Assembly (NCBI GenBank): GCA_002104935.1
Contig: MCGT01000032.1
Coordinates: forward strand, 186,001 to 250,000
Length of the DNA stretch: 64,000 bases
Source: Hesseltinella vesiculosa
Taxonomy: Eukaryota; Mucoromycota; Mucoromycetes; Mucorales; Cunninghamellaceae
Direction of reading: 5' to 3'
Shown in pieces: positions 1 to 64,000 of the stretch (the stretch's first letter is position 1; each line of letters starts with the position of its first letter). The notes beneath the pieces are model-generated. The model had not been told where the DNA came from. It did not search any database and worked only from the letters and a program-made list of their open reading frames with translations. The translations under genes were made by a program, and so were the position numbers.

Positions 1-1
1 G

Positions 2-1260
2 TTGGACAACCGTCACTTGGTGCTCCGTACCGAGACTTATGCTTCGATCTTCCGTGCCCGTGCAAAGGTGATCAAGGCTTTCCGTGACCACTATGAATCT
101 CGTGGCTACACTGAAGTCACACCTCCTTGTATGGTACAAACCCAGGTCGAAGGTGGCTCCACTCTGTTCGAATTCAACTACTATGGTGAAAACGCCTACC
201 TGACTCAATCCTCCCAGCTTTACCTTGAAACCTGTTTGCCTGCTCTTGGCGATGTATTCTGTCTGGCCGAATCTTACCGTGCCGAAAAGTCACACACCCG
301 CCGCCACTTGTCGGAATACTCCCACTTGGAAGCCGAAATGGCCTTTGTCAGCTTTGACCAATTCTTGGAGCGTCTGGAAGATATGATCTGTGACACAATC
401 GACCGTGTCTGGGCCGACGCTCCCACACGTGAGCTGATCGAACAGCTCAACCCTACTTTCCAACCCCCCTCGCGCCCCTTTATGCGCATGAAGTATGCTG
501 ATGCCATCACTTACCTTAAGGAACATGACATCAAAAAGGAAGATGGTTCCTACTATCAATTTGGCGAAGATATCCCTGAAGCCCCCGAACGGGCCATGAC
601 CGACCAAATCAACCGTCCCATCTTCTTGACCCATTTCCCTGCTCATATCAAGGCCTTTTACATGCAACGCTGTCCCGATGACCGTGAAGTCACTGAATCT
701 GTTGATGTCTTGATGCCTGGTGTTGGTGAAATCGTCGGTGGTTCCATGAGAATGGACAATTTGGTAAGTTTCTGCCTCTCTTTTTTGACTCCCCTTTTTC
801 ACTTTCCCCCCAACCTTTCTTTTTTTTCCCTTGCCCTTTAATCTCCCTTCAATCATCTTCCCCTGGACTTTATCTTCGATCACTTTTTATCGGGCCAGCT
901 CTGCCACGCTATACTGCTTTGAGCTTTACTTAGCCTCCCCCCCCCCATCTCTCTTTTTTTGATCTCGGTACTTTTTGGTACAATGACATCGTCCAACCCC
1001 ATTCCACTTTTTTTCATGCAATGCAAATAGGCTTACCAAAAAAATTTTCACGTTAATAGGACGAATTGGTGGCTGCTTATAAGAAGGAAGGTATCGATCC
1101 CACTCCTTATTACTGGTACACTGATCAACGCAAGTATGGTACTAGCCCTCACGGCGGGTATGGTCTTGGCGTGGAACGTTTCTTAGCATGGCTGCTTAAC
1201 CGTTACACCGTTCGTGACACTTCGTTGTATCCTCGTTATCCTGGCCGCTGTGCTCCTTAG
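2..1260 (+). CDS. asparaginyl-tRNA synthetase, cytosolic, C-terminal part (5' end outside window)
   Basis: Class II aminoacyl-tRNA synthetase that charges tRNA-Asn in the cytosol. Reading is open from base 2, so the start and the N-terminal anticodon-binding domain lie upstream of the window. Two exons are visible, 2-763 and 1060-1260; the junction (GTAAGT donor, TTAATAG acceptor) restores the sequence [17 protein letters not shown]. Class II signatures are present: motif 1 region ([20 protein letters not shown]), motif 2 (FRAE-type [17 protein letters not shown]) and motif 3 ([15 protein letters not shown]). The end [12 protein letters not shown] is typical of eukaryotic AsnRS (yeast DED81/human NARS1). 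The order and length of the visible part match the family. The identification is firm; only the missing N-terminus limits it. Confidence 0.95.
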
Positions 1261-2762
1261 AGAAAGGCACGCACCATTTTACCTCACCTTTTTTTCATCT
1301 ATCCCATATTCTTGAAAGGCAATCATTAAAAAAATCATGTTTCCCCGGTTCACAGCCTTTTTTTAGCCGGTCAAGCCTAAATGACAAAGGCAATTTCCCT
1401 TGCTGCCTCCTCTTTTTTGTTTTCTCCTTTTTTTCCACGATGAAAACTTCCCCTTCCCTCCTTGTTTTATTTCTTTTTACATAATAATTTTCCAGCATAG
1501 CCGCCAATGTTTTTTATACTCGTGTTGTCTCCTGTTGTTGTTATCTAAGCAGCCTACTCTTGCTGATGGCACGTCAAGTGATGTGTTTCTTAAACACGGC
1601 TAAAAAATTAAATCGACCCACTCTAAAAGACCACTCCCTTTTTATTCAGTTAAATGAAAATGCACCACTTTTTCCACGCGCTGTTGTCCCTAAACTTTTT
1701 TACATGTACGCAAACCCTCTCCACTTTTTTTCAAACAACTCCTCATGTTAATATTAAGACTGCCCGTGGAGACCTCGTTCCTTCTCACAACAACAACAAA
1801 ATGACATCAAGGCCAAACCTCCTCTTTGGGTGTATGTGACTTCTCCTTCGACACTGACTTGCTAAAGAAAAAAAAAAGGCGGGATTAATGAAAAAAAAAA
1901 GGGTTCAAAAAGTAAAAAGTCACGCTGAAAGACTCTAGAATAAATTGGAAGCCCAATTATGCCCATTGTCCCTCTCTCTGTCTCTGTGTCATTTGTGGAT
2001 ATGCTCCCCCCCCCCTTCTCTTTCTCTTACTTCCAAAATAAAAAACAATAAGGAAATAAACATTCGCAGTTAATGTTGAAGCCACTTTCCATTTTGGACC
2101 ATGTTTCCATTCATGCGGTTGTCAATTAGAACAATCAAGCGTTATCCTGTTTCATTATTGGGGGTGAAAAAGAAAGAAATGATCGACTGTAGAAAAAAGC
2201 GGGGGCCACTCGACCCACAATAAAGTGCTGGGTTTTAAAAACAGACAGCGGTGGTCCGATCGCATTAAACCAAATATGGCAATCTGCGAGGCATCCACTT
2301 CAAGGAGCAAAAAGGAAAAATAAAGTTTTTTTTTTTAAAAAAAAAAAGGAGAAAGGAGGCTCTCTCAAGGAGTTGGTGAAAAGGCACACGCATGAGCCAA
2401 AAAAAAAAAAAAAAAAAAAGTGGAAAAGAAAATGTCGATGGCTGATGATCGATCGAGGGCAAAAGACATGTCTATTTCCAAACCGTTTGTGTTGCGCCGC
2501 TTTGACCAATTGTGTTTTCCCTTGATCTTGACAACTTTTCGAGGCCGAAACCCCAGTTTTTTTGTTTTTGTTCTATCTTTTTACTGCTGTAACACAATTA
2601 TATCGTCAAGAAGTTTATGATTATGACTTGGAACCAGGAAAAAAGAAAAGAAAAAAAACTCCTCGAAAAAAGTGCTACACACGAGCAATCATCCATTTTG
2701 TCATTTCACTTGTATGCTCCCCCTTTTTTTTTTTTGGTGACCTCCTTGAAGTGAAAAAAAAG
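1261..2762. other. intergenic spacer, A/T homopolymer-rich
   Basis: About 1.5 kb with no convincing coding sequence, RNA gene or transposon end on either strand. It is dominated by runs of A and T, including a 19-base A run near 2401 and C runs near 2005. Short open frames here are simple-sequence artefacts. It presumably holds the 3' UTR of the AsnRS gene and the promoter of the downstream zinc-finger gene. Confidence 0.6.
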
Positions 2763-2772
2763 GTATAAAAAG
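2763..2772 (+). promoter_or_regulatory. TATA-like element upstream of the C2H2 gene
   Basis: A TATAAAAAG motif lies about 105 bases upstream of the predicted start codon of the zinc-finger gene, followed by a T- and C-rich leader. Position and sequence fit a core promoter; the role is inferred only. Confidence 0.4.
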
Positions 2773-2869
2773 AGCCAGTCATGTCATTTTTTAACTTTTT
2801 ATTCAATTTCATTTCCTACCTTTAAAACTTTATTTTCCCTGGCCTTCTCCCCCACAAAACATCTTCATC

Positions 2870-3496
2870 ATGCAAAAGAAACCCAGCTCTACAGCACAAC
2901 GTCGCTACAAGTGCACCATGTGCACCAAGGCATTCTTCCGTTTGGAACACCGCACGCGTCATATTCGGACCCACACGGGTGAAAAGCCTCATCCTTGCAC
3001 ATTCCCTGGCTGTGGAAAACGATTTTCTCGGTCGGATGAGCTGACACGACACTCACGCACCCATAACCCTGGTAACCAGCGCCAACAACAACAACAACGC
3101 CATCAACTCTTGCGCAAGTCGTCACCTAATGCTTACCCATACCCCAGCTTCTCACCCTCTTATCATCCTGCTCATGTGCTACGCGCCCCGCCCACGCCCA
3201 TGTCCCCTCCTCATGCTGACTACTCACAAAAACTGTCTCCTATCACAGCCATCTCCTTGCCACCCAGTCCAGCCCTGTCCACTTGCACTTCCACTGACTC
3301 TGCCAGTCTTGATATACCTCGCATGTCCCATTCGGATGTTGTCCGTCGGTCCTTCTTTGTTGAGCCATTGGCCGATCACAATCCTCGCCGATGGTCTTCA
3401 ACATTCAATGTCTTGCCTCTGCCCATTCTTGAAAAGCCTCTCCGGCCTATGGAACGCCCAACCTTGCCCTCTATCCATTCATTACTTCTTTGCTAA
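2870..3496 (+). CDS. C2H2 zinc-finger transcription factor, Mig1/CreA type
   Basis: Predicted sequence-specific DNA-binding repressor, 208 aa, single exon. Residues about 12-66 form two adjacent C2H2 fingers: [21 protein letters not shown], linker TGEKPH, then [23 protein letters not shown]. The RLEHRTRH and RSDELTRH recognition helices are those of the fungal Mig1/CreA carbon-catabolite repressors, which bind GC-rich SYGGRG-type sites. The remainder is Gln-, Ser- and Pro-rich low-complexity sequence without a recognisable domain. The protein is much shorter than CreA/Mig1 (about 400-500 aa), so it may be a paralog controlling another regulon. The start is the first ATG, just after a pyrimidine-rich leader. 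The DNA-binding type is secure; a role in glucose repression is inference. Confidence 0.85.
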
Positions 3497-5405
3497 GCCC
3501 ATCTTCTCATGAATCCTCTTTTTTTGTTTGTGTAATATACCACTTTCTCTACAGACACACCCATGCCCTTCTTTTTTTATTCTCCATATACTGTCTCAAA
3601 AAAAATCTTGGTTGCTGGATTTTTTTCTTGGTTCTTGTTCTTAGTGTCCTTTTCTCCTTTTTATTATTAGCACACTTCTGGAGATACAGATTTTAATAAA
3701 GCACAACCCTATAGTCATGATACCTTTTTTTCCTGCTGCCCTGCATCTTCAAAAGGAGTTACCAAAATATAAAGGGGGAGACAGTGGAGGCGGCTAATAA
3801 TTGTGACAGAGAGGAGGGAAAACAAAATTGGGGGGGATGCAAGGCGGTCCCCGAAGCAACACCACAGTATTGGTGCCTCGTGCTTTTTTTGGGAGCTCGT
3901 AAAAACACGATTACAACAATCAAGTTGTTCACATGATGCGTATGCTTGATGATTTCCTTTTTATTCTTCCTGTTATCAATCTAAACTGTAGGTGAATCAG
4001 AAAACCCTTTTTTCATGCACTCGACAACATGCTTCTCACAGACCAAAAAGAAACATGAATGCATTATCGTTTTGACCAAACAGCATGTTTTTTTGCATGA
4101 ACACGCCTACGGTCCCGATACTTTAAATTCCGCCACGGCGGCTTGATCCCGTTTGCCCAAAAACCTTGTGCACTGTGGAGAGCACTCTTTTTTAGATGGG
4201 CTTTTTTTGCCTCGTTTTAATCAAAGCTCCCTTTCACATCTCAATTGCAGGAAAAAAGGAGTTCCCTGTTCCAAAAATCACCAAGCATAACCTATTGCTT
4301 TAAGTTAACAAGGTAGTTCATTGTATGTGCAGCAACGTACTCCTTCATGCCAAAAAAAAAAAAAAAAAGCGTGCGTGCTGTGCGTGTGTTTTCCTTTATT
4401 TCAACCCTCAAACCCTTCTTGTTTATCGAATCCTCGGTGGAATGGTTAAACTGCATTTCCATTGTCAAAAAAAAAAAGGATCAGCTGTGAAAATGGAAAT
4501 GAGAAGGAAAGGGACGCTTCTTTTGATCTGCAGATAAGAAATAGGACAAATCAGACGACAAGTCCGAGTGATTCCATTTTGGCAGTAAAAGAAAACCGTC
4601 AAGGTGAACACGCTTGAAAAAGGGAATCCAAAAGAGGAGGCTCAGAGTGGGGGAGCAAAAAAAGACATTGGAGAAGCATTTGGGGACATGAATTCTAAAA
4701 CAAGTTTAAAAACGACACCTTTTTTAGCAAGACACCCAGGGGGTCAAGGTTCTTTGATCATGGAGACATAATGATCGACCCTTAAAAAAGGGGTTTTCCA
4801 ACCCATTCAAAAGGAAATGACGTTGAGGTGATACAAACCGCGGCCCTACCACTTCATCCGAAATGGCTCTGCAAAAAAAATTAAATAAAACTTGCGTCAA
4901 AAAAGAGAGAGTTGTATATTGTGTGCGCGTGTGCCTATTCCTATTGCTCTTACAGTAAACAAGAATAAACAGCTTCTCATTGCTTCCCGGTGGTTGGGCT
5001 TGGAAAAAAATAGGGAGGGGGATTCTTGACCAGAGAAATAAAATCTTACAGAGAATTCTCTATTCTTAAATCCTGAACAACCAAGGGACTTGTGTTTTTG
5101 GCGCGTTAAAACTAGGGCGTGGTTGCATGATCCTTGGAACATGTCTTTGGAACAACCTTGGTTATATAGAAAACCGGTTTTTTATTGTGGGGCGACATAT
5201 CGATAACTCAAAAAACACCCCTTCTTTTCTGTTGGCTCCTACTGAACCACCATGGTGGGTCGCTTAATCTCCTTTTTTTTCCACGCACACACTGGATTTC
5301 TTTTTTTAATATTTTATTCGTGCTGTTATTTTCAACGTGTCAAAAAAAGAAGCCATACATACATAAACCCTGGTACAATGAGGCTGAAAAAGAAATAGGA
5401 GTCAT
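3497..5405. other. intergenic spacer between convergent genes
   Basis: About 1.9 kb between the ends of the zinc-finger gene and the proteasome gene. It contains many A and T runs, for example near 4350 and 4468, but no supported gene, RNA or transposon end. Confidence 0.5.
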
Positions 5406-7260
<1,855 letters not shown>

Positions 7261-7637
7261 ATTTCGAACCTTTGACTAAGATTTTGGCTGGAAGACTGCC
7301 TATCTTGTCTGCCCACCTTTTTTTTTTTTTTCCTTTTCCTTCCATTCGCTTTCTTCTTCTTCTTCATCTGGTATGCCTGTCGCTAAATCATCGAAAATTT
7401 GATATCCACCAATCCACTCCACGTTTTTCATAAATCTGCCATAGGACGAGGGGTACTAATGGTGAAAAACACATACTTCTAAGCAATTTCCAAAAACAAT
7501 AAGAAAAAAAAGCGGCCATCCAAAATAGGACTCTGTCCATACCTTCGTGAATGCCAGCGCTCTGAAGGTAGCATGGTGATAATCGTTGATGGTTAAAATA
7601 AATGGCACCCCTAGCATATGTGAAGCGTAGTTATATA

Positions 7638-7675
7638 CCGTGCCCCAAAAAATTGTTACAATGTTCGGAGTTTTT
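7638..7675 (+). repeat. left terminal inverted repeat of the Tc1 element
   Basis: 38 bp, perfect reverse complement of 9239-9276. The outermost bases CCGTG directly follow a TA dinucleotide, as in Tc1-clade elements (TA then CAGTG in Tc1). Confidence 0.95.
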
Positions 7676-7993
7676 TTATTTAGTTGCATGAATCTCATTC
7701 TCAGTTTATTCAATACCATCCATTTTGATGTCCTTAATACTCCTATATAATAGCTTCCAAATGATATATAATATGTGTCGTTATCATGTGTACGTGTCGA
7801 GTTATGCTACATCAAAAAAAAGCAGTCATTGTAACAATTTTTTGGGTTGTGCTGTGGCTTGCAAAAAAAGGTCGTTTTTTTGTTTTTTTTTTGTTTTTTC
7901 TCCCCTTTTTTTTTTCCTACCACTTTATATTAGTCTACTGAAAGGTAAAAAGGTCAATGCATGTTAATCTAATGTCTGTCTTGTTCGTAACTA

Positions 7994-9043
7994 ATGCTCC
8001 ATTACATTAGACATCATGAAATCAATCAGCATTCAAAAAAAAACGATATCGAGTCTTTATTACGAAACAACGACAACAACCTGTCTGTACGTGCTATGGC
8101 TGCTCGTACAGGCGTGTCAACTGCCACCATCAGTCGCATTGCCTCGCAATTAGGCATTGCATTGACCAAGAAGGCTGGCCGCCCAAGCAAGATCAGTGAT
8201 GGTACAGCTCGGTTTTTGTTCCGTGAGGTCGAAACTGGCAAGTACACCACTGCCACAGCTGCTTCCAAGGTAGTCAACGCCAACTACGACGTCAAGGTCC
8301 ATCCACAGACGATTCGCAACTTAATGCGCAACAATGGCATGATCTCCAAACGCAAGGAGATCACCCCCGCAATCTCGCCATTGGTCAAACGCAAGCGCAT
8401 TGAGTTTGCGAAGAAGTATCTGGAGTGGACTGAAGCCGACTGGGACAACGTTGTCTTCACTGACGAGTCCAAGATCAACCTCCTTGGCTCTGATGGGAAG
8501 CAATGGTTCTGGAAGCAGGCTGGTCAGCCTACGCGTGAACATGGCAAGATCCGAAAAAAGAAGTTTGGTGGCGGCAGTGTCATGGTGTGGGGCGCCATAA
8601 CTGGTCATGGCGTTGGGTTCCTTGCCAGGATTGAGGGGAACATGGACACCGACCTCTTCCTGACCATCATGGAGGACGACTACCTCAAAACCTTGAAGTG
8701 GTACGAGATGGATATCAAGCGGACCTTCTTGTTGCAGGACTCTGACCCCAAGCACACTGCCAAGGCCTCACAAGAATGGTACAAGAAGAAAGGTGTCAAG
8801 GTCCTTGACTGGCCCACCAACTCTCCTGACCTCAATCCTATTGAAAACGTGTGGGCAAAGGTCAAACAACTGCTTGCTGCCTACGACAAGCCCCCCACTG
8901 GTACGCATGACCTTTGGGACCGTCTTCAAGACGTGTGGGAGCTCCCTGAAGTTTCTGACCTTTGCAAAAAGGTTGTTCACAGCATGCCCGCCGTCTACAA
9001 GCGGTTCTTGATGCCAAAGGTGATGTCACCAAGTATTGAATAA
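7994..9043 (+). CDS. Tc1-type transposase
   Basis: 349-aa transposase that cuts and inserts the surrounding element at TA dinucleotides. The N-terminal half has a bipartite paired-like helix-turn-helix region: SVRAMAARTGVSTATISRIA near residues 31-50, a GRPSK AT-hook-like linker near 62-66, then the second HTH with TIRNLMRNNG. The catalytic domain follows with VVFTDESKI (first Asp), LLQDSDPKHTA (second Asp) and SPDLNPIENVWA (Glu). There are 34 residues between the second Asp and the Glu, so this is DD34E, the Tc1 signature. Length is normal for the family, there is no stop or frameshift, and codon use resembles an intact gene. It lies centred between the terminal repeats. Nothing indicates host domestication. 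Confidence 0.95.
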   Translation: MLHYIRHHEINQHSKKNDIESLLRNNDNNLSVRAMAARTGVSTATISRIASQLGIALTKKAGRPSKISDGTARFLFREVETGKYTTATAASKVVNANYDVKVHPQTIRNLMRNNGMISKRKEITPAISPLVKRKRIEFAKKYLEWTEADWDNVVFTDESKINLLGSDGKQWFWKQAGQPTREHGKIRKKKFGGGSVMVWGAITGHGVGFLARIEGNMDTDLFLTIMEDDYLKTLKWYEMDIKRTFLLQDSDPKHTAKASQEWYKKKGVKVLDWPTNSPDLNPIENVWAKVKQLLAAYDKPPTGTHDLWDRLQDVWELPEVSDLCKKVVHSMPAVYKRFLMPKVMSPSIE

Positions 9044-9238
9044 AAAAAACAGTTGGGCTTTAACTCAGCCAAAAAATTGTTACAATGTGTGTTTTTTTTC
9101 AAACCAGCATTACTCGAGATCTATCCAACTGAGTGAAGATATTTTTATATGTATAGAAAGCTATTTAACAACACTATCAAATATATAAAAGATAGTGATT
9201 ATGGTACTGTTGATAACGAGAGAGGTTGGTGCAAAGAC

Positions 9239-9276
9239 AAAAACTCCGAACATTGTAACAATTTTTTGGGGCACGG
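9239..9276 (-). repeat. right terminal inverted repeat of the Tc1 element
   Basis: 38 bp, perfect reverse complement of the left end, followed by the duplicated TA. Confidence 0.95.
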
Positions 9277-9278
9277 TA

Positions 9279-10696
9279 TATGTCTGTGCACCATATCACA
9301 TAGGCTTACCGTCGACCAAGTTTTGGCGTAATGCCCTGTCCAAAATTTAAACTCATCCAGTAAGCCCTCCACCTCCCAACAGCTCTCCTCAGCAAAATGT
9401 GTACGTGTATAGACATCACTTCAGGGCATGTGTCTTTTGACTACATTTATGTAGAAATGGAAAGGACCGTCCACCAGCACCGCCGCTTCGATCGAAAGGT
9501 AAAAAAAAACATTAGCAGCCAGGACGACAGCGATAGAGAAGTGAGAGTTTACTCTCACATAAACCCACAAATGATGCCTTCAAACATCAGCAATAGTAAA
9601 AAGTAAAAAAAAAACGACGGAGGCTACTCAAATCACTCTGATCAAGCCAGGGTACGCTGTTTTATGAACAAAATGCGCTCATTTTTGAAAAAAAAACTAC
9701 CAAAAATCACGTTGATCAAGCCAGGACACACTGATTTACTCTCATTTTGAAAAAAAAAAATCCTCAGGACACGGGTGAAAACAGTCAAAATCTGAAGAAG
9801 CAACTCGGGAGCTGAAAGCAGGTGCATCCCAGGTTCAATAAAAAACCCATATTTAGACATGGCAAGAAAAGTGTCAATTTTAAGCAAATACTTGCCTTCA
9901 AAGGGAATTTAAATAATTGTGAGCGATATATTTTTCTTTATTTGGGGAGTGGATTTTTTGAAAATATACTTTCCTAAAAAGTATAATTGCTACTTTTTTA
10001 GAAAGTATATTTTCAAAAAATCCACTCCCCAAATAAAGAAAAATATATCGCTCACAATTATTTAAATTCCCTTTGAAGGCAAGTATTTGCTTAAAATTGA
10101 CACTTTTCTTGCCATGTCTAAATATGGGTTTTTTATTGAACCTGGGATGCACCTGCTTTCAGCTCCCGAGTTGCTTCTTCAGATTTTGACTGTTTTCACC
10201 CGTGTCCTGAGGATTTTTTTTTTTCAAAATGAGAGTAAATCAGTGTGTCCTGGCTTGATCAACGTGATTTTTGGTAGTTTTTTTTTCAAAAATGAGCGCA
10301 TTTTGTTCATAAAACAGCGTACCCTGGCTTGATCAGAGTGATTTGAGTAGCCTCCGTCGTTTTTTTTTTACTTTTTACTATTGCTGATGTTTGAAGGCAT
10401 CATTTGTGGGTTTATGTGAGAGTAAACTCTCACTTCTCTATCGCTGTCGTCCTGGCTGCTAATGTTTTTTTTTACCTTTCGATCGAAGCGGCGGTGCTGG
10501 TGGACGGTCCTTTCCATTTCTACATAAATGTAGTCAAAAGACACATGCCCTGAAGTGATGTCTATACACGTACACATTTTGCTGAGGAGAGCTGTTGGGA
10601 GGTGGAGGGCTTACTGGATGAGTTTAAATTTTGGACAGGGCATTACGCCAAAACTTGGTCGACGGTAAGCCTATGTGATATGGTGCACAGACATAT
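9279..10696. repeat. central part of the palindrome
   Basis: The innermost roughly 700 bp of each arm. Open frames of 69 and 81 codons occur in mirror-image copies (9397-9606 with 10368-10577; 9642-9887 with 10087-10332) but have no recognisable motif and contain simple A/T tracts, so they are not called as genes. The strand-pairing potential is extreme: a single-stranded copy would fold into one hairpin. Confidence 0.8.
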
Positions 10697-10989
10697 ATAT
10701 AACTACGCTTCACATATGCTAGGGGTGCCATTTATTTTAACCATCAACGATTATCACCATGCTACCTTCAGAGCGCTGGCATTCACGAAGGTATGGACAG
10801 AGTCCTATTTTGGATGGCCGCTTTTTTTTTTCTTATTGTTTTTGGAAATTGCTTAGCCCAAGCTCACCGATAAGATGTCAAGGAAGTTTGTGTTTTTCAC
10901 CATTAGTACCCCTCGTCCTATGGCAGATTTATGAAAAACGTGGAGTGGATTGGTGGATATCAAATTTTCGATGATTTAGCGACAGGCAT

Positions 10990-11775
10990 ACCAGATGAAG
11001 AAGAAGAAGAAAGCGAATGGAAGGAAAAGGAAAAAAAAAAAAAAGGTGGGCAGACAAGATAGGCAGTCTTCCAGCCAAAATCTTAGTCAAAGGTTCGAAA
11101 TTGGCGCATACGAAAAACCACAGAGCAAAATTGGTCCAAGTCAATTCACGCCAAATTTTGCATACGAGCAAAAAGTGATGAGAAATGCATTAATTAAAAT
11201 GAAATTCTCTCAAACGGCAGAGTGAATTGCTAGAAAGCTGATTGCCAATTGGCTTGTGTGCACCAACCAGGAATCCAAGGCATTGTGCGGAGACTGAATA
11301 TGGCACTCCAAGCAATTTTACATTTAAAAAACCAAAACGCTGTGCAGCACTTTTGAGTGATTGGATTGAAGTGGGATTTTGTATGGAGATGCAAATGCAT
11401 GAATGATGATGGTGCTGAAAAATCCAGGTCGATTGGTGAAGGTCGCCCAGCCAACTTTTGATCAGGTTCGCTTTGACACGTCCGATTGACCAGCTAAAAA
11501 AAATGAAAAATCGGCCATTTTCGCCAGGGAACCCCCCAGGCGATCTAATCAAAGTTGACAGTGCAAAATTGCTCTAAATAAATTCATTCCAAATTTTGCA
11601 AACGAACACAAAATGATGAGAAATGGCATATGACCAACATTACAGCTCTCTCAGACAGCAAAGCGAATAGTCAGAGTGTTGACAAACATGCGCTAGAAAT
11701 GATTATGCAAGCACTTGGATGATTTAGCGGATTGTCCGATTGGCCTGCTAAAAAAAAAATAGAAAAAGCCTGATT
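10990..11775 (+). repeat. dispersed repeat family, copy in right palindrome arm
   Basis: Mirror image of 6640-7260. Carries CCAACTTTTGATCAGGTTCG, TTTGACACGTCCGATTGACC and TCGGCCATTTTCGCCAGGGA, the same hallmark strings as the copies near 24 kb and 39 kb. A further partial unit begins near 11735. An imperfect inverted repeat with GATTCCC and GGGAATC arms lies at about 11771-11798, just at the outer boundary. Confidence 0.75.
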
Positions 11776-11893
11776 CCCGCCAAATGATGGTGGGAATCCT
11801 GATCCGATACTTGATGAGCATTAATATACTGCAGTGTAACTAAAGAAAACCACATGTTTTTCTTTTCGTTTTCTTTCACGTTTCAATTCCAAA

Positions 11894-12334
11894 ATGCTGC
11901 GTTCCACTACCCCTCCTGGTGTTGAGCTGTTCACCCCTGCCCAGCGACGTCCTCGCATCAGTGCTGAGCTGAAAGCTCGACTCGAAAACGCCTATCAGCA
12001 AAACCCAAAGCCCACACGTCAGATCAAGAAACAACTTGCTGAAAAGTTCCAGATGACCGAGAGCAATGTTCATTTTTGGTAAAAATAGATCATACCCTCT
12101 TCCTCGTATTTACTACGGCATTCAGGTTCCAGAATCGGCGTTCAAAGCGAGGCAAGGTATTGTCTGACAATGTGAGTACCAATAAAGTCAAGGCAAAGTA
12201 TAATAAAGCTGTTGAATCCCAAGGTAAGGAAAACTAAAAAAAAAAAAAAAACCGAGACGGGGTTGTCATGTGACATTACACTTCAGTTATGAAGCGTCGA
12301 TACTCATTACTTTACTTTTTATCTACCAAAAACA

Positions 12335-12372
<38 letters not shown>

Positions 12373-12599
12373 GAAACGCAGACGTGCCTACTGCTTTCCA
12401 ACGTCGTTCTTTTGTGCCTCCGTCTTCCTCGGGAATGAGCAGCGCCTTTCACCGGCTGCCTCCTATTTCCACCATTTTTGTCAGCAACTGTTCTTGGCCA
12501 GAAACCCATACTTCCTACATTGTCCCTTACTTTCACCACGAGCCCTTTGGCATGGAGGCCACGTATGTCCAATGGTGTGCCTCGCGTGATATTGTTTAG
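11894..12599 (+). CDS. homeodomain transcription factor
   Basis: Predicted nuclear DNA-binding protein of 166 aa. Three exons: 11894-12078, 12126-12223 and 12382-12599, in consistent phase. The homeodomain spans about residues 17-77: QRRPRISAELKARLENAY (helix 1), PTRQIKKQLAEKF (helix 2), then recognition helix ESNVHFWFQNRRSKRG, which is split by intron 1 inside the invariant Trp codon of WFQNRR. The remainder (about residues 95-166) is not recognised. The protein is short for a fungal homeodomain factor. Intron 2 contains an (AAT)n microsatellite. The gene begins about 120 bp beyond the palindrome, so its promoter may lie within or next to repeat DNA. Homeodomain assignment is firm; target genes are unknown. 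Confidence 0.85.
12337..12372 (+). repeat. (AAT)n microsatellite in intron 2 of the homeodomain gene
   Basis: About 12 tandem AAT/ATA units directly upstream of the predicted 3' splice site (ACGCAG at 12376-12381). Length variation here could alter the distance from branch point to splice site. Confidence 0.9.
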
Positions 12600-12726
12600 A
12601 CCTGCCTTTGGCTGATTCCTTTTTTGGGTCTGTTGGAACAATAAAAAACAAAATTTTTACCTCTCCCTTTTTGATTGACTTAATTCATCACAGTAATCTA
12701 GATACAAAGGGATGGAAAAAGAGAAA

Positions 12727-14536
12727 CTACTGCTTTAACCAGCTCAAGTCCAAAAGACCTTGGTCTTGTCCTTCCTTCAACATGCGGAGCACAAAATCCT
12801 TGAGTGACATATGAGGTGGTAGACGGATCTCGTCATGGCTGCTGATGGCGGCGACAACGGGGGTATTGTTTTCAGTGTCTTGGGATGAAGTTGAGGATTC
12901 GGTGTCGGCGGAGGGGGAAGACTGCTGCTCTTGCTGATTCCAAACATCAACGGAGTGGCGCCTCTCCTCGGCGACCTGGCTGTTAGACTGTAACAAGCTC
13001 TGAGGAAGCTGATCGTGTAGGTGCGCTGAGTGCCTTTGTTCTGCAGGTGACACATCGGCAGTGGTGGCTACGGTATCTTGCATTGACGCTACGTTTGACC
13101 ATGGTTCTTGGGCTAAGTCCTGTTGAGGATCTTCTTGGTCCCATTCTTCTGGTGAATAAAAGGATGTGTTTGGGTGGTTCTGTCACGTTTTTTTTTTCCT
13201 AATTACTTACGTTCATCGTTGCTAAGATGAAAAGGGCCATGGACAAGAGGGACAGTCATGTTGATAAGCGACACTGTGGGACTTGAGAAAAGATCCAAAC
13301 AGGACTGGACGTCCTCAGGTACTTCACGGATGGTGGCACGGATTGCATGCGTGGTCAGGCGCTTGAGGCAACATTTTGTGGAGCGGCGAATATCCAGGTA
13401 ATGTAAACAAGGGCAGGAGGAGATCCAGAACCAGAGGATGTGTGGCGTTACCCATTCACAATGCTGCATTTTCAGACGCCTGAGTTGTTTACATTGGGTC
13501 CCAATCGCCCGGATGGCTTGTTCGATCGACACCTTGACCATGGTGAACCCTTGTTGGATGGCATAGTCTTGTAGTGTTGAGATGTAATCGCCAGTCTCGA
13601 CAATCTTACTATCGTGCATGACATGTGTATGGGACAGGTCAAGGCTAATGAGGTTCGTGCAAGCTTCAGCTAGCTGAATCAGCGACGATGTTGAGAGTAC
13701 AACAGGGGTTGTCATGTAGGTCAGATCGATGCAATCCGAGGTGCCAGGCTGGTTTACATCGTTGGTTGCCAGACGTTGGCCATCTTGCAAGCCACCATCA
13801 ACGTCGTCCTGTGAGTGTCGCCGCAGTTGGATATGCGGCGTGGCCAAAGTAGCAAGGGCAGCGGCTCGGCGGCGGCGAGTCAACCGATGAAAACCACGAT
13901 GGGCATTGGTCGATGGGTGATCTTGCGCATCGCCAGGGTGCAAAGTAGCATAGCGGTGTTGTAGAGCAGTGCGGTGAATTAAGCTGTTTTCCAGCGGGTG
14001 CGTTTGGGCATCCAGGGCGCCTTGGGCTGCGAAGGGTATGTTGGTTTGTCCATTGATGGTGGAAGACAGGGTATGTTGGGTGGATCGAAGGTCAGCGTCT
14101 AAAAAAAAAAAAAGAAGTATGAGTATATATTGCCACAGGGGGATGCATGGCGTAGTGAGGATTTACCTAAAGGAAAATACGAAGTGTTGGAGGACAGATC
14201 GATACATTGCACAAGAGAGCCAAAGTTAAATTGCCATTGTTTGCGTCGCAGAGTTAAGATAAAGGTCGCCCATTGATAAGTGTTATGGATTTTGACATGT
14301 TTGTACAGAATAGGTGTGGCACACAGGTACCATTGGTAGTTGACCAGTGAAATGGAGTACAATGTAGCTGGAAAGCTTCGTAGGTAGCTGAAGATTTCAT
14401 ACAACAGTTCAGGAGGTAATGTCCAGGACAATGGTCGGTTATGGCATGGGGTTGTTGCTAACGCTGTTCGATCAGAGAGTCGCCGCTGCCAATGTTGATA
14501 CTCTGCGCGAGGTACTGATACAATGTCTGAATCCAT
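12727..14536 (-). CDS. F-box / leucine-rich-repeat protein
   Basis: Probable substrate receptor of an SCF (Skp1-cullin-F-box) ubiquitin ligase, 559 aa. Three exons on the minus strand: 14167-14536, 13211-14098 and 12727-13148. The N-terminal F-box is LSWTLPPELLYEIFSYLR...SLVNYQWYLCATPILYKHVK (about residues 35-85), typical of the large fungal F-box family. LRR-like segments follow: CTNLISLDLSHTHV, CKQLRRLKMQHCEW and CPCLHYLDIRRS. The last exon is Ser/Gln/Asp-rich and ends in a possible amphipathic segment (LKDFVLRMLKEG). The start MDSDIVSVPR is preferred over an upstream in-frame ATG whose extension is a hydrophobic T-rich leader. The cullin of such a ligase is also encoded in this window (44361-47742), but no pairing is implied. 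Confidence 0.8.
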
Positions 14537-14900
14537 CTTTGTGTCTTTAGCTGCAACACCAAATGTTAGCAACAAGAAAAAGGGATGCGAAAAAAAAACA
14601 AGTGGGAAAAAGACAAAAAGGGGGGTTATTTTGCCCTTCATGTCAGCAGCCAATCATGGTGAGACCAGGCTTTTTGGTAGTGCTCTACCTCCTTGTATAC
14701 GAAATGATATCCTCATTCCAATTAGTTATTCTTTGTATGTGATTGGTATGTTTTGGCTTTCATTTTTTTATATTACATGGGACAATGGCCAAGGAAAAGA
14801 AGAAAAAGGAGGCAAGGGGAAGGATTCTCTTTTTAATGCAGCAAAACTCCGGTTTTTCTCTTCTTCCCTTTCCCATTTTTTTTTATTCGCAAAGGAAAAA

Positions 14901-15818
14901 ATGCTGTCAGAATACTCTAATCCACCTCCAGAAACAGTTGAATTATCAGGCAACATTGGCTCTAGTCAAGATGATCAAAAGCCTCCTGCTTATGAAGGCA
15001 ACGATTATAATACTTTGGATGAACCTGTGTCTGTGACCTTGGTAATTAAAAAAGAAAGCGCCAGATAAAAAAAGGGTCTCTAAAATGAAAAAAAAAGTAT
15101 CGAGATTTACGTCTTGTAGGACAAAAAATGCATCAAGTATTGTATCCCAATGGCAACGATCAACAATTGCTAAAGAACTGTAGGTGATGGAAACATAAGA
15201 AAAGAAAGGTTTCCACTCACTCAAATTCATAGGGGACCTTTGGGGACCATTGATCCTATGCTTATTCTTGGCAATTACCTTGTCAACACGAGCCCCTGAC
15301 CAACAGTCCGTTGCTATTTTTACAGGCGTTTTTGTTATTGTATGGTTAGGTGCCTCGGTGGTGACACTTAATACAAAGCTATTAGGCGGCAAAGTGTAAT
15401 GGTCCCTTTTTTTTTTCTTTGGTATAACGTTTTTACCCCCTGGTTTTTTAGGTCCTTTTTCCAAACGGTGTGCGTGCTTGGTTATAGCTTGTTTCCTATG
15501 ACACTGACGGCATTCGTGACTTGTTTTACCCAATGGATCTGGCTACGTCTAGCAATGACATTGTTTACATTGCTATGGTGTATTTATGGTAAACTGACAA
15601 GCAAAAAGTCCTTGTTAGTAATTTTTTTTTAATAACATAGCGGCCATTCATTTTTTACATTCAGAACATATTAAATTGGGCAACCGGTTGGCTCTGTCGG
15701 TAAAGGAGAGCGCGCTTCTTTTTATTTCCTTCGAATTCACCTTGACTTTCTTTCCAAAAAGGTTTATCCATTGTGCTTATTCTATGTCGCCATTGCTTGG
15801 TTGGTGTTTTCTATTTAA
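14901..15818 (+). CDS. Yip1-domain membrane protein, YIPF6-like
   Basis: Multi-pass Golgi/ER membrane protein of the Yip1 family, which works with Rab GTPases in vesicle traffic. Six exons (14901-15041, 15098-15179, 15233-15395, 15452-15588, 15641-15699, 15762-15818) join in phase to 212 aa. Recognisable YIPF6 features in order: acidic N-terminus, EPVSVTL, VGQKMHQVLYP, LLKNWDLWGPLILCLFLAI (TM1), GVFVIVWLGA (TM2), TLNTKLLGGKVSFFQTVCVL, GYSLFPMTLTAF (TM3), further TM segments, and the end LALSVYPLCLFYVAIAWLVF. The human protein is about 236 aa, so length fits. The very short exons and the weak donor at the end of exon 3 (GTAATG) make the model easy to miss, but every join restores family sequence. 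Confidence 0.88.
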
Positions 15819-16103
15819 TTTAAGCAAGGCTGATAGAGATAAAAATAAACAAGTGCAAAGCCTCAGAATTAGAGTTTAAAGACAAAATTGTTTCACGCTA
15901 TCTGACTATCCAGCTTACTGGATATTTTTGCTGCATTTTCTGTAGAATTGCCATCTTTGTTCAATTGTAGAATTTCCTGGTTTAAATATAAAATGAGGCG
16001 CAAAAAAAGGCGTTGGTGCTACGCAACCACGCTGTCCCTCTTTTTATTTTTTTTTTACTTTCTGTTTGCCTTCCTTCTTCCTTCCGCCTTCCGTTCGCCT
16101 TTC

Positions 16104-18273
16104 ATGTTTCTTTTAATTCTGACCTTTTTAACTGCGACTAGGTATGTACTTGGCGTGTCAAGTTACATTTCAAGCGGTAATATTTACAATGCGAAAAGAG
16201 GTTATCTCAAACTAGATCACGCTTTTTTTTTTCATCTAGGATGCGGTCTTGTTGGTACAAAGCTGTATTGTCACGGAGGCAGTTTAACTCGAGGTGCTAT
16301 CTACGGAAGCCCCTACACACCTGGCCTACCATCCAATGATACGGTGGTGGTCGATCTAGCCACCGTCGATATTACCAAACCCTTTCTGAATTGGACCAAT
16401 GCCACTGCCCTCACCATCCCCAGCAGTATGAGTCGACGTTGGGGAGTCAAATCCACTACCATCAACAATGGCAATGGCTTGTTTATATACGGTGGGGCCC
16501 AGGGCCTGAATCCTGGCCAGTGCAACGTCTCTTCCCCCGTCTCCATCCTCACCAACACCACCTGGAACCTAGTCCAACCCCAAAACCCAAACATCAACCT
16601 CAATAACACCTTCACTTCGGACATTTGGTCCCAATACGGATTCCCTGCCAACCCTGTGCCCACCAACAATTACTATGCGTAAGAGCCTTGACAACTCTAA
16701 AATAGGCAAGGAAAAAAAAACAAGAATTAAAAAGCTGGGCTTTATTTTTCAGCGTATTTAGCTCCGTTGTGGATCTAAGCCCAATCAATCGAAATCAGGT
16801 TTGGATTTATGGCGGCATCACGTGGGTACCCACAGCTTTGCGGTAACCTTTTAATTTATTTTTCCATTTACTGTAGCAACGATGCTTGGGCGCTTCTGAA
16901 TCGCTTATCCTCAATGCAATTTGCCATGGCACCTGCCATTCAAATTTTCGATTATGGTCAGGTACGACTTTACCATAAGAACTAAAGTGCAACAGTTCAT
17001 TTGTTCTTTTTTTTTAGAATTCCTGGGTAACACCTTCGGCCGTTACCAATGCGTTCCCCTTTACTCGTGTCAAACACTCTGCCACGCTTGTTCCTTCGCA
17101 AAACATGATTTACGTATTCGGTGGCTCCAACGTCAACGCCATTGGCAGCACAAACGACACTCCTGCCGACATCTATCAAGTGCTCACCTTCAACCTGATC
17201 TCCAACACTTGGGGCTCCGCTAATGCCAGCAAAGTTTACCTGACCAACCTCTCCAATCGCATGTTCCACACCTCTACCCTTTGTAAGAAAAAAAGAGCTC
17301 CGACTTCAGAACTGTCTAGTCCAGTTGACTCACCAGCTTGTCTTTTATTTCAAGTGCCTAACACGAATCAAATTCTCCTATTTGGTGGTTTAATGCCTGG
17401 GGGTCCCATTGGAGGTCAGTCGATATTCCCATTCACTATGGTAAAGCTCGTTACCCACCTTTTTTTTTTCTATCTTCAGGACTCGTCACATCCGATCAGA
17501 TGGCCATTCTTTATGATACCCAAAAAAATGTGTACATCAACCCAACTTTCAGCAACAGCGGAAACGCTGGCGATCCTGCCTCTGTCGGCGCCGGCCTAGC
17601 CTTCCATTCAGCTGTCCCTTACCAGGACCCGAGCACCAAAAAGACCTACATCTGGTTTCTCTTCGGCAGCAACGGTAATGTCAATAACGATAACAATGTC
17701 CCCGTCCAATATCTCCTCGACACCTCCAACCCCAACCAATTGACCTGGGTTCAAACCTCCAACTTCAATGCCACAACCTCTCCCCCGCCCCCACCCTCCT
17801 CCGGTCCTGGTTCGTCGGGCCTCTCTGTCGGTGCCATCGCTGGTATTGTCATTGCTGGTGTCATTGTCGCCGTAAGCGGAAAAAAACTTAGCAATGCCAT
17901 ATTATACCCCGCTGACTCTCGGTGCCGTGATCATCGCTTTCGCTAGATCGCTGGCAGTGCCGCAATTGGCTTTTATTATTACCGGCGCAACAAGAAAAAT
18001 AATGAAAAGAAACAAGATTTTGAACTTGAAAAGTTACAAGAAACCGATCCAAGAAAAATCCAAGCTGATATGCAAGGTAAAAAAAAAAAATAAAAAATAG
18101 GTGCGGTTATCCAGTGCTGATAAATTTAATCGTTCTGTACGGCAGATGATTACTATGACCGGCCACTGTCCAAACCAAGTGAAGAACTAGAGTCATCAGA
18201 AGGTACCCTGGCGGCCATCCGGCCCTATGCTGAAAGCGACGTTGTGTACATTAGACCCTTTGGCAATGAATAA
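16104..18273 (+). CDS. kelch-repeat single-pass membrane protein
   Basis: Predicted cell-surface or secretory-pathway protein with a luminal kelch beta-propeller. Nine exons: 16104-16176, 16240-16678, 16753-16821, 16877-16961, 17018-17282, 17355-17414, 17480-17871, 17947-18076 and 18146-18273. A signal peptide (MFLLILTFLTATRYVLG) is followed by kelch-type blades with glycine pairs: GTKLYCHGG, NGLFIYGGAQG, QVWIYGG, NMIYVFGGSN, QILLFGGLMPG and IWFLFGSNG. Many N-x-S/T sites occur. A Pro/Ser linker precedes one transmembrane helix (LSVGAIAGIVIAGVIVA...), a basic stop (YYYRRNKK) and a cytoplasmic tail of about 80 residues rich in acidic residues. An in-frame ATG at 15993 would add a basic, hydrophobic extension; 16104 is chosen because its signal peptide is better and the upstream stretch is pyrimidine-rich like a leader. 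The family is common in Mucoromycota; specific function is unknown. Confidence 0.8.
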
Positions 18274-18750
18274 AATATCCCCTCAAGCACTCCCCCGTAC
18301 TCTATTTCATCACTACTGTAGCTGTGTATAAATTCTGAGGTCAATTGAGGTTATTTTTGATGATTTTTGGCCAGTCTTGCCCGAGGGTCGCTTGCTAATC
18401 GCATCAAAAAAGGGAAACCACGTGACACTTTTAAGCTGGTGGATAAACGTGAAATTTAAGTAGCAGAATATTTACAGTAAATGAAGATAATACTTTTGAT
18501 GCTAAAAAATCCAAGTCGACCAGCGAAGGTTTTCCTGGAAGTCATCCATAATCTATACATTATTCATTTCATTCACCTTTCCCATGCTTAAAAAATCAAA
18601 TAAAAATACAATGTCATTGGTTTTTTATCACAAATGACTCCGGTAGTACCTTGTCATACCAGCAGTGACTGGCCCACCTGCCAAAAATATTTTATCACAG
18701 CTCAAAAAAAAAAAAAGCAGACCATGCAAGGTCTGGTCGACAGACGATAT
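18274..18750. other. intergenic, no gene seen
   Basis: Contains the 3' end of the kelch gene and A/T-rich sequence. An A-run at about 18704-18716 reads as a T-run on the minus strand about 35 bases downstream of the tRNA gene, a plausible RNA polymerase III terminator. Confidence 0.4.
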
Positions 18751-18831
18751 GGTGACTCTGGGATTCGAACCCAGGCCTCTTTCGAGACTGCAACTTGAGT
18801 GCAGCGCCTTAGACCGCTCGGCCAAATCACC
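18751..18831 (-). tRNA. tRNA-Leu, anticodon CAA
   Basis: On the minus strand an 81-nt cloverleaf folds: acceptor stem GGTGATT/AGTCACC, A-box-like TGGCCGAGCGGTCTAAGGC, anticodon stem CTGCA/TGCAG with loop CTCAAGT (anticodon CAA, decoding UUG), a long variable arm (TCTCGAAAGAGG) typical of class II tRNAs, and a T arm with GGTTCGAATCC (B box). No intron is present, although tRNA-Leu(CAA) genes of many fungi have one. The 3' CCA is not encoded, as normal for eukaryotes. Confidence 0.95.
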
Positions 18832-19893
18832 TTGATGTTTTGGTAAATCACCACATATGTCTCATTATTGGTTCGGTATTTCGGGCCGCCGAATAGGCCG
18901 CCGAATAACCGGAGATTTATGATTGGATTGTTATTTTTCCTTTTTCAGTAACTCTTCCAGTGAAGTATCTGCAGCAAACTGTATACGAAAAGCGCAAACT
19001 TAAACAAAAAAAAAAGTATTTTATTCTCTGAAAATCATATGAGGTAGCATATTCTGTCTCGCCATCGTGCTGTGGCTAACGTGACTCACTGTGTCCCGAA
19101 ACGTATTGGTGCCTGGGTCTACCATATTTTGTCGACTTCTCGCAGAGTAAGTTTTCACGTACGGTATGTATTGTATAAATACGTGTATGAGGTCATTGGA
19201 TAGTTTTTTTACCGTAAAAGTTACAATCATTTCAAATATCACAAAAGTTATTTGTCGCACGCACGGCAATTTGCTTTCTCGCGAACTGGAAATCATGTAG
19301 CAATTCGTCCGAATGACTTGCCTGATAAGGTAATTATGTTTGCATGGAGGCAGGAGATCCACTTTTTTATTTAACACTCTTGTACACCGCCGAGGCCATC
19401 TTTTCTCCTATATCACTCCTCCAAGAATCACCTTTCGTAGTAAATTCCAGCCTTTATAAAGCTGTGCAGTGTCTGAACTCCGTTGTGATTGACCTAGCTG
19501 AAAAGTAAAGAGGTTGCTCTCACAGTATTTTGTTCAGTTGTTTGCAATCCCAACGGCATGCCCAATAACTGTTTCCATTTTTACCGCAAATAAAAAAAAA
19601 ACTGGAAATTTAGCCGCCGGGCAAGTTCAGCAGGTTCGTGGTTATCATATGGCATACATTCCTGTCTTTTTTGAGGCGGTATTTTTTTTAATGGGTGTAA
19701 ATGTTTCTTCCAACTTCAACGTCTTTCCCACTAATGCCTCGCTATGACGATGTCTATAACGTGTTTTAGATAATTAAATGGTGGAGGGATTGTTTATTAT
19801 AAAAGGAAAACCGAAAGGAATGAGGGATAGGAGTTAGACAGTAAAAAAGAGGAAACAACAAAAGTATAGCAGGGAAGAGGAATGAGGAAATGT
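18832..19893. other. intergenic, no gene supported
   Basis: About 1 kb. A short tandem duplication with unit GGCCGCCGAATA occurs near 18890. A 118-codon open frame on the minus strand (19021-19377) has no motif and no splice context and is not called. Otherwise A/T-rich. Confidence 0.4.
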
Positions 19894-21226
19894 TTAATGG
19901 CCCTGGCGATATAAAAAGGTAGCAAGCTCCAAATAAAATTCGATGGTGTCAAACTTATTATTGGATTCTGTAGAGGAAGACCGAGAGGTGGAGAGCCAGG
20001 GGTATCGTTGTCCATTTAGGGCCCAGTGATGAGCATCCAACGTTTTGATATACTTGCCCCATTGTGCACTTTGCACACTGACGATACCGTCATTGTCACC
20101 TTCATGATCACGGATCAATTGGTTTGGGAGACCAAGGACAGACCAAAAGGGCAGAACAACATTGGAGCCATAGGAATAATACGCTACATCGGGATGGTCT
20201 GGGGTGTTAGGGTTAAAGTAGCCTTGGCAAAAATCGGTGGTCAGGTTGGCGTAGGCGGGGGTGTCCAAATACTGATGCACTAGTTTCTGCAAGGGCCGGT
20301 CCAAGCTGTGTGCTGCCATGGAGCCAGGGTTTGGTGTATGTCCATGAATGGTTAGTGTTTCTGGGTCAGCAAAGGGTGATGCTGAAAAAGATCTGCCCGA
20401 GAACATATCGTCTGTCATTTTGGCTACCCCTGAAAAAAAAAGACGTCAGTCACATGGGCTTCAGGCGTCAGCGTTAATTTTTATGCAGTTACCAACATAT
20501 TTACGGAACCAGTTGGTCAATGGCGAGCCACGATGAGGCGTGGATACAGTAGTCAAGGACAAGGGCTTATAAGATCGATCATGTAGATGGGACAGAAGAT
20601 AGCGGCAGTCCAATCCACCCTGCATTCACCACAACAAATAAAAAAAAGGGGTGTGGTCAGTGAAATTGTCTGTGCACTCTTGCTTCCCCCCTTTCTTTTT
20701 TTGCTTATTGGGTTACCATGGAATGGGCTATAAAATTGACAGGTTGGTTTTGAATGGCGAGATTCAAAAAGGAATGAAGAGCTTTGGCTCGAGCTTTGAT
20801 ACTCCCGGTGCGAGGTACTTTGGTTACAACTACTTTTGCACCAAGACGAGCTAGCGCATTTTCAATACCTCCCCAGTACCGGACTTGTAGGAAGGGCAGG
20901 GCGTCAGGCCCTCGTTTGTCGAAGCCATAAAGGCCATGGCACAGGACAATTGGGGCTCGAGGAGCAACGTATTGAGGTGTGACCAAATGAGCAGCATCGA
21001 GCGATGGAGAGGGCAGAGATGGAGGAGAGGTTGCGAACAGCGAGGACCAGAGTGAGGAACGAGAAGTAGAAGAAGGATGGAATCGACTGGCGTAGATAAT
21101 TTCACAATGGGAAGATGTGTTGGGTTGACGTCTTTTCACATGATTAAGGTAGGGCCGGAATGAAAGATGGGCGAGGCTACTTTTAAGTTGATTCAATACG
21201 AGCGATAAATTGGTGACTGATACCAT
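19894..21226 (-). CDS. alpha/beta-hydrolase lipase, TGL2-like
   Basis: Predicted triacylglycerol lipase related to yeast Tgl2, 390 aa. Three minus-strand exons: 20717-21226, 20493-20619 and 19894-20429. The oxyanion-hole region is PIVLCHGLYGFDKRG. The nucleophile elbow is AHSMGGLDCRYL (GxSxG-like, Ser between His and Met); intron 1 falls between Met and Gly of this elbow. TVSTPHRGSPLTNW follows. Likely acid and base residues are in DNDGIVSVQSAQWG (Asp) and LDAHHWALNG (His). The basic, Ser-rich N-terminus could be a mitochondrial presequence, as for yeast Tgl2, but this is inference. No frameshift; gene order suggests no functional link to neighbours. Confidence 0.85.
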
Positions 21227-21411
21227 GACTTTTTTTTCAATTAGTGCATCACCACCTCCATTACACGTTACGGGTGGCTACCGTTTATTTTTTGTTTCAA
21301 CAAAAAAAAAAAAAAAAAAAAAAATAGGCACTAGCCTCACTCCAGGTGGGTGTGTTTTTTTTTCTAGATTCCGCAAGGGACCCCTTTTTCTCTTCCTCAA
21401 AAAAAAGTTTT

Positions 21412-23335
21412 CTATTGGTAAAGAAATGAAGTACAGACTAATACTAACACCGGGTATAAGGACAAGGGCAGGGCAGAGGCAGCGTTGGGTAGTTGGTCTC
21501 CATAGATCCAAACAGGCTGGCTGTCATTTGGACTGGTGTACAAGACATTGATAAATGTGTTATATTGTTGTTGGTAGTCAACAGGCACTTGGACCCCGGT
21601 GCCGACGCCATTGTCGAGCACGGTTTTGTTTGGGTTATTGTCGGTGTTATTAATCGCAAAGTCGAGAGAAATCAGCGACGAGACACTTTGCAAATGGTAA
21701 GCAAGCTGCGGAGGTGTGTAGTCATTGTCTGTCAGGAACAAGGCCATGGCACCAGCCACGTCTAAAATAGAGAGTTAGCCGAGCGTTTGGTCTGTCTTAA
21801 AGATACGTACGAGGAGCGGCCATGGAAGTGCCGCTTCTTGTGGTTGAGCTGTTGGAAGGAGAGGTGGACGTGATGCTGGTACCAGGAGCAAAGCTGCGTG
21901 AAATTAAAAAATAAAGGTTGGTCACTTTGTGGATGTGGGTTGCAAAATATAGTTACATATCAACGCATGTGCCAAAGTTGGAATAGTAGGCGATACTATC
22001 GTCTTGGTTGGTGGCACCGACAGTAACAGCCCCAGGCGTAGAGCCGGGTGAATACATGCAGGCATCTTCACCGTAATTACCAGCGGCAACGGTAACATGG
22101 ATGCCCAAGCGGAGAATTTGTTCAATAGCATCGTTACAGGCTTGACTGTAAAGAGCACCAAGCGACAGGTTGACAATGCTTTTGGTCATGGGGACTTGCT
22201 GGGCTGCAGGGGCAGGTGAGCCAGTTATGCTGGCACTGGCAGCACTGGTGGCACCAGCAGCAACGGAGGGACTCGAGGTAACTGTTCCGTTGGAGTGTTT
22301 CTTGGAAGGGACGTGACTAGGTTGGGCAATAAAGTCTGATACGATAAGATTGGCATAGGCGGCATGTACTGTGGTTTCTTGTTGGGTGGTTGATTTAGTT
22401 CCAACGTGGGAGCCAGTAGGTTTTGCAGCGGTGGTATGGTTGGATGGCACGGTGGCGTTTGTCGAGGCTGAAGGTGATGTTCGAGGTGGTGTGTTAGAAG
22501 TAGACAAAGGTAGTGACGATGGTGCTGACGAAGGAGCAGAAGTAAATGTGGTGTTGATGTGTTGTTGAGCGACCCATTCGAGACCAAGGAGCAAATCCGA
22601 GAGACGGCCGTTACCATCGCTATCAAGGATTTTGACAGACACAATGTTAGCCAGCTTGGCAACACCATAGGTCGAGCCACAGCACACGCCAGCGACAAAG
22701 GTGCCATGACCATCGGTATCGGAAGGATCATCGCCTACAATGGTTTGGCCAATTTGCACACGGCCAACCAAGTCTTCGTTGTCTGGAGTTACACCTGTGT
22801 CGAGCACATACACGGTGGCCCCAGCACCTTGGTTGTTCATGAACCTGTAAAGGCCATCTGTACCCGAGCGTTGATCAATGCGGTCGAGACCCTTGGAGTA
22901 ATAATAAAAGTGAGCCACCAACCTTAATTTTTTTTTTTTTTTTACCCAACTGGATGGGCTTTCTTGCACCATTTCTTGCAGGGAAAACGTGGTGTCTTTG
23001 ACCCAATATTGAAGGACAGGGTGATCGTTGAGACGAGTGGAGGAAGGCTGGTATTCAAGGTCGGAAAAGAGGGACTCGAAATTATGAGGTGGGAAAGGAC
23101 CTGTGTACCAGTGAAAGCCACCGATTGAGGAGGTTTGAATGGAAGAAGTAGGGGTCATGGATATATTGGCATGCTGCTGCACTTGATCATACATGAGTTG
23201 AATATGGTTATGCATCACAGAAGTGGGCAAGTCCTGTTTAAAGACTAGAATATAATTCTCGAGACCAGCAGCGAGAACCTTTTCATGAAAAAGGCAGATA
23301 AAAAAAAGAATGGACAGTGTACAATGGAGGAGCAT
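21412..23335 (-). CDS. secreted subtilisin-like serine protease (S8, proteinase K type) with inserted Ser/Thr-rich segment
   Basis: Predicted 585-aa secreted endopeptidase. Minus-strand exons: 22946-23335, 21957-22891, 21811-21893 and 21412-21761. Order: signal peptide (MLLHCTLSILFFICLFHEKVLA), I9-type propeptide beginning ENYILVFKQDLP, processing region, mature start WGLDRIDQRSG. Catalytic Asp is in VYVLDTGV, His in DTDGHGTFVAGV, oxyanion Asn in VAAGNYGEDAC and Ser in SGTSMAAPHVAG. Between WVAQQHI and KSIVNLSLG there is an insertion of roughly 110-125 residues made almost only of Ser, Thr, Pro, Ala and Asn; other family members have about ten residues there. The C-terminus ends in a small-residue site followed by a hydrophobic tail (NAASALPLSLYPVLVLVC), compatible with a GPI anchor. 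The gene is thus likely cell-wall or membrane bound. Confidence 0.9.
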
Positions 23336-23754
23336 GCCGAGTAAAAAAAAGACGGAAAGGGAAAGGATGGGGAATTCGAGTGAAGAGCTTTCGAAAAGGA
23401 AAGTCGAAAGGAGATGTTATAAGTACAAAAAGCAACAAGTGTATAATCAAAGGAATGGAATGGCACTACTGAAAAATCATGAAGTCAACGAGATAAAAAA
23501 AAGGGGAAAGAAGTGCGCCAAATTCATAAAGGCTGACTTTTTGAGGCAAACGAGAAAATGACCCAAAAATGGACTAGTCAACGTGGCACACAATAGAAAT
23601 GAATGTTCTGGACCCAATGCCTATCCACCAAAGCTGTGCAGTTGTTCATTCCCTTTCCAACATTTATCCCATAATGTTACACGGCTCAGTGTTCAAGAAA
23701 TTCATTTATAGTGTAAAGGTTAATTTGAGTGGATTGCGAAAGAAAAAAATGTTG
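23336..23754. other. intergenic, 5' flank of the protease gene
   Basis: A-rich flank without supported genes; presumed promoter and leader of the minus-strand protease gene. Confidence 0.4.
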
Positions 23755-24790
23755 CACCATTTCAAATGGCCAACTTTTTTGATGCTTTTGTAAAGCCAAG
23801 CCGTGGAAACAAGAAACCCACGATATTGAACAGATGCAGTTTGTAAATGGTGGGCTCTACTTTGGATTGCTTTTAATATCGAGGGCAGCGTTCGCTGATT
23901 ACCAGGTACCTCGCGTGCACCGGCTTGGAACATGCGGAGGAGTGTAATTGATCGTTCATTCTTTTTTCTTCATTTTGAAAAAAAAAAGCAAATGATACAC
24001 AGCATTTTTGAGTAATCAGATCGATCTGAAATTTTGCACAAGTGCGAAAATGCATGAATGATGTTGGTGTAGAAAAAATCAGGTCGATTGATGGAGGTCT
24101 CCCAGCCAACTTTTGATCAGGTTCGTTTTGACACGTCCGATTCCCCAGCTAAAAAAAAATGAAAAATTGGCCATTTTCGCCAGGGCATCCACCCAACCGC
24201 AAGGAGATCTGTACCAAAAACCACAGTGCAAAATTGGCCCAAGTCGATCCACCCCAAATTTTGCACACAAATTCAAAATGATGAGAAATGACCTTGGTTA
24301 AAGTTGCAAGTCTCTCTGGAAGCGGAGGGAAGAAAGAGCAAGAAGCGAGCAGCCAATTGCCTGGCATGCACAGGCCAAGGATAGAACGGAGATCGAAACT
24401 GGCCTCGTTAAACTTCTTCGTTTTGAAAAAAATCAACTCATTGCAACACAACCCTTTTGAGTGATCGGATCGATCTGAGATTTTGTAAGGGTGCGCTAAT
24501 GCACGAATGATGGCGGTTCAGAAAAAATCAGGTCGATTGATAGAGGTCTCCCAGCCAACTTTTGATCAGGTTCGTTTTGACACGTCCGATTCCCCAGCTA
24601 AAAAAAAATGTAAAATCGGCCATTTTCGCCAGGGAACCCCCAGGCAATCTGATCAAAAACCACAGTGCAAGTCGATCCACCACAAATTTTGCACACAGGT
24701 TCAAAATGTGGAGAGTTGACTCTAATTAAAATTGCAGATTTCACGCAGGTCACGGTTCTACAGCTATTGGTGAAAGAGATGCCAGGGCAT
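23755..24790 (+). repeat. dispersed repeat family, copy 2 (two tandem units of about 448 bp)
   Basis: Begins near CACCATTTCAAATGG (23757) and ends near 24735-24790. Two divergent tandem units are evident: the block CCAACTTTTGATCAGGTTCG, TTTTGACACGTCCGATTCCC, AGCTAAAAAAAA, CGGCCATTTTCGCCAGGG occurs at about 24104-24187 and again at about 24552-24635, 448 bp apart. The first part (TTCGCTGATTACCAGG near 23890) matches the copy at 38.6-39.7 kb in the same order and orientation, and the inner units match the palindrome arms. No transposase, reverse transcriptase or clear terminal repeat was found. Confidence 0.8.
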
Positions 24791-24966
24791 AGTAGTACAA
24801 TACTTTTTGGAAGCATAAGTACAGGTTGAAAGACAGAGGGCTAACGAAAGGTGGACCTGGTTCCGCCGTGGGCTTTTACACTGTCTTGGCATTTGAGACA
24901 TGCCCAGAAATGACAAAAAAAGGGGTTTTTTTTCCTTTCAGTTTTTTTTTTTTTTTTACTGTAAAC

Positions 24967-26179
24967 ATGGATGACTTCATGGAAAAAGAATTGCCACCAC
25001 CCCCATATTCCCAAGTTATGCATGAGACAGCTATGGAAGCTGGACACCTGCCATCAGATGAACCGAGCGTCTACTCCAGGAATGCTGGTCCTGTGCCAAG
25101 TTATATCAATCAGCCCACGGCTCCGCCGTTTCGGGAACCAGCAACCCAGCCCTCCGTGTTAGATTCTTTCTCTCATGGCGAATATTCCCAGCCGGCTATT
25201 GACAATTACACAAACCATGACACCGCTTCAACTTACAACACGTGCCGCACATCTTGGTCACAATCATCCAAGAAGATTAGCAGCCAATCGTCTACCTGTT
25301 CTTCGTCTCAGACAAAGGAGAAAAAGAAAGACAGGCGAAGGCTGTCTTCGTGCTCTTCCTCAGACAGCAATCAAAGCGACAACGGTATCGGTTATGAAGA
25401 TCCTCGAAGCCCCTGGAGCAAGACATTTACTCAAAAAGAATCGAACAAATCCATTCATCTGTCGGCTCCACATGTTCAAGGCAAGCGTATGCTGCTGACG
25501 ACCAGCAATGGGAATATCGACGTCAACTCCAAGGTGGAGTTCCGCAAGTGTATTGACTGGGTCACTAGCAATGGCAATGTGCAATGGAGGGGTCCACATC
25601 TCTCAACGAAGCGGTTGCATATCACCACATTCAATGGTAAACCTGTGCTGCATGGACAGTTGGATGTGTCCAAGGAAATCAAAATCAAGGCTAGCAATGC
25701 TGCTATTTTGGGTGATCACCTTTACATGGCTGACAACAAGCGGACTCACGTTGAAATGGTGACTAGCAATGCTACGGTGCACTTGCCTCATTTACGCATT
25801 AATCGGTCCCTGTTGGTTAAAACCAGCAATGCTCCCGTTGAGATGTGTATTTCCTCTTCTGAGGCGCACAGGATCAGCATCAAAGTCTCTACAAGCAATT
25901 CTCACATCGTTCTGCATATGGTAGTGCTTATGCGTGGTGTCACCGATAAATGAAAAGCTCACTTTTTTTTAAACAATCTCATAGCCCGCAGCCTATGCAG
26001 GCACCTTCAGCCTGATTTCCAGTGGTAAACATTCTGTCAATGTTCATGATCCTGAAGGAAGAGTTGAACTGAAAAAAGAAGGCTCCCACAAAAGTGGACG
26101 TCGTGGCCGAGGGAACAGTGAGCTGATGGCCAAAACGAGCGAAGGCAGCATCGATTTGTATTTTGACATCAAAGGATGA
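24967..26179 (+). CDS. PPxY-motif protein with repeated TSNGN-type strands, paralog 1
   Basis: Unknown function, 382 aa predicted; exons 24967-25920 and 25985-26179. The N-terminus KELPPPPYSQVM contains a PPxY motif, the ligand of WW domains such as those of Rsp5/Nedd4 ubiquitin ligases. A Ser/Thr-rich, presumably disordered stretch with a basic KEKKKDRRR patch follows. From about residue 160 onward a short motif recurs about every 20 residues (TTSNGNID, VTSNGNVQ, TTFNGKPV, KASNAAIL, VTSNATVH, KTSNAPVE, STSNSHIV), the pattern of a stacked beta-strand (DUF4097-like) solenoid. Exon 2 continues the fold (PAAYAGTFSLISSG) and ends LMAKTSEGSIDLYFDIKG. It lies tail-to-tail with a paralog of the same layout (26421-27442). 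No signal peptide or TM segment, so probably cytoplasmic. Confidence 0.75.
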
Positions 26180-26420
26180 TCCTGATCAGGAATATGGAAA
26201 TAAACGTCCTTTTATCCTTCATGCTATGAAGCTTGTCAATTTGCATAGAGGAGCAGGCTGACCTATCTGAAGCGGCGCTGCATTTCCCCACCTCTTCCAA
26301 TGTTCTCCTCTTTTCCCCCTCTCACATGGGTATTTTTCCTCCCTCCTTGTTGACCTGATCGGCCAAATTAACGATAGCGTCCAGGTGTTTATTATTATTA
26401 TTTGCCTAGAATTACTAACT

Positions 26421-27442
26421 TTACATTGTAAAATTAACATAGATATCACCGTCTTTGTTGACCACTCGTAGCTGTCCTTTACCACCTTGGAATCTTGTGC
26501 CTTGTCTAGCGTCGAGTACGGTGTTGTCGTATTGGATAGCGCCTTGAGGATCTTCAATAATCACTTGATTGCGACTTGACGTTATAAGTTTAAAGTTACC
26601 CGCAAAAGCAGCAGGCTTAACAGAGAAAAAAAAAAAAAGAGTTAGGTTGGGCTGATTTGCGTTGCTTCATTCGTGCTTACCATATTCAAGACGATTTTGC
26701 TATGAGATGTTTGGACACGAACGTCCATGAGATGGGGCCGATTGGAATGGACCCCCAGTTCAACACTTGCAGAGCTTGTCTTGACGACCAGTTCATCATC
26801 GATATTGAACATATGAGGCACATGGATTTTGCCATTGCTGGAGGTAATCTCGACGCGACCGTCGGGGCCGCCGACAACATAGCACTTTTCGCCAAGGATC
26901 TTGGAGTTGCTTGTACAGATGCGGATGTCCCGAGCGGCGATCTTGCCCTGAAGTTCAATGTTTGAATTTGATGTCTGGATGTTGACACGACGGGCCTTGA
27001 TATAGTCACCCGTCCAGGCGATCTTGCCATTAGTAGTTTCTAAATCCACGCTTTTCCAGGCTTCCATGTTGCCTTGGAGTTGCAGTTTGGAGTTGGTAGT
27101 GCGAAGGTGCACACGTCGGGCTCGCAGTAGCGGGCCCTGCCAACGGATTTCTTCGTTGGTTTCGCGCCGTTCAATGATAGCATTCTTTAAGTCGCTGGTG
27201 TCATGCATGTCATCTTGGTGCCAGTCATATGCTGTAGGCGTGCGTGGATCAGATTGCTGCTGTTGGGAAAGTGATGGAGGTGCGCTTGGGGCTGGTGGAG
27301 AGTTTGATGCTGTGGGAAGGGAGGCGGCGTTGTCTTGGTGTTTGGTACCCGTTGAAGGGTTGGCGGGAAGTACACCAGCAGGTGCAATGTGGGCATCGTC
27401 CATCACTTCTGAATAAGAGGGTGGTAGTTCTTTTTTGTCCAT
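26421..27442 (-). CDS. PPxY-motif protein with repeated TSNGN-type strands, paralog 2
   Basis: 318 aa; minus-strand exons 26681-27442 and 26421-26615. N-terminus KELPPSYSEVM keeps the PPxY motif in the same position as paralog 1 (LPPxYSxVM in both). After a Pro/Gln/Ser-rich linker, repeated motifs RTTNSKLQ, ETTNGKIA, QTSNSNIE, CTSNSKIL, TSSNGKIH and KTSSASVE align one-to-one with paralog 1. The intron sits at the same place and phase (after the NM/HM of IVLNM/IVLHM), and exon 2 begins PAAFAGNFKLITSS. The shared intron proves duplication of a complete gene followed by inversion. The two end 241 bp apart. The sequence between repeats has diverged strongly, so the duplication is old. Function unknown. 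Confidence 0.75.
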
Positions 27443-27876
27443 GTTAGTGGGATGGTGAGAAAATGTATTTCGTTAAAAAAAGAGCGAAAGAAATGAGACT
27501 CCCCCTTTTTATATTTTTGCAGTCAGCCAAGAATCTTGGTCGCCGCCAAGTTTCTTGAGTCGAGATCTCTGCCTGTGCCAAACAGTAACATTATCCCTAT
27601 CGGCGTATCCAAGTATTTTTTTTTTTAAATTTCTCTCGTTCTGTATCGTTGTGGGGCTACAGTACATCATTGTTTTTCTTTTCTTCCTTGGCCAGTCTTC
27701 TAGCACCCGGCTGGTTTGGCAGCTAAAAAGGGTGGCAGCGGCCTTTTTTTTTTTCTTCACAATTTTTTTTTTCTCACCCACTTGCACTCAGCGCATTTTT
27801 CTTTTGTGAAATACCAACATTCATGGACACATTGGGTTTGATCATTCCGTAAAATTAATTATTCAACAAGAAAAAA
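27443..27876. promoter_or_regulatory. shared 5' region of divergent genes
   Basis: About 430 bp between the starts of the minus-strand PPxY gene and the plus-strand CorA gene, so it must contain both promoters. T runs near 27618 and 27745; no specific binding site recognised. Confidence 0.4.
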
Positions 27877-29512
27877 ATGCCTCTTAAGCAACGCAAGAAA
27901 TCGATTGCCTATTCAGCAGCGTCTCGGGTGTCATTTATCGATGCTGCCTCTCAGCATTCATCTCAACAATACCCGAATCAAGTGTCTGATCATGATATCA
28001 GTGATTGTGTAGAAGATGATGTCTTGTTTCCTCAGTACCTTGACGTTGAGGAGAAGCTTGATCGACCCAGCATATCCGATTTTGATCGCGGTGTTCGAGA
28101 ATCAGAACGGCGTGCATCCTATGGCTCAGCTCTGTCTCGCACTATAAGTAAGCAAAGCCGTCTTTATGGAGAAAGTGTAAAGTAGAGATCATGGCAGGTA
28201 AAAAAAAAAAAGCAGCGACCATTTACCTTTTTATTTTTTTAAAAACATAAAAAATTAGGTGAGTGAGACAACATCGACAGAACTTCGTTACTGTGTCTAC
28301 TCGGGACAAAAGGATCGTGGAACAACCTTCATTCCTCAGCTGGTGTCCAAAGAAGGTCGTGAAGCGCTGGATACGATGCTCCAAACAGCAGGGTGGTGGT
28401 TGGACTGCCTGAACCCAACGGATGAAGAAATGACGGTGATCAGCAAATTGTTCCGGATCCATGCACTGACGGTGGAAGACATTCAAGCCAATGAAGCCAC
28501 CGAGAAAATCGACTTATACCCTAATTACACCTTTGTGTGCTTCCGCAGCTTTGACACGGACCAACAAACTAACCAGCTGTACCCATATAATTTTTACAAC
28601 CTCATTTTCAAGGACGGTCTGCTGACGGTGCACTACAAGCACTCGCCTCACCCCGCTCGTGTGCGGCATCGCATTGATCAGATCAAGCAGCATCTGACGA
28701 TTGTGCCCGACTGGATTAACTATGCCCTGATTGATGACATCACAGATGCGTTTGCCCCTGTCATTCGCCAGGTGGAGATGGAGAGCCTCTCGATCGATGA
28801 GTTGTCCTTGGTTTTGCACAAGTCCGAACGCACGGATATGCTTAAACGCATTGGCCGATGTCGCAAACATGCCACCCAACTTACTCGTTTGCTTACGCCC
28901 AAACTGGATGTGCTGCGCAGCCTGATGAAGCGCTATGAAGAGAAGTGGCAACGCACAGGTGGTTATCTAGCCATGGTTGACGAGTCTTTGACCACCTCCC
29001 CTGAAGAAATGAAGGAGCAAAAGGCCTTGAACGAAGTGCTGCTCTACCTTGGTGATATCCAAGGTATGTCCCCCCCCCCAAAAAAAAAAAAAAAAAAAAA
29101 AAAACGACCGAAACATTTAGTCTTTAAAAAACATGTAGATCATTTGGTGACCATGGCCCTGAACACATCCCATTGCAACCGGATCTTATCGAGAGCCCAT
29201 ACAAACTATCTAGCACAAGTCAACGTGGATCTTTCCATGACATACCGGGAAACCAACCAAGTGATGAACCGACTAACATTTATGGGCACTGTTTTTATCC
29301 CGACGCTGTTTATTGCTGGTCTCTTTGGCATGAATGTTGCGGTAAAAAAAAAGAGATAAATCAAAGCTGGATAGTGACAAGCTTCGCACCTTTTTGATTA
29401 GGTTCCTGGTAAAAAGTACCTTGATCTTGCCTTTTTCTTCTGGATTGTTCTTCTCATGGTGTCATATTCAGTGTTGATTTCATTTTTTGGTAGAAAATGG
29501 AAAGTCTTGTAG
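27877..29512 (+). CDS. CorA-family magnesium transporter (Alr1/Mnr2-like)
   Basis: Divalent-cation channel of the CorA superfamily. Exons 27877-28176, 28259-29063, 29139-29341 and 29402-29512 give about 472 aa. The N-terminus is hydrophilic and Ser-rich. The cytosolic CorA domain follows (TVEDIQANEATEKIDLYPNY, a conserved CorA block; YYNFYNLIFKDG-like strand; long helices with KRIGRCRKHATQLTRLL). The first membrane helix contains TFIPTLFIAGLFGMNVAVP with the diagnostic GMN motif at the pore mouth, and a second helix FFFWIVLLMVSYSVLISFF precedes a short basic tail. The intron before the last exon separates GMNVA from VPG. It is shorter at the N-terminus than yeast Alr1/Mnr2, so vacuolar or plasma-membrane location cannot be decided. 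It ends 44 bp before the stop of the convergent RAD51D-like gene. Confidence 0.92.
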
Positions 29513-29556
29513 ACTGCAATAAACGAAGCTAGTGTTTTTTATTTGCGTTTAATATA

Positions 29557-31462
29557 TTAAAACGAGGATGAGGATGCTTCAATCAATTGAGAGAGCCATT
29601 GCTCATCTTGCTCGTCGTCAGAACCCCAAACCTCTTCCAGCTGGAAATGCGGCCGTTTGCAGGGAACGTCATTGTCATTGTCATCGGTGTCATGGTCACT
29701 CTGGGCGCGTTTCTGGATCATGCTAACAATCTGATCGTTGGCTTGCTGGAGTTCTTGTAGGAGTGGTTTCGCATCCTCGTCAAGGGGCTGTGAATCTGGT
29801 ACAAGGGTATATTGGATTGGTTGTTTGCTGTCCTGTGCGATTTGGGTGTCGGATGGTATTTCGGAGAGCATTGCAATGAGGTTTGGTTGGTTCCAGAGGT
29901 CATCCTCATCGTCCTCAAACTCTGGATCGTCTAGATTCTGATTTGATGCTGCTTGTGTCCTGTCGTCTGTACTGCTATCCATCGTTGGTATATGCTGATG
30001 CCTTTTGACAGCCTGGGCGAGCAGTCGCATTGTTTCATCGTCGGCTTTCCCGATACCTGTGGCCTGGTTTTGAAACAATGAAAGAAAAGGTCAGTCGAGT
30101 GGGATGCCATATAACTTAATAAGAAGTGGATGCCCTACAGTGATGCTGAAAGGAGCAATGTCCAAAGCCATACTGTCGTTCTCTGAGAAGTGATAGGCAA
30201 ATCGTTGATGCCGACGTCGGCATAATACAATGCGATGATGGCACCATTGCGTCCAAGTAGGTCCAAGTGCAGGCCGCCAAGTGTCTGACATACGTGGTTT
30301 GGTGAGATGATTGGTTACGACACACTGTATTCCCCCATAAAGTAAACCGCCGACATGGGCTTCGATTAGACAAAACACTACGGAAAGGTTATTTACCTTG
30401 AGATTAAACTGGCTGGATAGCTTCAAAAGTGTCTGGCCAGTGAAGTTCATCAAAGAATAGCGTAATTTGTTTTGGTGGATATGAATCCCAAATGGGTGGG
30501 CCACAGAATCTAGAATCAAGAGTTTTACCTTTTTGAAAAAAGAACGCGCGTGAATATTTTCTCCGTCGCGTAACGTGCGAGGAGGTTACTTTTGTCAAGT
30601 CACGGATGATTGACGGGAGTTGGCGCAGCAATATCACCAATTCAATATGGTCCAGAACACGAAAGACATGGATGTGTTTCAAGAATTGGGTTGTATCGTA
30701 TTGATCTGCACAAAAAAAAATACAATCAACGGATGAGTAAGAGTTGGGTAGATTGGCTGGCTACCTTGGTATCGTTTGAGCATCTGATCCAGCCGTTGCC
30801 TTGTAAGCGAACCCTCGGAATCTATTTCAAAAAAATAAAAGCAATGTTGGTATGGAAAGAAAAATCCAACATTCCCTTGTTCACTTTACCAATAAATATA
30901 CAGTGGCCGTCTTGGCCGCCTTGAGAGCTAGCAAGCTGAACGTTGATGGCAAGCTGCAGACTAAGCACGCAGAAAAAGGTCAGTCATGAGGAGTGATGAG
31001 TTAGGCAGGCGTTACCATAGTTGTGTTTTTCCGGTGCCTGGACGGCCACTAATTTCTGTGATGCCATGTTTGTCAAAATCAGTGGCCCATAGTTGATCCA
31101 GTTGTTCACAGGAGGTGGTAATCGTTCGATGAATGACCTGCTCGGCTAGATCAGTTGCCGACACTTGGGCGGTGTCCGCTTAAAGCAAAATTTAGCAAAA
31201 GCAATGAGGTGATTTGGAATCACGACGATGAGATCTTACCATTGTACACCAATGACGAAAGAAATTTGATGTCGTTTTTGTCAAGATCAAGATCTACGGT
31301 AAAACAAGTGAAAGCGGCTTTAGTATTCGTTGCGCTTTTCTTTTGGTTACCTTTGGCAATTAGCAAAATGCCTCTCTCTTGCAAGTGTTCCAAAGTATGG
31401 CAATTAGCATGCTGTAGTTTTGCTAAGAGTTCAGGCGAGTCAACAAGGGCATCTAAATTCAT
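29557..31462 (-). CDS. RAD51 paralog, RAD51D-like, with long acidic C-terminus
   Basis: RecA-fold ATPase predicted to assist Rad51 in homologous recombination. Nine minus-strand exons: 31351-31462, 31240-31293, 31016-31178, 30890-30960, 30765-30821, 30590-30705, 30397-30528, 30139-30324 and 29557-30063, joined in phase to 465 aa. Walker A is GITEISGRPGTGKTQLC; Walker B is VKLLILDSVAHPF. The segment CVVTNHLTKPRMSDTWRPALGPTW matches the RAD51D pattern (VVTNHIT...PALG.SW) better than RAD51C or XRCC3. The last exon adds about 168 residues rich in Asp, Glu, Gln and Ser with no recognised fold, absent from human RAD51D. The start MNLDALVDSPELL is the only ATG in frame near the 5' end. Divergently arranged with LAMTOR2 only 120 bp away. 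Confidence 0.82.
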
Positions 31463-31582
31463 TAAACTCAAGCAGGCAGAGCGAGGAGAGAAAGAGAAGA
31501 ACGTGTGCGTGTGAATAGAAAAAAAAAAAAGAAGGGAGGGCCAATTTTTTTACAACATTTTTCCTTTGTCCTCTTACGACTC
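31463..31582. promoter_or_regulatory. 120-bp bidirectional promoter region (RAD51D-like / LAMTOR2)
   Basis: The two predicted start codons are 120 bp apart in opposite directions, so both 5' leaders and core promoters must fit here or overlap. A T/A-rich stretch near 31511-31560 is the only visible feature. Confidence 0.45.
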
Positions 31583-32272
31583 ATGCTTAAACCTAAAGTC
31601 ATCTCTCAAGTGCTAAGGCAGGCGACACGTAATGGCATTTATGCTGCGTTGTAATTCTAACACTTTGCTTGGATGGTACCAGTTCGACAAAACTGATATC
31701 CTTATTTTCCCTCTTCCGATGCTGTAGAATGCTGACACAAGAAGGATCACTCCTGGCATATGCTGCTGATAATGACAAGAGTGTCAAGATATATGCTGCT
31801 ATATCCGCCAATATCTGGAGCAATTACAAAAAGCAAATGGTGTTCAGTTCGCTTTTGAACACAGGGGCAGAATGCCCAAAGTTTTTACTGGTGCAGTGCC
31901 AGGTAATACGAGACTTCTTGTTCTCGCGTACTTGTCCTCACTCTCTCATTTTTATTTCTAATATGTAGGAAGGATCTGTCTATGTAAAGGAAATAGGGGG
32001 CATGTTGCTCTGCCTTGTCGCTGAAGAATCTGTCGATTTAGGCATCTTGAAAGCAAAGGTAAAATTTGGCAAGGTTCAACGTGGCCGTTGACTCGACTTT
32101 TTTTTTCTTCTTCCAGGCAGACGCACTCAGTGCTCACTTGGAAGAGCCATTGTTGCGAGTGGTTCCACAGTATGTTTGACTCTTTTTATCGCTGAAAAAA
32201 GAATAAAAGTTGACAGTTAAAATTACTAACTCACGTCGATGCTATATTAGACAAAAGAGTGAATTGAATTGA
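31583..32272 (+). CDS. Ragulator subunit LAMTOR2 (roadblock-domain protein)
   Basis: Small roadblock/LC7 protein of the Ragulator complex that anchors Rag/Gtr GTPases and TORC1 on the lysosome/vacuole. Five exons: 31583-31650, 31728-31902, 31969-32058, 32117-32169 and 32251-32272, 135 aa (human 125). The sequence runs MLKPKVISQVLRQ, GIYAALMLTQEGSLLAYA, ISANIWSNYKK, LLVQCQEGSVYVKEIGG, MLLCLVAEESVDLGILKAKA and LEEPLLRVVPQQKSELN, matching human LAMTOR2 block by block. The last intron carries a perfect TACTAAC branch point near 32224; without splicing it the protein would end four residues later at 32177-32179. The assignment is firm despite the tiny exons. Confidence 0.9.
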
Positions 32273-32793
32273 ACGAACCAGTGTACCATGGCCGCATGTG
32301 GCATTCTCCAACCGTGAGGAAACACTCTTTCGCTTTTGAGGTGTTCTCTTCAGCACCGATATGCTTACTTTTCACTGTCATCAAATCTAGTCGCAACCTT
32401 CGATTGCAGTGGGAAAATCAACAGCATCATCATAGGCCACCACAGCCATTCGGCCGCGTTTCAACGGTGATGGCTATGTTCACGATTGCTTTGTATCTCC
32501 CACGCTTCAGGCCCTACAAAAAAAAAAAAATGAAGCATCGCATCTGCTGCCACCCAGTATTTTCTTCATACCCGGGTTTCTTACCCATATACGATCAATA
32601 ATATTCTACACCACCCGGTTGCTGTTAGTTTGTTTAACCCATGTCTTGCAGCATTTTTTTTCTGATTGAGTGCACGAATGAGGGACAGGGGCGGACATTC
32701 AAAATGAAGCAGGTCTCGGATCCGTCTTCTCCGGATTGGACCTTTTTTTTTTTTTTTTTTCTTCCTTCCTTCATCCCTGAACTACATGACAAG
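32273..32793. other. 5' flank of the myosin gene
   Basis: About 520 bp; an in-frame open stretch precedes the chosen myosin start but is T-rich and unlike myosin. No other feature seen. Confidence 0.4.
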
Positions 32794-35700
32794 ATGACAA
32801 GCCTCGTAGAAGTCTATACCAAGGGAACAAAAGCCTGGTTTACAGATGAGGTCGAAGCCTGGGTCTCTGCCACGTGTATATCCAATAACTCTTCTGACAA
32901 AGTCAAACTGATTTTTCAAAGCGACGCCGATGATCAAAAGGCAAGGCAAAAAAGTAGGGACCTCCTAATTATTGACCCAATCTCCTGCCCTATATCATAT
33001 AGACGTATGAATTTGAAGCATCTTTAGAAGATATCAAGAAAAACAATGGTGCCACTTTACCACCGTTACGCAATCCTCCCAAGCTTGAATATAATGATGA
33101 CTTGACCAATCTAAGCTATCTAAATGAACCTGGTGGTAAGGGATATTGGAGAAAGGCAGGCTGTGTTGTTAGGAATGGGTCCTGACATTTCTTTCTCTCG
33201 TCTTATAGTGCTAAACACAATTCGCACTCGATATATGCAACGCCTGATTTATACTTATTCGGGGATTGTGCTGATTGCTGTCAACCCCTTTGATCGCGTG
33301 GCCTTGTACGATCCCGACACAGTGCAGCAGTATTCTGGAAAACGAAGAGGGGAACTAGAGCCTCACTTGTTTGCCATTGCGGAAGACGCATATCGCTGCA
33401 TGATCCGTGAACAGACCAACCAAACCATTGTCGTCTCGGGTGAAAGGTATCCTCCAAAAAAGGATTGACGTGATGCTTATCTTTTTTTTTTATATGTGAA
33501 ACAGTGGTGCTGGTAAAACTGTTAGTGCCAAGTATATTATGCGCTATTTTGCAACCGCTGATGATCAAGAATCCGTGGGCAAACGAAAAAAGACAGATGG
33601 ATCCATGACTGAAGGTAGCCCTTCCCAAAGAGATGGCAAAGACTGATTTTTCTCTTTTATTAAAATAGTGGAAGAACAGATTCTTGCAACCAACCCAATC
33701 ATGGAAGCCTTTGGTAACGCCAAAACGACGCGCAACGACAACTCCTCTCGATTTGGTAAATACATTGAAATCCAGTTTGATGATGCTGCCAACATCATTG
33801 GGGCCAAGATCCGTACCTATCTTTTAGAACGTTCGCGTTTGATTTTCCAACCCGACTCAGAACGCAATTACCACATTTTCTATCAGGTAAAGAAACATCT
33901 GGCAAAGGAGAGCATCACTCACTTTTCCTCTTTCTTTTTTTGACGGTAGCTCTGTGCTGGTATTCCCAACTCGGAAAAGAAGCGCTTTGACCTGGGGCCT
34001 TACAGCAACTTCCACTACTTGAACCAAAGCGGGACTGGCACCATCCCTGGTGTGAACGATGCCGATGAATTTGAAGTTACCCAGCGGGCCTTGTCGACTG
34101 TTGGCCTCTCGGTGGAACTACAATGGAAGATCTTCCAAATACTTGCCGCTTTGCTGCATCTTGGTAACATCCAAATCACTGGTCGCGGTGATGCCATGTT
34201 GAATGAAGATGACCCTGCCCTCGTTACCGCCACACGCCTTCTGGGCTTGAAGACTTCTGAGTTTAGAAAGTGGATTGTACGCAAGCAGATCATCACCCGC
34301 TCAGAAAAGATCGTCACCAACCTCAACCCCACTCAAGCCAACGTGGTCAAGGACTCTGTCGCCAAGTACATTTATGCTAACCTATTTGACTGGTTGGTCA
34401 GCGTCATCAACGATTCCCTCTCCTGCAGCGACCCGTCGTTGGTGGCCACTTTTATCGGTGTCTTGGATATTTATGGGTTTGAACACTTTAAAAAGAATTC
34501 GTTTGAACAATTCTGCATCAACTATGCCAATGAAAAATTGCAACAGCAGGTAACACGCAAGCAAGAAAAGAAGATATGCAGCCTCCATTGAGTATTTTCC
34601 TCTCTAGTTCAATCAACATGTCTTCAAGCTGGAGCAAGAAGAATACATCCGCGAAGAGATCAACTGGACATTTATTGAATTCAGTGACAATCAAAAGTGC
34701 ATAGAGTTGATTGAAGCCAAACTCGGTATCCTGGCTCTTTTGGACGAAGTAAAATGACCTAGCAACTCTGCCAAAGACCACTCATCCTTTTCTTTCTAGG
34801 AATCACGCCTTCCTGCCGGGTCGGATCAAGGGTTCACGCAAAAACTCTACACCAACTTTGATAAACCCGATTTCAAGCAGTACTTTAAGAAGCCTCGATT
34901 CTCCAACAATGCATTCACCATTGCTCATTATGCCCATGACGTCCAGTATGAATCTGAAAACTTTTTGGACAAGAACAAAGACTCGGTGCCTGACGAACAC
35001 ATGTCCCTGCTGCAAGGCTCTGAATTTGAATTTTTGAAAGAAGTGCTCGAAAAGGCCGCCAATGCCAACCCTGTGCCTACGGTATATTCTACCTTTTTTT
35101 TCTTTCCACAATAGGAAAACCTCATTTTTTTTTTTTTACTTAGCCTCAAGCCAATAAGCGCATGTCTATGATGGCACGCAAGCCGACTCTGGGTTACATC
35201 TTCAAGCAGTCGCTTATCAATTTGATGGACACCATCGGTAACACCAACGTGCATTATATTCGTTGTATCAAGCCCAATGAAAGCAAGGTCGCATGGGAAT
35301 TGGAGCCCAACATGGTCTTGAGTCAGCTACGCGCGTGTGGTGTCCTCGAAACCATCAGGATCAGTTGCGCTGGGTACCCTTCACGATGGACTTTTGAAGA
35401 ATTTGCCGACCGTTACTATGCCTTGGTGCCTTCCAAATTTTGGGACCCATCTGGTCAGCCAGTCGTGCGCGAGCTTTGTTCTGCCATCTTGGAAAAAACC
35501 ATCAAAAACGAAGACAAATACCAGGTGGGTACAACAAAGATCTTCTTCCGTGCTGGTCAGGTAAAATACATACAAGAAAGCACTTAAAGAAGAGAAGAGC
35601 AAACTCACCTTTTATTTCAGCTGGCCTATCTTGAAAAACTGCGCACTGATCGCTTCGATGCCTGTGCTACCTTGTTACAAAAACACATGCGCCGTTTCAT

Positions 35701-38510
35701 CTATCGTACACGCTATGTTCGCATGCAACACCTGGCCCTTTCCCTGCAATGCGTGGCTAGACACAAAGCTGCTAAAGCTCAACTTCAAGTTCTAATGGAC
35801 CACAAGGCTGCCACTGTGATCCAAGCCCAGTGGCGTCGCTATACCGATCGCAAGGCGTTCCTCAACAAGAAGCAAGTGGTGCTACAATTACAAACAAGTA
35901 AGACAATGAATCGCCACACGTTTGATGATTATATTTTAACCTATTTTCTCTATAGCCATTCGTGGATATTTAGCCCGACGAGACTTCTCCAGTGTACGTG
36001 AAACCATGGCCGCCATTCAAATTCAGCGAGTGGTTCGAGGATGGTAAGACATGATGAAAATGTCACTGCACAGACCGTTCACGCCCATATTCTCTTCTCC
36101 TTTTCAAACAGGTTTGCGCGCCGATACGTTCAACAGCAAACCCAGTATGTGGTGCTGCTTCAATCTTGCATTCGTCGTCGTGTAGCCCGCAAGCATCTGA
36201 TCAGTTTACGCTTGGAAGCTCGGTCCGTTGACCATTTCAAGGATGTTAACTATAAGCTAGAAAGCAAGGTGGTGGAGCTGACACAGAAGGTCACTGGCCT
36301 ACTTCGCGAAAAGAAAACAGCCGAGGACCAGGTCACACAGATGGAAAACCAGATGAGGGCATGGCAAGATAAGCACGAGCGTCTTGATAAGAGGAGCAAA
36401 GACATGGCAGACCGCTTGCTATTGCCTACAGTGCCTCGTCCCGAGTTTGAAGTTTTGCAGCAGGAACGAAACGACCTTGTCAAGGAAAACAACGATTTGA
36501 CGAACAAGCTCAACCGCCAGACAGATGAGATGGCCAAGCTGGCCGAGCAATTAACCTCTGAGCAAGAGCACAGCGCTCGTCTGGAAGCCCAACTGGAAAC
36601 TCAGCAAGCCCGTGCTACCGATGAGGCTGAAGTCACTCAGCTCAAACAACAGATCGCTGGCCTCAAAGCACAACTTGCCCAGGTGATGAACACACCTCGC
36701 CAGAATTCCAGCAACAACCTCCGTAGCCTATCGCCTGGTGAGGCTCTTGGTCGTGACCGCTCCGTATCTCCTGGACCTCCTCGCAGCAACAGCATTAAGC
36801 CCCTCGACGACCAACTCACCAACTACTCTCCTCATCGCAAAGCGCGACGCAACAGTGCAGCCGACGCATTTGTTGACCGTCCTAAATCCTCTATCGACAA
36901 TATCCGCAAGGCCGAGCAATTATCCAAGAACCCTCGCCCCACCTCCTTGGCATTTTTCGGCTCTCTCCTGGGTGGGAAGGCTGCCGGCACCACATTTGAA
37001 ATCGATGGTACCCCAGAAGAAGTGGTAAGTCGCGTTGGTGCAAGGACTGAAAGGTGTGCTCACCCAGACTTCTTTTCTGTAGATGGTGGCTATTTTACGT
37101 GATGAAGACAACTTGCACGACGAAATTCTAGAAGGTTTGATCCGCTCAGTCAAAATGCCTTTGCCCAACAGCCAAACCCAATCCTCAACCAAAGAAGTCT
37201 TTTTCCCTGCTCACATCATCGGCAACATTGTTAAGCAAATGTGGCTCTTGGGTTATATGGATGAATCCGAACGGTTATTGTTTTCCGTCATGGACACCAT
37301 TCAGAAGCAATGCCTTGTAAGTCGTAAAATTAAAGTAAAAAAAAAAAGCAGAGGATTTGCTCAACGAAATCAACTTTTTCCTTGCAGAGCTTCAGCGGCG
37401 AAGATGCCATTGTGCCTTGTGCATTCTGGCTCAGCAATGTGCATGAGTTGTTGTCTCTTGTGTGCCAAGCTGAGGTTGAATTGCAACGCGAGATGAACAG
37501 CAAAGGCACTTGGCAAGAATTTGAAAAACTGATTGCTACCATCAAGTTTGAAATGCAGTGTCTTGAAGATAACATTTTCCATGCTTGGATGAAAGAAACC
37601 AAGAAACGATTGAGCAAAATGATTATCCCTGCTGTTGTCGAAAACCAATCGCTACCAGGTTTTATTACTGCGGACACTGGCCGATTCTTGGGTAAACTGC
37701 TGACGTCACATACGCCTGTGTCCATGGATGAATTGCTAGGCTTCTTGAACAAATTGACCCGAGCCATGGAATGCTATTACTTGGAACAGGCAGTCATAAC
37801 CCAGATCCTAACTGAACTACTCAAGATGATTGGCATCTCAGCCTTTAACGACCTTTTGATGCGCAAAAATTTTTGTTCTTGGAAACGTGGTAAGCCTCCA
37901 CAAAAAAAAAGTCAATTGATCTCACTTTCATTGCCAAGCCATGCAAATCCAGTACAATATAACCCGTGTCGAAGAATGGTGCAAGACGCATGGTATACCC
38001 GAAGGCACATTGCAGTTGGAGCACTTAATGCAATGTACCAAGCTGTTGCAATTCAAAAAGGTACAGGGGTGTTTTTTTTAACTGCTCTCTTCTCATTCCT
38101 CTGCCCCTCCTCCCTAGAACACCTTGGAAGACATTAACAACATATACGATGTATGCTGGATTCTTTCTCCAACTCAAATTCAAAAATTGATCTCCAACTA
38201 CTTGATAGCAGACTATGAGGTCAGTCTCAAGAGCCAAGAGAAAGTACGCTGAGCCTGACACCTTTTATTTTTTTGTCGATGTTTCTAGAGCCCCATCCTT
38301 CCCGAAATCTTGAAAGCAGTAGCCGATCATGTTGTCAGTGGTGATCAAAGTGACGTGCTCTTGTTAGACTCGGTTGCCATCGACAACACCACCAATCCTT
38401 TCGAGATACCAATGCCTCGTGCAACCAAGGCTCAGCAATATCTCCCAGCCTGGTTCAACCTGCCTCGTCTCCGTCGTTTGATGAGCGCTATGGAGCCCAC
38501 CACTGATTAA
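32794..38510 (+). CDS. class V myosin heavy chain (Myo2/Myo4 type)
   Basis: Actin-based motor for vesicle, organelle and secretory-cargo transport to growing tips. About 17 exons with introns of 50-90 nt. Order: SH3-like N-terminus ([17 protein letters not shown]), [35 protein letters not shown]-loop [19 protein letters not shown], switch [16 protein letters not shown], switch [11 protein letters not shown], relay and converter, YIRCIKPNE, six IQ motifs (about 35630-36210), coiled coil (about 36240-36690), Ser/Pro-rich linker, and a dilute-type globular tail ([17 protein letters not shown]..., [18 protein letters not shown]). Exon 1 ends AAG followed by GCAAGG, and only this GC-AG join keeps the frame. 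The end [15 protein letters not shown] matches the family. The start [11 protein letters not shown] is preferred over an upstream ATG whose extension is poly-Phe from a T run. Confidence 0.95.
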
Positions 38511-38636
38511 ACTTTTGTAGTACAGTATGTATATGTTATTTTATGTTTTAGTTTTAAAGGTATGCCGATTAAACACATTATGAATAGAGAGAGATTGTAT
38601 CGGATGTCCTAGCTGTGATTAATTTTTTTAGGGAGC

Positions 38637-39693
38637 AAACCATTTCAAATGATCGACATTTTTGACCTGCTTTTGTCAAACCAGGCTGAGGAGCGCGGCA
38701 TTGAAACAGGCGCATTTTGTAAATGATTTGATGGACTTTGGGCTTTGGGGGTGCTTTTTAATACCAAGGGTAGTGTTCGCTGATTACCAGCTGCCCTACC
38801 TGCACTGGCCAGGAATCGAAGGCATTGTCCGGTGATTGAATTTGGCAAGCCAAATTTCTTTCCTTCAATTTAGAAAAAGCCAAATGCTACGCAGCAATTT
38901 TGACTGATCAGAGCGATCTGAAATTTAGTATGGGCGCGCCAATGTATGAATAATGATGGTGCTGAAAAAATTAGATCGATTGGGGAAGACTGCTCAGCCA
39001 ACTTCTGATCAGTTTCTGTCTGACACCTCCGATTCTCCAGCTAAAAATAATGAAAAATGGGCCATTTTCCCCAGGGATCCCCCAAGGCGATCTGATCTAA
39101 AATCACGGAGCAAAACCGGTCTAAATAAAACCACCCCAAATTTTGTACTCCATTATTAAATGATGAGAAATGATTATGATTAAAATCGCAAATATCTCAG
39201 ACAGCCGAGTGAAGAGTTAGAAGGTTACTAGCCAACGGTCTTGCGTGCACAAGCCAGGATTCAAAAGGCACGTTGCGGAGATTGAATTTTGTCAGTTTCT
39301 TCATTTTGAAAAAAAAAAAGCAAATGCTGCGTAACCACTTTTGAGTGATCAGGTCAAAGTGATACTTTTTTGTAAGTGCATAAATGCACGTTTGATGATG
39401 GTGCTGAACAAATCAGGTCGGTTGGTGATGATCGCCCAGCCAACTTTTGATCAGGTTCGTTTTGGCACCTCCGAACCACCAGCTAAAAAAAAAGAAAAAT
39501 CGGCCATTTCCCCAGGTGACTGACCCCCCGGTGACCGGATCAAAAATCACAGTGCAAAATTGCTCAAATGAATTTATTTCAAATTTTGCATACGAACCAC
39601 AAAATGATAAGGACTGACTTTGATTAAATTAACAACTCACCCGGACAGTCGAGCAAAGAGCTAGAAGGCTGGCAAACGTGCGCTAGAAATGAG
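38637..39693 (+). repeat. dispersed repeat family, copy 3
   Basis: Starts ACCATTTCAAATG (38639), contains TTCGCTGATTACCAGCTGCC (near 38780) and two tandem units whose CCAACTT(T/C)TGATCAG blocks lie about 442 bp apart (38997 and 39439). It ends AAACGTGCGCTAGAAATGA, a string also found near the outer end of the right palindrome arm (11690-11705). Same orientation as copy 2, about 75-80 percent similar by eye. It separates the myosin gene from a one-exon gene fragment. Confidence 0.8.
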
Positions 39694-39726
39694 ATACAGT
39701 ACCTATCAGCCAAGTCCAGCATACTC

Positions 39727-39875
39727 ACCACAAACGGAAAAATCTGATGTAATGCCGCCACAGTGTTGGCAATTTCTACTTTCATTGTCGTGCCAGTTTC
39801 TACGTCGTAGAGTTCTTGCGTGGATGCTGGACTCCTCAACATGACTTGATGAAGTAGATCAAAAACGTCGGTCAT
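39727..39875 (-). pseudogene. possible orphan first exon cut off by the repeat
   Basis: On the minus strand an ATG opens 49 codons (MTDVFDLLHQVML...VEIANTVAALHQIFPFV) that look coding and end at a perfect donor GTGAGTATG (39718-39726). The expected rest of the gene lies where the repeat family begins (39693 and below), and no continuation was recognised inside or beyond it. I do not recognise the protein. It may be a truncated gene remnant, or a first exon with a repeat-filled intron. Confidence 0.35.
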
Positions 39876-40490
39876 TTGAAATGGGCAATTTTTTTTTTCT
39901 GGAGAACATTTTTGACTTGCAGCACAAGAAAAAGGGTTTCGCTAAAAAAAATTTATTCTCTCACTCCACAGGAAATGCGAAATGGTGAGCCAATTAAAAA
40001 CGCTGTAATATTGATAATACTAAAGTGAGGAAGCGCGATTAAACCTACGAGACGAGGTACAAAAATACTATGAAGATTAGCACTGGTTCATGAAGGCGCC
40101 GTGAATGGAGAAAAGAAAAAATTGAGAGTTGCTGCATGCACTTTTCCTTTTTAAGTTCGCATTCAATGGGTTATATTTATCATCAATACAAAAATGAATA
40201 CTTTCCACTTCAAACCTGTTCAAGTTACCAAACTGGATATTCGTCGTTTGACTTTTCATCTCGTAATTTGGAAGTATCATGCTCCACTTATTCCTTGTAT
40301 TCTTGAAGGTTGAAAAGGTAGTAAATAAACAAATCCTTCCTACAGACTTTGCAGGAGAGAGAGAGAGGGTGCCAGAGGCAAGAAAAACAACGAGCGGGGT
40401 TTATTGAAAGGGTGCTGCGCGTTCAAAGAGTTCTTTTTCTTTCTTTACTTTTTTTTTACAACCCTGCTTCAGCATTTATTTACATTTAAA
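39876..40490. other. intergenic, 5' flank of Fanzor gene A
   Basis: About 600 bp. A GAGAGAGAGAG run at about 40356 and T runs near 40440-40460 precede the Fanzor start. A 67-codon minus-strand open frame (40077-40280) has no motif. No terminal inverted repeat matching the downstream flank was seen. Confidence 0.4.
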
Positions 40491-43400
40491 ATGGGGCGTC
40501 ATATAAGAAGAAGGCAATTACGAATAGATGCAAATAAGACTTGGCTGTATAACTTGAAAATGAGAAAATATTACATTCTCAAAGGTACATCCTATTAGTG
40601 ACCTTGTTTGATTATTTTTTAAAACGCGTTGCTTCATGATCTCATTCTCTTCCATTAGGTTTAAAGTGTACATTGTGCCATGGATTAGGGCACAAGCGAG
40701 CAGATTGTCCTTTCAACCGTTAGTATTGATCGCCCCTACATTGCCAGTTTCTAACATTTACTTTTAAAGGTGGCAAACGAAAGTCCAAAACCCAGCTCAA
40801 AAGGGCCAACAAGCTTCTACGGAAGGCTGGCTCCATGGCCCGCAAGGAAAAGCAGAAGAACCCTGATGGGAAAAAAAGGGCCAAGAAATTCAAGTTGAAG
40901 GATCTCCAGTCTCTCTTGCTTGGTACCAATTTCAAAACCCGTGTTCGCAAGATATCTCTTTGTCATGCTCTTAACATGGCCCAAGACAATATCCAAGACC
41001 AACGCCAAGCAAAGATGGACGTCCAAGAAACCATCCTCCTATGGGTCGATCACATCCGCTATGTCTCCATCTGCGCCCAGTCGTTCTTCAACTATTATGT
41101 ACTTCATGTCATGTCTGAGGGTTCTGTGGTCGACGATACTGTATTCTGTAAAGATTTTTTCTATGGGATCTGCCAACTGGTGACTGGCAAGGCTGTGACC
41201 TCCCCCAACTCGAACATACCTGATCCTACAGCAATTTATCACCATTACCTGTCTCTCTTGGGTGACTGCCGCTTCGAATTATATTGGATCAAGGGTGCTA
41301 GTAACATGATTTCTGAAATGGCGGATGAGTTAGCCCAAATCAATCTCTTGGCTGTGACTGAACGTTTTGAAGAAAAGTGTATCAAGTATATTCGCTTTCG
41401 CTTGGTCAACACCCTCAAGGATCAGCTGTCTGACGGCCAGGTCAGTAAGAAAGAGAGAGAAAATAAGAAGGCGCGAGTTGCTCACTTTTTTTTTTTTGAC
41501 AAAGGAAATGCCAAAGTCCGGTTATATTATGAACGCATGCCAGAATATTTACGACACTGTCACCCGTCAAGAAAAAGTTGAACCACTGTCAGAAAATAGC
41601 CCCGATCTCTTGCGAACGATCGTCTCAACATTTATCTCAACCCTGAACTTTGGTCCAAGTCCAGTTACGCTGAAGGAACTTACTGCAAGTCCTGGAACAT
41701 ATTTGCAAGTACTTTACCGACTATTGCAAGAAATGGAACAAGGCAACGACCTGGAACCATCTGAGATGGGGCATGACGATGTGCATGATCAAATGGACAC
41801 AATCACCATGAAGCTGATACTATCATCTAACATGGACTATCAGGTGCTGCCTCGTCGCTGTCGCCAAAGAGTATTCAAGGGCATGATGCAATTGCTGGAG
41901 CACCCAGACAATCCAATTGACATCCCCTGGAGTCTACCGGAAGAATTTAAGACCTGGCTGTCAGATCTCGTCCTTGGCCTTCGTGTAAAGTTGGCAAACT
42001 CCAAGGCGAAACTGGCTGGCACTGACATATCAGCAGACCTTTGCTTCTCCTCCTCCACCATGAGGCAATCCAAGTCAACAGCCCTCTTTTCCCTTGTGCC
42101 GACTCTGTCCTTTCGTCGCCGGTTTATCACTTTGGATGCCTACTCATTTCGGTCAATTCTCAAGCAAGCCGGTATAAACGTGACTGTGCCGTCGGGTGAC
42201 CATTCTCATCCTTATATCCGCCTTGCTCGCGATGCCACTCTCTTTTTCACCTACCTGGACTTTCAGAAGGCTCGCCTTCGAAAATGGTAACTGAGTAACA
42301 TTGTGATGGCAGGAATCGCGACTGATTTTTTTTTTAGTACTGCCGCATTTTTGCATTATCCAACGCTCACTGAAACTGACAGCGACAGTGATGATGACGC
42401 TGGTGGTGCTGATCCCGATGCTGACAACGGTGATGCCGAAGATAATAGTGGCAGTGTTACTGATGGAAATGCTAATGACATCGGCAACCCTACTGACGGT
42501 TCTGATGGTGCTCACAATACTCCATCGGAGGGCGAAAGCGACGATGGTGATCAAGATCAAGGCAGATTTACTGCCGAGACAACACGCCTGGACGATGGCA
42601 GCGATACTCAATTGACAGAAATCGATAATAGCGATAGCGATGAAGAGGAAGATGATGATCCTGCCTCCTTGGTATTTTCCAACCGTGTTCGCACTGATGG
42701 GCTTCAATTGGAATTTATCTATGGCAAGCGCGCACCCCAAATTGAACTTCCTGATCTCGAAATGGACGACTTGCATGGTGAACCACAAGAACGTATGCAG
42801 CTGTATGGAGTCGATCCAGGACATAGTGAGCTTTACACATCTGCTCAAGAAGACAAGTACCTCCCGGGGAATGATCGCACTGCCCCAGGCACTGAACACA
42901 GCAGCAACAGCACCAACGGTTGGCATGGTCGGTACATGCGATTCTCGAATAATGAATGGCTATCACTCTCTGGTCGACATGGGCGCTCATGCATTCGAAA
43001 ACGTTGGCTCAAAGATTCTGGCATGGAGGAGATCCTCACGCGTATACCACCAGCAAAAACTAGTCATCCTGACCGCTTCATTCAGCGCACCATCTACGTA
43101 TTCCAACACCTTGATGACATCACCGAACATTTTGCTGACGACTATACCCTGCATCGGTTCCTGGACTATTGTGGGGACAAGAAGATGTGCGCAGAAGTCG
43201 TTAACCACTTCGTCCATGGCGGTAACAAGTACAAACAGAAGGAAGACTATGATAGGTATGCACTACACAAAAAAAGGTGTGATGCCTGGGCTAACTTTTT
43301 TTATAGCCGCAAACTTCCAGTGATTGCCTATGGTGGTGCATTGTTTGCGCAAACCCGAAGAGGGAAAAAATCCACTCGCTCCGGAAAAGTGTACAAAGCA

Positions 43401-43824
43401 CTCAAAATAGCGGAAAAGCAAGGGTTACTTCTTGTTACAAAAACAAATGAATACAACACAAGCAAGGTAAATCATGAGGAGAGGGAAAAATGAAGCGCAA
43501 AATGACCTTTTTTTTCTATCTCATTTTTTTTTACAGGTCTGTCCAATGTGTGATGAAAAAGACCTTGAACACAAGACCGTCGGTGACCTATTCCTGCGAG
43601 GTGCAAGCATGTCTTTGTGGTCGGTTCTACAGTGCCAACACTGTAAAATCAACTGGGACAGGGACAAGCTTGCGGCTTGGAATATGTTGCGTCTTGGCAA
43701 GACTGCCCTCCAAGGATTGCCTCGCCCAGCGTTGTTCTGCCCACCACGATCCACCTCCACCGACCAATCATCACCACACCAACAAAATTCAGCAGTTGCT
43801 TCTTCGTCTCGGGACCCTCACTAA
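40491..43824 (+). CDS. Fanzor (eukaryotic TnpB-like RNA-guided nuclease), gene A
   Basis: Predicted OMEGA-class nuclease of 990 aa. Seven exons: 40491-40584, 40659-40718, 40770-41440, 41505-42286, 42338-43255, 43307-43466 and 43537-43824, all phase-consistent. A basic N-terminus is followed by a CCHC zinc knuckle (CTLCHGLGHKRADC) and CPFNR. A long Lys-rich and helical region then leads to conserved strings shared with gene B (RRRFITLDAYSF, FFTYLDFQKARLRKW). An Asp/Glu-rich insertion lies at about 42370-42660. RuvC-I is LYGVDPGH (Asp near 42814). RuvC-II is TKTNEYNTSKVCPMC (Glu near 43449), whose CxxC opens a zinc ribbon closed by LQCQHC. RuvC-III is NWDRDKLAAWNML (Asp near 43657-43664). All catalytic positions are present. 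Transposon ends were not found. The nearest alternative, a generic TnpB-like fragment, is excluded by complete motif order. Confidence 0.88.
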
Positions 43825-44360
43825 TGAATATCTTTACCTCGCTGGCCAATAAACCAGCTTATTTACGTAAGCCTGAGGCAGAATGTGAAGAGAAATGCTG
43901 ATTTTTTTTATTGGCAGGTTTGTCATGAAAATGAATAAAGTAAGTTTAGATGAAAATAATTCAAGCGCCTGATTGGCTACTAACATTGGATTTTTTTCTG
44001 TAGTGTCAACGATCGAAGAAATCTGGTAGAGAAAGTATTTAGCTTCTCGTTATCGCCAAGTTCCTGTGAGTCAACTACGAAAGAGGAGAAAAAGGTTAAG
44101 GTTGTGGTATGCAAATGCTGTATACCAAGGACAAAAAGTCAAATGTTAATATCCACGTTTTGAGCGGATGCAATGAGAAGGAGGGCCAGGAGCGTTGCCA
44201 AGGTAGGCTGCAAAGGTCATTTGAGATTTTGATTGGTCAGCATACATTAAAGTTACCGGTGTCGTCCCAAAAGCAACTTCGCCGAAAACACTGAAAGCGG
44301 GACCGAAAAAAAACAAAAAAAAATGCGCTTTCTTTTCCATCTTGTTTATTATTTATTTCA
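43825..44360. other. 3' flank of Fanzor gene A; possible structured RNA
   Basis: Just after the stop there are two small adjacent hairpins: GCTGG/CCAGC (43841-43858) and GCTTA/TAAGC (about 43857-43871). In TnpB/Fanzor systems the guide (omega) RNA is usually encoded at the 3' end of, or just after, the nuclease gene, so this is the place to look; the sequence alone does not prove an RNA. The rest is the 5' flank of the cullin gene. Confidence 0.35.
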
Positions 44361-49516
<5,156 letters not shown>

Positions 49517-49790
49517 ATTTCGGTGTTAATTTTGGGAATGGGATTCAGTGAAGGATTATATGAATGAAAAACCAGGAAAAGCCATCCATTTTTTTTATAA
49601 CACCCGAAGGGATCAGCAAAAAAAATTAGAGTTAATAAGTAATAAAAAAAAGGGGGTATCTTTTTATGCGAGTGAATTTCTATTCAAAACGTCGACCACT
49701 GCCAATCAGCAGGTACAGTTGAAGCGACAGCATCAAAAACTAATTAAAAAAAAAAGAAAAAGAAAAAAAAAGGGGGTAAGGTATTTTCTC

Positions 49791-50513
49791 TCACATTGAC
49801 TTGGTAGACATATTACCATCCACTCGTTTGTTGATATTGGCAATTGCTACACCATTGGGGTCGCTGGTATGCTCCTCTTGTTGAACAATGTCTATATCAA
49901 AAAAGTATCACTTGCCGTTGCTCTAGCCTTCAAAGTGCTTTATAATAATTTTTTACCATCACGGCCGAGCTCCAAGACGCCTTCTAAAGCATGAGGTTGC
50001 AGGGTCATAATGCCTTGACGTGATCGTGGGTGTTTGTGTTTCTTTTCCAGCGTTGAGTCATTACCAGATATGGCAGCAAGGGACAGGCTCACGTTTTGCC
50101 ACTCTGCAGCACACAGATCACAGCCACGTGAGAGGTATCCTTCTGGATGAAAGTCGCTATTCTGGTCCAGGCGCAGGTAATTCGAGCAGTGCAAAGAGCA
50201 GTAGATGTCTCCACACTAAGTTCAAAAAAAAAAAAAAAAAAAGACGCTGGCGAATGAGAATGAAGGTTGGCTGAATGGGCGATGATACCTTTCTACAGTG
50301 ATGACGCCGTTCAAACAATCCGAATTTTCTAGAGCAATTTGGGTGGGCACATTGGGGACCATCTCTATCATGTTTCCAATGGTATTGAGATGGGGGGCCA
50401 GTTACGATGGGCAATGGGCGTTGCAAGGCTGGTTCAGGATTCAATTGAAGGGAGGTGGGAGCCATGGTCAGTCGAGAAGGCCGCCGTTTTCTAGTCATTG
50501 CAAAGATATCCAT
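49791..50513 (-). CDS. FYVE zinc-finger protein
   Basis: Predicted PI3P-binding endosomal protein, 194 aa. Minus-strand exons 50289-50513, 49957-50215 and 49791-49891. The FYVE domain covers about residues 45-115: WKHD (WxxD), CAHPNCSRKFGLFERRHHCRK-CGDIYCSLHC and CDLC. The (R/K)(R/K)HHCR basic patch that contacts PI3P is intact, and eight Cys/His zinc ligands can be counted. The second intron-exon joins restore frame and the protein ends VDGNMSTKSM. There is no other domain. A similar small-FYVE layout is known in fungi. Start choice: an in-frame upstream ATG at 50573 would add 20 residues; 50513 (MDIFAMTRKRR) is used but is uncertain. Confidence 0.85.
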
Positions 50514-51720
50514 AGTAAAAATGTATGTCAACACTTGGGATGAGAACCCTTTGCGTCTTCTTTGTTGGTTCAAGGTGGCAAATAAAAATAAAAAAGAAAA
50601 AGAAGTCTGGTTTTTTATTATTTATTTTTATTTATTTTTCACCTTTTCTATGGATACCAATCCGATCCCGCACCAATCACCTCCATCTCGACCACGCACT
50701 TGGGCAATAATCATTTTTCACCATCGTACATTGCTGCAGCTGGGCAAAACGAAAAAAAAAATGCTTTAGAGCCGCAGCGTGGCTATGATGGTTCCAAAGC
50801 TGTTCATCTTTCAGATGATGCTTCGAAGGATCTCTGTTAATTTACCCGTCAAAGGTAGTCTAAAAGCGCTGGCGATTGTACGCTTTCCGTAGGTCACAAT
50901 CGAAACACTGACCGCTCCTGCATTGCTGAGGTCTGTCCCCACTCTCAGGGGACATGCCTTGCTGCGCGTGTCAGTAACCCTATTGTCGTTTAAAGATCCA
51001 CCTTCCATCCCTCTATGGCCCTCCCACAAACCGCTGACATCGATGGTGCGAGAGTTTTAGATATCCTTTTGCATCACCTACTTCATGGCTATTTTCGAAT
51101 TCCTGCGGAAAACCCAGAGTGTGCGATCACTTAGGTGCTACTCCAAGCCTCCTAGATCCAGAGAGTGCTGATTAGCCCCACATGTGTCATAACTTCATTA
51201 GGTCACTGCACTGAAATGGCTGGTCGTATTCCCACACTCCCTCTGCCTACCCTGCCAAATCAAAGCGAGTCGATTCTGGAACTGCCTTGAGCTTGTACAT
51301 ATCGCTTCCAATTTCAGATCGACGACGGCTTACCTTGTTCGAGGAGAGTGTCAACCCGCAGAAAGGGCTAGAGTGATTCAGATATTTCCAACATTTGCGT
51401 GGAACGAGTCCCCTACGTTATTGATGAGTTGCTGGTATACAGTGTCATATCTACCCATGCTGAGATTGGGAGACGATGGCGGAAAGTCGGGCCTGCCTGT
51501 TATGAATTTTTCCCGCCTAAAGCTTTTCATTCGTTTAAGAGTTCCAGTTTCGCCGTATGTGACATTATCAATAAGTCTGCTTCATGTTTGTAGAAAGGTC
51601 CGAAATATTGTGCGTTGGGGCACATTTTTTGTCCATCGTCTGGACGGAGGCGGTGCTCCAGATGATGATACTGAGGCAGGGTCAGTCAACCACAGATTAC
51701 GAAATGATATCGGGTTCCGT
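50514..51720. other. intergenic with possible decayed coding sequence (about 50760-51650)
   Basis: Unlike every other gap in the window, this stretch lacks A/T homopolymers and has codon-like composition, yet every frame is broken. A minus-strand frame (50811-51029) translates to sequence such as RVGTDLSNAGAVSVSIVTYG, which has a polymerase/RNase-H-like look but no diagnostic motif. Interpreted as an old gene or retroelement relic. Confidence 0.3.
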
Positions 51721-54700
51721 TTATTTTTCTGCCTCGACAGAATCAGTAGCGTTATCGATACTACTTTCCGAGTGATAGCTAGAAAGATAGTTTTCCATCC
51801 AAGGATGATTTAGCAGCTCGTCAGCTGTCGGTCGCTCGTCAGGATTTCTCGTAAAGCATTTTTTCAAAAAATCGAGCCCCAATTCACTCAGCTGCGAATT
51901 ATCGGGTAAAGGCGGGTGGCCAGTGACAACATGATACATAACAGACCACTCGTTCTCCAGGGTACTCCATGGCCGGCGTCCTGTTGCCATTTGCACAATA
52001 CAGCACCCAAGCGACCAAATATCCATGGAGCCTTTCCTGCCTGCTTTCCCTCCGGTGATCACTTCGGGAGCCTAGGGATAAATATCATTGAGTTCATTAT
52101 CCACGTTTTCTTTCTTTGATATCCCATCGTACCATATACATCGGGGTGCCAGCAAGGCTATTTACGTTCATATGCATACTTGTATGTCCTACGGTTTTCT
52201 GGCCCTTTGCCAAGATTTTTGCCGCGCCGAAATCTGAGAGCTTCAGTCGACCTTTGTAGTCGATGAGGATATCTGAAAGAGAAGTTAATAAGTACACGTT
52301 CAATCTTGTAAAAATTGCTGGCTGGCATACTATCAGGTTTGATATCTCGATGTATGACATTGTTTCCATGAAGGTACGCCAGTCCACTCAAGAGTTGGTA
52401 TACGTAGTCGACAATATACAGCTCGTCTTCGATTCTCCCTCCATGTTCCAGGTATGCTCCCAAGCTTCCGTTTTCACAGTATTCCATAAAAATAAACACT
52501 TTGTCTCGGTGCACTTCCTAGAAATTGGAGAAAAGAGTTATATCCAAGGGGGAAAAAATACAAAATATAAAATTTACCATGCCGTAATATTGAACAATGT
52601 TTCGATGGTGCAGCATCTCCATGACCTTCATCTCTTCTTTGATGGCCTTGTGGAGTGCTGATAATGAACTTGAGTCAGGGAATCGAATTTCCTTGACAGC
52701 CATGACAGAGGAAGTATCTAAATTGATTGCCAAATAGACAGAGCCATATGTGCCAGATCCAATATAGCGCCCTTGCTGCCATCGAAATGATACATTGGAC
52801 GACGACGGGGCCAAATATACTAGGGACTGATCTTCTGGTTTCTGGTCGTCCAAGATTTTGCCGACAAGACGTTTTTCCTGCTCGTCCTCGTTTCGCTTAT
52901 TTTCCAGGGCACTGATCTTGCGCATCCATTCCTCCCGTATATAAGTGCTGCTGCCGGCATCCGCAGCAGACGATCCAGAGTCGTCTGTTGCACCAAAAGT
53001 GGAAGTGGTGCTGATGCTGCTTTGGCCACCATTCCCATGGCGAGGATTGCCAGCATTCTGCTTTGCTGATTGGCGTAATTGACGGAGCTGCTCCTCTTTC
53101 AGCTGAAGTTCGTGTGACCATTGCGTGCCCAGAACATCAAAATGAGATATCAGCAATGCTATACAGCGAGCAACCTTGCTTTGTAGCGTAACGAATTCAT
53201 TCTCGTTCAGTGCCAAGATGTTCATCCCTTTGGTCATCAGGCGACCAAATTCCAGCGCAGCCACCGCCCAACGGAATGTCTTCCGGTCGGTAGGATTGCA
53301 GTCATCGGTGATAAAACAGATCCAATCAATGGCCAAACGAACAAGCTTGAGATCCAATTGCCACCGTACAGCCAGCTCCAGGAACCTCGAGGCACGAATG
53401 CCAAAGTCACTTGCAAAACTGAAGCATTCTTCGACCAGCTCCTGGCATCCAAGATTTGAGATTTGTTCGCGGATAGTGCTGACGCTGCTGATCGTCGACT
53501 CGGCCAGTTTGTACACTGTCATTTTGATTTTATACAGTTCCTTGTTTATCTTGGGGATATGTGCCCTGTGCTCTTGGATCAGCTCGACCGTGATTGGATT
53601 GGGAGAGTGTTGCGCCAAAATGTCTTGAAACGTATTGCGCACGGACGGCAAATGCTTTGCGTCACCCGTAATCAGGCGCATGACCTTTGGCTTGAGGCCA
53701 AGGTGAATAAAGGGTATATCAATCTCCACAATATAGCCGGTCCACATCACGTTTTGCCAAGGAGAGAGTATCAGAATATAGTCTTCTTCAGGAGAGGATA
53801 GGCCAGATCCAGAGGTATTTGGTGTGTTAGGGCTGCTTCTCTCATTCAAAAAGCAGGCACGGACCAAGCTGCGTATCTTGTCGTCGCGTCCGTGCAATGT
53901 CCTTGATGCCACAATGTATTGCCGTTCTTCTTCGAAACTTCCAGTGTAAACCAGAAAATGACCAGTTGCGACCAGTTGCTGTATGATAGTTTCCACGTTA
54001 TTTGGGTCCAAAACATACTCGGCAGCGTTTTCGAACTGACTCATAAAAAATCTTGCAAGTACAAAACAAAAAATAATAAAATTAATCCAAAGTAGTCGTG
54101 CAAGGATTACGCATACTTTGCAAACTGAAGGAGCTTTCGAGCACGCATTCGCATGGTGTGTAACAACTTCGTGTATTTAACTTCAATACCGCCATCCACA
54201 GCCTCAGGAGGAACGGTCAAGCTTTGAATGTAGTCTCGCATCACATCCCCCAGCAAGCAATTAGTTAGGGAGCTAAGAATAGACAATGCCAGAATTAGAT
54301 GTGAAGGGTGCTTCTGGAAGTACTTACCAAAATTGCTGAGCACACTCCCAATCAGCCTTGTCAACCGTGCGGCAGGCGGTGTTTTTCAGGAAGTCCCATT
54401 CTTTTTCTAAAACCTCACACTCACGAAGATTGTTTTCTTGTTCGAGGTTCAATTTCCAGGATATCAGCCGAAAGTAAAATCGGACGCTTTCCATGAAGAC
54501 AACGTCATAATCTCGTTCCAGGAACATGTGCATTTTCGGTTGCCAGTCGAGAATTGGTTGAGCTAGATCTTCATACTGCTGCTTAACACGGCATGCCAGC
54601 GAGAGTAGGCCTCGGTAATCTTCCATCATGGCGTCAACCATTTGCTTGGGAGGCTCATTCATTCGATCCTTGTATTCCAAACGAAGTTTCAATGCTTCCA

Positions 54701-55796
54701 TAACTAGCGCAATGGGGAAATTTGCCAGCTGCTGTAATTGATCTGTGAATGGCGGCAGACCCATTTCCTTGAACAGCCGACTGTTGGCAATCATTGTTCG
54801 CTTGGCTTTCATCAATAACGAGTTCAAGGCAGATAACGTTCGTTTGTCAAAAGTATCTTGGAGAGCTTGCTCTTTAAGGAGCCGTTCGACAAAGGATGGT
54901 TTCGTTCGCTGGACTTGTAAAGTGTCATCATCGTTGTCAGCATTCTCGTCTGACAGTTGCTCCGTTTGCATAGGTCTGGAGATCTGCAGGTCGTCTGACC
55001 CCGTCCAATTACGTAGGATTCTGTACTGCATTTCCAAACTTCGAGTGATGGTACACCAAGAGCTGAGGGCATCAAGTCGCGTTTGAAAAGCAAGGGAACC
55101 GTATTGCGGATTTGTGGCCGTCATTTCAGCTCGTGTGGAATAAAGACATTCAACCCGGTCCACATTTTTTAGCACATTTGCTACTTGTGACAATGGGGTC
55201 AACGCTGTGCTATTCCCATCTTCCAATGCGTCGTTCACTTTAAAGTTCAAAACTATATCCAGCACCTTGTCAACCCCTTTCCGAGCTTGTTCCAGGTATC
55301 GCTGCTCTTGTTGGATCGTTCGGCCACGCAAAAGCGCTCGCAAAGACAACCATATTTCCTGTGTGGGTTTTTGAGGAGGCAGCTTGTCCTTGTTTGACAA
55401 TCGTTTCTTTTCGGATTTTATGACTTCACCCATGAGCACCGAATTCAGCATTTGCTGCCATTCCAATCGTTCTCTTGTAATCTCGGGTGCTGATAATGAT
55501 TGATTGCGCAAATATAACAGATTGAATGCTGTCTCGGTATCATCAGAGCCTTCATCATCATCATCGTCATCATCATCATCATCGTCGTCGTCATCATCGC
55601 TATAGTCGTCATCCTCATCCTCATCGTCGTTGTCGTTGTCGTTGTCTTGATATTGTCGTTGTGTTCCGCCATAACTCCACTGTCCTTTGTCATGGTTGTG
55701 TCTGTCAAATTCTAAATGTTCAGACCTAAGATTCGTTGTACCATTGTTTTCTTTCGACTGCTCATTGACTGTCCATTGCGCTTGCCTATCAGCCAT
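51721..55796 (-). CDS. MAP kinase kinase kinase, Ssk2/Wis4 (MEKK4) type
   Basis: MAP3K of the stress-activated (HOG/Sty1) pathway. Minus-strand exons begin 54328-55796, 54117-54272 and 52578-54051, then several short kinase-domain exons from 52518 down to 51721. Total about 1,260 aa, similar to Wis4. An acidic N-terminus with a long Asp run (about residues 50-90) is followed by a large all-helical regulatory region (ELIQEHRAHIPKINKELYKI; SFASDFGIRASRFLELAVRW) characteristic of Ssk2/Ssk22/Wis4. The C-terminal kinase domain has YIGSGTYGSVYLAI (Gly loop), SSVMAVKEIRF, LHHRNIVQYYGMEVHRDKVFIFMEYC, VIHRDIKPDNILIDYKGRLK, LSDFGAAKI, LAGTPMYMAPEVI, SMDIWSLGCCIVQMATGRRPW and RPTADELLNHPW. All catalytic residues are intact. 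The response-regulator-binding region is inferred from the family. Confidence 0.9.
55552..55640 (-). repeat. GAT/GAC repeat coding poly-Asp/Glu in the MAP3K
   Basis: Imperfect trinucleotide repeat giving about 15 consecutive Asp plus flanking Asp/Glu/Asn in the MAP3K N-terminus. Confidence 0.85.
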
Positions 55797-55949
55797 GATT
55801 TAAACAAAAGTTGAAACGACCAAAAGACGTGAAACGAAGTTTTTCCAAAAAAAAAAGAAAAGAAAAAAGCCAGATTTGCCGTTTTCAATGCAGCAGGGTT
55901 TTTTTTTATTTCATTTTTCAATGGAAAGGAATGGTATGCTTTTGAAACG

Positions 55950-57021
55950 CTACTGGTAAATTTTGAAGCCATGCTCTGGTCTTCGGGATCGTTTCAAATG
56001 GTTTGTGCATTTCAAGTTGATATGCCGTTGTAATGCAGAGATTGATATGGATTCAATTGAAGGAAATTCTTCTAGAAGACTTCTACGTATGATCTCCAGA
56101 GTGGCATCGGGATTACTTTGTAGGAAGTTATCAATCCATACACTATGAATTTGAAGAAGAGTTGGGGGTGCTGTTCGCCCACGATGCTTGCGTGCTGGGA
56201 TCACGCCATTGTTTGATTTGTATCTGTTGAGCAAGGAGGCCGCGGTGGAGCGCGCAATACCAGCTCGACGAGCCGCAGCAGATATAGACAGATTTTCATG
56301 AAAACGACCGTTAATGAGAAGTTCAAGTTGAATGGGTGTGGCTGTTTGATATGGTGTTCGTTTGCTGCGAGTCTTTTTGGCCTCATCTTGCCCTTCGATA
56401 GATTGATTTGTAGGCGAGTTGACGGCAGGTTCATCGACTTGGTTTTCATTGGACGTTGTGCCATTGTCAGTTGTTGGTGTAAGAGATTGGGTATCATCGG
56501 CTGTTGATTCTGAAGCAACAGTTCCTACTGGAATATCGCATTGCTCTAGTTTTAAATCACAGGACATGAAATCAAAAATAAACAACTGGAAAAAGAAGAA
56601 AAAGGTCAGCAGCGTGACCACTTTGATTGACGCCCGCTTCGACCTTTTCTTTTTTTTTTTTTTTTTCTGTCCATAGAATGACGGCCAAGAAAGCGATTCT
56701 TACTCTGTTTTCCTCAAAAACATGCTCTTTATGTGATATTGCAAAACAAACAGCATTAAAGGCACAGAGGGAGGTAATCATGCCAATTTAATCTAACGTA
56801 CCAATCGCTAAGTCACCTTTTCCAGATTCCATTTGAGCTGAAAGTGCTTGACATTCATAGCAAAGATTGTCCAAAGGATCTTGCTGAGAAATACATTTTC
56901 GACATTCCTGTGGCCCATTTGAATGGGAAATTCTTTGCTCAGCACAGGATATCGCATGATGAAATAGTGAAAGCCATCCGAGATTGGGATGGAAAATAAA
57001 TTCTGCCCGTGATGAAGGCAA
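55950..57021 (-). CDS. HTH (Tc1-transposase/paired-like) protein without a DDE domain; N-terminal exons tentative
   Basis: The last exon (55950 to about 56587) encodes a low-complexity Thr/Ser/Asn stretch, a basic KKTRSKRTPYQ segment and a double helix-turn-helix: ENLSISAAARRAGIARSTAA with LLNRYKSNNG, then ATLEIIRRSLLEEFP with SISALQRHINLKC. This is the layout of the Tc1-type DNA-binding half, yet translation stops there and no DDE catalytic domain follows before the next gene (55796). Upstream exons at 56704-56726 and about 56802-57021 join in phase and would add a CRKC...CYEC zinc motif; the true 5' end (possibly near 57200) is unresolved. A start at 56573 (MSCDLKLEQ) is the minimal alternative. 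Divergent from Fanzor gene B. Could be a domesticated transposase fragment or an orphan regulator. Confidence 0.5.
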
Positions 57022-57201
57022 ATTGATATTTTACAGTTTTTCCAGGAAAGGAAGTCGCCCTCTGTGTGAAACACTGTCGCCTTTTTCAGGACGGATGCGT
57101 CGCGTTGTAATGAAATGAATGAGACTTACACATGGCTTCTGCTTTCCAGTATCAACTGAATGTGAAGGACCACAGTATCACTTTTTCTCTTCGAAAACAT
57201 G

Positions 57202-57578
57202 GAGCTCGATAGGATGGATGCCAAGGAAGAAGATGGAAGCCTGAAAAGCCCAGGGTTTTTATTACTTGATTATTTCAGGCTCGTTTACCCACTCCCTCTT
57301 TCTTATTTTTAGTTCTTGCTTTCCTTCAGCCGATCTCTTGTAAAATAAATGTCACAATCACTTTCGTTTATCCATGAGGTTAAACGAAGAGCCCTAAAAG
57401 AGAGAAGATACGTTTTTGAGTGAGCAATCAGAGCTGCAGTCGCGCGTCCCTTTTTCCTCTCCGCCTTATTTTTTTGTTTGCTTTCCTCTCCCTCTCTCTC
57501 TCTCTCTCTCTCACTTTTTTTTTTCTCCTTCACGCATTTACCTTTCGACTTTGTTCACCTTATTCTTGTAGTTATGCA
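57202..57578. promoter_or_regulatory. 5' region of Fanzor gene B with (CT)n tract
   Basis: Separates the divergent HTH gene and Fanzor gene B. Contains an uninterrupted CT repeat at about 57491-57512 followed by T runs, resembling a pyrimidine-rich fungal promoter or leader. Confidence 0.4.
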
Positions 57579-60500
57579 ATGTCCCAAACCATTCTACAAC
57601 AAAGAGCCTATTTGGAGGGTCTAAAACGGCGCAAAATTGAAAGAGAGGAAGAACAAGAGCGACAAGGTGAGATCTTGCTCCAGAACAAGGACAGCTAACA
57701 GAATGCTTTGTTTCAATACATTCAGGCAGAACACCCTGTGCCAGATGCGGAAGGACAGATCATGTGGATGGTCGTTCCCGGCTCTGCCCATTCAACAGTA
57801 AGTTGACATGACAAGCATTGGTCAAACGAAATATCTGACTGGTTTTTTTTTTTTGCTGCTAGGACATTATGGGGCACCAACCCAAGCAGTTGTGAGACAG
57901 CAGAACAGACAAGGGAGAAGAGCAGGCCAACGGCAATTGGACGCCGCCCGGGCCAATCCCAACGTTCCCCGATGCTCACACTGCATTCTCCCGGACGGAA
58001 GCAATGATGCGTGCGAGCACCACGGAAATGCTGCCAGCCACCTCTGCCATGCCCATAAAACCAATGTGGACGATGTTCTGGGCAACATCATTGGTCCAAA
58101 CCACACCCCTTTTGTCCGTCGCTGTTCTCTGAAGCATGCCCTGCGATGCTATGGCCATTCCAGACGGCAGCGAATGCGTGCCAAAGCAAATGTGATACAA
58201 GAAGTGAACGTCGTTGTCGACCATGTGCGGGATCTGTCGATCAAAGCCATGCTTTTTACCCAACATCATGCTCTGACACTGTTGGAAGGTTCTGAGCCAA
58301 TCCCTCTCCATTTTGGCTCGCAAGATTACATTTATGGCGTTATGCAGTTGCTGCTTGGTGGTCACATCACGAATCAAAATCCGAACCTCCCCCAAGACAC
58401 AGAATCCATTTTTCACGCATATGTCCAATCATTCGAAACCGCGGATCTCCCAACAGTTCAACCGTTACCTGGCTATTCCCAAACGTACGCTCATATGGCC
58501 AAGACCCTAGCCACAGCGGTCAAGAATGGCCTGGCTGAATCATTTGAACCTCGCTGCCGAACCTTCTTGGCGTTCAAATTCCGATCTTTGATTCCAGCCA
58601 ATGTAAGTTGCGAGGGAAAAGAAGACAGGAACTGAACAACTCTCCCTCTTTGCCTCTTAACAGGAAAAGCCAACTAAAAAATCATTGAAGAAATTGGTGT
58701 CATTTGCCTACGACACTCTCTGCGGGACTGACAGCGAACCAGCAACTCCTACGTATGCACATGCTTCCTGGCAAGATGCTGTGGCGTCAGTGATTTCCAA
58801 TGTGACCCTAGGGCCGACGCCTGTGAATTTGGAAAATCTAACAGCCAAGTTTAACTTATACTTGCCCGTCGTGTATGGATTCCTTGGTAAGGGCGTAAAA
58901 AGAGGCTCAATTGTGTCAAAGGAAATAGGACTCATCTCTTCCTCCTCCAAAAAATAAAAATAGCTGAAATGGAAGCCTACAATAATGCAGCCACTGGTGT
59001 AGTGAGCGAAGAAACAATCGTCGACTATGCTGACAACAAGAGCTGCTGGGAGCTGCTTACGCGTTTGGACCAATTCAATGATATGGGCCGCCGGCAGCAA
59101 AACCGCCTTGTCCGTGCGTTTTTCAAAATGGTCAACCATCCGACGATGCCTGTCAGATTTGGCCCAAAGCTTGGCGATTATCTTCGCAGTGGAATGACAA
59201 CATTGGTAACAAAAACCCGTGAACAACTCTCGTTGTCACGCCAATTCCTGAATGGACGGTATATGATCGACACGTCAGTATGCTTCAGAACGACAACAGC
59301 TTCAACAATGCATGTCACAAAAATGTATACCCTGCTGCCTGCTCTTCGATTCACGCGCAAGTTTGTGACTCTGGATGCCCAGTGTCTGGCCCGGATTTTC
59401 GACCAAGCAGGTGCACAACCTCGATACGAAGATTATTTGTTCGTCGGCAATCCTGTGGCAATGGACGGCCCTAACGACGAACCATCCAGACGAGGACGAC
59501 CCAGACAGCCGGTTCTTTCTGACTATCAAAAGATCAAGAAGAAGTTCCTGGTATTTTGGACTTCGTTGGATTTCAAAAAGGTCCGACTGGAGCAGTGGTA
59601 AGCTTGGGCAGGTGAATAGAAAAAAAAAAAAGCGGGCATCGTGGTAATCTTTTTGTTTCCCTAGCCGAGAATCTCTGGGGTCGTATGATGTGGATGTGCC
59701 CCCTGAAGGGAACAAAATAGCATTCAGGAACCTTGTACGAACTGATGGCCATACCCTGGAATTCCTGTGCGAACGGAAAAGCCGAGAACGCCTGCCTGAT
59801 CTCGTCATGAGTGACTTGGATGACAACGACATGGTGGAATTTTGGTCCTATGGTGTTGACCCAGGGCACACGGTGCCCTTCACAGCAGTGGATTCCGAAA
59901 AAAATTGTCTTCGATTCACAAACAACGAATTTTACGCCAAATCCGGGTATAAAAAACGTCGATACCACCGCCAGCTGTCAACCACCGAGTCTGGGATGAA
60001 CATTGCACTCAACAGCCTGCCAACGAAAAAAACGGTGTCATCGACCAGATGGACATCGTATTGCCAGTCGCTGTGCGAGACCCTGCCTGTGCTTTACCAA
60101 TTTTATGGCTCATCCTTTACCAATGCGCGCTTTTTGGCCTATGTCTCTAAGCAAAAAGTCCTGGATGAGATGGTGAACATCTTTGCGTTTGGTGGCAAAA
60201 AATATAAAGAACATGACGTACTGTAAGTATGAATGGTAAAAAAGAGAGAGGGGGGGGGATAACGGAGATTGACGTCAATCTTTATTTTTTTATTCAGTAA
60301 AAAAATACCCTTTTCAAGAATACCCCTGGTCATGATGGGCTCTGGTGTGTTCGGCTTCACACTGAAGGGGAAAAAAACACGCATGTCAATTATGCCAAAA
60401 CTCAAGCAAGCCGAGTTGGAAGGACGGCTGCTTGTCTGCGTGGTCAATGAAAGCTTTACAAGTCAAGTAAGACTGAACTGGGGTGGCGGGAAGAATAGCT

Positions 60501-60745
60501 GCTCATAACAAGTGTCTTGGTTTTAGGTATGCTGTGCCTGCCACACGCAATCTCTGTCGCTTGCGCGAGTTCTTGACCCTTTGACCGATTCCGTGGTTTC
60601 CCTCTGGTCTGTAAAGACATGCTACATTTGCCAACGCCATTGGAACCGGGACAAGTCGGCAGCCAAAAACATTCTGCACCTGGGATATTTGGAACAAGAG
60701 AAGCAACCTCGTCCCGAAGTTTTCACCAAGTCAATGAACCATTGA
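57579..60745 (+). CDS. Fanzor (eukaryotic TnpB-like RNA-guided nuclease), gene B
   Basis: Predicted OMEGA-class nuclease, 900 aa. Eight phase-consistent exons: 57579-57666, 57726-57797, 57863-58602, 58664-58886, 58964-59597, 59665-60222, 60298-60466 and 60527-60745. A charged helical N-terminus is followed by CARCGRTDHVDGRSRLCPFNR, a zinc-knuckle-like motif with longer last spacing than gene A. A Cys/His cluster (CSHCILPDGSNDACEHHG) is specific to this copy. Conserved blocks shared with gene A: FTRKFVTLDAQ, FWTSLDFKKVRLEQW, VRTDGHTLEFL. RuvC-I is SYGVDPGH (Asp near 59858). RuvC-II is VVNESFTSQVCCACH (Glu near 60448), then zinc ribbon CxxC...KTCYIC. RuvC-III is HWNRDKSAAKNIL (Asp near 60650). 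All catalytic positions are retained, so a nuclease-active protein is plausible. No flanking terminal repeats were recognised. Confidence 0.88.
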
Positions 60746-60788
60746 TGAAATCCCGAAGATTTCAATTTTACACCTTTCAAATGTAGAC

Positions 60789-60840
60789 GACAAAGGCGTC
60801 TTTGTCTGTCCTTGGTAAGAAAGATGAGAATAGACAAGGC
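60789..60840 (+). ncRNA. candidate structured RNA 3' of Fanzor gene B (possible omega RNA segment)
   Basis: Starting 44 bp after the stop codon there is a perfect 7-bp hairpin with a 4-nt loop (GACAAAG-GCGT-CTTTGTC, 60789-60806), followed by a second stem CCTTG/CAAGG closing a loop of about 20 nt (to about 60840). Location directly downstream of the nuclease gene is where TnpB/Fanzor guide RNAs are encoded. Length, ends and expression cannot be judged from sequence, so this is a hypothesis only. Confidence 0.3.
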
Positions 60841-60855
60841 AGATTCCTTACCTTT

Positions 60856-61077
60856 TTATTTAGGGTAAATTTTCAAACCATATCGAAGAGTATGAACTAA
60901 CATTTCCTTCCCTTTGTACACGGCTCTGCCTTTCCCTCTTGTATTGTAAGCTTCACTCTCGTGGAATAGCCAAGCATCACTTTCGTCACTCACCGTTCGA
61001 TTTTTATTTATTCTTAGCGGTGTTTCTTTTGGTTGATACTGTATGCTCCCTTTGGCCTTCGTGAGTACCACATCCAT
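60856..61077 (-). CDS. small hypothetical protein
   Basis: 73 codons from ATG to stop with mixed, protein-like composition (MDVVLTKAKGSIQYQPKE..., ending YGLKIYPK), no low-complexity runs, no recognised motif, TM segment or signal. It lies just beyond Fanzor gene B, convergent with it. It could be a real short gene, the last exon of a gene whose upstream exons I cannot see, or chance. Confidence 0.3.
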   Translation of the reverse strand: MDVVLTKAKGSIQYQPKETPLRINKNRTVSDESDAWLFHESEAYNTRGKGRAVYKGKEMLVHTLRYGLKIYPK

Positions 61078-61963
61078 CTCAAGTATAAGGTTTAGTTGCT
61101 TCAGGCTGACACTTATGCCTTAAATATTATAGCTCCACTCTTCGGTTTTTTTTCTCTCTTGGTGCTCATCACCACAATTGATGCACGACAATGCGACTTT
61201 TTTTTGATTTTGTTATTTCACGACTTCGTTATTTTGGTATTCCGACATTCATTTTTGGATAAAGTGTAAGCGGCCAAAGAAGAAATTGGTAGCGCGACAA
61301 TGGAGCTGTATCGAGTTTGCGAAAAAGTCATTTGAAACACGCTGAGCAAGGTTGACATTTGTTTAACAATGACTATGTCATTGCAGCCATCTACACCTAT
61401 CTAATATAATAAGTATGCGACGGAAACACGGCTGGCATGCCAGAGTGGACTGACGACGACCACCAACAGTGGTCAGCTTGGCATCAATTATTTGACGACG
61501 AGCGGCCAAACCCCCCTCCCAACCATCTAATACATATCATGTACGCAGTCTCCACACCCCATCGAGACTGTGTCTGATAAAACTTTGCACACGAGCATGA
61601 TTATAGCTAGACTCAAATCTGGCCAGATCTCATCTACTCCCCTACATATCATTTCAGGCAATTTCTTTTCCTTTACTTCCTTTTCCTCCGCTTCCTCCAC
61701 GTCCCCAAGCACTACCACCATATAAGCCCAGCCTTTCATTATTACTGTACGCCAAAATTTCATTGAGCCGTTGGTTTTTACAAAAAAAAAAGTTCTCGGC
61801 AAAGAGTATGGTTAAGCGCCACAACCTTCCAGGAAGACAACCTCTCAGAAACTGCCGATCGAGTCGAGCGGTATTTGAAAATAATGAATTGATTGAAATT
61901 GAAATTGGCAGGCACTCTTTGTGTTCCATTCTTTTTTTTTCACGTTTTTTTCATCTTGTCAAA
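61078..61963. other. intergenic, 5' flank of the septin gene
   Basis: About 890 bp without supported genes. Two small perfect palindromic signals lie close together: CTGGCATGCCAG (61432-61443) and GACCAC-caaca-GTGGTC (about 61458-61474). Open frames of up to 117 codons here have no motif. Confidence 0.4.
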
Positions 61964-63554
61964 ATGTCTGCCACAGTTGTGCTTCCCGATGGTGTAGGCA
62001 TTGCTCATTTGCCCAACCAACGTCATAAAATTGTGTCGAAGCGTGGTGCCCGTTATACCATCATGGTTTGCGGTAAAATTAAACCAGAAACAACTATTGA
62101 GATCACGTTTCAATAAAGCAGTAAACCCTAACAGCTCTTTCTTCTTCCTTTTGAACAATGAACACAGGTGAATCAGGTGTAGGTAAAACAACCTTTGTGA
62201 ATACATTGTTTACTTCCGGCATCAAGGATCCCAAGGCATTGCACCTGCGACACAAGAAGCAGACCGAAAAAACTGTTGAAATCGACATCACCAAAGCTGG
62301 TAAGATAAAAACAAAATGAAAAAAAAAAAAATCAATCGTTCTCGAGTTATATCTAATTGAGCTACTATCTTGTAGAACTGGAAGAAAAGAACTTCAGTGT
62401 CAAATTGGCGGTCATTGATACACCTGGCTTTGGTGACTATGTCAACAATAGAGACAGTTGGCTGCCAATTATTGAATTTTTGGATGATCAGCACGAGGCT
62501 TACATGGCCCAGGAACAGCAACCCCGCCGAGGTGGTATCATTGATATGCGAGTACATGTTTGTTTATATTTTGTCCGTCCTAATGGCCACACGTAAGACA
62601 GACAAAAAATATGAAAGTGAGTGGCCGTCTCATCTTTTTTTTTTTATAAAAGTCTGAAGCCCTTGGACATTGAAGTCATGAAACAGCTGGGTACACGAGT
62701 GAATTTAATCCCAGTCATTGCCAAGGCTGACACACTGACTCCTCAGGATCTGGCCAAATTCAAACGAAACGTAGCGTAGCACAAGACCACGCTCAAATGA
62801 AAAAAAAGGCAGCTCACCACTCTTGCTTTTTTAGATTTTGGATGTAATTCATGCCCAAGGTATCCAAGTGTACTCGTGTCCTATTGAAAGCGAAGACGAA
62901 GACGTTACGAAAACCAATCAACAAATCATGGACTCTATGCCTTTTGCTGTGATTGGTTCCACCCAAGACGTCTCAGTCAATGGCCGTACCGTCAAGGGCC
63001 GCCAATACTCCTGGGGTGTGGCCGAAGTTGAAAACGAAGACCACTGCGACTTCAAGAAGCTCCGTAACCTATTGATTCGCTCGCACATGCACGATTTGAT
63101 CGACACTACCGAAGAAAATCATTATGAAAACTATCGCCAAGTGCAAATGGAAACGCGCAAGTTTGGCGAAAAGAAGTAAGGACTCGTCCCTTTCCTTATT
63201 TTTCAGGTCGACCGAAATGCTTACGTATTTTATTTTGAAAAAAAAATAGGGTGAAGAAATATGAAAACCCCAAGTTCAAGGAAAAGGAAGAAAAGTTGCG
63301 CATGGCCTTTACCGAACAAGTGAAAAAGGAGGAGAGCCGATTCCGTCAATGGGAAGCTCAGGTAAGCTTAAACGAGAAGCATCCGGGACGAAAATCATAC
63401 TCATCTTCATTCAACCTGTTCGTTAAAATAGCTGGTGTCTGAGCGTGATCGTTTGAACAAGGATTTGGAAGCCCAGCATGCTCAAATCAAGGCCATGGAA
63501 ACCGAATTGGAACAATTGCACCAGATGGCCTACCGTGGCGGTGCTCGCCGTTAG
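61964..63554 (+). CDS. septin, Cdc12/AspC type
   Basis: Filament-forming GTPase that marks division sites and hyphal branch points. Seven or so exons with short introns. The N-terminus [20 protein letters not shown] is diagnostic of the Cdc12/AspC group. G1 P-loop [15 protein letters not shown] (split by intron 1 after the first Gly base), G3 [14 protein letters not shown]4 [11 protein letters not shown], and the septin unique element region [20 protein letters not shown] / [19 protein letters not shown] follow. The C-terminal coiled coil ([14 protein letters not shown]..., [20 protein letters not shown]) is present and the protein ends YRGGARR. Start is ATG at 61964 after a T-rich leader. 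Complete and apparently functional. Confidence 0.93.
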
Positions 63555-64000
63555 GCTGCTAAAAAAAAAAATACAAACTTCCCATTTCTTTACTTTTAAT
63601 ATTTTCTCATCCAAGTTTCCAACGTGCTCTCGTCCATTCGAATAAATTTTTGCTTCTACCACTTTTTCTTTGTTCAAAAAAAAAAAATCCATGCCATGCA
63701 TATGCTACCTACAACTTCGTATTTGCCGGCTCAATGGAAGCTAATCAAGATGATATTGGAAAAGTCCTGTGGATAAATGGAATGCTGTACAATAACTTGC
63801 ACGGCTGAAAACCTTCCGCTATGCATTGGACCAAGGACCAAGATCAAATGTGCCTAAATAACCAGCTTCAGTGTCCGCAACTCCCTTTTCCGTTGAACAA
63901 TTTTTAAACAAGGATGTTACGATGGGCATCTGTGACGCGAAGACAGTATACGACTTCTGGAATTGATTCGCTCTATGGGATTGCCAGCGTCGCCAATGCA
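63555..64000. other. 3' end of window, no gene called
   Basis: Septin 3' UTR then about 350 bp without a supported gene; the last 100 bases lack homopolymers and could belong to a gene continuing beyond the window. Confidence 0.3.

Follow-up and report, generated by a model that had tools for sequence, protein, structure and literature searches.

Fanzors are eukaryotic relatives of TnpB, a bacterial RNA-guided DNA cutter. The 64,000-nucleotide stretch of the Hesseltinella vesiculosa genome analysed here (the window) contains an intron-rich gene, gene A, that a preliminary description had read as an active Fanzor. Two questions follow: whether the gene is genuine, and whether its nuclease serves the host, the DNA that carries it or nothing at all. 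We put at roughly 0.9 the probability of a joint answer, in which gene A encodes a Fanzor1-type RNA-guided endonuclease, is the sole gene found in an element multiplied to 17 loci, and works as proposed below.

Gene model and motif order of gene A

Gene A (40491–43824, forward strand) is divided into seven exons that join without frame loss, as had been described, to 2973 nt (990 codons and a stop). The six introns are all GT..AG and short, at 51–74 nt (74, 51, 64, 51, 51 and 70 nt in order). Borders were set by hand from GT..AG and checked with a purpose-written spliced-alignment script, which, fed the resulting protein, recovers the same six introns and all 990 codons. Exon 1 (40491–40584) holds the start codon, exon 2 (40659–40718) a CCHC zinc knuckle (C35-x2-C38-x4-H43-x4-C48), and exons 3 (40770–41440) and 4 (41505–42286) an N-terminal lobe. 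Exon 5 (42338–43255) combines an acidic linker (about residues 541–645) with RuvC-I, where D695 (codon GAT, 42813–42815) lies within GVDPG. The alternative RuvC-II glutamate, E890 (43449–43451, within NEYNTS), is in exon 6 (43307–43466). Exon 7 (43537–43824) contains the TNB zinc ribbon (CPMC, C897/C900; CQHC, C928/C931), the RuvC-III aspartate D938 (43663–43665, within WDRDKLAAWN) and the stop codon. Exons 1, 3 and 4 are placed by the splice model and spliced alignment, exon 2 by the splice model and paralogue alignment, exons 5 and 6 by the splice model and profile alignment, and exon 7 by Pfam TNB and the profile.

The order GVDPG, NEYNTS, CPMC...CQHC, WDRDKLAAWN thus holds on the spliced frame, as first reported. 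It also agrees with the published Fanzor motif, D-X(125,275)-[TS][TS]-X-X-C4 zinc finger-X(5,50)-RD (Bao and Jurka, PMC3627910): D695 is followed by 197 residues, T893 and S894, C897/C900/C928/C931, five residues, then R937 and D938. A second signature pairs DPG at RuvC-I with an alternative glutamate that lies ahead of the first CxxC with six residues between (PMC10711439); A has DPG at 695 and E890-x6-C897, and its paralogues B and C12 likewise. NEYNTS accordingly carries the displaced RuvC-II glutamate of Fanzors, as opposed to one at the canonical TnpB position. The latter lies some 50 residues ahead of the zinc finger, and A contains no glutamate in that vicinity (residues 843–866).

The paralogues lie in the same genome. 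Gene B is in the window itself (57579–60745 including the stop, forward strand; 900 residues, seven introns), and a pair lies on contig C12 (L026 and L027; the L026 product has 880 residues). Identity of A to B and C12 is 31% and 33%, yet the motif residues of A are invariant in both, and four of its six introns match introns of both in alignment column and in phase. The other two are offset from paralogue introns by 2 to 5 columns, and one of them differs in phase in C12. When the residues of A were shuffled, none of 20,000 shuffles matched DPG ... E-x6-CxxC ... CxxC-x(3,7)-D in order; with the invariant motif residues and the common intron positions, this places the motif order beyond chance. 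Judged by its sequence, gene A is a genuine seven-exon Fanzor gene.

Profile and structure matches

The expectation that A would match Fanzor and TnpB profiles was upheld. Against Pfam TNB (PF07282), the spliced protein scores 33.3 bits over residues 877–945 (cut-off 26.3) and the last exon alone 21.5, below the cut-off; because exon 6 contributes to passing it, the splice model is itself supported. With the two NCBIfam TnpB models A scores only 14.1 and 12.1 bits, where the cut-offs are 425 and 350 (E 0.02 and 0.066); the general one matches two of three paralogues, with a best E of 3.8e-7. Searched alone against a 5.8-billion-protein set, A finds no relative at E<=1e-3, nor at E<=1, and an alignment of A with two paralogues finds none there at E<=0.1. 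In the PDB, A alone drew only Pumilio matches, which we took as chance, and found no Fanzor. More evidence was therefore needed than A by itself provides.

This came from a profile built on the three proteins A, B and C12. The leading PDB match of the profile is the Fanzor1 of Spizellomyces punctatus (SpuFz1, 8gkh; E=1.3e-5), aligned from the RuvC-I aspartate to the end; the other four of the five chains listed are three chloroplast proteins (E 0.27 to 1.2), taken as chance, and the Guillardia theta Fanzor1 (GtFz1, 9cer; E=1.5). The result sharpens when the RuvC parts of L028 and L029, two further genes here that resemble Fanzors, are added. This five-member profile matches SpuFz1 at 4.2e-10, the DPG and TNB stretches of GtFz1 at 1.5e-5 (a weaker and partial match), and LaTranC and mimivirus L79 at 2.2e-4; among the 26 chains listed up to E=10, those named TnpB follow at 0.011 to 0.097, and Cas12s are also weaker. 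The best two PDB matches, both Fanzor1, make Fanzor1, as against Fanzor2 or TnpB, the probable class of A. With the Pfam score, these matches bear out the Fanzor identity first proposed.

In the three-member alignment, chain residues 777, 935 and 1000 of 8gkh stand opposite D695, E890 and D938. Subtracting the fusion-tag offset of 394 gives D383, E541 and D606, the catalytic residues of SpuFz1 (PMC11423790), so that the two triads align. The RuvC/TNB homology of A to SpuFz1 (8gkh, 9ceu and others) extends over about 240 residues, in which the catalytic residues, alternative glutamate and zinc ribbon agree. Differences lie in the length of A (990 residues), its N-terminal zinc knuckle and the ~105-residue acidic linker before RuvC; the sequence is otherwise far diverged. 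Most Fanzor1s have 600–700 residues (PMC11423790), and A is longer than these. That A is a chance or degenerate frame merely resembling a Fanzor would fit its failure to match anything in large databases when searched alone, but a curated Pfam cut-off passed, profile matches to solved Fanzors, conserved introns and the codon-level selection described below reduce the probability of that reading to a near-negligible one.

Gene A is, then, another Fanzor and not a new kind. Fanzor1 has been published from Mucor, Rhizopus, Phycomyces and Spizellomyces (PMC3627910), and its spread in fungi has also been reported (PMC10432273). By its matches and copy data, A is of the known Fanzor1 kind in a new family, marked by an N-terminal zinc knuckle, an unusually long chain, multiple copies and preservation by selection. 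The idea that the knuckle is peculiar to A was rejected, since CxxC...H...CP stretches were seen by eye upstream in the more distant Fanzors L048 and L049. A literature search, from whose coverage most subscription papers fall outside, returned nothing on Fanzor together with Mucoromycota or with a zinc knuckle.

TNB matches are numerous in this 27-Mb genome, with 125 places at E<=1 and 45 over the cut-off (seven of them only with in-frame neighbours), counted as places (exons) and not genes. By this count the genome holds a large Fanzor complement. By eye, the C-terminal end of another Fanzor (NEFWTSQ, an intron, NCSTC..C..CQMVWDRD) is visible at about 100–450 of L026, adjoining the C12 paralogue on its upstream side; the intron has the same place, between glutamate and zinc ribbon.

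The element carrying gene A

Alignment of copies defines a Fanzor-only mobile element of ~4.05 kb (element A; 39959–44007, forward strand, the left boundary being accurate to within a few bases) in which gene A is the only gene found. It is present at 17 loci of the genome (19 matches, two loci being split), and the other 16 are 96–99% identical to the window copy. Ends near 39959 and at 44007 are common to the copies. The right end reads CTG(T/C/A)AGTGTC in 15/15 copies that reach it. The left tip (39959–39979), TCTC-N-C-N-CCAC(A/G)GGAAATGCG, differs among copies, although their bodies, where aligned, have 95–98% identity to that of the window copy: TCTC is at or adjoins the tip in 13/15 (L017 and L019 differ), and a few variable bases then lead mostly into CAC(A/G)GGAAATGCG. 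Flanks were compared with one another over up to 500 bases (14 left, 15 right). Only two pairs showed similarity, which was weak and not at the junctions; as the flanks differ, the insertions are independent. Common ends at differing sites show gene A to be carried by a eukaryotic mobile element. In the window the element sits between frames 37334–38137 (DIL, 30.8 bits, cut-off 24) and 44817–45095, the latter matching cullin at 30.8 bits, below the cut-off of 33.2. For the L013 copy, the right flank is a dispersed repeat that recurs at many places, and the element sits no more than about 2 bases from the end of that repeat.

Comparison of the copy ends reveals no constant target-site duplication (TSD). 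In L019 the left tip falls within a 14-base sequence that is directly repeated in the right flank. Across 12 copies, tips are more like their own right flanks than like those of other copies (the longest common stretches sum to 54, permutation mean 41.6, p=0.0012; p 0.018 without L019). With 40 bases of left flank included, the longest common stretch averages 6.9, against 5.3 for mismatched pairs, partly owing to T runs. These likenesses hint at, without proving, direct repeats of variable length. The two ends bear a weak resemblance to inverted repeats (p between 0.03 and 0.31, depending on how it is scored), and 33/1728 real background stretches score equally. For 10 of the 12 copies anchored at both ends, the two flanks were joined and used as a query, and no pre-insertion site was returned. 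Helitron1 ends are 5'-TC and CTRR-3' (PMC3627910); element A does not have them, its right end being GTGTC in 15/15 copies.

Published Fanzor1 elements offer parallels, drawn for Mucor, Rhizopus and Phycomyces from descriptions and not sequences (PMC3627910). MCi-2, MCi-4, MCi-5, ROr-4 and PBl-3 from these fungi are Fanzor1 elements, several without a transposase of their own; MCi-2, with 11 copies, differing 5' regions, fuzzy 5' ends and common 3' regions, resembles element A. TSDs in that set are 6, 9 or 11–12 bp, whereas element A has none that is consistent. The Chlamydomonas elements CRe-1/2/3 resemble it in their intact 3' ends, variable 5' ends and, in some copies, direct repeats that vary in length; their ends are those of Helitron2 and their insertions follow TTTT, unlike element A, for whose ends no Helitron was found (left- and right-end searches, best candidates scored; two of five relics read).

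Those searches also bear on how the element moves. Its left 421 bases match 22 places, with the best candidates scored (the 17 element loci and five short relics), and its right 186 bases match 16, all of them element loci, on the same basis. Two relics, L030 (241–530) and L031 (233–427), are isolated left-end fragments (75% and 83% identity) with the rest of the element absent; these two of the five were read, and they lie beside unrelated frames with no transposase. Among the best candidates scored from both ends, no transposase-bearing element with the ends of element A was found.

Gene B lies in an element of its own (57030–61268), matched at 17 places, window counted, at >=97% identity over at least 1.4 kb. 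It is bounded by imperfect inverted repeats of 26 nt (TACAGTTTTTCCA/TACACTTTATCCA). A TA stands at the right end in 12/12 places, of which two have a common flank, and precedes C(A/T)G on the left side in 4/6. Given the inverted repeats and the TA at its ends, it is probably of Tc1/mariner type.

Selection on the nuclease and its proposed working

In 2013 Bao and Jurka treated the question why eukaryotic transposons keep Fanzor genes under a heading that called it 'mysterious', and they took intact frames in an old family to mean that Fanzor1 matters for its own element (PMC3627910). The recent copies of element A allow a codon-level test. Seven of the 17 copies have neither frameshift nor stop (L009, the window copy, and L010 to L015), although in L013 the usual stop codon is gone and intron 5 was read from a GC donor. 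In the remaining ten the gene is damaged by frameshifts, stops or a large deletion, and L022, one of these, is truncated by a contig end as well. Catalytic and zinc residues are present in all 16 copies read; the exception is L025, from which a large internal part is deleted and which the script did not read properly.

Mean dN/dS is 0.29 among the seven intact copies (mean dS 0.051) and 0.34 over 16. By region, the intact copies give 0.08 for residues 1–56, 0.34 for 57–540, 0.97 for the acidic linker (541–645) and 0.13 for RuvC/TNB (646–970). We then separated shared variants, present in at least two of 16 copies and most likely passed on through copying, from private ones; as the copies are related, these tests count variants and not independent events. 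RuvC/TNB has 25 synonymous and 10 nonsynonymous shared variants against 1 and 15 in the linker (Fisher p=1.3e-5), with 24 and 29 in residues 57–540 and 5 and 0 in residues 1–56. The seven intact copies alone give 15 and 4 in RuvC/TNB versus 1 and 6 in the linker (p=0.005). Private variants number 39 synonymous and 61 nonsynonymous in intact copies, and 38 and 71 in broken ones; weaker purification is as expected after insertion. Because shared variants are poor in amino-acid changes in RuvC/TNB and not in the linker, the nuclease was under selection while the element multiplied. On these codon counts, the cutting domain is kept intact by selection during the spread of element A. Variants are few in the six copies of family B but point the same way: 19 are synonymous and 25 nonsynonymous (overall pN/pS 0.40), with 6 and 4 in RuvC and 6 and 6 among shared variants. 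These counts make Bao and Jurka's point more directly, in that the nuclease domain, not the linker, is preserved through copying. Our literature search, with subscription papers mostly outside its coverage, found nothing on Fanzor and purifying selection apart from a preprint on a different topic.

Two further readings concern the gene's role. As passenger cargo of a transposon moved in trans, A would have no part in the spread and be decaying; the failure of the end searches to find a transposase with these ends, the ten damaged copies and a private-variant spectrum almost as nonsynonymous in intact as in broken copies are all compatible with this. Purification of shared variants in RuvC/TNB and the zinc knuckle but not the linker speaks against it, as does the pN/pS of family B, and we regard the passenger role as unlikely, if still deserving of weight. 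Recruitment of A by the host, with its multi-copy state incidental, would equally account for purifying selection. Near-identical copies at 17 differing sites, ten of them broken, with whole-element ends conserved, form the pattern of a mobile element and not of a host gene, which leaves domestication highly improbable.

We therefore favour the Fanzor1 endonuclease working for its element, and infer that the protein is active, for which the open frame and the purifying selection on RuvC/TNB among copies speak indirectly. The 990-residue product of the spliced mRNA would comprise a zinc knuckle at the N terminus, a large N-terminal lobe, presumably of WED/REC type, the acidic linker and a RuvC/TNB nuclease predicted to use the triad D695/E890/D938. 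By analogy with studied Fanzors, A most probably binds an RNA from the right end of the element and cuts DNA matching the flank: the guide RNA would be transcribed from that end with its guide portion formed by flanking DNA, and sites matching the guide would be cut. Cutting may help the element to persist or copy, for example by attacking empty sites, and a transposase encoded elsewhere would move it.

On the same analogy, the 3' noncoding right end (43825–44007, forward strand, delimited by copy alignment) is the expected site of the guide RNA scaffold. Its predicted fold is unremarkable (z -0.40), and neither A nor B (z -1.09) gives a guide-RNA fold signal. Conservation of the 3' region was dropped as evidence for a guide RNA, its divergence in six copies (0.016–0.020 differences per site) being matched by that of the introns (0.007–0.032). 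With no fold signal and introns equally conserved, the sequence offers no independent evidence for a guide RNA. Within this region, 43940–44003 is an intron-like stretch of 64 nt (GTAAGT ... CTAAC ... CTGTAG), closely preceded by an AATAAA and with its acceptor 4 bases from the element end; GT is kept in 13/14 aligned copies and AG in 14/14. If it were spliced, flanking DNA would be brought straight up to an upstream part of the 3' region.

The favoured reading leaves movement to a transposase. Alternatively, element A might spread by its own RNA-guided breaks and their repair and not by classical transposition. This draws on a GTGTC right end fixed in 15/15 copies at the presumed scaffold/guide junction, a fuzzy left end that resembles the right flank in some copies, a nuclease under selection and the failure to find a transposase with its ends; we hold it to be a long shot beside movement by a transposase in trans. 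With 45 over-cut-off TNB places in 27 Mb and recent copies, the organism would suit tests of the use of Fanzor to its element.

Elsewhere in the window, 6661–7248, 9751–10223 and 11114–11702 form a near-palindromic repeat arrangement, in which the outer stretches are mutually inverted and the middle one matches a single query in both orientations.
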